DNA from: an uncultured Bacteroidales bacterium
GTDB lineage: Bacteria > Bacteroidota > Bacteroidia > Bacteroidales > Paludibacteraceae
Reading direction: 5' to 3'
Length of the DNA stretch: 56,151 nucleotides
Assembly (NCBI GenBank): GCA_902782665.1
Contig: CACZOA010000043.1
Location: 1 to 56,151 of the forward strand
Both the position numbers and the translations under genes were made by a program. The notes under the pieces were generated by a model, which saw nothing but the letters and a program-made list of their open reading frames with translations, was not told the DNA's origin and made no database searches. How positions within the stretch are numbered: the first letter of the stretch is position 1; each line of letters opens with the position of its first letter. Of the stretch, positions 1-56,151 are shown piece after piece.

Positions 1-1
1 G

Positions 2-442
2 ACTTGCGGTACAATCAATGTCACTGAGCACTTCAAGAATTGGGAGAAATTAGGTGTGAAGATGGGTGGAATCTACGACTGTAAGATCCTTTGTGAAGTA
101 GGTGGTGGTTCTGGTTCTATCGAATACACTTGCGCTAGTATGTCATGGAAGGGACAGAACAGTTCGCTTGGTGATTTGAGTTGCAGTGATCCAACTGATG
201 TCATTACTATAAACAATGAGTCAAAAGAATTTGCAATTGTGCCAAACCCAGCGTCTACTGAAATCTATATCATTAGCGATGGTGAGGTAGAAAATGTAAT
301 GATCTTCAACACTATTGGAGATGTTGTAGCAAGAGCCGACGAGTCTAGAGTAGACGTATCGTCTCTACCTACAGGAATTTACTTTGTGAAAGCAACTATC
401 GATGGAGAGTCGGTAGTCAAGAAATTGGTTGTGACAAAATAA
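2..442 (+). CDS. GH11 xylanase C-terminus with T9SS sorting domain (5' partial)
   Basis: The gene enters from the left edge; the frame is open from base 2, so the GTG at 56 is not a real start. The visible 146 residues hold the end of a GH11 xylanase domain, including the segment CEVGGGSGSIEYT whose Glu aligns with the GH11 acid/base. A short linker follows, then a ~70-residue type A T9SS C-terminal domain (PNPASTEIYI... to a Lys-rich end). Expected role: endo-xylanase exported through the outer membrane and anchored at the surface. Protein and DNA are almost identical to the end of the next gene, including the terminator, so the two are recent tandem duplicates. The number of upstream domains cannot be seen. 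Confidence 0.9.
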   Translation, partial: TCGTINVTEHFKNWEKLGVKMGGIYDCKILCEVGGGSGSIEYTCASMSWKGQNSSLGDLSCSDPTDVITINNESKEFAIVPNPASTEIYIISDGEVENVMIFNTIGDVVARADESRVDVSSLPTGIYFVKATIDGESVVKKLVVTK

Positions 443-467
443 GTGATAAAACCATTTCCTTAAAAGA

Positions 468-500
468 AAGAGCCGGAAGCAATGCTTTCGGCTCTTTTTT
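468..500 (+). terminator. Rho-independent terminator of the upstream xylanase gene
   Basis: An 11-bp stem (GAGCCGGAAGC / GCTTTCGGCTC, loop AAT) is followed by a T-run. The same hairpin recurs after the next gene. Confidence 0.85.
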
Positions 501-706
501 ATTGGCGGTATTAGTTCTGATTTATCTTCGATTGCGACGGGAGACAAGGTTTTAACTTTATGGGATGAGGATCCATAACAGCCAATATTTAATTAAAAAT
601 CAACTAAATTTCCATAAAGAAGTTCAAACAGAATGTTTTTTGTCCCAAAAGTAAAAAACCGTTATGCATTGCCCGTTTTTTCATACTCCAAAAAAAATTG
701 TTTCTC

Positions 707-714
707 TATTTTTG
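707..714 (+). promoter_or_regulatory. Bacteroidetes -7 box upstream of the multidomain xylanase
   Basis: TATTTTTG matches the TAnnTTTG -7 consensus, 32 bases before the ATG at 747. No clean TTTG -33 element is visible; only a T-run lies near 676-681. The rest of 501-706 is AT-rich with nothing recognised. Confidence 0.5.
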
Positions 715-746
715 TTATGCCTTAAAAATAAATTAATGCTTTTATC

Positions 747-3700
747 ATGAAAAAACACATTATCACTACCTTGTTTACGACTGTAATCAGTTGTACAACA
801 GCATTCGCCCAAACGGATGGCGAAATTGGTGTCAACGGTGATGAAGGTGCATCATCTAGTTCTATTTTTAGTTATCCAAAGGAGGCTGACATAGATTATG
901 TGGGCGACGGTCTTATCGGCCACAAACTTGATATCTATTATCCTGACGATGGCAAGGAGACTCACAATGTGATCATCCATATATATGGAAGTGCCTGGAG
1001 AAGCGACAACAGTAAAGGTTCAGCAGATCTAGGAACAGTTGGACTGGCTGCATTAAAGGCCGGATATATATTCGTCACTCCAAACCATAGATCTCTCAAT
1101 GATGCGTTGTGGCCAGCCCAGATCAACGACATCAAAGCAGTTGTCCGCTATCTACGTGGAAACAAGGAGGCTCTTAAGATTGACGATTCTTTCATCGCCA
1201 TCTCCGGATACTCTTCAGGAGGTCACTTGGCTTCTATGATGGGTGTCACTAACGACGAAAAAGTGGTGTATGTTGGCAAAGAGTCGATTAATATCGAAGG
1301 TACCCTTGGAAATTTCAGAAACGAAAGCAGTAGAGTCGACGCTGTATGCGACTGGTCAGGACCTGTCGACAGCAGAGACAAAACATGCGGAAATCCTATC
1401 AACATATCTCCAGAAAACGAGATACTAGGCGGTTGTACACCTGAGGAGTGTCCTGACCAACACGCATCTCTCGCTGCCACCACATATCTTGATGCCAAAG
1501 ATGTGCCTCACATGATCTGTCATGGCACAAACGACAACATCGTTCCCGTCTGCGAGGCAGAGAAATATAGGGACAACCTTATAAAAGCAGGCGTCTATGT
1601 TGAGTGGTACAACTCAGATTATGGTCACGAGGTGATCGAAGACTACACAGACGAGATGATCAGTTTCTTCAACAAAGTCCGTTCAGGAGAGGTTGAACAA
1701 GGTAGCGAAGGAGAAGGTTCTTCTTCAGACTGTTTCGATCCATGTTCATACACAACAGCTTATTCTGACGGATCTATCATCGCAGACAACGCTGTAAAGG
1801 ATCTTGAAAATGGCTATAATGTAGAATTGTGGAGAGAGACATATACAGGTAGCATGACTGTGTTCGGAGGCAAAGCTGACTGTGCTTTCAAGGCAAGTTG
1901 GGACAACTCAGGAGACTTTTTGGCCCGTGTAGGTTATTACGATGGAAAGGCATCAAAGGAATATACTGATTTAGGTGAGATCTATGCCGTCTACAACTAT
2001 TCTAAGAAAGGAGACGGTGGAGGAAAATATTCTTACATCGGTGTTTACGGCTGGACCCAGAATCCAACAATCGAATACTATATTGTGGACGATTCCTTCA
2101 CACCTGATGGAGATGGCATGTTCTGGGATACAGAGACTAAAGGAACATACAAAGTTGACGGTGTAGAATATACATTGAAGGTAGGAATAAGAAACAATTA
2201 CCCATCCATTCTTGGAAACACAAGTTTCAAACAAGTGTTCGCTGTCCGCTCCTCATATCAGACTTGCGGTTCTATCAACGTGACTGAGCATTTCAAGAAT
2301 TGGGAAAAGCTCGGCATCAAGATGGGCAACATCTACGACTGTAAGATACATTGTGAAGTTGGCGGAGGCACTGGATCTATCGAATACACTTGTGCGAGTA
2401 TGTCTTGGAAGGGTCAGAATAGCTCTTTCGGCAAACTGAATTGTAACAGCAGTGAGGAGCCAGGCATCGATGACCCAGGTGTAGAAGAGCCAGGCATTGA
2501 GGTCCCTATTATTGAGGAACCTGGTATAGAAGAGCCAGGCACTCCTTCTGATTGCGTCGAGCCAAGCACATACACGACAAAATATTCTGGCGGAACGACC
2601 ATCACTAGCAACGGTCTTAGAGATATTGGCAATGGTTATAATGTTGAATTCTGGCATGAAATAAATAAGGGAGGCATGACTGTGTTCGGAGACGGTGCCG
2701 ACTGTGCTTTCAAAGCTAATTGGGAGAATTCCGGCGACTTCTTGGTTCAAGTAGGTTACTATGATGGATCAGCCACTAAGGAATACACTGATTTAGGCGA
2801 AATCCATGCCGTCTACAACTACTCTAAGACAGGCACAGGCGGTGGAACCTATTCTTATATCGGCATTTATGGATGGACTAAGAATCCTTTGATTGAATAC
2901 TATATTGTGGACGACACTTTCACTCCTGACAGCGACAAATTGTTCTATGGCACGGAAGAAATAGGAACATACACAGTTGATGGAGTAATGTACACATTGA
3001 GAGTAGGCTCAAGGGTCAATGCTCCATGTATTGAAGGAACCGCCAATTTCAAACAGATATTTGCTGTCCGCTCTTCTTATCAGACTTGCGGAAAGATCAA
3101 CGTGAGTGAGCATTTCATGAATTGGGAAAAGCTCGGTGTCAAGATGGGAGGCCTCTACTCATGTAAATTCCTATGTGAAGTAGGTGGAGGTACTGGTTCG
3201 ATCGAATACACTTGCGCTAGTATGTCTTGGAAGGGTCACAACAGTTCACTCGGCGAGTTGGATTGTAGCAGCAGTGAGGAGCCAGATATAGTACCTTCTG
3301 ATTGCGTCGACCCAAGCACATACACGACAAAATATTCTGGCGGAACGACCATCACTAGCAACTGTATACGTACTATCGGAAACGGTTACGTCGTTGAAAC
3401 GTGGAGTGAAGTAAATAATGGAAGCGTGACAGTATTCGGAGACAAAGCAGACTGTGCTTTCAAAGCTAATTGGGATAATTCTGGAGACTTCTTGGTTCAA
3501 GTTGGCTACTATGACGGACCAGCCACTAAGAAATACACTGACTTAGGTGAAATATATGCCGTCTACAACTACTCTAAGGCTGGCAATGGTGGAGGAACTT
3601 ATTCTTACATCGGCGTCTACGGATGGACAAAGAATCCTTTGATTGAGTATTATATTGTAGACGACTCTTTCACTCCTGACGGAAGTGGCATGTTCTATGG

Positions 3701-5051
3701 CGCAGAAGAAATAGGAACATACACGGTTGATGGAGTAAAGTATACATTGATGGAAGGTCAAAGAATCGCTGCTCCTTGTATTATAGGATCTGCTGATTTC
3801 AAACAGATATTTGCTGTTCGATCTTCTTATCAGACTTGCGGAAAGATTAACGTGACTGAGCATTTCATGAATTGGGAAAAACTCGGTGTCAAGTTGGGAG
3901 GTCTATACTCATGTAAAATCCAATGTGAAGTGGGTGGAGGTACAGGATCTATCGAATATACTTGCGCAAGTATGTCTTGGGATGGACAGAACAGTTCACT
4001 TGGAATATTGAATTGTAGCAGTGCCGTCGAGGAAGAAGAAGAGGAAGAGGCAGAAAGCGATTCCATTAACATCAACCCATGCTCATACACAACAAATTAT
4101 TCTGGCGGAACGGCCATCACTAGCAACTGTCTGAAGGATGTTGGCAATGGTTACCACGCAGAGATGTGGGGAGAAAGAAACAATGGAAGCATGACACTGT
4201 TCGGAGGAGAAGCAGGTTGTGCATTCAAGGCTAATTGGGACGACACAGGTGACTTCTTGGCTCGCGTAGGTTATTACGACGCGAAGGCATCCAAGAAATA
4301 TACAGATTTAGGTGAGATATACGCCATCTACAACTACATTAAGAGTGGCGACGGTGGAGGAAGTTATTCATACATCGGCGTCTACGGATGGACCAAGAAT
4401 CCTATGATTGAGTACTATATTGTGGACGATACTTTCACTCCTGACAGTGAAGATTTGTTCTGGGGTGCCAATAAAATAGGAACATACAAAGTTGATGGTG
4501 TGGAATATACATTGATGGTAGGACAAAGAATCAACGCTCCTTGTATCGAAGGATCCGCTAGTTTCAAACAGATCTTCGCAGTACGTTCTTCTTATCAGAC
4601 ATGTGGCATAATCAACGTGAGTGAACACTTCAGAAATTGGGAAGAGCTCGGTGTCAAGATGGGTTACATCTACGACTGCAAACTACTATGTGAAGTAGGA
4701 GGAGGCACAGGATCTATCGAATACACTTGTGCTAGTATGTCTTGGAAAGGAAAGAAATTCACGCTTGGCAGTTTGAGAGACGGAGAAGGAGACGACACTC
4801 AAATAACAAGTGCAGCTACATACAGCGACACGAAGGAATTCACAATTATGCCAAACCCAGCGTCTACAGAAATCTATATCATCAGCGAAGGTGAGGTAGA
4901 GAATGTAATGATCTTCAACGCTATTGGAGATGAGGTAGCAAGAGCCGACGAATCTAAAGTAGACGTATCGTCACTACCTACAGGCATCTACTTTGTGAAA
5001 GCAACTATCGATGGAGAGTCGGTTGTGAAGAAATTGGTTGTGACAAAATAA
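747..5051 (+). CDS. Multidomain xylan-degrading enzyme: esterase + four GH11 xylanase domains + T9SS sorting domain
   Basis: The protein has 1434 residues. A signal peptide (about 1-21) precedes an alpha/beta-hydrolase esterase (about 45-315) with nucleophile motif GYSSGGH, Asp in HGTNDN and a C-terminal GHE; it resembles the BD-FAE acetyl-xylan/feruloyl esterase group. Four GH11 domains follow, starting near 327, 601, 851 and 1112. Each keeps the YGWT-x-NP-x-IEYYIV segment with the nucleophile Glu (443, 717, 967, 1222) and the CEVGGG acid/base Glu (for example 537 and 1316). Linkers are acidic: EEPGI-type repeats (about 570-600) and a poly-Glu run before domain 4. Residues ~1362-1434 are a type A T9SS tail. 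Expected role: secreted cleavage and de-esterification of xylan. Bacterial GH11 enzymes normally carry one or two catalytic domains, so four is unusual. Confidence 0.93.
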   Translation: MKKHIITTLFTTVISCTTAFAQTDGEIGVNGDEGASSSSIFSYPKEADIDYVGDGLIGHKLDIYYPDDGKETHNVIIHIYGSAWRSDNSKGSADLGTVGLAALKAGYIFVTPNHRSLNDALWPAQINDIKAVVRYLRGNKEALKIDDSFIAISGYSSGGHLASMMGVTNDEKVVYVGKESINIEGTLGNFRNESSRVDAVCDWSGPVDSRDKTCGNPINISPENEILGGCTPEECPDQHASLAATTYLDAKDVPHMICHGTNDNIVPVCEAEKYRDNLIKAGVYVEWYNSDYGHEVIEDYTDEMISFFNKVRSGEVEQGSEGEGSSSDCFDPCSYTTAYSDGSIIADNAVKDLENGYNVELWRETYTGSMTVFGGKADCAFKASWDNSGDFLARVGYYDGKASKEYTDLGEIYAVYNYSKKGDGGGKYSYIGVYGWTQNPTIEYYIVDDSFTPDGDGMFWDTETKGTYKVDGVEYTLKVGIRNNYPSILGNTSFKQVFAVRSSYQTCGSINVTEHFKNWEKLGIKMGNIYDCKIHCEVGGGTGSIEYTCASMSWKGQNSSFGKLNCNSSEEPGIDDPGVEEPGIEVPIIEEPGIEEPGTPSDCVEPSTYTTKYSGGTTITSNGLRDIGNGYNVEFWHEINKGGMTVFGDGADCAFKANWENSGDFLVQVGYYDGSATKEYTDLGEIHAVYNYSKTGTGGGTYSYIGIYGWTKNPLIEYYIVDDTFTPDSDKLFYGTEEIGTYTVDGVMYTLRVGSRVNAPCIEGTANFKQIFAVRSSYQTCGKINVSEHFMNWEKLGVKMGGLYSCKFLCEVGGGTGSIEYTCASMSWKGHNSSLGELDCSSSEEPDIVPSDCVDPSTYTTKYSGGTTITSNCIRTIGNGYVVETWSEVNNGSVTVFGDKADCAFKANWDNSGDFLVQVGYYDGPATKKYTDLGEIYAVYNYSKAGNGGGTYSYIGVYGWTKNPLIEYYIVDDSFTPDGSGMFYGAEEIGTYTVDGVKYTLMEGQRIAAPCIIGSADFKQIFAVRSSYQTCGKINVTEHFMNWEKLGVKLGGLYSCKIQCEVGGGTGSIEYTCASMSWDGQNSSLGILNCSSAVEEEEEEEAESDSININPCSYTTNYSGGTAITSNCLKDVGNGYHAEMWGERNNGSMTLFGGEAGCAFKANWDDTGDFLARVGYYDAKASKKYTDLGEIYAIYNYIKSGDGGGSYSYIGVYGWTKNPMIEYYIVDDTFTPDSEDLFWGANKIGTYKVDGVEYTLMVGQRINAPCIEGSASFKQIFAVRSSYQTCGIINVSEHFRNWEELGVKMGYIYDCKLLCEVGGGTGSIEYTCASMSWKGKKFTLGSLRDGEGDDTQITSAATYSDTKEFTIMPNPASTEIYIISEGEVENVMIFNAIGDEVARADESKVDVSSLPTGIYFVKATIDGESVVKKLVVTK

Positions 5052-5081
5052 GTGATAAAATTCATTCATTTTCCTAAAGGA

Positions 5082-5117
5082 AAGAGCCGGAAGCAATGCT
5101 TTCGGCTCTTTTTTTTT
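5082..5117 (+). terminator. Rho-independent terminator of the multidomain xylanase
   Basis: It has the same GAGCCGGAAGC/GCTTTCGGCTC stem and AAT loop as the hairpin at 468-500, followed by nine Ts. It belongs to the duplicated 3' segment. Confidence 0.87.
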
Positions 5118-5136
5118 CAAAAAAGAAATTAATGAG

Positions 5137-5144
5137 TAAATTTG
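5137..5144 (+). promoter_or_regulatory. -7 promoter box for the ammonia-lyase gene
   Basis: TAAATTTG fits TAnnTTTG and lies 16 bases before the ATG at 5161, implying a very short leader. A degraded -33 (TTTC at 5115-5118) has 18-bp spacing. Confidence 0.55.
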
Positions 5145-5160
5145 CATTTGTTTACAACAA

Positions 5161-6690
5161 ATGGAAATGGGAAAAATCGACTATATCTCTTTAAATGACA
5201 TTGAGAATATCCTCTACAAAGGTGAGCAACTTTCGTTCGCTTCCAACGTATGGGACAGAATAAACAGAAGCCACGACTTCTTGAAATCTTTCTCCGTAGA
5301 CAGAATCATATACGGAATAAACACTGGTTTCGGTCCTATGGCCCAATGGCGTATCTCAGACGAAGACCGTGAGGCTCTACAATACAACATCATCCGCAGC
5401 CACTCAACTGGTGCAGGTGAACCTTTGCCTGACGTCTATGTGAAAGCTGCCATGATCGCTCGCGTCGGCACATTCACACAGGGAAAGAGCGGAATTCACA
5501 AGAGTATTGTCGAACTTCTTATCAATTTCATCAACAAAGGCATCACACCATTCATTCCTGAACACGGAAGTGTAGGAGCCAGCGGTGACCTTGTTCAGCT
5601 CGCTCATCTTGCCCTCACAATGATTGGAGAAGGTGAGGTGTTCTACAAAGGAGAGAAACGTCCCGCAGGCGAAGTCATGAAAGAGTGCGGACTTGAGCCT
5701 ATCAAGATGTTTATACGTGAAGGATTGTCGCTTACAAACGGCACTTCATTCATGACAGGTATCGGCTTAGTCAACCTTATAAACGCAAAAAAACTTCTAC
5801 GTTTCGCCACAATCGCAAGCGTGATGATGAATGAGATCGCAAGTTCTTACGACGATTTCATGTCGGAGCCGATAAATGCAGTCCGTCGTCAACGTGGACA
5901 AGGCATCATCGCTGAGCAGATGCGTGAGATCGCGAAAGGAAGCAAATGTATGCTCGACAGAAAAAGCGAGATGTACGACAAGAAACACACAGAAAATGTG
6001 TTCACCCATAAAGTGCAGCCTTACTATTCGCTAAGATGCATTCCGCAGATTCTTGGACCTGTATTGGAGACGGTGGAGAATGTGGAGAGAGTGCTTATCA
6101 ACGAAGTCAACTCTGCTTGCGACAACCCAATCGTCGACCCAGAGACTGAAGAGGTTTACCACGGTGGTAATTTCCATGGCGACTATGTATCTTTCGAGAT
6201 GGACAAACTAAAAATCGCCGTCACAAAGATGACGATGCTGTGCGAGCGTCAGATGAACTACCTGTTCCACGACAGAATCAACGGCATTCTTCCTCCATTC
6301 GTGAATCTTGGCAAACTTGGTTTGAACTATGGTCTGCAGGCATCTCAGTTTACAGCCTGCTCTACTACAGCAGAATGTCAGACACTATCCAACCCAATGT
6401 ACGTGCATTCGATTCCTAACAACAATGATAATCAAGATATTGTGTCGATGGGAACGAATTCAGCTTTGATTGCAAGACGAGTGATAGACAACTCATTCCA
6501 AGTGATCGCGATCCACTTCATGGCAATCGTGCAAGCTGTGGATGCACTCGGATACGCAGACAAGTTGTCGCCGCTGACAAACCGCGTCTACAAAGACATC
6601 AGAGCCTTTTTCCCACGCTTCGAGGACGACACTCCTAAATATAAAGATATTGAAAAGATGATAATTTTCTTGAAAGAGCAAAGTTATTAA
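5161..6690 (+). CDS. Aromatic amino-acid ammonia-lyase, tyrosine-ammonia-lyase-like (HAL/PAL/TAL family)
   Basis: The 509-residue length is typical of the MIO-dependent lyase family. The MIO cofactor is formed from Ala140-Ser141-Gly142 in GSVGASGDL. The N-terminal YGINTGFGPMAQ loop and the C-terminal SIPNNNDNQDIVSMG segment are conserved. From memory the whole chain follows the flexirubin-associated tyrosine ammonia-lyases of Bacteroidetes (Flavobacterium type). The segment that in HutH reads SENKxLxHPAS here reads AECQTLSNP, arguing against histidine degradation. No hut genes and no aryl-polyene or flexirubin genes lie nearby, so it is an orphan with its own promoter. Likely reaction: tyrosine to p-coumarate plus ammonia; His or Phe as substrate cannot be excluded. 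Confidence 0.85.
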   Translation: MEMGKIDYISLNDIENILYKGEQLSFASNVWDRINRSHDFLKSFSVDRIIYGINTGFGPMAQWRISDEDREALQYNIIRSHSTGAGEPLPDVYVKAAMIARVGTFTQGKSGIHKSIVELLINFINKGITPFIPEHGSVGASGDLVQLAHLALTMIGEGEVFYKGEKRPAGEVMKECGLEPIKMFIREGLSLTNGTSFMTGIGLVNLINAKKLLRFATIASVMMNEIASSYDDFMSEPINAVRRQRGQGIIAEQMREIAKGSKCMLDRKSEMYDKKHTENVFTHKVQPYYSLRCIPQILGPVLETVENVERVLINEVNSACDNPIVDPETEEVYHGGNFHGDYVSFEMDKLKIAVTKMTMLCERQMNYLFHDRINGILPPFVNLGKLGLNYGLQASQFTACSTTAECQTLSNPMYVHSIPNNNDNQDIVSMGTNSALIARRVIDNSFQVIAIHFMAIVQAVDALGYADKLSPLTNRVYKDIRAFFPRFEDDTPKYKDIEKMIIFLKEQSY

Positions 6691-6701
6691 CAATTATTGC
6701 A

Positions 6702-6709
6702 TATATTTG
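6702..6709 (+). promoter_or_regulatory. -7 promoter box of the outer-membrane protein gene
   Basis: TATATTTG fits TAnnTTTG. It overlaps the TTG at 6707, which therefore cannot be the translation start; the ATG at 6743 lies 33 bases downstream. Confidence 0.6.
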
Positions 6710-6742
6710 CAGAAACATTGTTTATCGGTAACGACACAAGAT

Positions 6743-7561
6743 ATGAAAAACACGTTTTTTATAGGTTTGGCACTTTCGCTTTTTGTATGCTTCAACGCAT
6801 CCGCAAAAAAGTCGAGTGATGCGAAAAAAGCAGAGACTACACAAAAAGCGCCTCTAGAAGAAGCTTTTGATGAAGCTACTGCAAAGGAAAGGAATCCAGA
6901 GTTGAAAAAAGAGGACTGTTTGTATGAACCTCGTGAAGTAATGATAGAAGCGCATGCAGGTTTGAACATGTCTGATTATTCATCAGACTATCATCAGACA
7001 GACTATAGATTTGGACCATTCATTGGTATTGGTGCGGATTTCCCGATCAAGAACATATTCTCTATAGCTCCAGAGCTTAACATAAGTGTGATTGGTGCAA
7101 AGGTAAACTATACCGACACAATAAGAGCTAAAGAGCGTTTGACATATCTAGAGATTCCTCTCTACGCAAGATGGCAGTTCACTCACAACCAGTCAAAACC
7201 GTTTGTGGCTATTGCACCAACAGTCGGAATCGGATTGGGTGGTAAAAGATGCTATGAGACTGACACTCGTCTGATGGATCAGTCAGAGCAGGAGAAAGTG
7301 CCTTTGTTCGCTCCAAACCAGGAGACAGAGGAGACTAACGCAATCTATAAGAAAGCAGACTTTGGATTCAAAATCAAAGCAGGTGTATATGTAAAGACAA
7401 AGTGGGCAGTAACAATTGGTTACCAGTTTGGTCTTGTAAACATCTGTAACAACAAATACTTCGATGAAATTATTCCGGGTTATTACAATGACAGAGTCAT
7501 CGTCAATGCCCCAAGCGTGAAGAACTCTAACATCTTTGCAGCTTACTCATACTACTGGTAA
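6743..7561 (+). CDS. Outer-membrane beta-barrel protein (porin-like, OMP_b-brl_2 type)
   Basis: The protein has 272 residues from the ATG at 6743, chosen because the promoter -7 box covers the upstream TTG and because a clean signal peptide (MKNTFFIGLALSLFVCFNASA) follows. After a charged Lys/Glu-rich spacer (about 25-65) the chain alternates in short beta-strands with glycine and aromatic residues (YRFGPFIGIGADF, EIPLYARWQF, VAIAPTVGIGLGG) and ends in AYSYYW, an aromatic terminus usual for BAM-inserted barrels. The family is a small ~8-strand barrel, common and functionally undefined in Bacteroidetes. The next gene begins 9 bases downstream, so the two are probably co-transcribed. Confidence 0.75.
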   Translation: MKNTFFIGLALSLFVCFNASAKKSSDAKKAETTQKAPLEEAFDEATAKERNPELKKEDCLYEPREVMIEAHAGLNMSDYSSDYHQTDYRFGPFIGIGADFPIKNIFSIAPELNISVIGAKVNYTDTIRAKERLTYLEIPLYARWQFTHNQSKPFVAIAPTVGIGLGGKRCYETDTRLMDQSEQEKVPLFAPNQETEETNAIYKKADFGFKIKAGVYVKTKWAVTIGYQFGLVNICNNKYFDEIIPGYYNDRVIVNAPSVKNSNIFAAYSYYW

Positions 7562-7570
7562 TAAAACAGC

Positions 7571-8278
7571 ATGACATTAAGGGTAGTCACATTACTCATA
7601 ATCAGTATATTAACATTGGAAAACTGTTTAGCCGAACAGTTTTCCAAATTCTTTGTTGACTTTTTTGTAGACACAAAGACGCAGGCTGATAAGGTGACAT
7701 ACCCGTATTTCCATAACGGAGACAGGACACTTGTCAAGAGTGGTTGGCAACCTATAAACCTAAAAAACAAGAACCGCATTGTGATTGTTTGTGTCGACTC
7801 ACTCGAATCCGTAACAAAAGAAGATGCCATCGACGTCACCATTACCAACGGAGCAAAATTGAGCGGTGTGAAACACACTTTCAGCAGACAAGGCCATACA
7901 TGGAAGCTCAACAACAGCCGTGGTGTTTCGTCAACAGAATACTCCGATAAAAGTTTCATGACTTTCATTGAAAGATTCTCCACCGACGTCGATTTCCAAA
8001 AGAAAAATATCATATTCCCATTGCCCGAGAAGACGGTGCAAATTTCAGCCGACGGAAAAGAGACACAGACTGGCAGCAAACTACATATGCCACGCACATG
8101 GGCACCTGTAGGATTCATAGGTCAGACAACACAGATATGCAGTTTCGTACAACCAGGAGAGGATGCCAACAACCGACGAATAGTGATATTCGAGAATGGC
8201 GAAAAAAGCCTCAGCTACAACTTCATCAACATCCGTAGCAACTGGTTTTTGATTGAGATTGAGAAATATACGAAGTAA
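7571..8278 (+). CDS. Secreted protein resembling DUF4348
   Basis: The protein has 235 residues with an N-terminal hydrophobic signal (about 1-21, ending in CLA). The core segment around residue 135 (FMTFIERFSTDVDFQKKNIIFPL) and the C-terminal WFLIEIEKY resemble DUF4348 proteins of Bacteroides as I remember them; function is unknown. It follows the outer-membrane protein gene by 9 bases and probably shares its promoter. Oddity: codons 16-26, within and just after the signal peptide, form a perfect 13-bp inverted repeat (7616-7647), which would fold the mRNA near its start. No terminator is obvious after it. Confidence 0.6.
   Translation: MTLRVVTLLIISILTLENCLAEQFSKFFVDFFVDTKTQADKVTYPYFHNGDRTLVKSGWQPINLKNKNRIVIVCVDSLESVTKEDAIDVTITNGAKLSGVKHTFSRQGHTWKLNNSRGVSSTEYSDKSFMTFIERFSTDVDFQKKNIIFPLPEKTVQISADGKETQTGSKLHMPRTWAPVGFIGQTTQICSFVQPGEDANNRRIVIFENGEKSLSYNFINIRSNWFLIEIEKYTK
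7616..7647 (+). repeat. Perfect 13-bp inverted repeat inside a coding region
   Basis: Arms TTGGAAAACTGTT and AACAGTTTTCCAA are separated by TAGCCG. The repeat spans codons for the end of the signal peptide of the DUF4348-like gene. No U-run follows, so it is not a standard terminator. Confidence 0.85.
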
Positions 8279-8315
8279 AAATCTTTGCTTCTATCCCATT
8301 TTGCAACTGATCTTC

Positions 8316-8375
8316 GAGGATTGTTAAGGTCGGAACGCCCTAACCACCTTCCCAAGTGCGAGCCGTAGACAGCAC
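8316..8375 (+). repeat. Dispersed ~60-bp repeat, copy A
   Basis: This segment (starting GAGGATTGTTAAGG, ending GCGAGCCGTAGACAGCAC) matches the reverse complement of 54683-54742 with about ten differences. Both copies can form a small hairpin around GGAACG. Both lie in gene-free DNA. Confidence 0.75.
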
Positions 8376-8444
8376 ATAGGAAACTCATTTTAATTGCGTG
8401 ATTTTTCACATATATCCACTAAAGGGGAATTCTCGTCATCATAA

Positions 8445-8532
8445 TATATCCGTCTACCGATATAAAACACCTAAAGGTGTATTTAGTGTGTTTTAAATTA
8501 TACGTATATGAATATTTATATCACGTAGTGAT
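8445..8532. repeat. Cluster of short palindromes
   Basis: Three inverted repeats lie in 90 bases: TATATC..GATATA (8445-8464), AAAACAC..GTGTTTT (about 8464-8494, with ACACCTAAAGGTGT nested inside) and ATCAC-GTA-GTGAT (8520-8532). No open frame covers them. The whole 8279-8896 interval is otherwise AT-rich and shows no gene. Confidence 0.55.
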
Positions 8533-8602
8533 TGCATATAGGTAGCCAAATAATTGTATCAATGATATCACATTTTCCCCATAGGGAAACAATCTATTTA
8601 TG

Positions 8603-8714
8603 TCAATTTTGGCTAATACACAAGCCAATATTAAAATTTATCAAATTTCGGCTAACGAATTAGCCAAAATTAAAGTTTATTGAATTTTGGTCAGTCGATT
8701 AGCCAATATTCACC
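8603..8714. repeat. Three imperfect ~39-bp tandem repeats, each an inverted repeat
   Basis: Units start near 8603, 8641 and 8681. Each has the plan ATTTTGGCTAA..TTAGCCAATATT with a variable centre, so every unit can form a stem of roughly 9-12 bp. Unit 1 is 38 bp, unit 2 is 40 bp and unit 3 is cut short. A related AGCCAAATAATT lies at about 8544. There is no spacer-repeat pattern as in CRISPR. Confidence 0.75.
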
Positions 8715-8896
8715 AAACAGAAAGGTTTCGTATAATCTTAGAGGGCTAGAAAACAACATGGTTTGGGTTAATGTACTCGTTCTCTGTTTCTCATTGATTT
8801 ATCTTACAGCCCAGTAGAATTTCAGTTCTTCTCCACACTCCTCCCCCACGTCACCACAAATTGCTACAAAAATTTTCATTTACACTTTAAAAAAAC

Positions 8897-8904
8897 TAAT
8901 TTTG
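8897..8904 (+). promoter_or_regulatory. -7 promoter box for the DUF2723 gene
   Basis: TAATTTTG fits TAnnTTTG; the gene's ATG at 8959 lies 54 bases downstream. It heads the long co-directional block that runs to 20839. Confidence 0.6.
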
Positions 8905-8958
8905 CAAACAAATTGCGATTCTACACGAAAAAAATATAAAAAAAGTTTTAAAATAAAA

Positions 8959-11900
8959 ATGAAGCAATACAAGCTACTTAACAATGTCGTAGGCGGAGTT
9001 GTGTTTCTGATCTCTTTGGTCACTTACCTACTCACTATCGAACCGACAGCAAGTTTCTGGGATTGCGGTGAGTTTATCAGTACCGCATATAAGTTAGAAA
9101 TCGGACATCCACCGGGAGCACCATTCTTTATGTTGATGGCGAGATTCTTTACTCTATTCGCCTCGGATGTCCACGAAGTAGCTAAAATGGTCAATATATT
9201 CTCGGCATTCATGTCGGCATTGACTATCCTATTCCTTTTCTGGACAATCACTCATTTGGCAAGACGTTTGGTCATCAAATCTGAGTCTGACTTCACACTT
9301 GGCAATATCGTTGCTATTCTTGGAGCAGGTACAGTAGGTGCATTGGCTTACACATTCTCCGACACATTCTGGTTTTCAGCTGTGGAGGCGGAGGTTTACG
9401 CCTCATCTTCAATGTTTACAGCCGTTGTCTTCTGGGCAATGTTGAAGTGGGAAGACGTTGCAGACCGTCCATACGCCAACAGATGGTTGGTATTGATCGC
9501 ATACTTGATGGGACTTTCAATAGCAGTCCACCTATTGAACTTGCTTTCAATCCCTGTGCTTGTACTTGTTTACTACTTCAGAAAATTCAAGTTCAGCTGG
9601 AAGGGAGTCGGCATCTCATTTGCCGTATCAGTAGTTCTTTTGGCTGTGATACTATATGGTATCATACCGGGATTCGTGACTGTGGCAGGATGGTTTGAAT
9701 TGTTGTTTGTCAATGTATTTGGATTCTCATTCAACACAGGAGTGATCATCTACAGCATCGCTTTGATTTCTTGTTTGGTTGGAGGAATTTACACTTCATA
9801 TTCTGAGAAATTTGAAGATTCTAAACTACCAACGATCCTATTCATTGCTTCAGTAGCACTTCTTGGCATTCCATTCTTCGGAAGTCATATTATGCTAGGC
9901 ATTGTGATTATCATCGCTTTGGCTGGATACTTCTTCTTCACAGAGAAGGGTCGCAATACAGATATGTCATTGTTGAACACAATGCTTACATGTATGACTG
10001 TGATTCTTCTTGGTTACTCGTCATATGCGACATTAGTGATTCGAAGCAACGCTAATCCTCCAATGGACCAGAACTCTCCAGATGATGTATTCACTTTGAA
10101 GAGCTATTTGAACCGTGAGCAGTATGGCGACACTCCTCTTCTTTACGGAGAGAGCTTTGCTTCTGAGTTCAAATACGACAGAAACGGATCTGTTGCAAAA
10201 GAACTTGGAGAGGATCTTTGGGCAAAGAAAATCAAAAACAACGAGAACGAGCCTGATGAGTATTACGTGTACGACCAAAAGACAAAGTATGTTTATCAGA
10301 ACCAGTTCTTGATGTTCTTCCCTCGTATGTATTCACGTCAAGGAAGCCATATCTCAGCTTATAAGAGTTGGTCAAACTTCACAGGTCAGAAGATAAAGGC
10401 AGACGATGGCAAGCGAGTAGAAGCTCCTACATTCGGAGACAACATGACATATTTCCTTAGATATCAGGTAGGTTTCATGTACTGGAGATACTTCATGTGG
10501 AACTTCGTCGGACGTCAGAACGACATTCAGGGACACGGTGAGATCACTCACGGAAACTGGATTTCAGGTATTGATTTCTTAGATGAGTTACGTCTAGGCG
10601 ACCAATCTACATTGCCAGATGATTTGAAGAACAACAAGGGTAGAAACTGCTACTACTTCTTGCCTTTGATCCTTGGTTTGCTTGGTATACTTTACCAATT
10701 CAACAAACAGAGAAAAGGAACAGAAAGTTTCTTGCTTGTAAGTGTATTGTTCTTCATGACAGGTTTGGCTATCGTGGTATACTTGAACCAATATCCATTC
10801 CAGCCACGTGAGCGTGACTACGCATACGCAGGTAGTTTCTATGCGTTCTGTATATGGATCGGACTAGGTGTGCTTTGGATTTTCGATTTGATCAAGAACT
10901 ACATCGACAAACGAATCGCAGCAGCATTGGCAACTCTGTTGTCATTGAGTGTTCCTACAATCATGGCAGTTGAGAACTGGGACGACCATGACCGCAGCGG
11001 CAGATATACTTGTCGTGACTATGGTGCAAACTACTTAAAGACAATTCCAGCAAACGGTATCATCTTCACAAACGGAGATAACGATACATTCCCATTGTGG
11101 TACAATCAGGAAGTAGAAGGTGTAGGAACTGATTGTCGCGTTGCCAACCTTTCATACTTGCAGATGGCATGGTATATCGACCAGATGCAGAAAGACGCAT
11201 ACGAGTCGAAGGCTATTCCTATGTCGATGAAGAGCAAAGATTATTCTAACGGCAAGTTAGACGTTGCATATATCGACAAACGTATCGACAAGGAAATGAC
11301 TATTGACGAAGGTTTCAAATACCTACTTGACAAACGTACCGCTAAACAGCTTGGATACAGAGAAGGTATTGATGTCCTACCAACAACAAAACTTGTTCAG
11401 CACGTCGACAAGGATGCCGTGATTGAAGCAGGTCTTGTTTCGGCAAGCGACACAGTCCGTATTTTGAAGGATACAGTCATGATGGTCAACGAGCCAAATC
11501 CTAATAACGGAGGAAAGGTAGAGCCTCACATGAAGAGAGTCATAATGGATATGACTGAGAAGAGAATCGAGGACATCAAGATCGACTTGAGCAAGAAGAG
11601 CTACCTTGGCAAACAAGATTTGTTCATTCTTGACATCATCCGTTCAAACAAGGATTGGAAGACACCTATTTACTTCGCTGTCACAGTTGGCAGAGACAGT
11701 TATCTTGGTCTTGACCAGTATCTTGAGCTTGAGGGTATGGCATACCGTTTGGTTCCATACAAGACTCAGGGAGGTGTCAACACAGAGGTGATGTACGACA
11801 ACATGATGAATAAGTTTGAGTGGGGTAACGTAAGTCAGCCAGGCATCTACATGGACGAGAACAACTGCCGTATGGCTAGAACATTCCGTCACATGTTCGT

Positions 11901-12279
11901 ACGTCTTGCATCTGAGCTTGCTGAAGAGGGCAAGAAAGACAAGGCAATCGAAGTGCTTGACAAGTGTATGAAGGAGATTCCGACATACAACGTACCAGCA
12001 GACCTTACTTCATGCAACATCGCACATCTGTATGCGAGCCTTGGAGAGAAGGAAAAAGCAGAAACAATCATCGACGAGATTTTCGAAATCTGCAAGCAGT
12101 ATAGAGTTTGGAACAAGAATCTTACAAAAGAGCAGAGAAAATCGGCTTCTGAGGATATCAACGAACGTTTCGACATGATGAGATACGTTGCTGCGACAGC
12201 ATCAAAAGCATGCAGCAAAGAGAAAGCTGATGAGATTCGCAAAGAGGCAGAAGATTTCTATCAGGAGGTAGAGCAATAA
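8959..12279 (+). CDS. DUF2723 membrane protein (GT117-type, protein O-glycosyltransferase-like)
   Basis: The protein has 1106 residues from the ATG at 8959; earlier in-frame starts would overlap the -7 box. The N-terminal DUF2723 domain has a first helix followed by EPTASFWDCGEFISTAYKLEIGHPPGAP, the acidic-residue loop seen in PMT/GT-C-like enzymes. About ten further hydrophobic segments extend to ~residue 370 and again at about 570-680. The soluble C-terminal half includes GDNDTFPLWY and helical, TPR-like repeats near the end (KKDKAIEVLDKCMKEIP). In Bacteroidetes this family is thought to act in transfer of mannose or other sugars to exported proteins. A polysaccharide deacetylase gene starts 9 bases after it, suggesting an envelope-glycan role. 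Confidence 0.85.
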   Translation: MKQYKLLNNVVGGVVFLISLVTYLLTIEPTASFWDCGEFISTAYKLEIGHPPGAPFFMLMARFFTLFASDVHEVAKMVNIFSAFMSALTILFLFWTITHLARRLVIKSESDFTLGNIVAILGAGTVGALAYTFSDTFWFSAVEAEVYASSSMFTAVVFWAMLKWEDVADRPYANRWLVLIAYLMGLSIAVHLLNLLSIPVLVLVYYFRKFKFSWKGVGISFAVSVVLLAVILYGIIPGFVTVAGWFELLFVNVFGFSFNTGVIIYSIALISCLVGGIYTSYSEKFEDSKLPTILFIASVALLGIPFFGSHIMLGIVIIIALAGYFFFTEKGRNTDMSLLNTMLTCMTVILLGYSSYATLVIRSNANPPMDQNSPDDVFTLKSYLNREQYGDTPLLYGESFASEFKYDRNGSVAKELGEDLWAKKIKNNENEPDEYYVYDQKTKYVYQNQFLMFFPRMYSRQGSHISAYKSWSNFTGQKIKADDGKRVEAPTFGDNMTYFLRYQVGFMYWRYFMWNFVGRQNDIQGHGEITHGNWISGIDFLDELRLGDQSTLPDDLKNNKGRNCYYFLPLILGLLGILYQFNKQRKGTESFLLVSVLFFMTGLAIVVYLNQYPFQPRERDYAYAGSFYAFCIWIGLGVLWIFDLIKNYIDKRIAAALATLLSLSVPTIMAVENWDDHDRSGRYTCRDYGANYLKTIPANGIIFTNGDNDTFPLWYNQEVEGVGTDCRVANLSYLQMAWYIDQMQKDAYESKAIPMSMKSKDYSNGKLDVAYIDKRIDKEMTIDEGFKYLLDKRTAKQLGYREGIDVLPTTKLVQHVDKDAVIEAGLVSASDTVRILKDTVMMVNEPNPNNGGKVEPHMKRVIMDMTEKRIEDIKIDLSKKSYLGKQDLFILDIIRSNKDWKTPIYFAVTVGRDSYLGLDQYLELEGMAYRLVPYKTQGGVNTEVMYDNMMNKFEWGNVSQPGIYMDENNCRMARTFRHMFVRLASELAEEGKKDKAIEVLDKCMKEIPTYNVPADLTSCNIAHLYASLGEKEKAETIIDEIFEICKQYRVWNKNLTKEQRKSASEDINERFDMMRYVAATASKACSKEKADEIRKEAEDFYQEVEQ

Positions 12280-12288
12280 AAGTGCACG

Positions 12289-12906
12289 ATGATTATAGAA
12301 CAACCGCCACGTCTGTTCAGGGCTTTTTTCCCCTGCACAACGTGGCGAATAAAAAAAGAAAAAGAGAAAACCGTATATCTCACATTCGATGACGGTCCAA
12401 TTCCCGAGGTGACGGAATGGGTGCTTGACACACTTGACCGCTATAATGTGAAAGCGACTTTTTTCTGTGTTGGAGATAACGTCCGCAAATATCCAGACAT
12501 CTTCAAAAAGGTATTGGAGAGAGGACACAACGTCGGCAACCACACCTATAATCATCTCCGTTCGTGGGGGACATCAGCAAAACGCTATTGCGAAAATGTG
12601 GAGAAAGCAAACCAACTTATTCATTCTCCGCTGTTTCGACCACCGCACGGGATCATTCGTCCGACCACTATCTTCTATCTCAAAAACAGATACAAAATAG
12701 TGATGTGGGATGTGGTGACAAGAGACTACAACAAAGATCTTTCACCAGATGACATCTTCAACAAAGTGAAGCAATACACCAGAAACGGATCTATCATTGT
12801 CTTCCACGATTCGCTGAAGGCAAGGAAAAACATTGAAGGAGCATTACAGAAAAGTATTGAATGGCTGCTTAAAGAAGGCTATTCTTTCAAAAAAATAGAA
12901 TATTAA
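12289..12906 (+). CDS. Polysaccharide deacetylase (NodB/CE4 family)
   Basis: The 205-residue protein has the full set of CE4 signatures: TFDDGP (32-37, catalytic Asp and metal Asp), HNVGNHTYNH (the HxxxH metal-binding pair), RPPHG, a WDV motif (MWDVVTRDY) and IIVFHDS with the catalytic His. No signal peptide is obvious, though residues 8-20 are hydrophobic. It removes acetyl groups from a GlcNAc-containing glycan, perhaps peptidoglycan or a surface polysaccharide. It starts 9 bases after the DUF2723 gene and is likely co-transcribed with it; purD follows after 42 bases. Confidence 0.9.
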   Translation: MIIEQPPRLFRAFFPCTTWRIKKEKEKTVYLTFDDGPIPEVTEWVLDTLDRYNVKATFFCVGDNVRKYPDIFKKVLERGHNVGNHTYNHLRSWGTSAKRYCENVEKANQLIHSPLFRPPHGIIRPTTIFYLKNRYKIVMWDVVTRDYNKDLSPDDIFNKVKQYTRNGSIIVFHDSLKARKNIEGALQKSIEWLLKEGYSFKKIEY

Positions 12907-12948
12907 ATCACTCGCAGAGAATATCAGTCGAGTAAAAAAAGGAAATAG

Positions 12949-14247
12949 ATGAACGTACTAATATTGGGAAGCGGAGGTAGAGAGAATGCCTTAGCTTGGA
13001 AGATTAGAGAAAGCAAGAAAGTTGACAATCTTTTCGTCGCACCAGGTAATGCTGGAACAGAACTTCTAACAAGAGAGGTGAATGGAAAGACTGTAGGTTG
13101 TAAGAACGTGGCTATGAAAGCCGACGATTTCGACGCAATCAAGAAATTCGTGCTTGAGAACGACATCGAAATGGTTGTTGTAGGTCCAGAGGATCCACTT
13201 GTAAAAGGTATCTACGACTACTTCAAAAATGACGCTGCTCTTAAGAGCATCAAAGTGATCGGTCCTTCTAAGGAGGGAGCGAGATTGGAAGGAAGCAAAG
13301 ACTTCGCCAAAGCTTTCATGATGCGTCACAATATACCAACTGCAAGATACAAGAGTTTCACTAACGAGACTATCGAGGATGCGTTTGCATTCCTTGCAGA
13401 GTTGGAGGCTCCATACGTGCTTAAAGCAGACGGTTTGGCGGCTGGTAAAGGCGTGCTTATCCTCAACACATTGGAAGAGGCTAAGGCAGAACTAAAGACA
13501 ATGTTGACTGGTAAGTTTGGTGATGCCAGCAAGACAGTTGTAATTGAGGAATTCTTGTCGGGAATCGAATGTTCTGTATTCGTACTTTCAGATGGAAAGA
13601 ACTACAAAGTGCTTCCAGTAGCAAAAGATTACAAGCGAATTGGAGAGGGAGACAAAGGTCTTAACACTGGAGGAATGGGAGCAGTCTCACCAGTTCCGTT
13701 TGCAGACAAGACATTCATGAAGAAAGTTGAGGAGAGAATCATCATCCCAACTGTAGAAGGATTGGCAAAAGAAAACATCACATACAAAGGTTTCATTTTC
13801 CTTGGTTTGATCAACGTGAAGAACGAGCCAATGGTAATCGAATACAACGTACGTATGGGAGACCCAGAAACAGAGGCTGTCATGCTTCGTGTCAAGGGCG
13901 ACTTGGTTGACGCATTCGAAGGTGTAGCCGCAGGAGATTTGGACAAGCGTACACTTGAAGAAGACGAGCGTACTGCAGTCACAGTGATGTTGGTTTCAGG
14001 TGGTTATCCAGAAGAGTATGAGAAAAACAAAGTCATCACAGGTCTTGACAAAGTAAAAGACTCTATTGCATTCCACGCCGGAACAAAAATGGTCGATGGC
14101 AAAGTTTTGACAAACGGAGGACGAGTAATCTCAATCAGTTCATACGGTGCTACAAAGGCAGAAGCTCTAGCAAAGTCTTTCGCCAACGCACAAGTAATCG
14201 ACTTCGAGAAGAAATACTTCCGTCGCGATATTGGATTCGACCTATAA
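12949..14247 (+). CDS. purD: Phosphoribosylamine-glycine ligase (GAR synthetase)
   Basis: The 432-residue length is normal for PurD. The N-terminal Rossmann-like start [17 protein letters not shown] is diagnostic, followed by the ATP-grasp core ([28 protein letters not shown]) and the metal/ATP residues in [12 protein letters not shown]. It catalyses the ATP-dependent joining of glycine to 5-phosphoribosylamine in the second step of purine synthesis, in the cytoplasm. The start is preceded by the purine-rich AAAAAAAGGAAAT. Purine neighbours are absent, as is common in Bacteroidales. A GC hairpin without a U-run lies just behind the gene. Confidence 0.97.
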
Positions 14248-14267
14248 ATTAGAATCATGATCAATAA

Positions 14268-14287
14268 GGGCGGGGTCAAACCCGCCC
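14268..14287. other. GC-rich hairpin between purD and the next gene
   Basis: GGGCGGG and CCCGCCC form a perfect 7-bp stem with a 6-base loop. It is followed by AATAAAAA, not Ts, on this strand, so it is at most a partial attenuator or mRNA stabiliser. Confidence 0.6.
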
Positions 14288-14310
14288 AATAAAAAATAAA
14301 AAGAGAGCAG

Positions 14311-15312
14311 ATGTACAACGGTAGTTTTCAAGACAAAGTCAAACCATCGGTGGTCGCATATATAGTAACTGTATGCGTGGCTCTCCTTTTGTGGCTAATT
14401 CCATTCGACGCGACATTCATTCTGAAAGCAGGAACACTCAGATTCATGTCGTTAATGGATAAACTGATAGAGATCCCTACTACATTAACCTATTGGGTTA
14501 ATTTCGCATGTATTCTACTGATTGGCTTTATATTAACTCTTATCAACAATACATTTTCTCTTTTAAGAGCGCCAACGATTCTTCCGATGGTATTATGTAT
14601 TTTTGTTTTGATTATATCGCTTGAAAAAGATGGCATCAACTATGGCTATTTCCTTACACTGATCGAGTTGGCAATCATCGCGTCAGCATTCGCATTGTCG
14701 GAGAGTTATAATGAGCTGCATTCCTTCAATATCGGTGGACTCATCACTATAGGTTCAATTGTATATACACCTTTCTCACTCAATGTTATACCAGTTGTGA
14801 CGTTTCTATACTTCAGCAACCGTATGCAGCTGAAAAGTATATTAAGCATCATAATTGGAGGATTAACGATAGCAATTTATGCAGTAGCAGGAATCTATCA
14901 ATTAGGATACTTTGAAGGAATGTCATGGACTGCGACACCAAGTTTCAGTCTTAACGATTTTTCCGAATTTGAAAATTTCGGAAGATTCAGCAAGCTATTC
15001 TACGGATACTTTCTACTCTTTGTATTTGTCTGCACGATGCGATTATCCGCTCACTACAGCAACAAAAGTATCCAACAAAGAGGTAAGTTTTCTTTATTAG
15101 CGGTGATCATCATGCTTGCCATATTCTTCGCTGTAGCGATGAATTACGGATTTGAAACGATGTTGAGTACAATTATCACACTCGGCACGTTCTGCATAGG
15201 TGGTGCTGTGACCTTGTTCTACAAACGAGAACTAATCATCACATGGATGTACCGCTTGTTTGTATTTTTTGCGATAGGTTACTTAATCGTAAAACTGATC
15301 GGATTGGAATAA
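14311..15312 (+). CDS. Polytopic membrane protein, possibly DUF6427 family
   Basis: The 333-residue protein has about eight to ten hydrophobic helices distributed over its whole length and very few charged residues. No catalytic motif is visible. Size, topology and the position after purD recall the DUF6427 proteins of Bacteroidetes, which are of unknown function; this assignment is from memory and not firm. The next gene begins one base after its stop codon, so it is the first member of a compact operon running to 20839 (spacings of 1, 3 and 1 bases and a 4-base overlap). Confidence 0.6.
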   Translation: MYNGSFQDKVKPSVVAYIVTVCVALLLWLIPFDATFILKAGTLRFMSLMDKLIEIPTTLTYWVNFACILLIGFILTLINNTFSLLRAPTILPMVLCIFVLIISLEKDGINYGYFLTLIELAIIASAFALSESYNELHSFNIGGLITIGSIVYTPFSLNVIPVVTFLYFSNRMQLKSILSIIIGGLTIAIYAVAGIYQLGYFEGMSWTATPSFSLNDFSEFENFGRFSKLFYGYFLLFVFVCTMRLSAHYSNKSIQQRGKFSLLAVIIMLAIFFAVAMNYGFETMLSTIITLGTFCIGGAVTLFYKRELIITWMYRLFVFFAIGYLIVKLIGLE

Positions 15313-15313
15313 C

Positions 15314-15772
15314 ATGGATTTGTCTTGGCTTGCAGAATACGGATGTTGGGGACTGTTTTTAGCGGCATTTTTAGCGGCGACAGTTCTTCCGTTACCTTCC
15401 GAAGCCGTATTCTCAATAGTTTGGGCGTCAGGAGCAAACACATACAGCGTACTGACAGCGGCAATACTAGGCAATACACTTGGAGCAATGACCTGCTATG
15501 CGCTAGGTTATCTCGGAAAGACAGAATGGCTGACCAAATATTGTGGTCTTGACGAAACAAAAGTAGAAAAGGCAAAGAAATGGGTTCAGCAGCGTGGCAT
15601 CTGGCTCGGATTCTTTTCCTTCACACCAGGCATTGGTGATTTCATTGTCATGGCACTCGGATTGATGCGTTCTCCTTTTTGGGGTGTACTATTCTGGGTA
15701 TTATTTGGAAAGACGGTGAGATACTTAGTTTGGCTAGCAATTACATACGGAACATTCAGTTTAATCAATTAA
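15314..15772 (+). CDS. YqaA-family membrane protein (SNARE-associated/VTT domain)
   Basis: This is a 152-residue DedA-like small membrane protein. The glycine-rich pattern G-x-GLFLAAFLAATVLPLPSE at the N-terminus, GNTLGAMTCYALGYLGK near residue 57 and the C-terminal FFSFTPGIGDFIVMALGLMR re-entrant loop are characteristic of the YqaA subgroup of the VTT/SNARE-associated superfamily. Such proteins are proposed to move lipids or affect membrane potential; the exact role is unknown. It is translationally coupled to both neighbours. Confidence 0.8.
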   Translation: MDLSWLAEYGCWGLFLAAFLAATVLPLPSEAVFSIVWASGANTYSVLTAAILGNTLGAMTCYALGYLGKTEWLTKYCGLDETKVEKAKKWVQQRGIWLGFFSFTPGIGDFIVMALGLMRSPFWGVLFWVLFGKTVRYLVWLAITYGTFSLIN

Positions 15773-15775
15773 TAT

Positions 15776-17068
15776 ATGAAATTAAGCAATTTATTACTAT
15801 ACATCTCTGCATTCACATTGGCAGTGATAAATTCAAGTTGTAAGGATGACGACGAAACAGAAGCTCCAGACCCAAGAATCCGTCGCGTCATCTTCTCTCA
15901 GATAGGAAGCAACGTTGAGTTTAACGTCAATGATGTCGAAGCCAAAATTTACAACTACGACTCTTTGGCATATGGCACAAAAGTGGATTCTCTATATCCA
16001 AGCATCTATGGATATTCCGATAATAAGATAGCTATTCAATACTCATACGATGGAATCAACTACATTGATTTCAGAAACACAGTGGCAATGGATTTTTCCA
16101 AACCGGTAAAAATCATTTCCACTAACACAAAAGACAATTCCAAAAAAGAATACACTTTGGAGGTGCGAGTACACAAATATGATGTCGACGCATTTCTATG
16201 GACAAATATAGGAACCGTCACTGGTTTGGATGAGACTATCCTTTCTCAAAAATCGATAGAGCACAACGATCTGATGTGGCAATTCTTCCAAACAAACAAC
16301 GCATGCAAAGTCGTGACATCTAAAGACGGAACACAGTGGCAGAGCAGTACCGTCGAAGCTCCAGAGATCTTAGAATTATCCACTCTATGCAACATTGATG
16401 ACTCACTATTTGTTCAAGGCAAATCAGGAGCAATCTATGCAGCCAATTTCACCAGTCTGCAATTCAGCAAGTTCGACGCGATAACTAGCGGTCAATTGCT
16501 TTACACGCTTAACAAGCAAATTTGGACACTTGACGGTGGTGAAATCAAATCATACAGCAAAAATGGAGAGGCAAAAATATCTCAACCAATCCATGAGGAT
16601 TTTGATGTCGACACTGTTCGTTCATTCACAGCCCCAAGCGGAAACACTATCCTTGGCTATCTCTACGTTAAAAAAGGAGACAAAGCCGAAATATGGGGTG
16701 CTGACAGATATGGCAACATGGAGTGTCTGACAAACACATCAGCAGGACTTCCATATATGGACAAAGCTATCACCTTCGCATTCAACAATAGCACTCTTGG
16801 CATTCTTGGAGGAATCTCTACAGATGGCTCTTATTCAACGACATGCTATTCATCAAGCAACAGTGGTTTGTCGTGGACTATAGACCAACACAAAGACCTT
16901 TCCAACACAGTAGGTGCATTAGCAGATGCGGGACTATTCCAAACAAGTGATAACGGTGAATTTATTCTGATTGGCGGACAAACAGTCAATGGTCAAAGCA
17001 ATAAGGTTTGGGCACTTCGTCTTAAAAAACTGCTTTTGGATGAGGAGTTCCTTAACAAGATAAAATAA
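15776..17068 (+). CDS. Surface lipoprotein, DUF6242-like
   Basis: The 430-residue protein has a lipoprotein signal ending in [10 protein letters not shown]; the acidic residues after Cys suit export to the Bacteroidetes cell surface. The N-terminal ~120 residues look like a beta-sandwich, and the rest carries repeated short beta motifs with S-x-D-G-T-x-W (about residue 180), characteristic of BNR/sialidase-like propellers. A DUF6242 lipoprotein beside mnmG is, from memory, a recurring arrangement in Bacteroidales. Function is unknown. It sits 3 bases after the YqaA gene and one base before mnmG. Confidence 0.7.
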
Positions 17069-17069
17069 A

Positions 17070-18944
17070 ATGAAATTCAATTTCGATGTCATAGTTATCG
17101 GTGCCGGTCACGCAGGTTGCGAGGCGGCATCTGCAGCAGCCAACCTAGGTTCGCAGACACTTCTCATCACGATGGATATGCACTCTATCGCACAGATGAG
17201 CTGCAACCCTGCAGTGGGAGGTATCGCAAAAGGACAAATTGTAAGAGAGATTGACGCGATGGGCGGACAGATGGGTATCGTCACAGACCTTACCGCCATC
17301 CAATATCGTATGCTCAACAAATCAAAAGGTCCTGCGATGTGGAGTCCACGTAGCCAGTCGGACCGTCAGCGTTTCTCTGAAAAGTGGAGAAGTCTGCTTG
17401 AGAACACCGACAACCTCTGTATCTGGCAAGACATGGCAAATGAATTATTGTTTGAAGGCAAATCTGTATGCGGTGTACGCACTGCACTCGGTGCTGAATT
17501 CAAAGCTAAAGCGATCGTGATCACTGCCGGTACTTTCCTTAGCGGATTGATGCACTGCGGCAGACAGCAGATAAAGGGAGGTCGTATCTCAGAACCAGCG
17601 TCTTACGGAATAAGCGAGCAATTGAGAGATAAAGGAATAAACGTAGGACGTATGAAGACAGGAACACCTGTCAGAATTGACGGTCGTACAATCAACTTCG
17701 ATGAACTTGCTCCACAAGACGGAGACAACGACTTTCACAAATTCTCATACCTTGATTTCAAGCCACGTCCGCTAAAACAGCGTCCGTGCTTCATCACATA
17801 CACAAATGAGCAAACCCACGAAATCCTTCGTGCAGGATTGCCAGAATCTCCACTATACAATGGCCAGATCCAAAGTATAGGTCCTCGTTACTGTCCAAGT
17901 ATCGAGACAAAGATTGTGACATTTGCGGATAAAAACCAGCACCAGCTGTTTCTTGAACCAGAAGGTGAGACAACCCAAGAATACTATCTAAACGGTTTTT
18001 CATCTTCACTACCGCTCCATGTGCAGCTAAACGCGCTACGCACCATCAAAGGTTTGGAGAATGTACAGGTGTACCGACCAGGTTACGCCATCGAATACGA
18101 CTATTTCGATCCTACTCAGCTTAACCCCACTTTGGAAAGCAAGCTCGTAGACGGACTTTTCCTTGCCGGACAAGTAAATGGCACGACAGGATACGAAGAG
18201 GCCGCAGGACAGGGCTTAATGGCCGGAATAAACGCACATTTGAAGTGTAATGGCAACAAGGAATTTGTATTGTCGAGAAACGAGGCTTATATCGGAGTCC
18301 TTATCGACGACTTGATCACCAAAGGAGTGGACGAGCCATACCGTATGTTCACGTCGAGAGCAGAATATAGAATATTGCTCCGTCAAGACGACGCAGATAG
18401 CCGACTAACTCGCAAATCATACGAAATCGGTCTTGCACGTAAGGAGCGCGTCGACCTGCTGACACAAAAAGAGGATGAGATCAACAGATTGAGAGAATTC
18501 ACGTCGACATTCTCTATCAAACCAGCTTTGATAAATTCTTTCCTTGAGACACAGGGCACTTCTCCACTCCGTGAAGGATGCAAACTGGTGGATTTGGTCA
18601 ACCGTCCGCAACTCTCTTTCGACTCATTGCGTCAGGCCATTCCTGCATTACAGGAGACAATCGACAAGATTCCAAACAGACGTGAGGAAATTGTAGAAGC
18701 GGCTGAGATCCAAATCAAATACAGTGGATATATCACCCGTGAGCAACAGATAGCAGACAAACTTACTCGTCTTGAAAATATCAAGATAAAAGGCAAATTC
18801 GACTATATGTCGATCAAGACGATCTCAACAGAGGCTCGCCAGAAACTAACACGTATTGATCCAGAGACAATCGGTCAGGCAAGCAGAATATCAGGAATCA
18901 GTCCGAGCGACATCAACATACTATTAGTTCTTTTGGGAAGATGA
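17070..18944 (+). CDS. mnmG: tRNA uridine 5-carboxymethylaminomethyl modification enzyme MnmG
   Basis: The 624-residue protein has the FAD-binding start [14 protein letters not shown] (about 7-20), [22 protein letters not shown], and the cysteine-containing [19 protein letters not shown]. The C-terminal GidA helical domain ends with [16 protein letters not shown]. With MnmE it installs the 5-carboxymethylaminomethyl group on wobble uridines of several tRNAs, using FAD and methylene-THF. Length and motifs indicate an intact enzyme. Its stop codon overlaps the start of the ABC-F gene by 4 bases. Confidence 0.97.
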
Positions 18945-20839
18945 CAGACGAAAACCTAATTCAGATACAGCAAGTCAGCAAAAACTTCGGTGACTTGGCA
19001 CTTTTTGAGAATGTGACATTCACAATCAATGTGGGTGAGAAGATCGCATTGATTGGACGCAACGGTTGCGGAAAGAGTACGCTGATGAAAATCATTTTGG
19101 GTGAGGAGCCTGCAGATTCAGGCAATATCACTCGAAGACGCGATCTGAAAATTAGTTTTCTTGACCAAGATCCAAAATTCAACGATGGAGAGAGCATACT
19201 TGACGGAGCTCTTCGCCACGTTTCCGGTGAAATAACCACCGTCATCAAAGAATACGAGAACGCCATCAACAATGGTGCTGATGCCGACGTGATATCTGAA
19301 TTATCACACAAGATGGACGCTCTGAATGCGTGGAATCTGGAGACGACGGTAATATCAACACTTTCCCGTCTTGGACTACGCGACATCAATCAAAAGATCA
19401 GCACACTGTCGGGAGGTGCACGTAAAAGAGTGGCTTTGGCGTCAGCAATCATTTCCGACCACGATTTGTTAGTGCTCGATGAGCCTACCAACCATCTTGA
19501 CCTCGGAATGGTGGAATGGCTTGAGGAGATGCTTGTAAAAGAGAAAAAGGCACTATTGCTTGTCACACACGACAGATATTTCCTCGACAACGTCTGCAAC
19601 AAGATTCTTGAGATCGCAGACACTCAGATCTACACATACCAAGGTAATTACAGCTACTATCTGGAAGAGAAAGAGCATCGTGAGGAGGTGGAGCAACGCA
19701 CTATCGCCCACCTACGCAACACATACCGACGTGAGTTGGAGTGGATACGTCGTCAGCCTCAGGCACGCGGTGGAAAATCACGCAGTCGTATAGATAGGTT
19801 TGACGTCATTGAGAAGCGGCTGAAGAGTGTCCGATCAGAAGCGGATCTCACTCTTGCCTCTAAATCCAACCATATCGGAAGCAAAATCATTGAACTTTGC
19901 TATATTTCTAAAAAGTACGATGAAAAGGTTCTTTTAAAAGAATTCTACTACAATTTTGCGAAAGGGGAAAAAGTCGGAATCGTCGGTCAGAACGGATCAG
20001 GAAAAACCACTCTGCTAAAAATGATTCTCAACGAAGTACGCCCAGACAGCGGAGAAATAAATATCGGTCAGACGGTACGTTTCGGATACTACAGTCAGGA
20101 GCTTCCTAAATTTAAGGAGACCTTAAAAGTAGTCGATTATATTTCAGAGATTGCAGACCAAGTGGAGGTGCAGCAGGGAGTGAAACTGTCGGCCACTAAT
20201 TTGTTGAGCAGATTCTTGTTTGCCCCAAGCAGACAATATGATTACATCTACAAGCTATCAGGTGGAGAGAAACGTCGTCTTCAGCTATGCAGAGTGTTGA
20301 TGGAGAATCCGAATTTCCTAATTCTCGACGAGCCTACCAATGACCTTGACATCGCGACACTTTCTGTTCTTGAAGAATACCTGATGGAGTTTAAGGGCAA
20401 CGTGCTCATAGTGAGCCACGACAGATATTTCATGGACAGAATCGTAGACCATCTGTTTGTGTTCAATCCAGACCATACAGTCAAAGACTTCCCTGGTAAC
20501 TATACAGACTACCGCATCTGGAAAGAAATGTCCGATGAAAAGGAGAAAACAGAGAAAGAAAAGACCGCTAAACCAGCAGAGGCCGCTCCTAAAAGAGAGC
20601 GCAATACGTCGATGAACAAACCGAAACTGAGCTACAAGGAGCAACGTCTACTTGAGCAAACAGAGATCGACATTGACAATCTTAGCAAAGAGAAAAAAGA
20701 GATTGAAGAGAGACTCGGAAGCGGCGAGCAGATGAGCAACGACGAGATCATGAAACTTTCAAGCAGAATGCAGGAAGTGATCGAAGAACTCGATGAAAAG
20801 GAGATGATTTGGCTAGAATTGAACGAAAAGATATCGTAA
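18941..20839 (+). CDS. ABC-F family ATPase, Uup-like
   Basis: The 632-residue soluble protein has two ABC domains and no membrane segments. Walker A motifs are GRNGCGKST (39-47) and GQNGSGKTT (from 349), with signatures LSGGARKR and LSGGEKRR and Walker [12 protein letters not shown] and [11 protein letters not shown]. The region between the domains is the charged ABC-F linker, and residues ~545-632 form a Lys/Glu-rich coiled coil as in Uup. ABC-F proteins act on ribosomes; Uup-type members are tied to ribosome or DNA-structure maintenance. It is the last gene of the operon, ending at a bidirectional terminator. Confidence 0.9.
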
Positions 20840-20857
20840 CGACAATCTCAAAAAATA

Positions 20858-20896
20858 AAAACAGTCCATACCGACAATGTCAGTATGGACTGTTTA
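20858..20896. terminator. Bidirectional terminator between convergent genes
   Basis: The arms AAACAGTCCATAC and GTATGGACTGTTT flank a short loop, with A-run and T-run on either side. It serves the ABC-F gene (plus) and the TPR-protease gene (minus). Confidence 0.88.
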
Positions 20897-20911
20897 TTTT
20901 ATCACATTAAA

Positions 20912-22978
20912 TCAATATTGAGTAGACGACTTAGTTGTGATTTTCAAAACATGCTTACTATTATCAATCTCTATCTTACCCAATCGTCCAAGAACAGATT
21001 GACCTAGAAGAAGAGGTGCATTTTGATTTTTCACTACCGAAGCCTTGACATTGGTCAATTCAAAGCCTCCAAAATCCACCTTTTTAAGATTAATTGTTGT
21101 ACCGACATTGACATTTCCACTTGCATCAGTATAGTATGAATCTCCGATCACATCGCTCTTTGAAAGATAACCATTCTTCATCATGAAAGTAGCTTCAACC
21201 TGAGACAAAGAAACGATACTTGCTCCTGTATCAAAGATAAAAGATAAAGGAAGATTATTGATTGTACACTTCACAATACACAAATTACTTCCGTTATCCT
21301 TAGTAAAAGGGACCTCTACGACCGTTCCATCTTTAACCTGACCAGAACTCTCAGCAGAAAAAAGAAGAGCTTCCTCTTTTGCGATATCACTATATTTCTT
21401 AACCATAGTCTTAAATTCTGGAAGTTCACGAAGAGGATCCAAATCAAAATCCTTTTTGATATGTACAAATTGTCTAAACCCTTTTTGGAATGAATTTTCT
21501 AGATAACTTAAAGCATCAGAAGTCTTATTCATTCTAGCATAAAAACATGCAGCGTTGTAATAAGCTATCGGATTTAAGGTGTCTTTTACAAGAAGACTAT
21601 CCATCACTTCTTTAGCTTTTGTCGTATCTCCTAAGTACAGATAAGCAAAATTACAACAATCATAATCAGATTTATTTTTTTCTAACTCTACTACCTTCTC
21701 ATAATCTTTTTTTGCAAGATCTGCCTTTCCTACTTTATTATACATGTATGCTCTTGCACTATATAGATATGAAGATTTTGGATCAACTGAGATCGCCATA
21801 TTGTAATCGTCAATTGCACCATTATAATCATCCAAGTATTTCTTACATTTTGCACGGTGGAAATAACCTATCGCATACTCTGAATCAGCAGATAAGATAC
21901 TATCCAATACTACTATTGCATCTTTAGTTTTTTCCAACTGATATAAAGCTTTGGCTTTCCCTGTCAACAGTGACTTATCCTGAGGAGCCATGTTCAAAGC
22001 TTTTTCTATAATTTCAAGGCTTTTCTCATACAATCCTTCATAATAATAGCAGGTAGAAATACGTTCCAAGAAACCACTATGTGGCTCTCTTTTATTTGCT
22101 TCCTCATAATATTTACGGGCTTGCTTAAATTGTCTTTTATTCTCATGAAGAAGACCATTACAAGCGTCCCAAGCCGAACTCGTTTTCTCTATGGCTGCCT
22201 GAATCTGAAGTTTTTCCTTAAGTTTTGTATATGCTGACCCCTCCAATGAGCACATCACTTTTAAAGTATTTTTATCATTATCCTTCTTAAGTGCCGACAT
22301 AAGGTCATCAGTGGCTTTATCAAAATTCTTCTTTCCGATATAACTTTCCGCACGTGCGGTATAAGCAGGGGCATAGGATGGATACATTCTTATAACATAA
22401 CTGAACTGATCAATAGCCTCATCCCACTTCTTCTGTTCATTACAATTATATCCAATACCCATATAGCCAGACACATCACCCTTGTAAAGAGAAATTATCT
22501 TTTCAAAATCTGCATTAGAAAGATCATATTTCTTTTGCGATCGGTATATATAAGCTCTTTTTTCACGAGATTCTTTTCCTTCTGGAAAAAGTTTTATTGA
22601 AGCTGTAAAATCTGCTAGTGCTTTTACCGTATCCTCAAGAGACAAATACGTAGTGCCTCTTGTCATATGAGTTATTCCGTGAGATTCTTTATCCTTTTTT
22701 GGAAGATATTTAAAAGCTAGTTCAGCATTTGTCAAAGCCTCTCCATGTTTATTTTCATCCTCATTGATTGAAGCAATAAGCATATATGCGTATCCATTCT
22801 TTGGATTTTCTGAAATTTCTTTTTCCAAATACTCTAAAGCTTCGTCATACTTTTGTTTTTGGATTGCCTCTGCCCCTCTTCTTATATTATATGTTATCCA
22901 TTTTTCATTAGCCTGGGCATAAGAAACGATTGATATGAACGAAAACAGAGCAACTAATAGTTTTCTTGCAATTCTCAT
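20912..22978 (-). CDS. Secreted TPR protein with C-terminal retropepsin-like aspartyl protease domain
   Basis: The protein has 688 residues from the ATG at 22978, chosen because MRIARKLLVALFSFISIVSYAQA is a signal peptide. About twelve TPR units fill residues ~25-520 (for example YAYMLIASINEDENKHGEALTN). A beta-rich domain from about 545 contains FIFDTGASIVSLS with the catalytic Asp of the DTG triad at 583, and a second conserved LLLGQSVLGRLGKIEIDN near the end, as in single-lobed, dimeric retropepsin-like proteases. Expected location: periplasm or surface. Substrate is unknown; the TPR part probably presents or recruits a partner. A paralog lies upstream on the same strand with the protease domain decayed. 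Confidence 0.85.
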   Translation of the reverse strand: MRIARKLLVALFSFISIVSYAQANEKWITYNIRRGAEAIQKQKYDEALEYLEKEISENPKNGYAYMLIASINEDENKHGEALTNAELAFKYLPKKDKESHGITHMTRGTTYLSLEDTVKALADFTASIKLFPEGKESREKRAYIYRSQKKYDLSNADFEKIISLYKGDVSGYMGIGYNCNEQKKWDEAIDQFSYVIRMYPSYAPAYTARAESYIGKKNFDKATDDLMSALKKDNDKNTLKVMCSLEGSAYTKLKEKLQIQAAIEKTSSAWDACNGLLHENKRQFKQARKYYEEANKREPHSGFLERISTCYYYEGLYEKSLEIIEKALNMAPQDKSLLTGKAKALYQLEKTKDAIVVLDSILSADSEYAIGYFHRAKCKKYLDDYNGAIDDYNMAISVDPKSSYLYSARAYMYNKVGKADLAKKDYEKVVELEKNKSDYDCCNFAYLYLGDTTKAKEVMDSLLVKDTLNPIAYYNAACFYARMNKTSDALSYLENSFQKGFRQFVHIKKDFDLDPLRELPEFKTMVKKYSDIAKEEALLFSAESSGQVKDGTVVEVPFTKDNGSNLCIVKCTINNLPLSFIFDTGASIVSLSQVEATFMMKNGYLSKSDVIGDSYYTDASGNVNVGTTINLKKVDFGGFELTNVKASVVKNQNAPLLLGQSVLGRLGKIEIDNSKHVLKITTKSSTQY

Positions 22979-23027
22979 AATATTATTCCTTTTGAAAATC
23001 AAACTTACAAACAAGTATCATCTTCGA

Positions 23028-23090
23028 CTATTCGACGAACTTGCCCCCCGTATCAAAGATTAAAAAGACTCAATTATTTTATATTTCACA
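23028..23090 (-). pseudogene. Remnant of a retropepsin-like domain after the TPR paralog
   Basis: Reading on in frame past the TAG at 23091-23093 gives CEI, stop, NN, stop, VFLIFDTGGKFVE, stop. This lines up without gaps with CTINNLPLSFIFDTGAS of the neighbouring intact protein, including the catalytic DTG. The stops show that the protease domain of this copy has been lost by mutation. Confidence 0.75.
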
Positions 23091-24785
23091 CTACAGGAAA
23101 AGTCTTTTAAATTCCTCAACAAAGGTTTTTTCTTCTATATATTTTTCCTCTGACAAGCCAGGCAGTTTTTCTGAAGTGGTATTATCATCTGCTTTCGCCT
23201 GTTTTTTATACTTTTCAAGAAGAGCCTTGAATTCAGGAAGGTCACGAAGAAGATCCATATCAAAATCATTATTGACATGATTAAAATGGTTCCATCCTTT
23301 CTGGAATGCCATCTCAAGATAACGCAAAGCGTCTGCAGGTCTGTTCATTCTTGAATAAAGACACGCAGCATCGTAATAAGGTGATCCTGATAAGGTATCC
23401 CTGGCTATTATGCTATCCATAACCTCAATTGCTTTCTTTGAATCTCCCAGTGCTAAATAAGCATAGTGTGAACAACTATAATCGTCTGGCGTCTTCTCTA
23501 ATTCAATGACCTTAGCATAATCCTCTTTTGCAAGATTATCTTTGCCTAACTTTTGATACACTGCCGCTCTAGAGCTATAATAATATGAGCGGGTTGGATC
23601 GATTGTAATAGAAAGTCCAAAATCTTCAATAGAGCCCTGTATATCATTCAAATACATCTTGCATCTTCCTCTATGATAATAACCGAAAGCATTATCAGGA
23701 TTGTTCGACTGAATTGAATCCCATAGGACAAGACACTCCCTAGTATCGCCAAGTTCATATTTTAAGTTGGCACGCAATTCTTGTAAAGACAAAATCTGAG
23801 GATCCATACCTAAAGCCTTATCCACCTGTTCAAGACTTTTTTCAAATTGTCCCAATTTAAAATAACAATTGGCTATACGTTCAAGATTATATACAGACAA
23901 GTCAATTTTATTAGATGCCTCATAATAACTGATAGCCTGTTTGTATTTTCTTTTATTCTCGTGGATTATACCATTATAATAAGGCCAATGGTAATCTTTT
24001 GGTTCTTTTGATGCTTGGATCTGAAATTTTTCTTTGATCTTGTCAAATGGTTCATCCTCCAAACTCTGTATCATATAAAAAGCCTTATCGTCTCCATCTA
24101 TCTTTAGAGCAGTGACAAGATCATCGGTAGCCTTATCCCACTCTTTTTTCCCAATGTAACTGTCAGCACGGAAAGAAAAAGTAGATGAATACTCTGGGTC
24201 CATCTTTTCAACATGGTTGAACTGTTCGATAGCAGCATCCCATTTCTTTTGAGCATTTAAGCTACGACCTAAGCCCATATATCCTGTCACATCACTTTTA
24301 TCAATCGATATTAACTTTTTATAATCGGAATCACAAAGGTCGTATTTCTTCTGCCAAAAATAAACATCTCCTCTATTTTTATACGCATCTTTCAATCGAG
24401 GATTAATCTTTATAGCAGTTGCATAATCATCAAGAGCCTTTACTGTATCTTCCAAGCCAAGATAGACAGAACCTCGCATCGAATAAGCAAAAGACAAAGA
24501 AGATTTATCCTTTTTAGGAATATATTTTATGGCAAGTTCCGCAGACTTCATAGCTCTTCCATACACTTCATTATCAGTATATATGGAAGTTGCTAACATA
24601 TATGCATATCCATTACTAGGATTTTGCGATAATTCCTTACTGATATAATTCAATGCATCACTATATTTTCCTTCACCTGCGGCCTCCATTCCTTTTTGTA
24701 AATTATAACTCAACTGCTGGTTCTTTTCTCCCGCATATAACGACATTGAGACCAATGATAAAACAGCAACGAATAATTTCCTCAT
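23091..24785 (-). CDS. Secreted TPR protein, paralog that has lost its protease domain
   Basis: The 564-residue protein has signal peptide MRKLFVAVLSLVSMSLYAGE and TPR units over about residues 20-530. It is collinear with the downstream TPR-protease (shared KWDAAIEQFNHV, YEASNKID, AYLALGDSKKAIEVMDS). It ends in a Lys/Glu-rich tail where the sister begins its aspartyl-protease domain. A decayed piece of that domain with a readable DTG follows the stop codon. It may still function as a TPR scaffold or be in decay itself; the TPR part has no internal stop. The sister gene starts 113 bases downstream on the same strand. Confidence 0.8.
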   Translation of the reverse strand: MRKLFVAVLSLVSMSLYAGEKNQQLSYNLQKGMEAAGEGKYSDALNYISKELSQNPSNGYAYMLATSIYTDNEVYGRAMKSAELAIKYIPKKDKSSLSFAYSMRGSVYLGLEDTVKALDDYATAIKINPRLKDAYKNRGDVYFWQKKYDLCDSDYKKLISIDKSDVTGYMGLGRSLNAQKKWDAAIEQFNHVEKMDPEYSSTFSFRADSYIGKKEWDKATDDLVTALKIDGDDKAFYMIQSLEDEPFDKIKEKFQIQASKEPKDYHWPYYNGIIHENKRKYKQAISYYEASNKIDLSVYNLERIANCYFKLGQFEKSLEQVDKALGMDPQILSLQELRANLKYELGDTRECLVLWDSIQSNNPDNAFGYYHRGRCKMYLNDIQGSIEDFGLSITIDPTRSYYYSSRAAVYQKLGKDNLAKEDYAKVIELEKTPDDYSCSHYAYLALGDSKKAIEVMDSIIARDTLSGSPYYDAACLYSRMNRPADALRYLEMAFQKGWNHFNHVNNDFDMDLLRDLPEFKALLEKYKKQAKADDNTTSEKLPGLSEEKYIEEKTFVEEFKRLFL

Positions 24786-24949
24786 AAATCTAAATTTTAA
24801 CCTAGATAAACATCAATTTAAATACATATGCAATTTAAGGAATATGTTTGAATATACAAAGAGCAAAATCAAATATCTGCTATGAAACATTTGCAACAGG
24901 ATATTTAATCGTAAAAAAATTAGCAACAGACACGCACTAAAGGATTTTA

Positions 24950-25939
24950 TCAATCATAATATTCTATCTCATCCAAATAGCTGAAGATCAAAATTCCGTT
25001 TTTATATTTTTTTGTGCCACAGAAGCTACCTCTTTCATCATATAGGGATACATGTTTATGTGTCAGATTCCCCAATCCATCATATATACGGCATTCTGTT
25101 TCTTTTCCTTGTTGGTTATAAGAATAAGTCCATTTTCCCGTAACATCAGATCCTTCATAAGTCAAAATTTCTGATAATTTGCCATCTGTATCATAGCAAT
25201 ATAAATCACGAGATATAATCTCTCCCGTCTCAATATCAATATTCTGAATCTCTTTCAGATCTCCGTTTTTATTGTAAAAGTAAACTTCTTTTTCCGTTTC
25301 CCCTGTCAATCCTTCGTATTTAATTTTCTCTATCTCTCTATTATTTTCATCAAACACACTCACATTACGAGTCTTGACAACTACTCCATCTAATCTATAA
25401 TCATCGGTGTTAACTTCAACACAATTGCCGTTTTCATCGTATTTATAGCAAGTATCATAATCGATTTGGCCATCATCAAAATATTTTGTCTCTATATGCT
25501 GTCCCTTATCATTATAGATATAGTAGTCTACGACTCCGTTTTCTCCTTTTTTATTAAGATCCTTTACAAAAATAAGATTCCCATTTTTATCATATTCATA
25601 AATGAGATGTTTTATTTCTTTACCTTTACGATCAAATTCCAACAAGTCTTCTGTTTTACGATTTTTATTATAATTGATGACGTAGCATATTCCCGCTTTT
25701 GTGACGGTTTCTTCTTTTATATCTGTATAATATCTAGTGATTTTTTTCACTTTCCCTTCATATTTTTTTGCATCGTTTAAGTTAAGTAATGAAAATTTCA
25801 GATGGGCATATTCATCATTAAAAGACATTTTTTCATGTGCTTCTTCGTTTTTGTAAAATTCCCAACGTTTCCATATTGTTGGGATTAAAAACTTCAATAA
25901 ATCCTTGACAATCCCCATAATTATATTTCCCATAATCAT
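24950..25939 (-). CDS. YD/RHS-like repeat protein, function unknown
   Basis: The protein has 329 residues. The first ~20 are hydrophobic with an amphipathic look (IIMGIVKDLLKFLIPTIW), perhaps a membrane anchor. From about residue 60 it consists of short repeats of the form (Y/F)-x-Y-(D/N)-x-(N/D)-G-(N/K)-x-x-E (YDKNGNLIF, YNDKGQHIE, YDENGNCVE, YNKNGDLKE, YDTDGKLSE, YNQQGKETE), the beta-hairpin pattern of YD/RHS repeats. No toxin tip or protease site is evident. The start is ambiguous because ATGs at codons 1, 3 and 8 are possible. A truncated paralog lies upstream at 26598-26999 with the YcxB-like gene between them. Confidence 0.65.
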   Translation of the reverse strand: MIMGNIIMGIVKDLLKFLIPTIWKRWEFYKNEEAHEKMSFNDEYAHLKFSLLNLNDAKKYEGKVKKITRYYTDIKEETVTKAGICYVINYNKNRKTEDLLEFDRKGKEIKHLIYEYDKNGNLIFVKDLNKKGENGVVDYYIYNDKGQHIETKYFDDGQIDYDTCYKYDENGNCVEVNTDDYRLDGVVVKTRNVSVFDENNREIEKIKYEGLTGETEKEVYFYNKNGDLKEIQNIDIETGEIISRDLYCYDTDGKLSEILTYEGSDVTGKWTYSYNQQGKETECRIYDGLGNLTHKHVSLYDERGSFCGTKKYKNGILIFSYLDEIEYYD

Positions 25940-25991
25940 ATTTTTTCGGACATAATTTAGACGATAAGAATGTAAAACGAAGGGTATTTCC

Positions 25992-26020
25992 CTACAGATA
26001 TGCCGTAATACGACGTCTTT
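25992..26020. repeat. GAGACG-type hairpin repeat, degraded copy
   Basis: The core GCCGTAATACGACGTCT is identical to the copy at 27048-27076, but the left arm has changed to AGATAT. It lies just upstream of the YD-repeat gene start, a position equivalent to that of the better copy relative to the truncated paralog. Confidence 0.6.
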
Positions 26021-26037
26021 ACTTCTTTATTTATACG

Positions 26038-26547
26038 CTAATCTTTCTTCACTTTAGCCTTCAACAGAGCGACGACCGCATTCTTATCCTCTTCGGACTC
26101 GAATCCATTCAAATCAATCGTTATTTGCTGGTACTTGGAGACATAGAGCACTAGGTAATTCTTTACGAATTCCCATCCAGTCAAACTACTATAGGGATAG
26201 ATGGCATGTGCTTCAGGTGTCACTTCATTGCACACATGGCATTCCACTTCTTCATCCTTAAAAAGAAAAGAGTGACGTGATTCCCCTTCTCCAATAATTT
26301 TTTTGTATGTTTTCTTCAATCTCTTCGGAGTGCTAATATTTGATTGCACCCGACTGAAAGCCAAGACTATCCCACCCAACAATAGATTAACCCACCACGG
26401 GAAAAAACCGCTAGGACAAATAGCCAGTTCAAAAAGGGACACCGCCAAAAAAGTGGTAATCCATGAAGTGATAATGAACTTTTTCTTTGACATCATCACA
26501 TCTGTTAAAATCTCATAAGTTAAACGGGTATCATTTTTTATCTCCAT
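26038..26547 (-). CDS. YcxB-like membrane protein
   Basis: The 169-residue protein begins with a short cytoplasmic stretch, then two adjacent transmembrane helices (about 24-44 and 48-66), then a compact C-terminal domain with an EVECHVCNEVTPEAHAIYPYSSLTGWEF segment and DLNGFESEEDKNAVVALLK. This is the layout of YcxB-like proteins (a PH-like C-terminal domain after two helices). Function is unknown. It sits between an intact and a truncated YD-repeat gene on the same strand, so the three may form a small unit. Confidence 0.6.
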   Translation of the reverse strand: MEIKNDTRLTYEILTDVMMSKKKFIITSWITTFLAVSLFELAICPSGFFPWWVNLLLGGIVLAFSRVQSNISTPKRLKKTYKKIIGEGESRHSFLFKDEEVECHVCNEVTPEAHAIYPYSSLTGWEFVKNYLVLYVSKYQQITIDLNGFESEEDKNAVVALLKAKVKKD

Positions 26548-26597
26548 AAAGCTGTTGAATTTTATTTATTATTCTAAGGCCTTCTTAACAAACCGCA

Positions 26598-26999
26598 TTA
26601 AAGACAAAGATAAGTTTTTTTATCATATTCATAAATGAGATGACTTATTTCTTTACCTTTACGATCAAATTCCAACAAATCATCGGTTTTACGATTTTTA
26701 TTGTAATTGATGACGTAGCATATTCCTGCTTTTATGACATTTTCACCGTCTATATCTGTATAATATCTGGTGATTTTTTTCACCTTTCCTTCATAATTAT
26801 CTGCATCGTTTAAGTCAAGCAATGAAGACTCCATATAGATATCTTCATCATTATGAACAGTCGGTTCTTCATGCTGTTCACTGATTTTTGAATAAATCCA
26901 ACGGCTCATCAATTTAGTCACAAAGATGATTATTATCATCACAAGAACGATAAATCCTATTGGAATTAAAAATGCCAATATGTCTTCAAAAATTTCCAT
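26598..26999 (-). pseudogene. Truncated paralog of the YD-repeat protein
   Basis: The 133-residue frame starts with a true transmembrane helix (about 10-35), unlike the intact paralog. From about residue 60 it is almost identical to the first part of the protein at 24950-25939 (NYEGKVKKITRYYTDI, AGICYVINYNKNRKT). The match, clear also at DNA level, stops abruptly at HLIYEYDK, where the intact gene continues with its YD repeats and this one ends in KTYLCL and a stop. It is probably a partial duplication. A short expressed membrane protein cannot be excluded, since the frame is intact up to the break. Confidence 0.6.
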
Positions 27000-27047
27000 A
27001 ATTATATCATGTTTGTTCCAAGCAAAATTTTAGTAAGGAAAATTCCT

Positions 27048-27076
27048 GTAGAGACGCCGTAATACGACGTCTCTAC
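27048..27076. repeat. GAGACG-type hairpin repeat
   Basis: GTAGAGACG and CGTCTCTAC form a perfect 9-bp stem around CCGTAATACGA. The same core occurs at 25992-26020 and 51165-51189, and related stems occur at 36436, 45619 and 52486. Confidence 0.8.
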
Positions 27077-27100
27077 GCATTCTGACGATTTATATTTCCA

Positions 27101-30070
27101 TCATTCCTTCCTCTTTCTACAAATCTGCAAAAATGCACAGAAATCGCAGAATTTATCAGGCTCCTCGGTTTGCGTGAAATTGATGTCGACATTGAAGATA
27201 TCAGACAATGCTATTTTCATTTTTTTATCGAATTCATCGCAGAATTCATCATTCACTATAATAGGCTCATCCACCTTTTTAGGTTTTCCTTTATCCCCTA
27301 TTATCTCCTTCGACATCTTCAATACACATGCCACATCATCCATTTTCTGATTCACAAAATTCAAGACGGGAGTGACGTCGACTTTCTTCACTTTGTGGAT
27401 AAGCGACGAGTATATCAAAATCTGCAACTGATAATGGACCTTTTTTCTGTTTTCATAAGCAAACAATTCATCGATGGATTTAATCGAAGATGGCACATCA
27501 CCACCTGTCTTATAATCCACTATTCTTCTCCTTCCACCGTCGACTGAATCCTGACGATCGACGATTCCACCGACAAAAATCTGTTGTGTTTTTCCATTCA
27601 CATCTATATCAATCGGCACAACAACACGTTCCTCCGACGACAAGTAAACCAGATCATTCAATTTTGAATCTATGGCAAGCTGTTTGCGGATAAATTCCAA
27701 AAGTAAGTTACGAGCCAAAAGTAGATGTCCGTGGAATTGGGAAACTGACTTAGGTGCAGTCTTAAACTGTTCAATCTTATAATAATGGATATTGATGAAA
27801 TAGTCGATCAACGTATAGATCTCCTCATCCTTTAAAGAATTCAGATCTTGTGGAGATATCATTGCGTCTCCTTTTTTACGTACCAGACCTGCATAAATCT
27901 CCTCCATGACAGCATGGAAGATCGTCCCCAAATCAGTGGAAGAAATTCCGTCTTCATCAGCATTGGATTCTTTCAATCCCAAAACATATTTGAAATAGAA
28001 CTTCAATGGGCATTCGAAATAGGTGTTGATAGCCGACGGAGATAACGGTTTCTCTGAATCAGAAGAGAACCTATCCACCATTTTTTTGACGATTTCATCG
28101 TTCTTTTTCACAGTCAAAAACTCTGTCGTGATCGACGGTACAAGATTTTGGATGTCGTATTTTTTAATCTCAAAATTCTTGTTCTCCACCAACATCTGAA
28201 GCATATACCTGCTCATCTGGCCATCTGTATTTTGGCTGTCGCAAGTAGAGTTGTAGACGAGGGTGACATCATCCGCACGTTGCACCAAACGGTAGAAATA
28301 GTATGCAAACAGAGCATTCTTCTGCTCCACAGATGTCATATTGAATCCAGTACGGATTGAAAGAGGAATAAAAGATGAAATTTCCGCAGACGGAGGCAAT
28401 TGTTTATTAGACGCAGATAGCAGACAAACATGGGAGAAGTCCAGTCCACGCGTCTCCAAAAAGCCCATCACCTGAAGTCCTTCGATCGGTTCTCCATGGA
28501 AAGGAACCTTTGATTGCGAAAGCACCTTCATCAAAAGATGTGCCGTCAAGCCAACGCTCATAGACAAATCCTCCGAACATACTTCATCAGCAAATCTCAC
28601 AAGTATATTGTAGGCACGGAATAAAGACTCGTTATACAAGTCGGAATATAAAGAGGAATGTGGATTATGAGACGACACTCTCACAACTATTTTCTTCAAT
28701 CTGTCTACAAAATCAGACGAATTCACCGAATGTTTTAGGAGCAATGACAGATCCTCACTTCCAGATTCAAACTCTGATATACAAGGAAAGATATTTTTCT
28801 CCGCCTTCATCTGAGCTATCGTCTGTGTCACCTCAGGAAAGACGACTTTTATATAGGCATGATTGGTTATAGATTCTACCAACGACAAAGCCACCGTCTT
28901 CGGCTTACGTTCATCGAGATACATATTGTAATTGACAAGGGCAAGCAGCAAACTGTATATTGGCGTTTGCGGCACTGGGAATCCCATCGTCACATTCAAA
29001 GCAATACCCTTATCATTCGGAATAGAATGCAGGACAGGAAGAAGAAGAGTCTCATCACAAAGAACTATAGCCGTTCTTCTATCGATAGTCTCCTTTTCTC
29101 CGCTGTTTTCATCTTTTACTATCTCAGAAGTATCCTTCAAAAATTTTGAGACATAAGCAGCTTGAGCACTATCCGACGAAGTACTGACAAACGTAATCTT
29201 CTTTTTCTTCGAATAATTGTCAAAGAATGATTTTTCTTTTAGCGACGACGGGAAATCTATAATATTCTGTCGCATAAACAGACCTGCTTCCTGAAGAGAT
29301 TCAGGTGCGGAATAATATACATCATAGTCCCAATAAAATTCAGCACGTTTGGAATCCCTATATCTCTTAAAGAATGCGTATTCAGTTCTGCTCAACACAT
29401 TAAAACCGATGAATACGAGTTTTTTATACTTAGAATCATCGATTTCTCCACTTTTTAGGCCTTCTACGACATCAAGCATCAGCATTCCTTCATACGCAAT
29501 TCCTTTTGCCTGCAAACGGGCTTTAAATGCAAGATAGATAGAATACAAGTTTTCCCAGAGTCTTGCAAAAAGCTGAACTTTTTCGTTTTGCACCTCCACT
29601 GAGAACGTTTGAAAGAAATGTTCCAGAGTCTTAATCTGCGAATCGGAAAGATATGAAAAATCCTTTATGTTCTGGAAGTCCGCCACATTTGAAAACAAAG
29701 CCTGAGCATTCACGCAATTCTTATCTATATCGTCAAAATCAGAGAGCAATGTCTGACCCCAGAAATAGAATTTGTCAAATGAGGGTTCAGTGCCTAAAAT
29801 CTCAGGATGTATTTCTTTTATGGTGTGAAAAAGTTCGATTAAAAGGGCTATTTCGTCTGGAACTGTATAAGGAGAAAAAGAGCGGAACAGATCCTGTATA
29901 GTAGTGGATTCAAGCGTAAACACAGGTTTGTCATAGTCCTCAGCCCAACATTCGTTAAAGAACAAAATAGAACGACGGTTGGGGAAGACCAACAATGCAT
30001 CTTCCACATCAGCCAAACGCCTCAAATCATCAGCTACCAAATTCAAAAATGGCTTAGATTCCGCTACCAT
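27101..30070 (-). CDS. AddB-like helicase-nuclease subunit (PD-(D/E)XK, iron-sulfur type)
   Basis: The 989-residue protein has an inactive-helicase-like N-terminal half (VFPNRRSILFFNECW near residue 30, DDIDKN, LVFIGFNVLSRTEYAFF) and a C-terminal RecB-type nuclease domain. The nuclease part starts near residue 680 with PSAINTYFECPLKFYFKYVLGL (first Cys), then HAVMEEIY (His), GGIVDRQD and IVDYKTG (Asp and Lys of the active site), and ends with CDFCAFLQIC, giving the four Cys of a 4Fe-4S cluster as in AddB and Cas4. With AddA it would resect double-strand breaks for recombination. No addA partner is within the window. A -7 box lies at 30109-30116. Confidence 0.82.
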   Translation of the reverse strand: MVAESKPFLNLVADDLRRLADVEDALLVFPNRRSILFFNECWAEDYDKPVFTLESTTIQDLFRSFSPYTVPDEIALLIELFHTIKEIHPEILGTEPSFDKFYFWGQTLLSDFDDIDKNCVNAQALFSNVADFQNIKDFSYLSDSQIKTLEHFFQTFSVEVQNEKVQLFARLWENLYSIYLAFKARLQAKGIAYEGMLMLDVVEGLKSGEIDDSKYKKLVFIGFNVLSRTEYAFFKRYRDSKRAEFYWDYDVYYSAPESLQEAGLFMRQNIIDFPSSLKEKSFFDNYSKKKKITFVSTSSDSAQAAYVSKFLKDTSEIVKDENSGEKETIDRRTAIVLCDETLLLPVLHSIPNDKGIALNVTMGFPVPQTPIYSLLLALVNYNMYLDERKPKTVALSLVESITNHAYIKVVFPEVTQTIAQMKAEKNIFPCISEFESGSEDLSLLLKHSVNSSDFVDRLKKIVVRVSSHNPHSSLYSDLYNESLFRAYNILVRFADEVCSEDLSMSVGLTAHLLMKVLSQSKVPFHGEPIEGLQVMGFLETRGLDFSHVCLLSASNKQLPPSAEISSFIPLSIRTGFNMTSVEQKNALFAYYFYRLVQRADDVTLVYNSTCDSQNTDGQMSRYMLQMLVENKNFEIKKYDIQNLVPSITTEFLTVKKNDEIVKKMVDRFSSDSEKPLSPSAINTYFECPLKFYFKYVLGLKESNADEDGISSTDLGTIFHAVMEEIYAGLVRKKGDAMISPQDLNSLKDEEIYTLIDYFINIHYYKIEQFKTAPKSVSQFHGHLLLARNLLLEFIRKQLAIDSKLNDLVYLSSEERVVVPIDIDVNGKTQQIFVGGIVDRQDSVDGGRRRIVDYKTGGDVPSSIKSIDELFAYENRKKVHYQLQILIYSSLIHKVKKVDVTPVLNFVNQKMDDVACVLKMSKEIIGDKGKPKKVDEPIIVNDEFCDEFDKKMKIALSDIFNVDINFTQTEEPDKFCDFCAFLQICRKRKE

Positions 30071-30108
30071 AATACGACAATATTAATTCATTATTTCTGT
30101 TTTCACTA

Positions 30109-30116
30109 CAAAGATA
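30109..30116 (-). promoter_or_regulatory. -7 promoter box for the AddB-like gene
   Basis: On the minus strand this reads TATCTTTG, fitting TAnnTTTG, 38 bases before the start at 30070. No exact TTTG is present at the -33 spacing. Confidence 0.5.
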
Positions 30117-30183
30117 AGATCATGGCATGCAGAATTCAAGCACAGACAAAACAAAAAGAGAAATATCACATATATGCAAGAGT

Positions 30184-30738
30184 CTACTTGCAGGATTTCT
30201 CTTCTGTTTGGTCTTTATCCATCGAATCTTCAATATTTTTAGGAATATTGAACAATTCGCTGATATTTAGCTTAGGAAGGACAGCTGGAGCAAACTTTGT
30301 GACTGGTCCACATAAAATAGAACCTTCCGAATGTTTGCCATCCATTATCTTAAGTTTCTCGTTGATTGGGCCAAGCACATTAAACACAACACTGATCACC
30401 AACGTATATTTGACTGCAGATATCAATGCTCCCAGCAAACTGTTAAGCCAGCCAAGGCTTATCGCCTTAATCAGTCTCTGAGCACACATCGCCAACACCT
30501 TAACCAATATCAACGAGACGATGAATGCCATAATCATGCCCAAAGCAGGACAATAATCCTTCCCTACATTGAAAAAACTATGTATAAACTCCGCAAATGG
30601 AGAGCTATGGTATCTTGACACATATACGGCAATGATAAGTCCTATCAATCCCGAAAGCTCAAAAATAAGTCCTTTTGAAAATCCTCTTACCATACCTGCA
30701 ACCACAAGCAAAAGGATCAAAAAATCAAGCCAATTCAA
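30184..30738 (-). CDS. CvpA family membrane protein
   Basis: The 184-residue protein has four hydrophobic helices and the family start MNWLDFLILLLVVAGMVRGFSKGLI, with the second helix LSGLIGLIIAVYVSRY. It is homologous to colicin V production protein CvpA; in other bacteria CvpA affects envelope stress and bile resistance, but the mechanism is unknown. Placement after rimP-nusA-infB is the usual order in Bacteroidales, though a terminator-like hairpin separates it from infB here. The C-terminus (SMDKDQTEEKSCK) is hydrophilic. Confidence 0.82.
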   Translation of the reverse strand: MNWLDFLILLLVVAGMVRGFSKGLIFELSGLIGLIIAVYVSRYHSSPFAEFIHSFFNVGKDYCPALGMIMAFIVSLILVKVLAMCAQRLIKAISLGWLNSLLGALISAVKYTLVISVVFNVLGPINEKLKIMDGKHSEGSILCGPVTKFAPAVLPKLNISELFNIPKNIEDSMDKDQTEEKSCK

Positions 30739-30846
30739 TTTGATTAATATTTAATGATTAATATTAACGATCAAAACGTAGAGATCATTTCTAAATATAC
30801 AGCTGTAATTACACGTTCTCCAAATGCAACAGTGTATCTCTAAACA

Positions 30847-30882
30847 AAATTAAGAATCAGACGTATGCCCGATTCTTAATTT
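30847..30882 (-). terminator. Terminator-like hairpin downstream of infB
   Basis: AAATTAAGAATC and GATTCTTAATTT form a perfect 12-bp stem with a 12-base loop. On the minus strand it is followed by a TG-interrupted T-stretch, fitting the end of the rimP-nusA-infB unit. Confidence 0.7.
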
Positions 30883-30908
30883 GATATTATGATCTTCAAT
30901 TGTCAAAA

Positions 30909-33605
30909 TTACAGTTTACGAGCGACCTCGATTGTCTCGAAGCCTTCGATAATATCACCGACCTGGATCTCGTTGTATCCAGCAAGAGCGATACCACAAT
31001 CGAATCCGTTTGCAACTTCCTTAACGTCATCCTTATAACGCTTCAACGACTGCAAATCTCCGGTGAATACAACAATTCCGTCGCGAATCAAACGAACCTT
31101 ATTTGAACGTTTGATCTTACCATCGCGGACAATTGAACCAGCGATAACACCGACCTTACCAATCTTGAAGATCTCAAGGACTTCAGCAGTACCAGTAACC
31201 TGTTCCTTCAACTCTGGAGCCAACATACCGGCCATCGCATCCTTCAACTGCTCAATTGCATCGTAGATGATAGAGTGTAGACGGATATCAACACCCTCTT
31301 TCTCTGCAAGTTTACGTGCAGACTGCGATGGACGAACCTGGAATCCGATGATGATCGCATTTGAAGCGGATGCCAACATAACATCTGTTTCTGAGATCTG
31401 ACCCACAGCTTTGTGGATAACATTGATCTGGAATTGCTCTGTAGAACAGTTCTGCAAAGAGTCTGACAATGCCTCCACAGATCCATCCACGTCTCCCTTG
31501 ACGATGATATTCATCTCCTGGAAGTTTCCAAGAGCACGACGACGTGCAATCTCATCAAGAGTAATGATTCCGTTACCAGCACGCAAACCTTGCTCACGCT
31601 GAAGCTGTTCACGCTTGTTTGCTATCTCACGAGCCTCCTGCTCTGAACCAAGTACGTTAAAATTATCACCTGCCTGAGGAGCACCGTCAAGACCAAGGAT
31701 CAAAGCTGGCTCAGAAGGACCTGCCTCTGTGATACGCTGGTTACGCTCATTGAACATAGCCTTAACCTTACCATAGTGAGTTCCTGCGATAACAACGTCT
31801 CCGATCTTCAAAGTACCGTTGCTTACAAGCACTGTAGCCACATAACCACGTCCCTTATCCAACTGGCTCTCAATTACAGAACCACTTGCCTTACGGTTAG
31901 GATTAGCCTTCAAATCAAGCATTTCTGCCTCAAGAAGCACCTTATCCATCAACTCGTCTACACCGATACCCTTTTTAGCAGCGATATCCTGTGACTGATA
32001 CTTACCACCCCACTCTTCTACCAAGTAGTTCATCTGTGCCAACGACTCCTTGATCTTGTCTGGGTTAGCAGTAGGCTTATCTATCTTATTGATTGCAAAC
32101 ACGATAGGTACACCAGCGATACTTGCATGGTTGATAGCCTCTTTTGTCTGCGGCATCACATCATCATCAGCAGCGACGATGATGATCGCGATATCTGTCA
32201 CCTTGGCACCACGGGCACGCATGGCAGTAAATGCCTCATGACCTGGAGTATCCAAGAAAGTGATATGCTGACCGTTCTTCAATGTGACATTGTAAGCACC
32301 GATATGCTGAGTGATACCTCCGGCCTCACCGGCGATCACGTTAGTCTGGCGGATATAGTCAAGCAATGAAGTCTTACCGTGGTCAACGTGACCCATCACA
32401 GTAACGATTGGAGGACGGTTGATCAAATCCTCTTCCTTATCCTCTTCCTCCTGGATAGCCTCACTTACCTCAGCAGACACATATTCAGTTTCAAAACCGA
32501 ACTCACTTGCCACGATATTGATAGTATCAGCATCAAGACGCTGGTTGATAGACACCATCAAACCGAAGTTCATACAAGTAGTGATAACCTCAGTGATTGT
32601 CACATCCATCATCTTAGCCAAGTCGCTGACAGTCACAAACTCAGTGATCTTTAGTTTGCCCTGTGCCTCACGCTCTTGAGCCTCACGCTCTTCAGCACGC
32701 TGACGGATAGACTCTCGTTTATCATGACGGTGCTTAGCACCACTCTTATTCTGGTTTTTATTAGAAGTCAAGCGAGCAAGAGTATCCTTAATCTGCTTCT
32801 GTACATCTTCCTCAGAAATCTCCTGTTTCTGATTCTTCTGCTTATTGAACTTCTTATTGTTTCCACCGTTGGCTTCACGATTCTCATTTCTGTCTCTGTC
32901 ACCTTTGTGACGATCGTTCTTGCCTCCCTGTTTTCCTTCTTTGTATTCAGAAATATCGATTTTCTCTTTACCCTGGATACGGTTTCTTTGTTTTTTCTGA
33001 CCACCCTGGCCTTGTTCAGCCTTTTGTAGCTGGATCTGTTTCTGATGATCTTTCTTTCTCTCTTCCTTAGTTTTCTTCTTTGGTCTAGTCTGAGAGTTGA
33101 TAGATGACAAGTCAATTGTACCCAACACCTTAGGTCCAGTGACCTGAGTAGTAGGATTCAATCTAAATACATCTTCAGTTTCGTTTTGTGATATAGGCAT
33201 ATTATCTTGTTTAGCCTCATCTACTGAAGCCGTAGACGCTGCTGTGGTTTCCTTTGCTGGAGTCTGTGGTCTTGGAGTGTCAGAGATTTTACCTACAACC
33301 TTAAGTTTAGGAGTCTGCACCTCTACCTTGATATCAACCTCGTCTTTTTTTCCAAATCCTGGAATTTCAACGACTTTCTCCTTTTTGTTTTTCTTTCTAT
33401 CCTTCATGTCGTCAAACTCTGCTTTCGCATCAGACTTGAACGACTTATCCTTGTCATATTCCTGACGAAGGAGATTTTCTTCTTTTTCAGACAATTTGTA
33501 GTTGGGATTCGCATCTTCAATTGCAAATCCTTTCTTTTTTAATAGTTCGGTAGCAGTAGCGATACCTACATTTAATTCTTTAGCTAATTGACCTAATCTC
33601 GACAT
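30909..33605 (-). CDS. infB: Translation initiation factor IF-2
   Basis: The 898-residue protein has the small N-terminal IF2_N motif ([26 protein letters not shown]). A long, highly charged Lys/Gln/Arg-rich linker (about 60-300) is typical of Bacteroidetes IF-2. The G domain has [12 protein letters not shown] (P-loop near 404), DTPGHEAF and NKID, followed by domains II-IV. It places initiator fMet-tRNA on the 30S subunit and promotes subunit joining with GTP hydrolysis. It lies downstream of nusA on the same strand, with a 212-base gap holding two hairpins. Confidence 0.97.
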
Positions 33606-33657
33606 AAAATTTTAATTACCACACTTAAAAAAACAACACACTTAACTCATCATAGTA

Positions 33658-33781
33658 TGCTGTTTTTCCCTTCCCACAAAATTAAAAAACAGCAACCACA
33701 AATTGCACCTTGTCCATAATGTTTTTTCTTTTCCCGAAACAAATACTTTTGAGTGCCAAATCCGAACGCACCCAAAAGTAT
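33658..33781 (-). other. Two inverted repeats in the nusA-infB leader
   Basis: TGCTGTTTTT/AAAAACAGCA (33658-33694) and ATACTTTTG/CAAAAGTAT (33743-33781) are perfect stems of 10 and 9 bp with loops of 17 and 21 bases. They lie between the end of nusA and the start of infB, so they could modulate read-through into infB or protect the mRNA. No -7 box was found here. Confidence 0.6.
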
Positions 33782-33817
33782 CTTATATTTCAGAGAAACT
33801 CATTCCCAACACGTGGG

Positions 33818-35110
33818 TTAGGAATTACTTTCATCATTATTATCAGTGCCAGCCTCATCGAAATCCTCAAATTCAGACTTCAAGATTGCCAACACGTCAT
33901 CGATAGTCTCTTCTTCGAGATCAGTACGGTGAAGAAGTTCATCTCTTGAAACATTCAATACGCTTAAAGCTGTATCAAATCCGTTCTTCTTGAACTCATC
34001 AATAACCCACGAATCGATCTCATCAGCAAACTCATCAAGATAGATATCTCCGTCGTCGTAACTGTCTGAGTTTCTGAACACTTCAATCTGATATCCTGTA
34101 AGCTGAGTGGCAAGTTTGATGTTCATACCTCCCTTACCGATAGCCAAAGATACCTCCTGTGGATCCAAATAAACCTCAGCCTTCTTCTCCTCCTCGATAA
34201 TTCTGATAGATGAGATTCTTGCTGGATTCAAAGCTCTCTGGATATATAGAGAAACATTTGATGTATAGTTGATTACATCAATATTTTCATTACGCAATTC
34301 TCTTACGATTCCATGGATACGAGCACCCTTCATACCTACACATGCTCCAACTGGATCAATTCTCTCGTCGTAGCTCTCAACAGCGACTTTAGCTCTTTCT
34401 CCAGGGATACGTGCGATTCCCTTGATTGTGATCAAGCCATCAGCGATTTCAGGAACTTCCTGCTCAAACAAACGCTGAAGGAACATTGGTGATGTACGAG
34501 AAAGGATAATCTTTGGATTATTGTTCTCATTATCAACCTTTGCCACGATAGCTCTCAATGTATCCTGCTTACGGTAGTTGTCAGATGGGATCTGCTCTGC
34601 CTTAGGCAAAATCATCTCATTACCCTCCTCGTCAAGAAGAAGAACCTCCTTCTTCCAAGTCTGGTAAATCTCACCTACTACAATCTTACCGACCTTTTCC
34701 TTATATTTGTTGAACAATGTATCTTTCTGAAGCTCAAGGATCTTCGACGCAAGTGTCTGACGAAGGTTCAACACTGCACGACGTCCGAACGATGCGAAAT
34801 CAACCTTTTCAGAGAAGTTCTCGCCAACCTCGTATGATGAATCAATTTTCTTTACATCTGCCAACGCAACCTGTGAGTTTTCGTCGTCAACAGTACCGTC
34901 TTCAACTACAACTCTATTGTGATATATCTCGAAATCACCTTTGTCTGGGTTGATGATAACAGCATAGTTCTCATCAGTACCATACATCTTAGTGATGACA
35001 CTTCTAAAAGACTCTTCCAAGACACTGATCATTGTGCCTCTATCGATGTTCTTAAGTTCCTTAAACTCCGAAAACGAATCTATTAAGCTGAGTGTTTCTT
35101 GCTTAGCCAT
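33818..35110 (-). CDS. nusA: Transcription termination/antitermination factor NusA
   Basis: The 430-residue protein has the N-terminal RNA-polymerase-binding domain (LIDSFSEFKELKNIDRGTMISVLEESF), the S1 domain, then KH1 and KH2 (VGACVGMKGARIHGIVREL and SLAIGKGGMNIKLATQLTGYQIE). A short acidic C-terminus replaces the acidic repeats of E. coli; the length is normal for Bacteroidetes. It binds polymerase and nascent RNA to control pausing, termination and rRNA antitermination. It starts 7 bases after rimP. Confidence 0.96.
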   Translation of the reverse strand: MAKQETLSLIDSFSEFKELKNIDRGTMISVLEESFRSVITKMYGTDENYAVIINPDKGDFEIYHNRVVVEDGTVDDENSQVALADVKKIDSSYEVGENFSEKVDFASFGRRAVLNLRQTLASKILELQKDTLFNKYKEKVGKIVVGEIYQTWKKEVLLLDEEGNEMILPKAEQIPSDNYRKQDTLRAIVAKVDNENNNPKIILSRTSPMFLQRLFEQEVPEIADGLITIKGIARIPGERAKVAVESYDERIDPVGACVGMKGARIHGIVRELRNENIDVINYTSNVSLYIQRALNPARISSIRIIEEEKKAEVYLDPQEVSLAIGKGGMNIKLATQLTGYQIEVFRNSDSYDDGDIYLDEFADEIDSWVIDEFKKNGFDTALSVLNVSRDELLHRTDLEEETIDDVLAILKSEFEDFDEAGTDNNDESNS

Positions 35111-35117
35111 AATAATA

Positions 35118-35585
35118 TTATTTGAATCTAATTGAATATTTCGTGTATTTTACCTCATCATACTTGAACGAGTACTCTTTTTCAACATCTACCTTTCTCT
35201 TCGCTCCCTCTGGCTTCTCTTTCACAGTGACAACCACTGTAAACTCTTCCTCAGTAGCACTCTTCAACACACCTACAAGTTTCTGTCCTGCCTTCGTAAG
35301 CACTTCCACTTCCTTTCCAACATATTTCTGATATTGGCGAAGCACAACAAACGGCGAGCTCAAACCTGCCGAGCCTACCTCCAACTCGTAGTCTTCCTGC
35401 TCACGGTCGAACTTGGATTCTATATGACGAGAAAGCGAGACGCAAGTGTCGATATCAATAGAGTCTTCGCTATCAATTGTAACGACAATTTCATTGGCAG
35501 GACTCACCTTCACCTCTACAAGGAAAAGGCTTGTTCCGTCAATATATTCGTTGATCGCTTGTGTAAGTTCTTGTTTATCTATCAT
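35118..35585 (-). CDS. rimP: Ribosome maturation factor RimP
   Basis: The protein has 155 residues from the ATG at 35585 (MIDKQELTQAINEYIDG); an in-frame upstream start at 35627 is rejected because it lies at the predicted transcription start. RimP signatures are ISLDEVKVSP-like (SLFLVEVKVSPANEIVVTIDS), CVSLSRHIE and YELEVGSAGLSSP. It is needed for assembly of the 30S subunit. It heads the rimP-nusA-infB operon, driven by a well-formed promoter at 35636-35666. Confidence 0.95.
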   Translation of the reverse strand: MIDKQELTQAINEYIDGTSLFLVEVKVSPANEIVVTIDSEDSIDIDTCVSLSRHIESKFDREQEDYELEVGSAGLSSPFVVLRQYQKYVGKEVEVLTKAGQKLVGVLKSATEEEFTVVVTVKEKPEGAKRKVDVEKEYSFKYDEVKYTKYSIRFK

Positions 35586-35635
35586 TATATTAAAAAAACG
35601 AAGGAGAACAATTCGCTCCCCCCTCATTCCAAATG

Positions 35636-35666
35636 CAAATATACATTTTTTTGCATTAACTGCAAA
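35636..35666 (-). promoter_or_regulatory. Consensus Bacteroidetes promoter of rimP-nusA-infB
   Basis: On the minus strand TTTG (35663-35666) is followed by exactly 19 bases and TATATTTG (35636-35643), matching TTTG-N19-TAnnTTTG. The predicted start site is near 35629, about 45 bases before rimP. Confidence 0.85.
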
Positions 35667-35771
35667 AAAGAATATGATTTTTTAGTAAATCGTCAATCAT
35701 AAATTCTATCCGTTTTCATATTCCATCCAATCTAATTTCTTGTTCAAAACAACTATTTGATTATTTTTAAT

Positions 35772-35779
35772 TACTTTTG
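35772..35779 (+). promoter_or_regulatory. -7 promoter box for a lipoprotein gene
   Basis: TACTTTTG fits TAnnTTTG, 39 bases before the ATG at 35819. No -33 match was seen. Confidence 0.5.
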
Positions 35780-35818
35780 CGAACAAATATCAATGCGTCA
35801 AATTTAAAACTAAATATT

Positions 35819-36418
35819 ATGAGAGATTTTTGGCTTCATGCCCTTTGCTTAACAGCAGCATTTGGAGGCTTATTTACTTCCTGCGATAAAGAGGACAACA
35901 ATCAACCACTTGAGGATCATGGATTTGTTACTTTTGCAGGACTCGGAATGAGATTTGTAGACGTGAATGGAAATGATATTGTTGACATCAACGACATGAC
36001 AACATATCCTATCATACGACCATCCATTCTTAGTTCAGATAGTATTAAAACTATTTTGGCAAATATGGATTCTCTGTATTATGGATATAATGAGTATTAT
36101 AAAAATAATGTTTTCCTTTATGATGGAAATGGAATGGAAATAAGCAAAAGAGACTCCGGAATTTTTATTTCGCCATTCATTTACGGCAATCATGATGGCT
36201 ACACAGACAACTATCTCTATGTGAATGGAGACATAGACACATTACGAGCATCTTGGACTTATTCTTATAGTCCTGACTGTGTAGGAGGATCTTATTGTTC
36301 TAAACTGACCAAACTTACATATAATGGAGTCGTCATCAAAACCGAAGAATATTTTGATGTCACAATAATCACAGTCACTAAAGACAACGGAAAAACATCA
36401 ATTGACATCAGTCATTAA
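35819..36418 (+). CDS. Putative lipoprotein, function unknown
   Basis: The protein has 199 residues from the ATG at 35819; the upstream TTG overlaps the -7 box. The N-terminus MRDFWLHALCLTAAFGGLFTSCDKEDNN is a lipoprotein signal with Cys followed by acidic residues, which favours surface export. The mature part is rich in Asp, Tyr and Gly with no motif I recognise (GLGMRFVDVNGNDIVDINDMT, YLYVNGDIDTLRASW) and looks beta-stranded. It is monocistronic, ending at a bidirectional hairpin shared with the HAD gene. Confidence 0.6.
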   Translation: MRDFWLHALCLTAAFGGLFTSCDKEDNNQPLEDHGFVTFAGLGMRFVDVNGNDIVDINDMTTYPIIRPSILSSDSIKTILANMDSLYYGYNEYYKNNVFLYDGNGMEISKRDSGIFISPFIYGNHDGYTDNYLYVNGDIDTLRASWTYSYSPDCVGGSYCSKLTKLTYNGVVIKTEEYFDVTIITVTKDNGKTSIDISH

Positions 36419-36435
36419 TATATGCATAAATGAAA

Positions 36436-36464
36436 AAAGAGACGTGATTTACTCACGTCTCTTT
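36436..36464. terminator. Bidirectional terminator of the GAGACG hairpin family
   Basis: AAAGAGACGTGA and TCACGTCTCTTT form a perfect 12-bp stem around TTTAC, flanked by As and Ts. It lies between the convergent lipoprotein and HAD genes. Confidence 0.87.
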
Positions 36465-36478
36465 CCCATCTAATCAAC

Positions 36479-37150
36479 CTATTTCTTACAAATGTTCACG
36501 AAATCATTCCAAGATACAATGTCGTATTTGCTACGGTCGACATTCTTGCAATTCTTTCCGTCTATACACGTGAATTGAAGTCCTGCACCTAACGCACCTC
36601 CGTCGGAATCAACCTTGTCGCCCACCATCAACGTCGTCGCGCATTCCAATCCGTTTTCCTGGCAAATTTGAGCGAACGGACGTGTTTGCGGTTTCAATGC
36701 TCCAAATTCCTCAGCACAATAAAATTTCTCAAACACTGAGCTGTCGATGCCTAACGACTCGATCTTCTCCTTCGACATTGTATAATCAGAATATACCAGA
36801 AGACGTATACCCTTTTTCTTCAACGACTCCAGCACTTCATTTATCTGTGGACGAGGCTTACAATACTTGCCGATCTGTCTGACCATCAACGGCATATAAC
36901 GTGAGAAATACCAATCTCTCATCACACTCTCCTCCTTACCTGTCTTTTGCGATAATGTTGAGAAGAAGGTATTATAATAAATTTCAGCAGTCATGTAGTC
37001 GCGACTCTTCATCGCTTTTCTTGTCTGCCTTTCCCTCAATGCCCACATGCATCGCCAGATATCACCCAATATAAGATGTTTAGCGATACCGCCTGTATAG
37101 AGAGTACCGTCGACATCAAAAATGACAGCTTTGATATTGTCTAAAGTCAT
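36479..37150 (-). CDS. HAD-family hydrolase (phosphatase)
   Basis: The 223-residue protein has all four HAD motifs: FDVDGTLY (11-18, nucleophile and acid/base Asp), SDYTMSKEK (motif II Ser), the motif III Lys in EEFGALKPQTRP, and MVGDKVDSDGG (motif IV). The alpha-helical cap between residues ~20 and 110 puts it in subfamily I (phosphoglycolate-phosphatase-like or nucleotidase-like). The physiological substrate cannot be told from the sequence. It follows the GH3 gene, with a hairpin terminator between them. Confidence 0.88.
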   Translation of the reverse strand: MTLDNIKAVIFDVDGTLYTGGIAKHLILGDIWRCMWALRERQTRKAMKSRDYMTAEIYYNTFFSTLSQKTGKEESVMRDWYFSRYMPLMVRQIGKYCKPRPQINEVLESLKKKGIRLLVYSDYTMSKEKIESLGIDSSVFEKFYCAEEFGALKPQTRPFAQICQENGLECATTLMVGDKVDSDGGALGAGLQFTCIDGKNCKNVDRSKYDIVSWNDFVNICKK

Positions 37151-37162
37151 TGCGTTTTCATG

Positions 37163-37196
37163 AAGAAAGAACGCAAGTGTGGCTTGCGTCCTTTCT
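37163..37196 (-). terminator. Terminator of the GH3-family gene
   Basis: AGAAAGAACGCAAG and CTTGCGTCCTTTCT pair with one mismatch around a short loop. It follows the minus-strand GH3 gene and overlaps the leader of the HAD gene. Confidence 0.75.
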
Positions 37197-37214
37197 AAAT
37201 ATTCTAATTATTTA

Positions 37215-38924
37215 TTATTTCTTTACAAGATCCTTGAACTTGGCGTGACGGTTCTCATCCTGAAGAAGGATGTTAAGCTTGAACTGTCCGTCTCTTGCAC
37301 CTTCGTCGATACAACGAGCCTTGAACTTCTCGAATGAGTTCTCTACTAGGATGTGTGCGATAGGATCCTTCACACGGAAAGAGGCTCTCTTCGCGTCATA
37401 CTCGATGTTGACCTTCTTCAAATTCTCGTCTACCAACTTGTTGAACTCGTCTGCCTCAGCCTGAGTGGTGTTCTGATCCTCAAACTCATAGTAGAAATGA
37501 TATGCAGAGATCTCTATATCAGCAAATCCGATATAGAACTTAAGTTTCTTGCCAGTAGCCTTTGAAGCATCCTCTACAGCAGAGATGAACTGACGCTCAT
37601 GAAGTTTCTCTCCTGTCATTGTGACGATACCGTTGATCTTCTGAACCATGTGGATAGTTGGGATTGAATTGAACTTTCCATCCACCTCTAGAAGGTCGCT
37701 CATTGTATAACGGTAAAGACCTGCCCATGTAGTTACGTATGGACAATATTTCTTTCCGAACTCAAGCTCGTGAAGCTGAAGGAACTTAGGGTTCTCGCTA
37801 TCAATATCGTGTTCCTCAACGAACTCAAAATAGTGCATGTGAGGGAACACTACTGTTCCGTTTGTATCCTTTGTCTCAGGCATTACAAGTCCGGCACGAC
37901 ACTCTGATGAGAAGTAGCTGAACTCCTGGTGCAAGCAGCAGTCAGGGAAAGAGTTCTTAAACTTGTCAAGATACATACGAGTGTTACCACACTTCCAAGT
38001 ATTAAGAATCTGAAGGTTTGGCCAGTAGTGCTTAGGAAGCACTGTGCCATATTTAGCCTTCAAAGCACGTAGCTCTGCAGCACGCTTTGGATTTGGCTTG
38101 ATATTCTTCTCTGCCAACATCTTCTGACGAAGCTCGTCTGAGATATTGATCTTAGAGCTGATTGTTCCCTTTTCGATATCATCAGCATAATCATCAAAGA
38201 ACTCATTCACATTGTTCTGCATCTCAACGATTGTTGACGGATTGGCAGTCACAATAAGAGTGACATCCTGCTCAATACCGAAACGCATAATGCAGTAGTA
38301 GCGAGCTTTGTAGTCAGCGATTGTGAAGACATCTGCAGGAGCAGTGTATAGCTTCTTCACAAATCCTGGACAGTCTCTCTGTGTCACACCAGACACAGAT
38401 CCATATAGTGTGCCATCTGGAGCAGTACCTTCGATAGCCTTACCTACGATAGAAACGATTTTGCCATTGAATACCTCTGGACGGTTCTCTATGAAAGAGT
38501 ATAGCCATACCTTCGTCATCTTTGAATAGATGTTGCTATAGTATTCATTAGTGATAGGAATCCACTTTGGCTCACTTGTAGTACCAGAAGTAGTGGCATA
38601 CATTTTTGGTTTACCTGGGAATAGGACGTTTTCCTCTCCATTCTTGTGTCTCTCCACGTATGGACGGAAATCCTCATAATCATTTGGCTTCACATTCTGA
38701 CGGTAGGCCTCGAACAAAGCGTCATCAGATGTAGCCTCCAAAATCTTCGCAAAATTATGCTCTTTTCCGTAAACAGAATCCTTTGCATAATCTAGAATTG
38801 CTCTAAGTGTTTCAGCCTGCGACTTCTTACAGTCTATCGAAGCCTTAACCAATTTCTTCTTGTTTATCGAACCAGCGACACTAAGAAGGAACTTTGCAAG
38901 TACTGAGTTAAATGATTTTGCCAT
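37215..38924 (-). CDS. GH3 auxin-responsive-promoter family protein (acyl-adenylating amidoligase-like)
   Basis: The 569-residue protein has the adenylation P-loop-like motif TTSGTTSEPK at 111-120, the central QEFSYFSSECRAG region, and YTMSDLLEVDGKFNSIP with MTGEKLHERQF near the C-terminal subdomain. These are hallmarks of the GH3/JAR1 branch of the ANL superfamily. Plant members conjugate amino acids to jasmonate or auxin; bacterial members are widespread in Bacteroidetes and their substrates are unknown. A -7 box (38966-38973) and two TetR-type operator-like repeats (38992-39031) lie upstream, implying ligand-controlled expression. Confidence 0.88.
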   Translation of the reverse strand: MAKSFNSVLAKFLLSVAGSINKKKLVKASIDCKKSQAETLRAILDYAKDSVYGKEHNFAKILEATSDDALFEAYRQNVKPNDYEDFRPYVERHKNGEENVLFPGKPKMYATTSGTTSEPKWIPITNEYYSNIYSKMTKVWLYSFIENRPEVFNGKIVSIVGKAIEGTAPDGTLYGSVSGVTQRDCPGFVKKLYTAPADVFTIADYKARYYCIMRFGIEQDVTLIVTANPSTIVEMQNNVNEFFDDYADDIEKGTISSKINISDELRQKMLAEKNIKPNPKRAAELRALKAKYGTVLPKHYWPNLQILNTWKCGNTRMYLDKFKNSFPDCCLHQEFSYFSSECRAGLVMPETKDTNGTVVFPHMHYFEFVEEHDIDSENPKFLQLHELEFGKKYCPYVTTWAGLYRYTMSDLLEVDGKFNSIPTIHMVQKINGIVTMTGEKLHERQFISAVEDASKATGKKLKFYIGFADIEISAYHFYYEFEDQNTTQAEADEFNKLVDENLKKVNIEYDAKRASFRVKDPIAHILVENSFEKFKARCIDEGARDGQFKLNILLQDENRHAKFKDLVKK

Positions 38925-38965
38925 ATATTACCCCTTAATTAATTTCATTAATTGTCTACAAGCGG

Positions 38966-38973
38966 CAAAATTA
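38966..38973 (-). promoter_or_regulatory. -7 promoter box for the GH3-family gene
   Basis: On the minus strand it reads TAATTTTG, fitting TAnnTTTG, 41 bases before the start codon. The -33 region shows no TTTG but is directly adjacent to a repeated operator-like sequence. Confidence 0.55.
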
Positions 38974-38991
38974 ACATTTTTTTAAGATATA

Positions 38992-39031
38992 CGAATGTTC
39001 GTTCAAAAAAAATTGAATGTTCGTTCAAAAA
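38992..39031. promoter_or_regulatory. Pair of TetR-type operator-like repeats
   Basis: GAATGTTCGTTCAAAAA occurs twice, at 38993-39009 and 39015-39031, exactly 22 bp apart (about two helical turns). The second copy within TGAATGTTCGTTCA is a near-palindrome (TGAAyG..CrTTCA). The pair sits just upstream of the GH3 promoter. Confidence 0.65.
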
Positions 39032-39040
39032 GCTCACTGT

Positions 39041-40900
39041 TTATAGGGATTCTTCCTTCGTTTTCTTCACCCATTCCCATAATTTTCTATAAAATGCATG
39101 ATGCGATAATGTCTCTACATTTCCAATAATCATAAGTTTCATTCTGGCACGTGTCATCGCCACATTCATTCTTCGCAACTCCTTCAAAAAACCTATTTCC
39201 CCCGTCTCATTGGATCTGACGAGGCTGATAATCACCACATCACGCTCCTGCCCTTGGAATCCGTCCACCGAGTTGACCGTGATGAATTTCTTGAATGGCT
39301 TTAAGAATTTCGACTCTTTAATAAGATGACGTAGGAAATATACCTGCTCTTTATATGGAGAGATGATTCCAAAATCAATCTGCTCTTCTTTCACTCTATT
39401 GGGACCGATCTTCTCTATAAACTGACTCAGCAACGCAATTGTAAGTTCTCCTTCCATACGGTTGACTCGTCCTGCCGACTGTGACAAATAATCCTCCTTA
39501 AACGAGAATTCTTCAGTGTTGATCCATTCCAACGGGTTCTCAAAATCCAGCACTCCTCGACACTTGACTTCATCCGCCGCCTTTAGTTTCCCGTCGTAAA
39601 ACCAATCAGAAGAGAACCTCATAATGCTTTCGTGCATACGGTACTGCACATTCAGGAGTGAAACCGCCATTGGCTTGGTTTCCGCCAGTTTTTCCATCAG
39701 AGTGTGGGAAAGTCCAGCACGTTCTGCCTCAAAACATTTGATAGTAGGAGGCAACTGTTTGTGGTCGCCCGCAAAAATCACTCGATGCGACTTAGTGATT
39801 GGAATCCAACAAGCAGCTTCCAAAGCTTGCGCAGCCTCATCTATAAATAGAGATTGGAAATTCCTTCCATATAATATAGGGTTGGCAGCTCCGACCAAGG
39901 TGCATGCCACAACACGTGAATCAGAAAAAAGGCTTTCACGAATCTCATATTCCAATGCTTCCGCCTTTTCTTTTACAGAACGAGCCTTATCCTTATTTGT
40001 GCGGTAAAGCTCACGCACCGTCTTTCGCATACTCCAAAGAGTATCGTACATAGGATGTGATTCAAACCTACGCTCATATGTGGAGGAGAGCATTTTATCG
40101 TCGACGCGGGACGGATTGCCAATTCGCAATACACTTATTCCACGATCCTGCAATTGTTCTGAGATCCAATCCACAGCCATATTACTCTGCGCACACACCA
40201 ACACCTGACATTCACGACGCAACGTCTCATATATAGCCTCGACAAGGGTTGTCGTTTTACCTGTTCCAGGAGGTCCATGGACGATAGCGACATCTTTGGC
40301 ACGTAGGATCTTATTGATTGCTGATTCCTGAGAACTGTTGAGCCAAGGGAAACGTATCGGAGAAAAATCAAGGAATTTCGGTTCCACACTACCCAATAGG
40401 ATCTCACGTAAGTCGAAGAGTCTGCCATCCTTCACACTCATTACTTTATCCATGGCATCAAACATCGCCTTATAACTGCTCTCGTCAAAACCCAGTTGCA
40501 CACCCAGTCGGTTGACCGACTCCAAAGCAGGCAGGGCATCCCTACCCGACAAAACAACCACCAGCATTGTAGGCGTAGCATAACTGACCTGTGCATTGGT
40601 CTTCACCACACGGATTTCTTCATTGTATGAGACGCTGAAAAACTGGACTGCCTTGCCATATTCAAAATGATCGTCGTCTTCCAATGGGGCATGGTTGATC
40701 TCAACAACAAACTGATTAAGCGAGTTGTAATACGACTTGCCCAACGACACAGGATAACGACAGATTCCAGCAGAAATCTTCTTAGGAATAGAGACATGAG
40801 AAGACTGTACATCAAAACTCTTCTTATCGTACTCATATTCCATCTTCAGCAAATCACGATGACGCTGCAAAGACAAAATGGATGTAATATTGTTTGCCAT
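39041..40900 (-). CDS. Superfamily 1 DNA/RNA helicase (Upf1/IGHMBP2-like)
   Basis: The 619-residue protein has an N-terminal beta-barrel (about 20-120), as in IGHMBP2-type SF1B helicases. Motif I is GPPGTGKT (209-216), motif II DEAAQALE, motif III GDHKQLPPT, motif IV QYRMHESIM, then GIISPYKEQ, motif V VDGFQGQERDVVIISLVRSN and motif VI MNVAMTRAR. It couples ATP hydrolysis to unwinding or translocation on nucleic acid; the cellular job in bacteria is not established. It is monocistronic with its own -7 box at 40909-40916. Confidence 0.9.
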   Translation of the reverse strand: MANNITSILSLQRHRDLLKMEYEYDKKSFDVQSSHVSIPKKISAGICRYPVSLGKSYYNSLNQFVVEINHAPLEDDDHFEYGKAVQFFSVSYNEEIRVVKTNAQVSYATPTMLVVVLSGRDALPALESVNRLGVQLGFDESSYKAMFDAMDKVMSVKDGRLFDLREILLGSVEPKFLDFSPIRFPWLNSSQESAINKILRAKDVAIVHGPPGTGKTTTLVEAIYETLRRECQVLVCAQSNMAVDWISEQLQDRGISVLRIGNPSRVDDKMLSSTYERRFESHPMYDTLWSMRKTVRELYRTNKDKARSVKEKAEALEYEIRESLFSDSRVVACTLVGAANPILYGRNFQSLFIDEAAQALEAACWIPITKSHRVIFAGDHKQLPPTIKCFEAERAGLSHTLMEKLAETKPMAVSLLNVQYRMHESIMRFSSDWFYDGKLKAADEVKCRGVLDFENPLEWINTEEFSFKEDYLSQSAGRVNRMEGELTIALLSQFIEKIGPNRVKEEQIDFGIISPYKEQVYFLRHLIKESKFLKPFKKFITVNSVDGFQGQERDVVIISLVRSNETGEIGFLKELRRMNVAMTRARMKLMIIGNVETLSHHAFYRKLWEWVKKTKEESL

Positions 40901-40908
40901 AATAGTGG

Positions 40909-40916
40909 CAAAGTTA
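40909..40916 (-). promoter_or_regulatory. -7 promoter box for the helicase gene
   Basis: On the minus strand it reads TAACTTTG, fitting TAnnTTTG, only 8 bases before the start codon, so the mRNA would be nearly leaderless. Confidence 0.5.
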
Positions 40917-41224
40917 GCTATAAAAGAAGACTCTTTTAGGAATATTCATCCAAAAAGTGAGATGAAACATTAAACATCCATGCGAAACATTTCGCACGCC
41001 ACATATATTTTTAGTCCTGAAAGATGATATTTTTTTCCATCCTCAAGCATCTCCATAGCGATGCTGTTTATGTATCGCCATACAAGTAATCTTTGACACA
41101 AATTTTATTAAAAAAAGATACGAAAAGGGAAAACAAGGTAACGTTTTGATGCAAAAATGAGGCAAAAACGCCTTCCTCTCCATATTAAAAGTGTAAACGC
41201 CCCTCTATTTGGATTATTTTAGTG
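40917..41224. other. Gene-free interval
   Basis: The 308 bases between the helicase promoter and the decaying locus are AT-rich with scattered short frames. I see no gene, repeat family or convincing terminator. Confidence 0.5.
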
Positions 41225-41232
41225 TAACTTTG
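41225..41232 (+). promoter_or_regulatory. -7-like box ahead of the decaying locus
   Basis: TAACTTTG fits TAnnTTTG but lies only 5 bases before the ATG at 41238. Either transcripts are leaderless or the box is coincidental. Confidence 0.4.
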
Positions 41233-41237
41233 CACTT

Positions 41238-41480
41238 ATGCAATGTGTGCATGACAAGCAATCATGTACACACTTTGGCAAATGGTCCAAACTGCAAATA
41301 GACAAAACAATATATGGAAATTCCTCACAGTGTTGCATAAAGCGGTGGTAGTCTGTCGAGACACTGGATTGGATTTCTGATTTAGAAGTATCACTTGAAA
41401 GGAAATGCCATATAGAAAAGCACACTCGTAGAAAATACGAATTGCATCAACAGATTCAGAAATTAAAAGCACAACTATAA
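41238..41480 (+). pseudogene. Small gene interrupted by an amber codon, product unknown
   Basis: The frame has 81 codons with a single in-frame TAG at 41349-41351 (context W, stop, SVETLDWISDLE). Reading through it gives a continuous, protein-like sequence whose second half is a charged helix (YELHQQIQKLKAQL), probably a coiled coil. The codon is one transition from CAG (Gln). The frame ends 2 bases before the ATG of the DUF1016 pseudogene, so both were probably one operon. I do not recognise the family. The Cys-rich N-terminal half (CVHDKQSC, CC) is unusual. Confidence 0.5.
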
Positions 41481-41482
41481 AT

Positions 41483-42513
41483 ATGGAAGACCATAACAAG
41501 CAGGTCATAAACAATGAAGATATACTTCTACGCGATGTGCGTAGCATCATCGAGTCTGCACGCAGCAATGCGGTACGCAGTGTCGATTTCTGCCGTGTGC
41601 AGATGTACTGCAGTTAGGTCAACGCATTTTTGAGGAAGAGCAACAGGGCAAAGAGCGTGCCGACTATGGCAAGTATTTAACTCGTAACCTAGCCAAACGA
41701 TTAGAACCAGAATTCGGAAGTGGATTTGGAGTCCGCCAACTTGAGCAGGCACGTCAATTCTATCGTACATATCCAATTGCGAACACACTGCGTTCGCAAT
41801 TAAACTGGTCTCAATACAGAAGGCTGATTCAAATTGACGACCCCGACAAACGCGAGTACTATGAACTGGAGGCTGTTAACAACTGTTGGACGGCTCGAGA
41901 AACGTAGCGTCAAATCAATTCAATGCTCTACGAACGTCTCTTGCTGAGCAATGACAAAGAAAGTGTGCTTGCAGTAGCACGCAAGGAGCGGATACCGGAA
42001 AGCCCACAAGAGATAATAAAAGACCCGATGGTGCTGGAGTTTCTCGGACTTCACCGTGAAGCCAGTTACTATGAGAAGGATCTGGAGTCAACTATTATCA
42101 CCCACCTGACAGAGTTTCTGTTGGAGATGGGTAAAGGATTCTCCTTTGTAGCTCGGCAGAAGCGTTTGTTGCTCGAAGATGACGAATTCTTTGCCGATCT
42201 CGTGTTGTATAATCGACTGTTGCGTTGCCATGTGATTATAGAGCTGAAGACTGGCGAACTGACACATCAGGATTTGGGACAGTTGCAGATGTATGTTAAT
42301 TACTACGACCGAAACGAAAAACTGCCCGATGAGAATCCTACTATAGGCATCTTGCTTTGTACTGCAAAAAATGATACGGTAGTCCGAATGACATTACCGG
42401 AGGACAACCAAACCATTCTTGCCAGTCAGTACCAATTATATCTGCCGACAACAGAACAACTTGTCAAGGAGATAGAAGAGGTGAAGAAAATGGCACAACG
42501 TGAAATTGAATAA
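41483..42513 (+). pseudogene. Broken DUF1016/YhcG-type PD-(D/E)XK nuclease
   Basis: The start is intact (MEDHNKQVINNEDILLRDVR), with the DUF1016 N-terminal domain running to VDFCRVQMY. There one base is missing (TGCAG instead of expected TGGCAG near 41609-41611), shifting the frame. The next frame continues QLGQRIFEEEQQGKERADYG but is stopped by TAG at 41905-41907, where related proteins have Gln. After that the frame is open to 42513 and carries the nuclease domain with FADLVLYN and VIIELKTGEL. At least two lesions therefore inactivate it. Intact homologs occur in defence and restriction contexts. A different, intact DUF1016 gene lies at 46937. Confidence 0.85.
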
Positions 42514-42570
42514 CATAAAAATAGATAAGGGAGAAAATGAATATGCAGACCACTAACGTGGTGGATGAAA

Positions 42571-42772
42571 ATGAGTGTGGACTTTGACTACACTCAGAAT
42601 CTCTATATTGAGGTTTCAACCTCGAATGTGCCATACGACTTGGTAGGTGATATAGTTCCTGGTGCGACGCTGAATGTCATAAACAACTTAAAATAGCAAA
42701 TACACACCAACGTATGGCAACCGAATTACGCTGATTGAATACGGCGACATTGATTCTTTGGCAAACAAGTAA
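42571..42772 (+). pseudogene. Probable gene debris
   Basis: A 41-residue frame (MSVDFDYTQNLYIEVSTSNV... ending at TAG 42694-42696) is followed in another frame by YTPTYGNRITLIEYGDIDSLANK and a stop. Both pieces look like protein rather than random frame, and a single shift would join them. They may be the C-terminal end of a lost beta-rich surface protein. Evidence is composition only. Confidence 0.3.
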
Positions 42773-42790
42773 TTTATAATCAATAAAGGC

Positions 42791-43123
42791 ATGAATAAAA
42801 ATGAACTCGTTCCCAACCACGAAGATCGTATCTTGTGCGTTAAAATCGGAAAAGAGAAAAGGGAGAATCTGTATGAGATGACCCGTAAATACTGGAAGGT
42901 TAATATTATCCGTGCAAGAAAGGCTACTCACGTACTGGCTATTGTCAACGGTATTGTGGAAAAAGTCTATAATCCCGTTGATTGGAAATATACAGAAAAC
43001 CCGAAACACATCGGGCGGTGTGAGTTCATAGGAGATGAGGATGAACATACCACTTACATTGGGAAAGATGTAACTGCTTTCTATGGCAAAAGTCAAAACC
43101 CAGTGAAGTATATCAATATGTGA
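42791..43123 (+). CDS. Small conserved-looking protein, function unknown
   Basis: The protein has 110 residues: RILCVKIGKEKRENLYEMTRKYWKV, then RARKATHVLAIVNGIVEKVYNPVDW, GRCEFIGDED and a terminal NPVKYIN. From memory this order of motifs (W-x-V, RA-x-K-x-x-Y/H-VLA, G-I-V-x-x-V-Y, W, G-R-x-E-F-x-G, NP-x-KY) recurs in small uncharacterised bacterial proteins and as a domain attached to GIY-YIG nucleases, but I cannot name a family with certainty. There is no signal or membrane segment. It lies in the accessory stretch after two pseudogenes, and no promoter was seen. Confidence 0.55.
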   Translation: MNKNELVPNHEDRILCVKIGKEKRENLYEMTRKYWKVNIIRARKATHVLAIVNGIVEKVYNPVDWKYTENPKHIGRCEFIGDEDEHTTYIGKDVTAFYGKSQNPVKYINM

Positions 43124-43268
43124 TATCACATCGATTTAAGATTTGGTCTGTTTTGACATAATTTAATCGGTGTCGATTTCTCCGCATTCTCTGTCAAAAA
43201 ATCATATTCCAAGTAATTTTGTCACAAATACAGTCATTTTGCCATACTGAAAGCAGCAAAAAACATGT

Positions 43269-43284
43269 TGGCACGCTATTTGAT
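43269..43284 (+). promoter_or_regulatory. Sigma-54-like promoter upstream of hsp20
   Basis: TGGCAC-GCTAT-TTGAT matches TGGCAC-N5-TTGCW except for A in place of C in the -12 GC. GG and GA are 10 bases apart as required. It is 73 bases before the hsp20 start, and no TAnnTTTG box is present in the interval. Confidence 0.5.
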
Positions 43285-43357
43285 TTATCCATTACGACTG
43301 CTCATAACAACAGCCAGATAAATAAAATAATTAACAATTTAACTGGAGGACAAAATT

Positions 43358-43792
43358 ATGTTATTAGCAAGAAAATCGCAGGATTTCTTTCCTACACTAT
43401 TCAATGACTTGTTTGATTTCAACTGGAACGGCAACTACGCAGTCAACGCAGCCCCTCAAATGAACATCAAGGAAAACAAGGCTTCTTACGAGATGGAATT
43501 CAGCGTCCCAGGTTTGACCAAGGATGACTTGAACATTTCAATTGACAAAGAAGACAACTTGGTGGTTGAAATGACAAAGAAAACTGAGAAAGAGGATAAA
43601 GGCAACAAAGATGAGCATTATCTACGTCATGAGTTCACTTCCTCTCAATTCAAAGAGATCATGGCTTTGCCAGACAATATCTACAAAGACAAAATCGATG
43701 CGAAAGTTGAGAATGGCATTTTGAAGATATCATTGCCTAAGCGAGAAATTGAAGCAGAACAACCTTCTATAAAACAAATCGAAATTCACTAA
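43358..43792 (+). CDS. Small heat-shock protein, Hsp20/alpha-crystallin family
   Basis: The 144-residue protein has an N-terminal Phe-rich segment (FFPTLFNDLFDF) and an alpha-crystallin domain at about 33-135 with YEMEFSVPGLTKDDLNISI, the HYLRHEFTSSQFKEIMALPDNI block and the signature VENGILKISLPK. It binds unfolding proteins as an ATP-independent holdase in the cytoplasm. The start is preceded by a strong Shine-Dalgarno (GGAGGA, 43345-43350), rare in this window, suggesting high-level translation when induced. A sigma-54-like promoter lies upstream and a 38-residue basic frame downstream. Confidence 0.95.
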   Translation: MLLARKSQDFFPTLFNDLFDFNWNGNYAVNAAPQMNIKENKASYEMEFSVPGLTKDDLNISIDKEDNLVVEMTKKTEKEDKGNKDEHYLRHEFTSSQFKEIMALPDNIYKDKIDAKVENGILKISLPKREIEAEQPSIKQIEIH

Positions 43793-43867
43793 AAGAACTG
43801 TCCAGCTATCTTTTTTCATAACTGAGCGATTCTATTTTATATGTTTAACATTTAAATAGTAAAAAAG

Positions 43868-43984
43868 ATGAAAGGTTCAGAAAAAAAACCGAAAACGGTT
43901 CACAAGGAAGGCAAGCATATTCCTGCCTACCTAGCAGCAGAAAGCAAAGATTGCAATGCTACTACTATTTCTAAAAAGAAATAG
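43868..43984 (+). CDS. Small basic microprotein (38 residues)
   Basis: The frame MKGSEKKPKTVHKEGKHIPA... ends in ISKKK and TAG. It is Lys-rich with a conserved-looking centre (EGKHIPAYLAAESK). It begins 75 bases after hsp20 and ends 25 bases before a terminator hairpin, so it may belong to the same transcript. No SD is visible and I know no family; its placement and terminator support it being real. Confidence 0.4.
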   Translation: MKGSEKKPKTVHKEGKHIPAYLAAESKDCNATTISKKK

Positions 43985-44009
43985 AGCGATGGAGTAAGTT
44001 CTTAACAGG

Positions 44010-44041
44010 GCGGCCGTTCTTCACGAGCGGTCGCTTTTTTT
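44010..44041 (+). terminator. Terminator after the hsp20 region
   Basis: GCGGCCGTTC and GAGCGGTCGC pair (with wobble) around TTCAC, followed by seven Ts. It ends the hsp20-microprotein unit. Confidence 0.8.
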
Positions 44042-44117
44042 GACATTCCCGTCCGACGGTTAATAAAAATGTTGATAACTTGTTGTTATTAATGTTAGAA
44101 ACTTCAACAATGTTTCT

Positions 44118-44148
44118 TTTGAATAAAATCCCCGATGAAATAACTTTG
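44118..44148 (+). promoter_or_regulatory. Consensus promoter of the Mur ligase gene
   Basis: TTTG (44118-44121), 19 bases, TAACTTTG (44141-44148) match the Bacteroidetes TTTG-N19-TAnnTTTG promoter. The ATG at 44193 is 44 bases downstream. Confidence 0.8.
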
Positions 44149-44192
44149 CCAGTAGTAAAAAACACTTATCAATTAAATTTAACGCTTATGAT

Positions 44193-45593
44193 ATGGGACA
44201 TGATGATCAGCACAGTGCTTGCAATCGGCGCCGTCGTGGCTATTTCGTCGGTGTTGCTGGCACAGGTATGAGTCCGATGGCTCTTTTCCTTGCAGAAAAG
44301 GGCGAAGAGGTTTATGGAAGCGATAGAGCTTTCGCTCAAAAAGAAAAAAACCAGGACTACAAAGAACTTTCTCGCCACGGCGTCAATTGTGTGATGCAGG
44401 ATGGTGAGCATTTGCCTGCAGATTTGGACTTCGCTGTTGTAAGTACAGCTGTGGAGGACACAAATCCGGATATTAAAGAGATTAAGGCACGTAATATAAA
44501 AATTATGCATCGCAGTGAGTTGCTGGCAGAAATTGCCGGCAACCATTGTGGAGGTGCTATATGTGTGGGAGGAACAGCAGGAAAAAGCACAACCACACAC
44601 CTTATTTACCAACTTTTGCTTGGTGCAGGAAAACACCCATGCATGATTGCTGGAGCTGCCGACAACAATGTGAAAAGAGGTGGAGAACCAGGAAATTTTG
44701 ATAATTCTGGTGATGGTCCTCTCGTATTTGAAGGAGACGAGAGTGACAAGAGCATAGTAAGATACACCCCTACTATGAGTGTGATCACCAATGTAGGTCA
44801 TGATCACCATGAAATAGATGTCACAGTCGGTCTTTTCCAGACAGTAGCCGACAATACCGCCGACACTGTTGTGCTTAATTCAGGAGACGAGAATCTCCGC
44901 CGTTTGAACTGTAAAAAAAGAGTGACCTTTGCTCTCGCAGAAAAAGATAAGAATGCAGATTTTAAGGTTGCCGACTTGAAACACACAAGCGAAGGCATAA
45001 CATTCTCAATCAACGGGGTACCGTTCGCATACCACTCTATTGGACTTCACAACGCATTGAACATTGCTGCAGCTGTGGCAATAGCGAGTGTATATGGTGT
45101 GAATGTTGAGGAATGTGCTAAGATTTTGAGCAAATTCGGCGGTGTTTACCGCCGCGGAAACATAATAGGCAAGGACTCTAATGGAGCATTGTTAGTTGAT
45201 GACTTTGCACACACTCCCGAAGAGGTGGCAGAGACAATCCGCACATTAGCATCTTTCTCTAATAAAGTGCATGCTGTCTACCAGCCTCACGGTTTCGGTC
45301 CACTTCGCAAGACCTATGAGCAGATGGCAATCCTTTTGAAAGAGGTGATGAGAAAGCAGGATGTGTTCTATCTTGCCGACGTCTACTACGAAGGTGGAAC
45401 GACAGACATGAGTATCGGATCTAAATTTGTGGCGGATTATTTCACGTCGCAAGGCATCAATTGCGTCTACGTGCAGGATAGAAAAGAGATCCCTGCGATA
45501 ATCGCGAAAGAGAGCAAAGCGAATGATTCGATCGTAGTCATGGGAGCACGCGACAAATCTCTTGCAGATTATGCCTGCTCATTTAAAGGATAA
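44193..45593 (+). CDS. Mur ligase family protein, MurC/Mpl-like
   Basis: The 466-residue protein has an N-terminal MurC-like Rossmann domain (GYFVGVAGTGMSPMALFLAEKGEEVYGSD, about 16-44), a central ATP domain with P-loop GGTAGKSTTT near 126, EGDESD, TNVGHDHHEID and GLHNALNIAAAVAIA, and a C-terminal domain with DDFAHTPEEV and YQPHGFGPLRKTY. These fit UDP-MurNAc:L-alanine ligases or the recycling ligase Mpl. The P-loop has Ala and Ser where MurC has GTHGKTTT, so the substrate may differ. The usual murC lies in the dcw cluster, not here. It has its own consensus promoter and terminator. Confidence 0.8.
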   Translation: MGHDDQHSACNRRRRGYFVGVAGTGMSPMALFLAEKGEEVYGSDRAFAQKEKNQDYKELSRHGVNCVMQDGEHLPADLDFAVVSTAVEDTNPDIKEIKARNIKIMHRSELLAEIAGNHCGGAICVGGTAGKSTTTHLIYQLLLGAGKHPCMIAGAADNNVKRGGEPGNFDNSGDGPLVFEGDESDKSIVRYTPTMSVITNVGHDHHEIDVTVGLFQTVADNTADTVVLNSGDENLRRLNCKKRVTFALAEKDKNADFKVADLKHTSEGITFSINGVPFAYHSIGLHNALNIAAAVAIASVYGVNVEECAKILSKFGGVYRRGNIIGKDSNGALLVDDFAHTPEEVAETIRTLASFSNKVHAVYQPHGFGPLRKTYEQMAILLKEVMRKQDVFYLADVYYEGGTTDMSIGSKFVADYFTSQGINCVYVQDRKEIPAIIAKESKANDSIVVMGARDKSLADYACSFKG

Positions 45594-45618
45594 TCCGAAA
45601 AATATTGATAATTTTGCA

Positions 45619-45648
45619 AGGAGACGTGATTATTCACGTCCCCTTTTT
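45619..45648 (+). terminator. Terminator of the Mur ligase gene, GAGACG family
   Basis: GAGACGTGA and TCACGTCCC form the stem around TTAT, followed by five Ts. A TAATTTTG (-7-like) box at 45609-45616 lies directly before it and could drive thiL with this hairpin in the leader. Confidence 0.75.
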
Positions 45649-45667
45649 GTGTTTAAATTAAGAAACT

Positions 45668-46717
45668 ATGCAGATTAAAGAACTTGGAGAATTTGGATTG
45701 ATTGACAGACTTACGAAGGAGTTCCCTATCGTGAACAAGTCGACGGAATTGTCGGTTGGCGACGATTGCGCTATACTCGACTATACAGGCAAAAAAACTT
45801 TGGTAACAAAGGATTTGCTGCTTGAAGGTGTACATTTCGACCTGACATACTGCCCGCTCCTACATTTGGGTTACAAATCAGCGATTGTCAATTTTTCCGA
45901 CGTCTACGCAATGAACGGCAAACCGAAACAGATGGTTGTCGGTCTTGGAGTAAGTTCAAAGCTATGTGTGGAGGATCTTGACGAATTATATGCCGGCATG
46001 AAGATCGCATGTGAAGAGCACGGAGTCGACTTGATCGGAGGAGACACCACAGCGTCGCTGAATGGTCTCACAATAAGCATCACTTGCATCGGAGAAGGTG
46101 AGGAAGGCAAGATTGTGAAACGCAGTGGAGCGAAAGACACAGACCTTATCTGCGTTACTGGAGATCTTGGTGCCGCATATATGGGTTTGCTTCTTCTTGA
46201 AAGAGAGAAAGAGGTGTTCAACGCCGGAAAGGGTTCAGATCCAGACTTCGCAGGCAAAGAATATTTGGTGGAACGACAGTTGAAACCAAGAGCAAGAAAA
46301 GATATAATAGAGTCGTTGGAGCGTATCAACGTCGTCCCTACATCAATGATGGATATTTCAGACGGTTTGTCGTCTGAGTTGCTCCACATCTGCAAAGCGA
46401 GCCACGTAGGATGCCGAATCTATGAGGACCGTATTCCTATCGACTACCTGACAGCACAGATGGCTGAGGAGATGAATATGAACATGACTATGGCCGCCAT
46501 GAACGGTGGTGAGGATTATGAGCTTCTGTTCACTATTCCGCTTTCAATGCACGACACATTCAAAGCTTTGACTGAAGTCACTCTTCCTGGTGTGCCTCGT
46601 CCTGACATCAAAATCATCGGTCACATCACAGCAGAAAACCTTGGTGCTCGAATGATCACTCGTGGAGGCGGAGAGATCGATATCCAGGCTCAGGGATGGA
46701 ACTCGCTAAAAGAATGA
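45668..46717 (+). CDS. thiL: Thiamine-monophosphate kinase
   Basis: The 349-residue protein has the ThiL/PurM-fold signatures: LGEFGLIDRLTK at the N-terminus, VGDDCAI (metal-binding Asp pair), SDVYAMNGKP, DLIGGDTTAS, MDISDGLSSEL and the C-terminal NGGEDYELLFTI. It phosphorylates thiamine monophosphate to the active cofactor thiamine diphosphate with ATP. No other thi genes are near. Its terminator (46745-46771) is part of a ~90-bp sequence repeated after the DUF1016 gene. Confidence 0.96.
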   Translation: MQIKELGEFGLIDRLTKEFPIVNKSTELSVGDDCAILDYTGKKTLVTKDLLLEGVHFDLTYCPLLHLGYKSAIVNFSDVYAMNGKPKQMVVGLGVSSKLCVEDLDELYAGMKIACEEHGVDLIGGDTTASLNGLTISITCIGEGEEGKIVKRSGAKDTDLICVTGDLGAAYMGLLLLEREKEVFNAGKGSDPDFAGKEYLVERQLKPRARKDIIESLERINVVPTSMMDISDGLSSELLHICKASHVGCRIYEDRIPIDYLTAQMAEEMNMNMTMAAMNGGEDYELLFTIPLSMHDTFKALTEVTLPGVPRPDIKIIGHITAENLGARMITRGGGEIDIQAQGWNSLKE

Positions 46718-46728
46718 TAAATTATAAC

Positions 46729-46817
46729 TGTGAAATGCAGAATAAGACGGGGCGATGCTCCGTCTTTTTTTATTTAATCATTCCCCTATTAAGCATTACG
46801 AATCATGAATTAAAAAG
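46729..46817 (+). repeat. Direct repeat, left copy, containing the thiL terminator
   Basis: It starts TGTGAAATGCAGAAT, holds the hairpin AGACGGGGC-GAT-GCTCCGTCT with T-run (46745-46771) and ends in ATGAATTAAAAAG. It is ~90% identical to 48043-48139, with one short insertion in the right copy. The two copies bracket the DUF1016 nuclease gene. Confidence 0.85.
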
Positions 46818-46864
46818 AATTACAATTGCCGTATAAAATCACGGTTATTGTTTGTGTGCAAATC

Positions 46865-46896
46865 TTTGCATATTACAATATTTTCCGCTATTTTTG
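46865..46896 (+). promoter_or_regulatory. Consensus promoter of the DUF1016 nuclease gene
   Basis: TTTG (46865-46868), 20 bases, TATTTTTG (46889-46896). The predicted start site near 46903 makes the ATG at 46937 the likely start, with a ~34-base leader. Confidence 0.75.
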
Positions 46897-46936
46897 TTGT
46901 GGATTAGCAATGAATTTTGTTTCGTTATTTATAAAA

Positions 46937-48001
46937 ATGGGAAAAGGAAAAGAAATCGTACAAGAAAACACAGAAATGTTGTTGTTTTCTGATGTTTGTG
47001 GCATTATCGACAATGGTCGAAAACGTATCGCTGTCTATGTCAACTCTGAAATCTGCTTAACAAAATGGCATGTGGGCAAACGCATCAAAGAAGATGTGCT
47101 TTACAATCAGCGTGCTGAATATGGAAAACAGATTGTTAAGAATCTGGCTGCTAAATTGACAACGAAGTATGGCAGTGGATGGAATCTTAGAAACATTCAA
47201 CATTGTTTACGAGTTGCATATACATTTTCAGAAGAAGAAATTGTGTACGCAGTGCGTACACAATTCAGTTGGACACATATTCGTTCACTCGTCTCAGTAA
47301 CAGATCCTCTTGCTCGCCAATTCTATATGGAAATGTGTAGACTTGAGCATTGGGACACTCGAACTTTAGATGCCAAAATTGACAGTCAATTATATGAAAG
47401 AACAGCCATCAGTCGTAAGCCTGAAGATGTCATCAAAAAAGAACTTGACAACCTTAAAGATGACAACACATTGAATCCAGACCTTGTATTTAAAAGCAGT
47501 TATTTTCTTGACATGCTTGGATTACCTGATGTCTTTACAGAAAAAGATCTGGAGAGTTCCATCGTCACCCAAATGCAAAGTTTTATTTGCGAAATGGGAA
47601 CAGACTTTGCTTTTATTGGCAGACAGAAACGTATCACTGTCGATGCCATTGACTACTACATCGACCTACTATTCTACCACAGAACTCTTCGTCGTTTGGT
47701 AGCAATCGACTTGAAATTAGGGGAATTCAAACCAGAACATGAAGGTCAAATGTTGCTTTATTTACGTTACTTAAATAAAAATGAACGTAAAGAAGGAGAA
47801 CTGTCTCCAATCGGGTTAGTTCTTTGTAGCGAAGGAAACACCGAACATGTTGAATATTTGATGTTAGATGAAGACAGTCCAATCAAAGTAGCTCAATACT
47901 ACACTCAACTACCTGACAAAAAATTGCTTGCTGAAAAAATGCAACGTGCGATTGCTATTGCCCGTGAACATTTCGCTGAACAAAATGCAAAAGGGAAATA
48001 A
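46937..48001 (+). CDS. DUF1016/YhcG-family PD-(D/E)XK nuclease
   Basis: The protein has 354 residues from the ATG at 46937, the first good start after the promoter. The N-terminal DUF1016 domain (about 15-180) has ICLTKWHVGKRIKEDVLYNQRAEYGKQIV and the HIRSLVSV segment. The C-terminal nuclease domain has KDLESSIVTQMQSFICEMGTDFAFIGRQKRI, YIDLLFYHRTLRRLVAIDLKLGEF and PIGLVLCSEGN. The active-site Glu of E-x-K is Asp here (IDLK). Such nucleases occur as stand-alone genes, and in restriction and defence islands; their role is not settled. It is bracketed by ~90-bp direct repeats, as if inserted behind thiL. It is intact, unlike the DUF1016 copy at 41483. Confidence 0.88.
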   Translation: MGKGKEIVQENTEMLLFSDVCGIIDNGRKRIAVYVNSEICLTKWHVGKRIKEDVLYNQRAEYGKQIVKNLAAKLTTKYGSGWNLRNIQHCLRVAYTFSEEEIVYAVRTQFSWTHIRSLVSVTDPLARQFYMEMCRLEHWDTRTLDAKIDSQLYERTAISRKPEDVIKKELDNLKDDNTLNPDLVFKSSYFLDMLGLPDVFTEKDLESSIVTQMQSFICEMGTDFAFIGRQKRITVDAIDYYIDLLFYHRTLRRLVAIDLKLGEFKPEHEGQMLLYLRYLNKNERKEGELSPIGLVLCSEGNTEHVEYLMLDEDSPIKVAQYYTQLPDKKLLAEKMQRAIAIAREHFAEQNAKGK

Positions 48002-48042
48002 AAAGCCGCATAAAAACATCAAAAGATTATGTTATAGTCTAA

Positions 48043-48139
48043 TGTGAAATGCAGAATCAGACGGGGCAATGCTCCGTCTTTTTTATTTAATCATTCCCCT
48101 ATTATGCATTATGAATTACGAATTATGAATTAAAAAAAG
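48043..48139 (+). repeat. Direct repeat, right copy, containing a terminator
   Basis: It repeats 46729-46817, including the hairpin AGACGGGGC-AAT-GCTCCGTCT with T-run (48059-48084), with 9 extra bases (a duplicated ATGAATTA-like stretch). It ends the DUF1016 transcript. Confidence 0.85.
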
Positions 48140-48170
48140 CACCACCGTAATTATACTACGATGGTGCTTT
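48136..48170. terminator. Bidirectional terminator between DUF1016 and SulP genes
   Basis: AAAGCACCA(C)CGTA and TACGATGGTGCTTT form a long stem with flanking As and Ts, serving mainly the minus-strand SulP gene. Confidence 0.85.
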
Positions 48171-48250
48171 TCATCAGCAAAACAACAATTTATATCAAAA
48201 TCAGTAGAAACAGGGCTCGCCCCATTCTAACAGATTAGATGATTATTCGT

Positions 48251-49978
48251 TTAAGCGTTCAATTTAGGGTTTGAAACTCCATTTACGTAAGCCTCAGCCT
48301 TCTCCAACGCGATGTTGATATTAGCGCAGATGTATTCCTCACCGATAATCTTATCAACTCCTGCTTTGTGAAGCGTTGCATGGACGTGGTTGTTCACACC
48401 AGAAAGGATCACCTGGATTCCTGCTTTGTGCGACTGATGACAAAGTTCAGAAAGGTTGTGCATTCCTGTTGAATCGATGAATGGAACTTTTCTCATACGG
48501 ATAATTCTCACCTTTGGTGTTTCAGCCACCGCACTCATCACATCATCAAACTTAGTTGCCACTCCGAAGAAGTATGGTCCGTCGATCTCATAAACACCTA
48601 CTCCATCTGGCACCACAAGTTTCTCCTCATGAAGCTGTACGTCTGTGTTATCGCTTGGATCAATCTCCTTACCGAATACTCTGACAACTGAAGACTCGTT
48701 TGTACGACGTAGGAACAATACCAATGCAAGTAGCAAACCGATCTCGATTGCGATTGTAAGGTCGAAGATCACAGTCAAGAAGAATGTAGTCAAAAGCACT
48801 GAGAAATCCGACTTAGGGCTCTTAGACAATGACACAAATGTCTTCCATCCACTCATGTTGTATGATACCATCACAAGCACCGCAGCCAAACATGGCATTG
48901 GAATCAACTTAACCAAGTCACCCAAGAATAGCAAAACCAATGTCAAGATAACACAGTGTACAACACCTGCGACTGGAGTTTTACCACCATTGTTGATGTT
49001 TGTCATTGTACGGGCGATAGCTCCTGTAGCAGGGATACCACCGAAGAATGGAACCACAATATTAGCGACACCCTGACCGATAAGTTCAGTGTTGGAATTA
49101 TGTTTGTCTCCAATCACACCGTCTGCAACAATAGCAGAAAGCAAACTCTCGATAGCTCCCAACATAGCGATTGTGAACGCTGCAGGGAACAAATTCTGGA
49201 TTACGCTAAGCCAAGTCTGACCCTCAGCCAAAGCGAACTCAGGGAATCTTGGAGCAGGGAATCCAGCAGGCATCTCATAAAGATCTCCAATAGTCTTGAT
49301 TCCTGTATTATCAACATTTCCTTTGATGAAATATACAGCGATTGTGGCAATGATGATGGCAAGCAATGAACCAGGCACCTTCTTCGATATTTTTGGAGAG
49401 AAGATGATGATCAATAGACTTATTGCAGCCACTCCGAATGCCCACCAGTTGACATGAGAGAAATTCTCAAAGTAGCAGATCCACTTGTGGACGAAATCAG
49501 CAGGGACCTTCTCAATACCGAGACCAAAGAAGTCGTTCATCTGCGTAGAGAAGATTGTGAGCGCGATACCACCTGTGAAACCCACAGTCACAGGATAAGG
49601 AACAAACTTGATGATACTTCCAAGCTTGAACACACCCAACAATACCAGAATGACACCAGCCATAATAGTGGCGATCATCAGACCTGCCAATCCATGTTGC
49701 TGGATAATTCCATAGACAATTACGATAAACGCACCTGTAGGGCCACCGATCTGAACCTTAGATCCACCCAACACTGCGATAAAAAATCCTGCGATGATTG
49801 CAGTGATAAGACCCTCAGCCGGACCTACGCCGGATGCGATACCGAAAGCAATAGCCAACGGTATGGCTACGATGCCCACAACAATACCGGCCATCAGGTC
49901 AGCAGTGAATATACCACTGTTGTAGCCTTTAAGACAGTCGAAAAATTTAGGAGCAAAAGTTTTTTCCTTTAGATTCAT
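48251..49978 (-). CDS. SulP-family anion transporter with STAS domain
   Basis: The 575-residue protein starts with the SulP signature region (DLMAGIVVGIVAIPLAIAFGIASGVGPAEGLITAIIAGF). It has about 12-14 transmembrane helices to residue ~425 (including GGPTGAFIVIVYG and GGIPATGAIARTMTNINNGGKTP), then a cytoplasmic STAS domain (about 445-560) with IRMRKVPFIDSTGMHNL, whose Ser is the usual phosphorylatable STAS residue position. Members carry sulfate, bicarbonate or dicarboxylates; the substrate here is open. A -7 box (TAATTTTG, minus strand) lies at 50007-50014. Confidence 0.93.
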   Translation of the reverse strand: MNLKEKTFAPKFFDCLKGYNSGIFTADLMAGIVVGIVAIPLAIAFGIASGVGPAEGLITAIIAGFFIAVLGGSKVQIGGPTGAFIVIVYGIIQQHGLAGLMIATIMAGVILVLLGVFKLGSIIKFVPYPVTVGFTGGIALTIFSTQMNDFFGLGIEKVPADFVHKWICYFENFSHVNWWAFGVAAISLLIIIFSPKISKKVPGSLLAIIIATIAVYFIKGNVDNTGIKTIGDLYEMPAGFPAPRFPEFALAEGQTWLSVIQNLFPAAFTIAMLGAIESLLSAIVADGVIGDKHNSNTELIGQGVANIVVPFFGGIPATGAIARTMTNINNGGKTPVAGVVHCVILTLVLLFLGDLVKLIPMPCLAAVLVMVSYNMSGWKTFVSLSKSPKSDFSVLLTTFFLTVIFDLTIAIEIGLLLALVLFLRRTNESSVVRVFGKEIDPSDNTDVQLHEEKLVVPDGVGVYEIDGPYFFGVATKFDDVMSAVAETPKVRIIRMRKVPFIDSTGMHNLSELCHQSHKAGIQVILSGVNNHVHATLHKAGVDKIIGEEYICANINIALEKAEAYVNGVSNPKLNA

Positions 49979-50006
49979 CTTTTCTATCTTTTCTTAAAAA
50001 ACGGTG

Positions 50007-50014
50007 CAAAATTA
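50007..50014 (-). promoter_or_regulatory. -7 promoter box for the SulP gene
   Basis: On the minus strand it reads TAATTTTG, 28 bases before the start codon. The -33 element is not evident. Confidence 0.5.
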
Positions 50015-50254
50015 TCAAAAAAAGAGAATTTTTTATGTTTTACGACAATATTTTTAACCTAAAAGGAGAATTTTGTGAAACTTATTACACGGCAGATTGA
50101 AAAAATATGCATTTTTTGACAATCAAAAAGGGTCGAATCTCAAAAACATCCAGTTGTGTTCACAAGCCCCTATCCTCCTTGATTTGCACATCTGAAAATT
50201 TCTTTATATCTTGCCCCTTGTTAGACAAAAGATTTATTGAACAATTAAAACACA

Positions 50255-51103
50255 ATGAAAAAAGGATTGGTGTTAGAAGGTGGCGGATTGAGAGCCCTTT
50301 TTACCGCAGGAGTGATGGATGAGATGATGGAGAATGGCATCGAATTCGACGGTGCTGTAGGAGTATCTGCTGGTGCAAGTTTCGGATGCAATTACAAGTC
50401 AAAACAGATAGGAAGAGCCCTTCGTTATAATATAGATTTTAAGGATGATCCCCGCTATATGGGTATCCGATCCCTCTTGAAGACAGGAGACTGGGTCGGA
50501 GCAGAATTCAGCTACCACGTGATGCCAGTCGACTTGGATCCCGTAGATTTCGACACATACACCAACAACCCAATGGAGTTTCATGTGGTTTGTACCGACG
50601 TCGACACGGGGAAAGCCATCTACCACAAAATTCCGACAATCGATCACGAAACATTGGATTGGGTCCGCGCGTCTGCCTCTCTACCAATTATATCCAAGCC
50701 AGTATGCATAAATGGCAAGAGGTTGCTGGATGGAGGGATGGCCGACTCCATACCTTTGGAATATTTCCAACAGCAAGGATATGAGCGTAATGTTGTGATT
50801 CTAACACAACCCAAAGGATTCAAAAAAAGATGTCCAAAGGGGATGTCTCTTTTCCGTTGGCTTTTACGAAAGACACCAGCTATCGCAGATGCCCTTGCCA
50901 CACGTCATCTTATGTACAACAGAGAATTGGATTATATCTCAGAGCAAGAGCGTCTTGGAAACACGTTAATCATCTATCCAGAAAAAGAGTTGCCAATCGG
51001 CCGTATTGAGCAAGACGAAGCGAAAATGCGTAATGTCTACCAAATGGGCCGAGACATAGCAAAAACAAAAATGACAGAAATCAAAAAATTCTTAGAGATT
51101 TAA
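50255..51103 (+). CDS. Patatin-like phospholipase
   Basis: The 282-residue protein has the oxyanion-hole motif EGGGLRALFTAGV (8-20), nucleophile motif GVSAGASFG (about 39-47) with Ser in G-x-S-x-G, and the catalytic Asp in DGGMADSIPLE. The Ser-Asp dyad is complete. It has no signal peptide, so it is probably cytoplasmic or membrane-associated, hydrolysing acyl esters of phospholipids. It resembles the YjjU/RssA group. The C-terminal ~80 residues are helical and charged. It is divergent from SulP and convergent with the alcohol dehydrogenase gene. Confidence 0.9.
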   Translation: MKKGLVLEGGGLRALFTAGVMDEMMENGIEFDGAVGVSAGASFGCNYKSKQIGRALRYNIDFKDDPRYMGIRSLLKTGDWVGAEFSYHVMPVDLDPVDFDTYTNNPMEFHVVCTDVDTGKAIYHKIPTIDHETLDWVRASASLPIISKPVCINGKRLLDGGMADSIPLEYFQQQGYERNVVILTQPKGFKKRCPKGMSLFRWLLRKTPAIADALATRHLMYNRELDYISEQERLGNTLIIYPEKELPIGRIEQDEAKMRNVYQMGRDIAKTKMTEIKKFLEI

Positions 51104-51107
51104 TCGT

Positions 51108-51228
51108 AGGGCGATGCCTTGTGCTCGCCCTTTCTAATTTCATTGTGGTTGCCCTTACAAAAAAAGAGACGCCGCAATGCGACGTCTCTACATTATACCT
51201 AAACAGGGCGAGCACAAGGCATCGCCCT
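51108..51228. repeat. 121-bp element with perfect 24-bp inverted ends and an inner hairpin
   Basis: The ends (51108-51131 and 51205-51228; left end begins AGGGCGATGCC, right end finishes GGCATCGCCCT) are exact reverse complements. Inside lies a GAGACG-family hairpin at 51165-51189. The element fills the gap between convergent genes. It has no open frame and is MITE-like in form; it may also act as a bidirectional terminator. Confidence 0.85.
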
Positions 51229-51256
51229 TACATAAATTCAAACAAATCTTTTGATC

Positions 51257-52429
51257 TTATAAAGCCAATCTGTAGATATTCTCCACATCCTTGCTTGTAA
51301 GCTGCACAAAGCCGCCTGTCTTACCAGTCTCGCCAAGTCCAAACGTCTTCACAAGATATGGGATATCGCTCTCTTTCGCTCCAAGTTCAGAAAAATTGAT
51401 CGGCATACCGATTGATTTCAAGAAACTGCGGAATGCGGCAATACCTTCAAGAGCTGTCTTCTTAGGATCCGAGAAATCCATCTTACAATTCCATACTCTG
51501 CATGCCATTTGCGCGAAACGCATAACATTATGGTCTACTACGTATGTCATCCACGCTGGCATAATGACTGCCAAACCAGCTCCGTGTGCACAATCATACA
51601 AAGCGGAAAGTTCATGTTCGATGCCATGACTATTCCAATCCTGCTCTCTTCCTACACCTACGATATTATTATGAGCCACCATACCTGCCCACATAATATT
51701 GGCACGTGCCTGATAATCGTTAGGATCTTTTATCACCTTAGGAGTCTCCTCAATCATTGATAAAAGCACCGCTTCACAAAGACGGTCGGTAGTCTGAACA
51801 TCTGTTGTATTAGTGAAATATCTTTCAAAGACGTGGGCCATGATATCTGTAGCTCCACAAGCTGTCTGATATGCAGGAAGAGTTGTTGTCAATTGTGGAT
51901 TAAGGACAGAAAATTTCGGACGGATACAATCACCACTTGCACCACGCTTCAACATTCCGTTCTCATGAGTGATTACAGAGTCGCCAGAGCCTTCACTTCC
52001 TGCAGCAGCGATAGTCAATACCGTGCCGACTGGCAATGCCTTCTTTGGACGTGATTTTCCGCTGTAGAAATCCCAGAAATCGCCATCGTAACATACTCCC
52101 ATAGCGATCGCTTTAGCAGAGTCGATAGCAGAGCCTCCTCCGACAGCAAGGATAAAGTCTACATTCTCCTTTTTACATAGGTCTATTCCCTCATACACCT
52201 TTCCAGAACGTGGATTTGGAGTGACTCCTCCGAGTTCACAGAATTGGACTCCAGCATCAGCAAGGGACGTCTTTACACGGTCGAGCAAACCAGAACGTTT
52301 CACAGAGCCTCCACCATAGTGAATAAGGACTTTTGAGCCTCCGAATTCTTTAACCAATGCCCCGCACTTTCCCTCTGTCTCCTTGCCAAACACAAATTTG
52401 GTAGGACTGTAAAATGAAAAATTCTCCAT
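51257..52429 (-). CDS. Iron-containing alcohol dehydrogenase (NADH-dependent butanol dehydrogenase type)
   Basis: The 390-residue protein starts MENFSFYSPTKFVFGKETEGKCG. It has the NAD(P)-binding GGGSVKRSGLLDRV and GGGSAIDSAKAIAMG, and the iron-ligand region ATDIMAHVFERYF with HGIEHELSALYDCAHGAGLAV (His ligands). It belongs to the YqhD/BdhA branch of group III alcohol dehydrogenases and reduces aldehydes to alcohols with NAD(P)H, in fermentation or aldehyde detoxification. It is monocistronic; the GH9 terminator lies upstream. Confidence 0.93.
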   Translation of the reverse strand: MENFSFYSPTKFVFGKETEGKCGALVKEFGGSKVLIHYGGGSVKRSGLLDRVKTSLADAGVQFCELGGVTPNPRSGKVYEGIDLCKKENVDFILAVGGGSAIDSAKAIAMGVCYDGDFWDFYSGKSRPKKALPVGTVLTIAAAGSEGSGDSVITHENGMLKRGASGDCIRPKFSVLNPQLTTTLPAYQTACGATDIMAHVFERYFTNTTDVQTTDRLCEAVLLSMIEETPKVIKDPNDYQARANIMWAGMVAHNNIVGVGREQDWNSHGIEHELSALYDCAHGAGLAVIMPAWMTYVVDHNVMRFAQMACRVWNCKMDFSDPKKTALEGIAAFRSFLKSIGMPINFSELGAKESDIPYLVKTFGLGETGKTGGFVQLTSKDVENIYRLAL

Positions 52430-52485
52430 AATAGTATAAATAAATTCTAAATTATAAATGCGAAATGAAAAATGTGAGATAAAAA

Positions 52486-52513
52486 AAGGAGACGCGGGAA
52501 TACACGTCTCCTT
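52486..52513 (-). terminator. Terminator of the GH9 cellulase gene, GAGACG family
   Basis: AAGGAGACG and CGTCTCCTT form a perfect 9-bp stem around CGGGAATACA, followed by a T-run on the minus strand. Confidence 0.82.
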
Positions 52514-52528
52514 ATATTATGAGTAATA

Positions 52529-54298
52529 TTACTCTTTAATCAACTTGAATGTCTTCTGACCTCCGTCAAAGTTCACCTTCAACACATAGATTCCACGTGG
52601 CAATGAAGATGTGTAAATCACAGTTGGAGTGAAACCGATCATGCTTTCAGCAGCGACTGTCTGACCGTTGATGTTGACAATGCTGATCTCTGCTCTACCG
52701 TCGTATCCGATCTCTACAGGATCAACGATAACATAATCATCAAATACAGTTGGGTAAACATTGAAATTTGTATTTCTTACCTCTGCGACACCACTCATAT
52801 TCGGATCCAGTTTTTCTACTATACTTGCGATCGCCATGATAAATGGAGCGTTATAGTCACATCCACCTTCAGTCTCTGTATATGAAGCACCACCCTCTAC
52901 AACATTTTCAAATATTCCTGTACCAGAAGGTCCTCCAATCACACCACCACTAGCGAACATATAATCACATGTATTCTTTATGTTTGAAGGCGGATTGTCA
53001 TTTCTTCCCATCGCATTTCTATGATGTATACGGAAATGCATATCTCCCTTGAATCCATGCAAGAAAGTGTGGTTGAACTCGTTCTTTCCTAACACATAGT
53101 CAACAATACGATCACGGAATCCTTTTGCCTCATCAACATTCTGAGAAGATGTGATCACCCCGTCTTCTACAAGTTTAACATACAAAGCGGCAGCTGTAGC
53201 TCCACCTAGGGCCAACTTGTTTGTTCCCCATCGGCTTGAATAGTAAGGGAATCCATTCGGATCACTTTTAGCCTTGTCCAAATGTAAACCATATACATTC
53301 TTCTCAAGGAAACTTACATAAGTTCCACCGGCTCCATTATTCAAACTTTTGTCTATTCTTGCAAGATAATAATAAACGAAGTCTGTCATAGTATCCCATG
53401 CAAGAGGTGAGTTAGACTCCCATTTTCCAGCAAGATAAGATTTAGCGTCCGCCAAATAACTATCCTCACCTGTCAAATTATAAAGCATGACAGCTGCAAG
53501 CGACAACTCGTCAGTCCACTCTGTGTTGGGAGATCCATAAAACTCAGGAATTGGAGCCTGTGCGTCTTTATTTTTCTTAGCGAACACATATCCATCAATA
53601 GCCGCTTTCTTACACTTAGCCGCATAATCAGCATCAGGATAATGTTTAGCCATCAGACAAAGAGCTGAAACATAGTTTGCAGCCTGAGGTCCTCCTATAG
53701 ATGAAGATGTCCAAACAGGACGTGGATCACCACCATTATCAACAGATTGCTCACTCTGCTTTGACGAAGTCATCCATACCCTGTGGTCACTGGCATCACC
53801 AACATAATAGCAGAACTCACCGTTTGGCAAGAAACACTTCATGAAATAGTCAGTCGCTATCTTTGCCTCGTCCAATACATCAGGAATACCATTCTTCGGA
53901 CCATATTCAGCATCATAATTATCCTGGAACGCTTTTGGCCAAATATCATATGCTGCAAGCAAAGAGAATGCTGCATATCCCATTGTTGTACCAACCTTGA
54001 TATGGTCACCACAGTCGTGCCATCCTCCTGTAAGATCGTAACTGCCATTGCCACCGCCATTCACTTTTCCTTGTCCATCTTTGACATGACAATACTTCTT
54101 TGATACGCTCGAATTATCATGAAGCATCCAGTTATGTGTGTCACCACAACGCTGACCGCCATAAAACTTCAAGCCCATGTTGATAGCCTCTCTATAATCC
54201 GTTGCTTGATATCCGTAAGAATATGATGAAAAGCCGTCGAAAGCAAACGATGTTGCCGACAATGCCGATAGAAGCGAAATTGAAATAAGTTTCTTCAT
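52529..54298 (-). CDS. GH9 endoglucanase (cellulase) with T9SS sorting domain
   Basis: The protein has about 589 residues (ATG at 54298; an ATG two codons upstream is also possible), with signal peptide MKKLISISLLSALSATSFA. The GH9 (alpha/alpha)6 catalytic domain (about 25-500) has GGWHDCGDHIKVG (catalytic base Asp region), YGPKNGIPDVLDEAK, HFRIHHRNAMG, and the catalytic acid Glu in ETEGGCDYNAPFI. There is no N-terminal Ig-like or CBM module. A T9SS C-terminal domain (about 515-589: NVYPTVFDDYVIV to KTFKLIKE) directs surface export. It hydrolyses beta-1,4-glucan. It starts 50 bases behind tRNA-Arg on the same strand, with no recognisable promoter between them. Confidence 0.95.
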   Translation of the reverse strand: MKKLISISLLSALSATSFAFDGFSSYSYGYQATDYREAINMGLKFYGGQRCGDTHNWMLHDNSSVSKKYCHVKDGQGKVNGGGNGSYDLTGGWHDCGDHIKVGTTMGYAAFSLLAAYDIWPKAFQDNYDAEYGPKNGIPDVLDEAKIATDYFMKCFLPNGEFCYYVGDASDHRVWMTSSKQSEQSVDNGGDPRPVWTSSSIGGPQAANYVSALCLMAKHYPDADYAAKCKKAAIDGYVFAKKNKDAQAPIPEFYGSPNTEWTDELSLAAVMLYNLTGEDSYLADAKSYLAGKWESNSPLAWDTMTDFVYYYLARIDKSLNNGAGGTYVSFLEKNVYGLHLDKAKSDPNGFPYYSSRWGTNKLALGGATAAALYVKLVEDGVITSSQNVDEAKGFRDRIVDYVLGKNEFNHTFLHGFKGDMHFRIHHRNAMGRNDNPPSNIKNTCDYMFASGGVIGGPSGTGIFENVVEGGASYTETEGGCDYNAPFIMAIASIVEKLDPNMSGVAEVRNTNFNVYPTVFDDYVIVDPVEIGYDGRAEISIVNINGQTVAAESMIGFTPTVIYTSSLPRGIYVLKVNFDGGQKTFKLIKE

Positions 54299-54347
54299 AC
54301 GCATTTATGTTATTAAGGGACCCCTATTAATCCCTGATTATTATTTG

Positions 54348-54419
54348 TAGCCTCGCCGGGAATCGAACCCGGATCTAAAGTTTAGGAAACTCGTATTCTA
54401 TCCGTTGAACTACGAAGCC
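54348..54419 (-). tRNA. tRNA-Arg (anticodon CCT)
   Basis: The 72-nt cloverleaf reads on the minus strand: acceptor GGCTTCG/CGAGGCT (two wobble pairs), U8-A9, D-arm GTTC..GAAT, anticodon loop TTCCTAA with CCT, T-arm CCGGG-TTCGATT-CCCGG, discriminator A. CCA is not encoded. The anticodon stem has one mismatch at its outer end. Confidence 0.93.
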
Positions 54420-54682
54420 ATCGCCAAATTAGCAAGGCAAAGTTAATATTTTTTATCGCACCACCAAAACAAATATGTGTTTTGTAAAGGCAATGATTAC
54501 ATCCGACCATTCCTAAAATAGCGAAAACAAACGAAGATACAATTTATTGATAAAATAACGTGAGTCCGAATTGTAATCTGCGAATCATTTTCCACTTTAT
54601 GATTGAGTTTTCATCTCTTTTCTTCATAAAAAGGCACAGCCTTTCTCTGTAACCTTTGTGCCTCTGTGGTTTTATTAAATTT

Positions 54683-54742
54683 GTGCTCGCCTACGGCTCG
54701 CACGTGTGGAGGAGTTAGGACGTTCCGTCCTTAACAATCCTC
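54683..54742 (-). repeat. Dispersed ~60-bp repeat, copy B (inverted)
   Basis: This is the reverse complement of the sequence at 8316-8375 with about ten differences. It contains the near-palindromes GTGCTCGCCTACGGCTCGCAC and TTAGGACGTTCCGTCCTTAA. The rest of 54420-54811 shows no gene. Confidence 0.75.
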
Positions 54743-54811
54743 ATTTATGACACTTCAACTATCATTTTTCTTCTATTTTTATTTCGTCTCGAATTGACGT
54801 TAAAATAAAAA

Positions 54812-54846
54812 TGGGGAGCATCTCCATTTATTTTGATGCTCCCCCA
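54812..54846 (-). terminator. Terminator of the FISUMP-type gene
   Basis: TGGGGAGCATC and GATGCTCCCCCA pair around a 12-base loop, followed on the minus strand by an AT-rich tract. Confidence 0.75.
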
Positions 54847-54866
54847 TAAATAAATTTTATATTATC

Positions 54867-56151
54867 TTATTTAGTGGTTACAGGACGGACAACCATTCCG
54901 TCGTGACGGCCCTGATACATGATTGTAAATCCTTCTGATGTGAACTTAGTCAAATATGCTGTGCCATTATCTTTCTGATTCAAATCAGACGACCAGTAAT
55001 ATCCACTATAACTTGCACTCAAACCGTATCTTGAACGGTATCCTGAAGACGGAAGGAAAATGATATTTCCATTTGTCTTTGAGACTCCTACTCTTCCTGA
55101 GATTCCTGTATTATTGACATTTTCTACGTATGTCCAAGTACAGCCATCTATCAATTCCTTCTGTTCTGCTGAAGATGGAGTGTGCCATTCTGAACCTATA
55201 TTCTGTGTCGCGGCGTCGTCCTCTGGCAAAAGTACAGTATTATTATCGACTGTTCCCCAATTAGTAAGAGTAACATATTTTTTCTGACTATACAATCCGC
55301 CCCACTTATACTGCGACCAACTGTAGCAATCCGACAATGTTGTATCGTCTGGAACGGTTTCTGCCCATGAGAAATGTGTACCTATTTCCTCTGGTTTTGT
55401 TGCACCCACATTACAAGTAGCCCACTTTGTTCCGCTTGGCAATCCTAAGTCGACGTAGGTGTTTCCACCGATAGAGTCTGTGACAGTAACTTCCAGAATA
55501 TATGGCTTTATTTCAATCTTCTCTTCAGCATTCGTTACAGGACGTACCACCATTCCGTCGTGACGACCCTGATACATAATTGTAAACCCTTCTGATGTGA
55601 ACTTGGCCAAGTATGCGGTGCCATTATCATCCTGATTCAAATCAGACGACCAATAATATCCATTAGATTTTGCGCCCCAACCATATTTTGCACGGTATCC
55701 TGAAGATGGAAGGAAAATGATATTTCCATTTGCTTTTGACATACCTACCATTCCAGAGACACCTGTATTATTTACATTCACAACATACGTCCAGATACAT
55801 CCGTCTATCAACTCTTTCTGCTCTACCGACGATGGTGTACGCCATTCTGAACTGAAATTCTGAGTTGCGGCATCGTCTTCTGGAAGTAGTTCTGTGATAT
55901 TATCAACTGTACCCCAATTTGCGAGAGTCACATATTTTTTCTGACTATACAATCCGCCCCACTTATACTGCGACCAGCTATAGCAATCCGACAATGTTGT
56001 GTCATCTGGTGTGATTTCCGCCCAAGAGAAATGAGTGCCAATACCTTCAGGCTTATCTGCACCGACATTATATGTAGCCCACTTTGTTCCGCTTGGCAAT
56101 CCTAAATCGACGTATGTGTCCTTGCCGATTGTTCCACTGACAGTGACTTGC
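54867..56151 (-). CDS. Tandem FISUMP-type domain protein (5' partial)
   Basis: The frame is open to the right edge (first full codon at 56150), so the true start lies outside. At least two ~200-residue domains are joined by VTVTDSIGGNTYVDLGLPSGT. Each has GLPSGTKWAT-x-NVGA, FSWAE, the SQYKWGGLYSQKKYVTL segment, EWRTPSS or EWHTPSS, FLPSSGYR, GYYWSSDLNQ and a terminal GMVVRPV. This is the Fibrobacter-major-paralogous (FISUMP/DUF1566-like) fold, a C-lectin-like domain common on surface proteins of gut Bacteroidetes. The two repeats are ~85-90% identical at DNA level. Function is unknown; adhesion or glycan binding is an inference. Confidence 0.8.
   Translation of the reverse strand, partial: QVTVSGTIGKDTYVDLGLPSGTKWATYNVGADKPEGIGTHFSWAEITPDDTTLSDCYSWSQYKWGGLYSQKKYVTLANWGTVDNITELLPEDDAATQNFSSEWRTPSSVEQKELIDGCIWTYVVNVNNTGVSGMVGMSKANGNIIFLPSSGYRAKYGWGAKSNGYYWSSDLNQDDNGTAYLAKFTSEGFTIMYQGRHDGMVVRPVTNAEEKIEIKPYILEVTVTDSIGGNTYVDLGLPSGTKWATCNVGATKPEEIGTHFSWAETVPDDTTLSDCYSWSQYKWGGLYSQKKYVTLTNWGTVDNNTVLLPEDDAATQNIGSEWHTPSSAEQKELIDGCTWTYVENVNNTGISGRVGVSKTNGNIIFLPSSGYRSRYGLSASYSGYYWSSDLNQKDNGTAYLTKFTSEGFTIMYQGRHDGMVVRPVTTK

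Follow-up and report, generated by a model that had tools for sequence, protein, structure and literature searches.

A predicted T9SS-exported Bacteroidales protein joins an esterase to four GH11 xylanase units

RESULTS AND DISCUSSION

In a 56,151-nucleotide stretch of DNA from an uncultured Bacteroidales bacterium of the Paludibacteraceae (contig CACZOA010000043.1; the whole stretch is called the window below), one open reading frame joins a BD-FAE esterase domain, four GH11 units and a T9SS tail. The product is probably a T9SS-exported, multi-site xylan-degrading enzyme with one esterase and four endo-acting GH11 units. What is new is the architecture, the fixed differences between units, and the signs that unit-sized tracts have been exchanged between species. 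The source bacterium appears to be kin of gut bacteria from plant-eating animals, and its protein, one long enzyme predicted to be secreted, appears to extend, in an unusual way, the multi-part enzymes for plant digestion that have been described from the rumen.

Domain organization and export

The gene spans positions 747..5051 of the window (+ strand, as do all features given below), starts with ATG and encodes 1434 aa in the order BD-FAE esterase, four GH11 units and T9SS tail, as assigned by Pfam and TIGR04183 profile matches. At its start lies a likely signal peptide (747..809; MKKHIITTLFTTVISCTTAFA, cleaved ahead of Q), whose cleavage site was placed by eye from the sequence; the N termini of relatives are similar. 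The esterase domain covers aa 61 to 277 (927..1577) and matches PF20434 with 189.1 bits (cut-off, 26.8). Four stretches of the frame match the GH11 profile PF00457, with a summed 432.3 bits (cut-off, 27); the units U1 to U4 lie at aa 355 to 546, 629 to 820, 879 to 1070 and 1134 to 1325. The T9SS C-terminal sorting domain occupies aa 1367 to 1434 (4845..5048), where PF18962 matches aa 1367 to 1432 with 43.8 bits (cut-off, 27) and TIGR04183 matches with 39.0 bits (cut-off, 23). These matches, all over their cut-offs, bear out the esterase, four-GH11 and T9SS-tail architecture proposed in the initial annotation. Because the repeats differ by 16 to 26% in DNA and two further genomes of the genus hold a four-unit gene, an assembly artefact was judged unlikely.

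In the host genome, a search for SprA among the T9SS components gave a full-length match (2111.1 bits; cut-off, 200), and there are 74 T9SS-tail matches, 69 of them over the cut-off. No repeated GH domain was seen in six scanned long T9SS-tailed frames of this genome, out of ten fetched (the four longest, L134, L137, L138 and L139, and the other tails lay outside the scan).

Within the esterase domain, Ser156 is aligned to residue 128 of 6tkx and Asp263 to residue 237 (match E value of about 4e-57). His294 (nucleotides 1626 to 1628) lies outside the aligned stretch and was placed by position as the candidate third residue of the triad. BD-FAE (probably PDB 6xyc and 6tkx, an identity drawn from the residue numbers) is alike in its esterase domain and in the aligned triad Ser and Asp, but its description is of an enzyme encoded in a PUL and lacking GH11. 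It is reported to take off feruloyl and acetyl groups (PMC8165983). Supplementing a commercial xylanase with two Bacteroidetes CE6-CE1 esterases reportedly increased its action nearly twofold for corn cob and as much as 20-fold for beechwood (PMC7110780).

Four GH11 units with intact catalytic residues

The assignment of the repeats to GH11 held for each of them, as every unit on its own exceeds the PF00457 cut-off of 27 (115.1 to 122.5 bits) and has no internal stops in a whole-genome GH11 search. The nucleophile and acid/base glutamates are Glu443 and Glu537 in U1 (1809..2384; thumb, YPSILG), Glu717 and Glu811 in U2 (2631..3206; thumb, APCIEG), Glu967 and Glu1061 in U3 (3381..3956; thumb, APCIIG), and Glu1222 and Glu1316 in U4 (4146..4721; thumb, APCIEG), the roles being assigned by aligning U3 and U4 with solved GH11 chains and the four units with each other. 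Both glutamates are kept in all 28 aligned GH11 units (selected out of 70), which confirms the earlier claim of an intact catalytic pair in each of the four; units dead through loss of a catalytic Glu were thus rejected. The predicted fold of U2, the one unit modelled, reached a pLDDT of 93.1 and a pTM of 0.92, and its top structure matches were GH11 enzymes (5gyf, E value 1.0e-22; 3wp5, E value 2.3e-21).

A series of active sites along a single chain could point to a processive xylanase, as had been suggested. However, GH11 enzymes have an open cleft and are endo-acting, the U2 model resembles ordinary GH11 structures, and the linker between U1 and U2 (2445..2543; 33 aa by the chosen unit ends, with Glu/Pro-rich repeats) differs in length among genomes. 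Processive action is highly improbable, and a tethered multi-site endo-xylanase suits the data better than a processive one, which has no support in them.

The units differ in the thumb, which reads ILG in U1 and IIG in U3 versus IEG in U2 and U4. According to PMC8199483, the thumb Pro of GH11 is highly conserved and contacts the substrate. Among relatives, Ala takes its place in the U3-type unit of three genomes (G329, G334 and G330) and in the middle unit of two others (G327 and G328). Given this replacement, not every unit in the relatives need be equally active. Some units might even be chiefly xylan-binding modules of low activity that stand in for absent CBMs: the Pfam search listed no CBM in the 1434-aa protein, and sister proteins hold CBM6 (L038, 839 aa) or CBM35 (L039, 1113 aa) between their domains. 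Nevertheless, every unit keeps both catalytic glutamates, and the Pro-to-Ala change also occurs beyond this gene group, in L050, L054 and L057 (3 of the 28 aligned units), so that it need not imply loss of function. We regard a mainly binding role as quite unlikely.

Disulfide-like cysteines had been called unusual for GH11, a view that stood only in part. The TCG..CEV..TCAS pattern is present in all four aligned units. In the alignment its TCG Cys falls on chain residue 175 of CDBFV, a fungal GH11; we take this residue to be the cysteine of the N-terminal disulfide of that enzyme. The CK Cys is also found in 5gv1; both are therefore ordinary. The unusual part comprises a Cys just ahead of the acid/base Glu (26 of 28 compared units) and the DCAF Cys (25 of 28), neither with a counterpart in 5gv1, and the TCAS Cys, present in only 16 of 28. 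CDBFV itself, from Neocallimastix patriciarum (3wp4), resembles the units in being a GH11 with the TCG Cys and with a long N-terminal region reported to be held by a disulfide (PMC5442702), but it is fungal and its solved chain comprises one unit.

Distribution and known relatives

Frames with at least three GH11 units occurred in 7 of 358 family genomes, all of one genus (three with four units and four with three), and samples of the order and the phylum added none, so that the proposed rarity was upheld by the architecture search. The fusion to the esterase recurs in other genomes of the genus (four units in two of them, three in another two); the three-unit protein of G328 is without esterase. 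Copy number, 3 or 4, thus differs among close relatives.

The initial annotation had named the two-GH11 XynC of Fibrobacter as precedent and knew of no tetra-GH11 esterase fusion. The precedent is real, but the claim was too broad, given two-GH11 esterase fusions in Ruminococcus, T9SS frames with six GH5 domains, and the same fusion in further genomes of the genus. XynC of Fibrobacter succinogenes (P35811, FSU_0777) shares two GH11 units and a proposed T9SS signal (as reported in PMC6851124); it differs in having two units and no listed esterase and in belonging to another phylum. Eight Fibrobacter loci carry two-unit GH11 ORFs, and the Fibrobacter matches were 42 to 46% identical to U2 in a comparison that lay outside XynC itself. 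The rumen bacterium Ruminococcus flavefaciens is reported to encode GH11-CBM22-GH10-Doc-GH11-CE4 (ORF03896) and GH11-CBM22-Doc-GH11-CE3 (PMC2721979), the latter layout in CE3 and CE1 forms (PMC2721979; PMC4081043). These proteins also fuse two GH11 domains with an esterase, but as described they bear a dockerin (cellulosomal), their esterases are CE1, CE3 or CE4 instead of BD-FAE, and they stop at two GH11. Closer in lineage, "Ca. Paraporphyromonas polyenzymogenes" and other Ca. MH11, rumen Bacteroidales with T9SS-tailed enzymes, are reported to have GH8-CBM6-GH11 as well as T9SS ORFs, about 1900 aa long, in which six GH5 domains follow one another (PMC5831590); the tandem run there is of GH5, not GH11, and a tetra-GH11 protein goes without mention in the parts of that account used here.

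Divergence of the units and exchanged tracts

Pairwise identity among U1 to U4 is 74 to 82% in protein and 74 to 84% in DNA. When the three four-unit genes are compared, identity is 88 to 98% for units in matching positions versus 73 to 84% between positions of one protein. Of 192 sites, 28 are fixed by position among the 15 units compared, part of which common descent alone could give. The dN/dS ratio is low in the esterase, U1, U3 and U4, with values of 0.047, 0.045, 0.112 and 0.056 to G329 and of 0.096, 0.143, 0.220 and 0.065 to G334, respectively. U2 gave no clear selection signal (0.394 to G329 and 0.805 to G334, from very few changes). It contains a 450-base tract (2697..3146), common to several species, that is 99 to 100% identical in G329 and G334; outside it (esterase, U1, U3, U4 and tail), DNA identity to these genomes is 86 to 96%. 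This pattern of sequence identity fits exchange at the same locus. Another locus as the source was rejected: the three U2 copies aside, matches in nine genomes of the genus, several of them incomplete (64 to 91% in five), did not exceed 86%. The permutation control shuffles codons and ignores uneven constraint; it therefore supports, and does not prove, recombination.

One reading of these data is that every position in the array is maintained separately as a xylanase with its own function and that near-identical tracts of about unit length pass between species at this one locus; a single secreted chain would then hold an exchangeable set of specificities. We consider it rather unlikely. In G327 and G328, the two outer units of the three-unit gene are alike (89% and 84% identical, respectively) and cluster in the tree, so that positions are not always kept distinct; this likeness argues against combining between-species exchange of unit-sized tracts with distinct positions, and it lowered the probability that we assign to an exchangeable set. 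It looks as if one unit had overwritten the other, which would suit an explanation by dosage only, whereby repeat recombination expands and shrinks copy number and four sites mean more activity per chain with no division of labour. The occurrence of 3 versus 4 units in close relatives points the same way, as does the tree, in which U2, U3 and the middle unit of the three-unit genes form one nine-row clade (100/99); the middle unit was therefore probably duplicated. On the other hand, the higher identity between same-position units and the sites fixed by position, even if some reflect common descent, speak for kept differences, and dosage as the whole explanation is unlikely.

Proposed function

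For the tethered multi-site endo-xylanase that we favor, Sec export would be followed by passage across the outer membrane, by means of the C-terminal domain, to the cell surface or medium. The esterase, judging from the BD-FAE family, would remove acetyl groups, and probably also feruloyl groups, from xylan, and the four non-processive GH11 units, on putatively flexible acidic linkers, would cleave the backbone as endo-enzymes, as their family suggests. Several tethered sites may increase the local concentration of enzyme and make rebinding more likely, replacing the CBM6 or CBM35 of the sister proteins, and the thumb-diverged units probably differ in their preference for decorated xylan.

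The protein shows how far a single catalytic domain can be repeated in the T9SS-tailed enzymes of gut Bacteroidales. Proteins that share this type of esterase and tail but have one, two, three or four GH11 units form a natural series, in which the benefit of extra sites is directly measurable. If true, exchange of unit-sized tracts between species would provide an opportunity to follow the spread and divergence of enzyme repeats.

Neighboring DNA

Carriage by a phage (no phage match) or a plasmid (only distant matches in five plasmid records, all below 60% identity) was rejected. Upstream, and truncated by the contig end, an ORF with profile matches to a GH11 end and a T9SS tail (2..442) marks the end of a paralogue; over 146 aa it shares 95% identity with the end of the esterase-GH11-CBM35-GH11-T9SS protein L039. 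A terminator-like hairpin lies 3' of this paralogue (462..500; z, -6.77), and another, near-identical to it, lies 3' of the four-GH11 gene (5076..5114; z, -6.55); the consensus scan missed both.

Domain organization and catalytic residues of the multi-GH11 protein

A profile search of ORF 747-5051 (+ strand) recovered the domain order claimed in the initial annotation, namely, a BD-FAE esterase (aa 61 to 277), four GH11 units, U1 to U4 (aa 355 to 546, 629 to 820, 879 to 1070, and 1134 to 1325), and a T9SS tail (aa 1367 to 1432). A likely signal peptide (window positions 747 to 809) was recognized by eye at the N terminus; it contains a lipobox-like VISC ahead of an AFA-Q site, and by eye it may be of the lipoprotein type. 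No carbohydrate-binding module was found in the ORF in a Pfam search up to E 1. The linkers between the GH11 units, counted from the unit ends chosen for alignment, are 33, 7, and 13 aa, and that between U1 and U2 is rich in Glu and Pro and differs in length among genomes.

Aligned with solved GH11 chains, U3 and U4 have their nucleophile within EYYIV and their acid/base residue within CEVGGG, motifs at which U1 and U2 align gap-free with U3 and U4. By our own count, the nucleophile is chain residue 112 of 3wp4, the GH11 of the fungus Neocallimastix patriciarum (CDBFV), which fits E109 of the 3wp5 title (E109A) with an offset of three. Both catalytic Glu residues, claimed to be intact in all four units, are indeed retained there, as in all 28 units aligned (picked from 70). 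Two esterase residues, Ser156 and Asp263, fall opposite residues 128 and 237 of structure 6tkx in the alignment. The BD-FAE triad carries the same two numbers in PMC8165983, from which we infer that 6tkx is BD-FAE; His294 is a candidate third triad residue, assigned by position only.

The TCG and CK cysteines are present in 28/28 aligned units, the cysteine ahead of the acid/base Glu in 26/28, the DCAF cysteine in 25/28, and the TCAS cysteine in 16/28. The TCG cysteine aligns with CDBFV chain residue 175 (own count), which we take to be a cysteine of the N-terminal disulfide. PMC5442702 describes the CDBFV N-terminal region as held by a disulfide. The CK cysteine also occurs in another solved GH11 chain, 5gv1. 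The suggestion that the cysteines are unusual for GH11 does not extend to TCG and CK; in its favour, the acid/base-adjacent and DCAF cysteines have no counterpart in 5gv1 in the alignment.

Occurrence of multi-GH11 frames

GH11 was matched in 42 of 358 genomes of the family, and frames with at least three units occur in at least 7 of the 358, all in the window's own genus; these counts are lower bounds, as only some of the candidates in GH11-rich genomes were scored and many genomes are incomplete. Four units with an esterase are found in this genome, G329, and G334, three with an esterase in G330 and G327, and three without one in G328 and G333, the G333 protein being of a different lineage with two CBM6. 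GH11 matches were present in 17/393 genomes of an order sample and 3/395 of a phylum sample, both including the window's genome, and no further frame with at least two matches was listed in either. Among the best 80 of 137 relatives in a GTDB species genome scan, equal to 73 loci, six (L058 to L062 and L095) have an ORF with at least three units, on contigs that match in length those of the genomes named above. Their titles describe them as MAGs of Bacteroidales or Paludibacteraceae, with horse faeces as the source of one, and the titles of other Paludibacteraceae among the relatives listed refer to guts of yak, goat, sheep, water buffalo, and horse.

We also observed a horse-faeces MAG ORF (L043:3953-7561) that combines three GH11 units with two CBM6 and ends in a T9SS tail; as these units belong to different GH11 lineages from those described here, we regard it as a separate three-unit protein. 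In four Fibrobacter MAG loci (L103, L105, L106, and L108), GH11 is multiplied in another manner, as a row of five adjacent ORFs with one GH11 each. Contigs end inside GH11 sequence at window position 1 and in L040, L096, L097, and L098, as if repeats broke the assemblies, and MAGs may understate the number of units.

Anaerobic fungi have multi-GH11 enzymes, and the genome collections used were without anaerobic fungi. Multicatalytic gut enzymes with a T9SS tail and a tandemly repeated GH domain are already known; the form joining an esterase, four GH11 units, and a T9SS tail appears to be new. No tri- or tetra-GH11 protein was found in searches of open-access PMC papers, judged by title and abstract start, which is weak evidence of absence, and the supplements of PMC5831590 may hold some.

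Probable duplication and positional history of the units

The window starts at the contig end, which cuts through the final GH11 unit of a paralogue lying upstream and bearing a tail of the same kind; over 146 aa, this fragment shares 138 residues (95%) with the C-terminal part of an esterase-GH11-CBM35-GH11-T9SS protein at L039. Since both window genes end in nearly the same 3' hairpin (not listed by a terminator consensus scan), the tandem duplication that gave rise to them probably took in the 3' end.

Six genes contain three or four closely related GH11 units, and in a tree of 70 units their 21 units are grouped in a single clade (100/98). Nested in this clade, a nine-row clade (100/99) unites U2 and U3 with the middle units of three-unit genes, and the U1 units of this genome, G329, G334, and G330 form a separate clade (100/98). 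The simplest reading is that the ancestor had three units and that the middle one was doubled. The G330 middle unit clusters with U3. In G327 and G328, however, the first unit clusters with last units, away from U1, and is 89% (G327) and 84% (G328) identical to the last unit of its own protein; both points count against a clean positional history. Across 15 units from this genome, G329, G334, and G330, uncorrected for common descent, 28/192 sites are fixed by position, including thumb sites 131, 133, 138, and 139; the thumb Pro, kept in this gene's U3, is replaced by Ala in the U3-type units of the other three. U2 owes its near identity across genomes to something else, probably the exchange of a tract between species.

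Mosaic tracts shared between species

Synonymous divergence from this gene is uneven along the frame, with dS values for the esterase and U1 to U4 of 0.188, 0.132, 0.008, 0.265, and 0.204 for G334 and 0.260, 0.292, 0.068, 0.499, and 0.353 for G329. Positions 2697 to 3146, in U2, show 0 to 1 differences per 75-base step against either genome. Against G329, the preceding step has 19 differences and the next two have 4 and 15; the tract common to this gene and G334 is longer, as the neighbouring steps there differ by 0, 2, and 2. Outside the three U2 copies, no match above 86% to this tract was found in the nine genus genomes searched. Further tracts comprise 140 identical codons in U1 between G329 and G330, 80 identical codons in U1 between this gene and G334, and U4 plus the tail between this gene and G330. 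Under a codon-shuffle null that treats constraint as even along the gene, the longest identical run was reached in 0/2000 shuffles for each of six pairs, and the fewest differences in 120 codons in 0/2000 for five pairs and 2/2000 for G334-G330. As each species is represented by one genome in the collection, the pattern is best read as exchange between species at this locus; MAG errors are a possible source.

Putative export and action

Export by the T9SS is likely, since the tail scores above the cut-off, SprA is present, and the genome has 74 tail matches (69 above the cut-off). Outside the cell, the chain would direct both its esterase and its xylanase units at a single stretch of substrate, and multisite tethering of active sites and specialization of individual GH11 units may contribute. 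Two-domain esterases of other Bacteroidetes boost the action of a commercial xylanase to which they are added (PMC7110780); those esterases are not fused to a xylanase.

As to other T9SS-tailed proteins, L135 carries an adjacent pair of large ones (L135:410-3817, 1136 aa, and L135:4041-8441, 1467 aa) in which hardly anything besides the tail matches Pfam at E 1e-4, and a T9SS-tailed GH9 lies at window positions 52529 to 54304, on the same contig as ORF 747-5051. Directly downstream of the latter, positions 5161 to 6690 match the flexirubin-type tyrosine ammonia-lyase FlxA with 848 bits (cut-off, 700).
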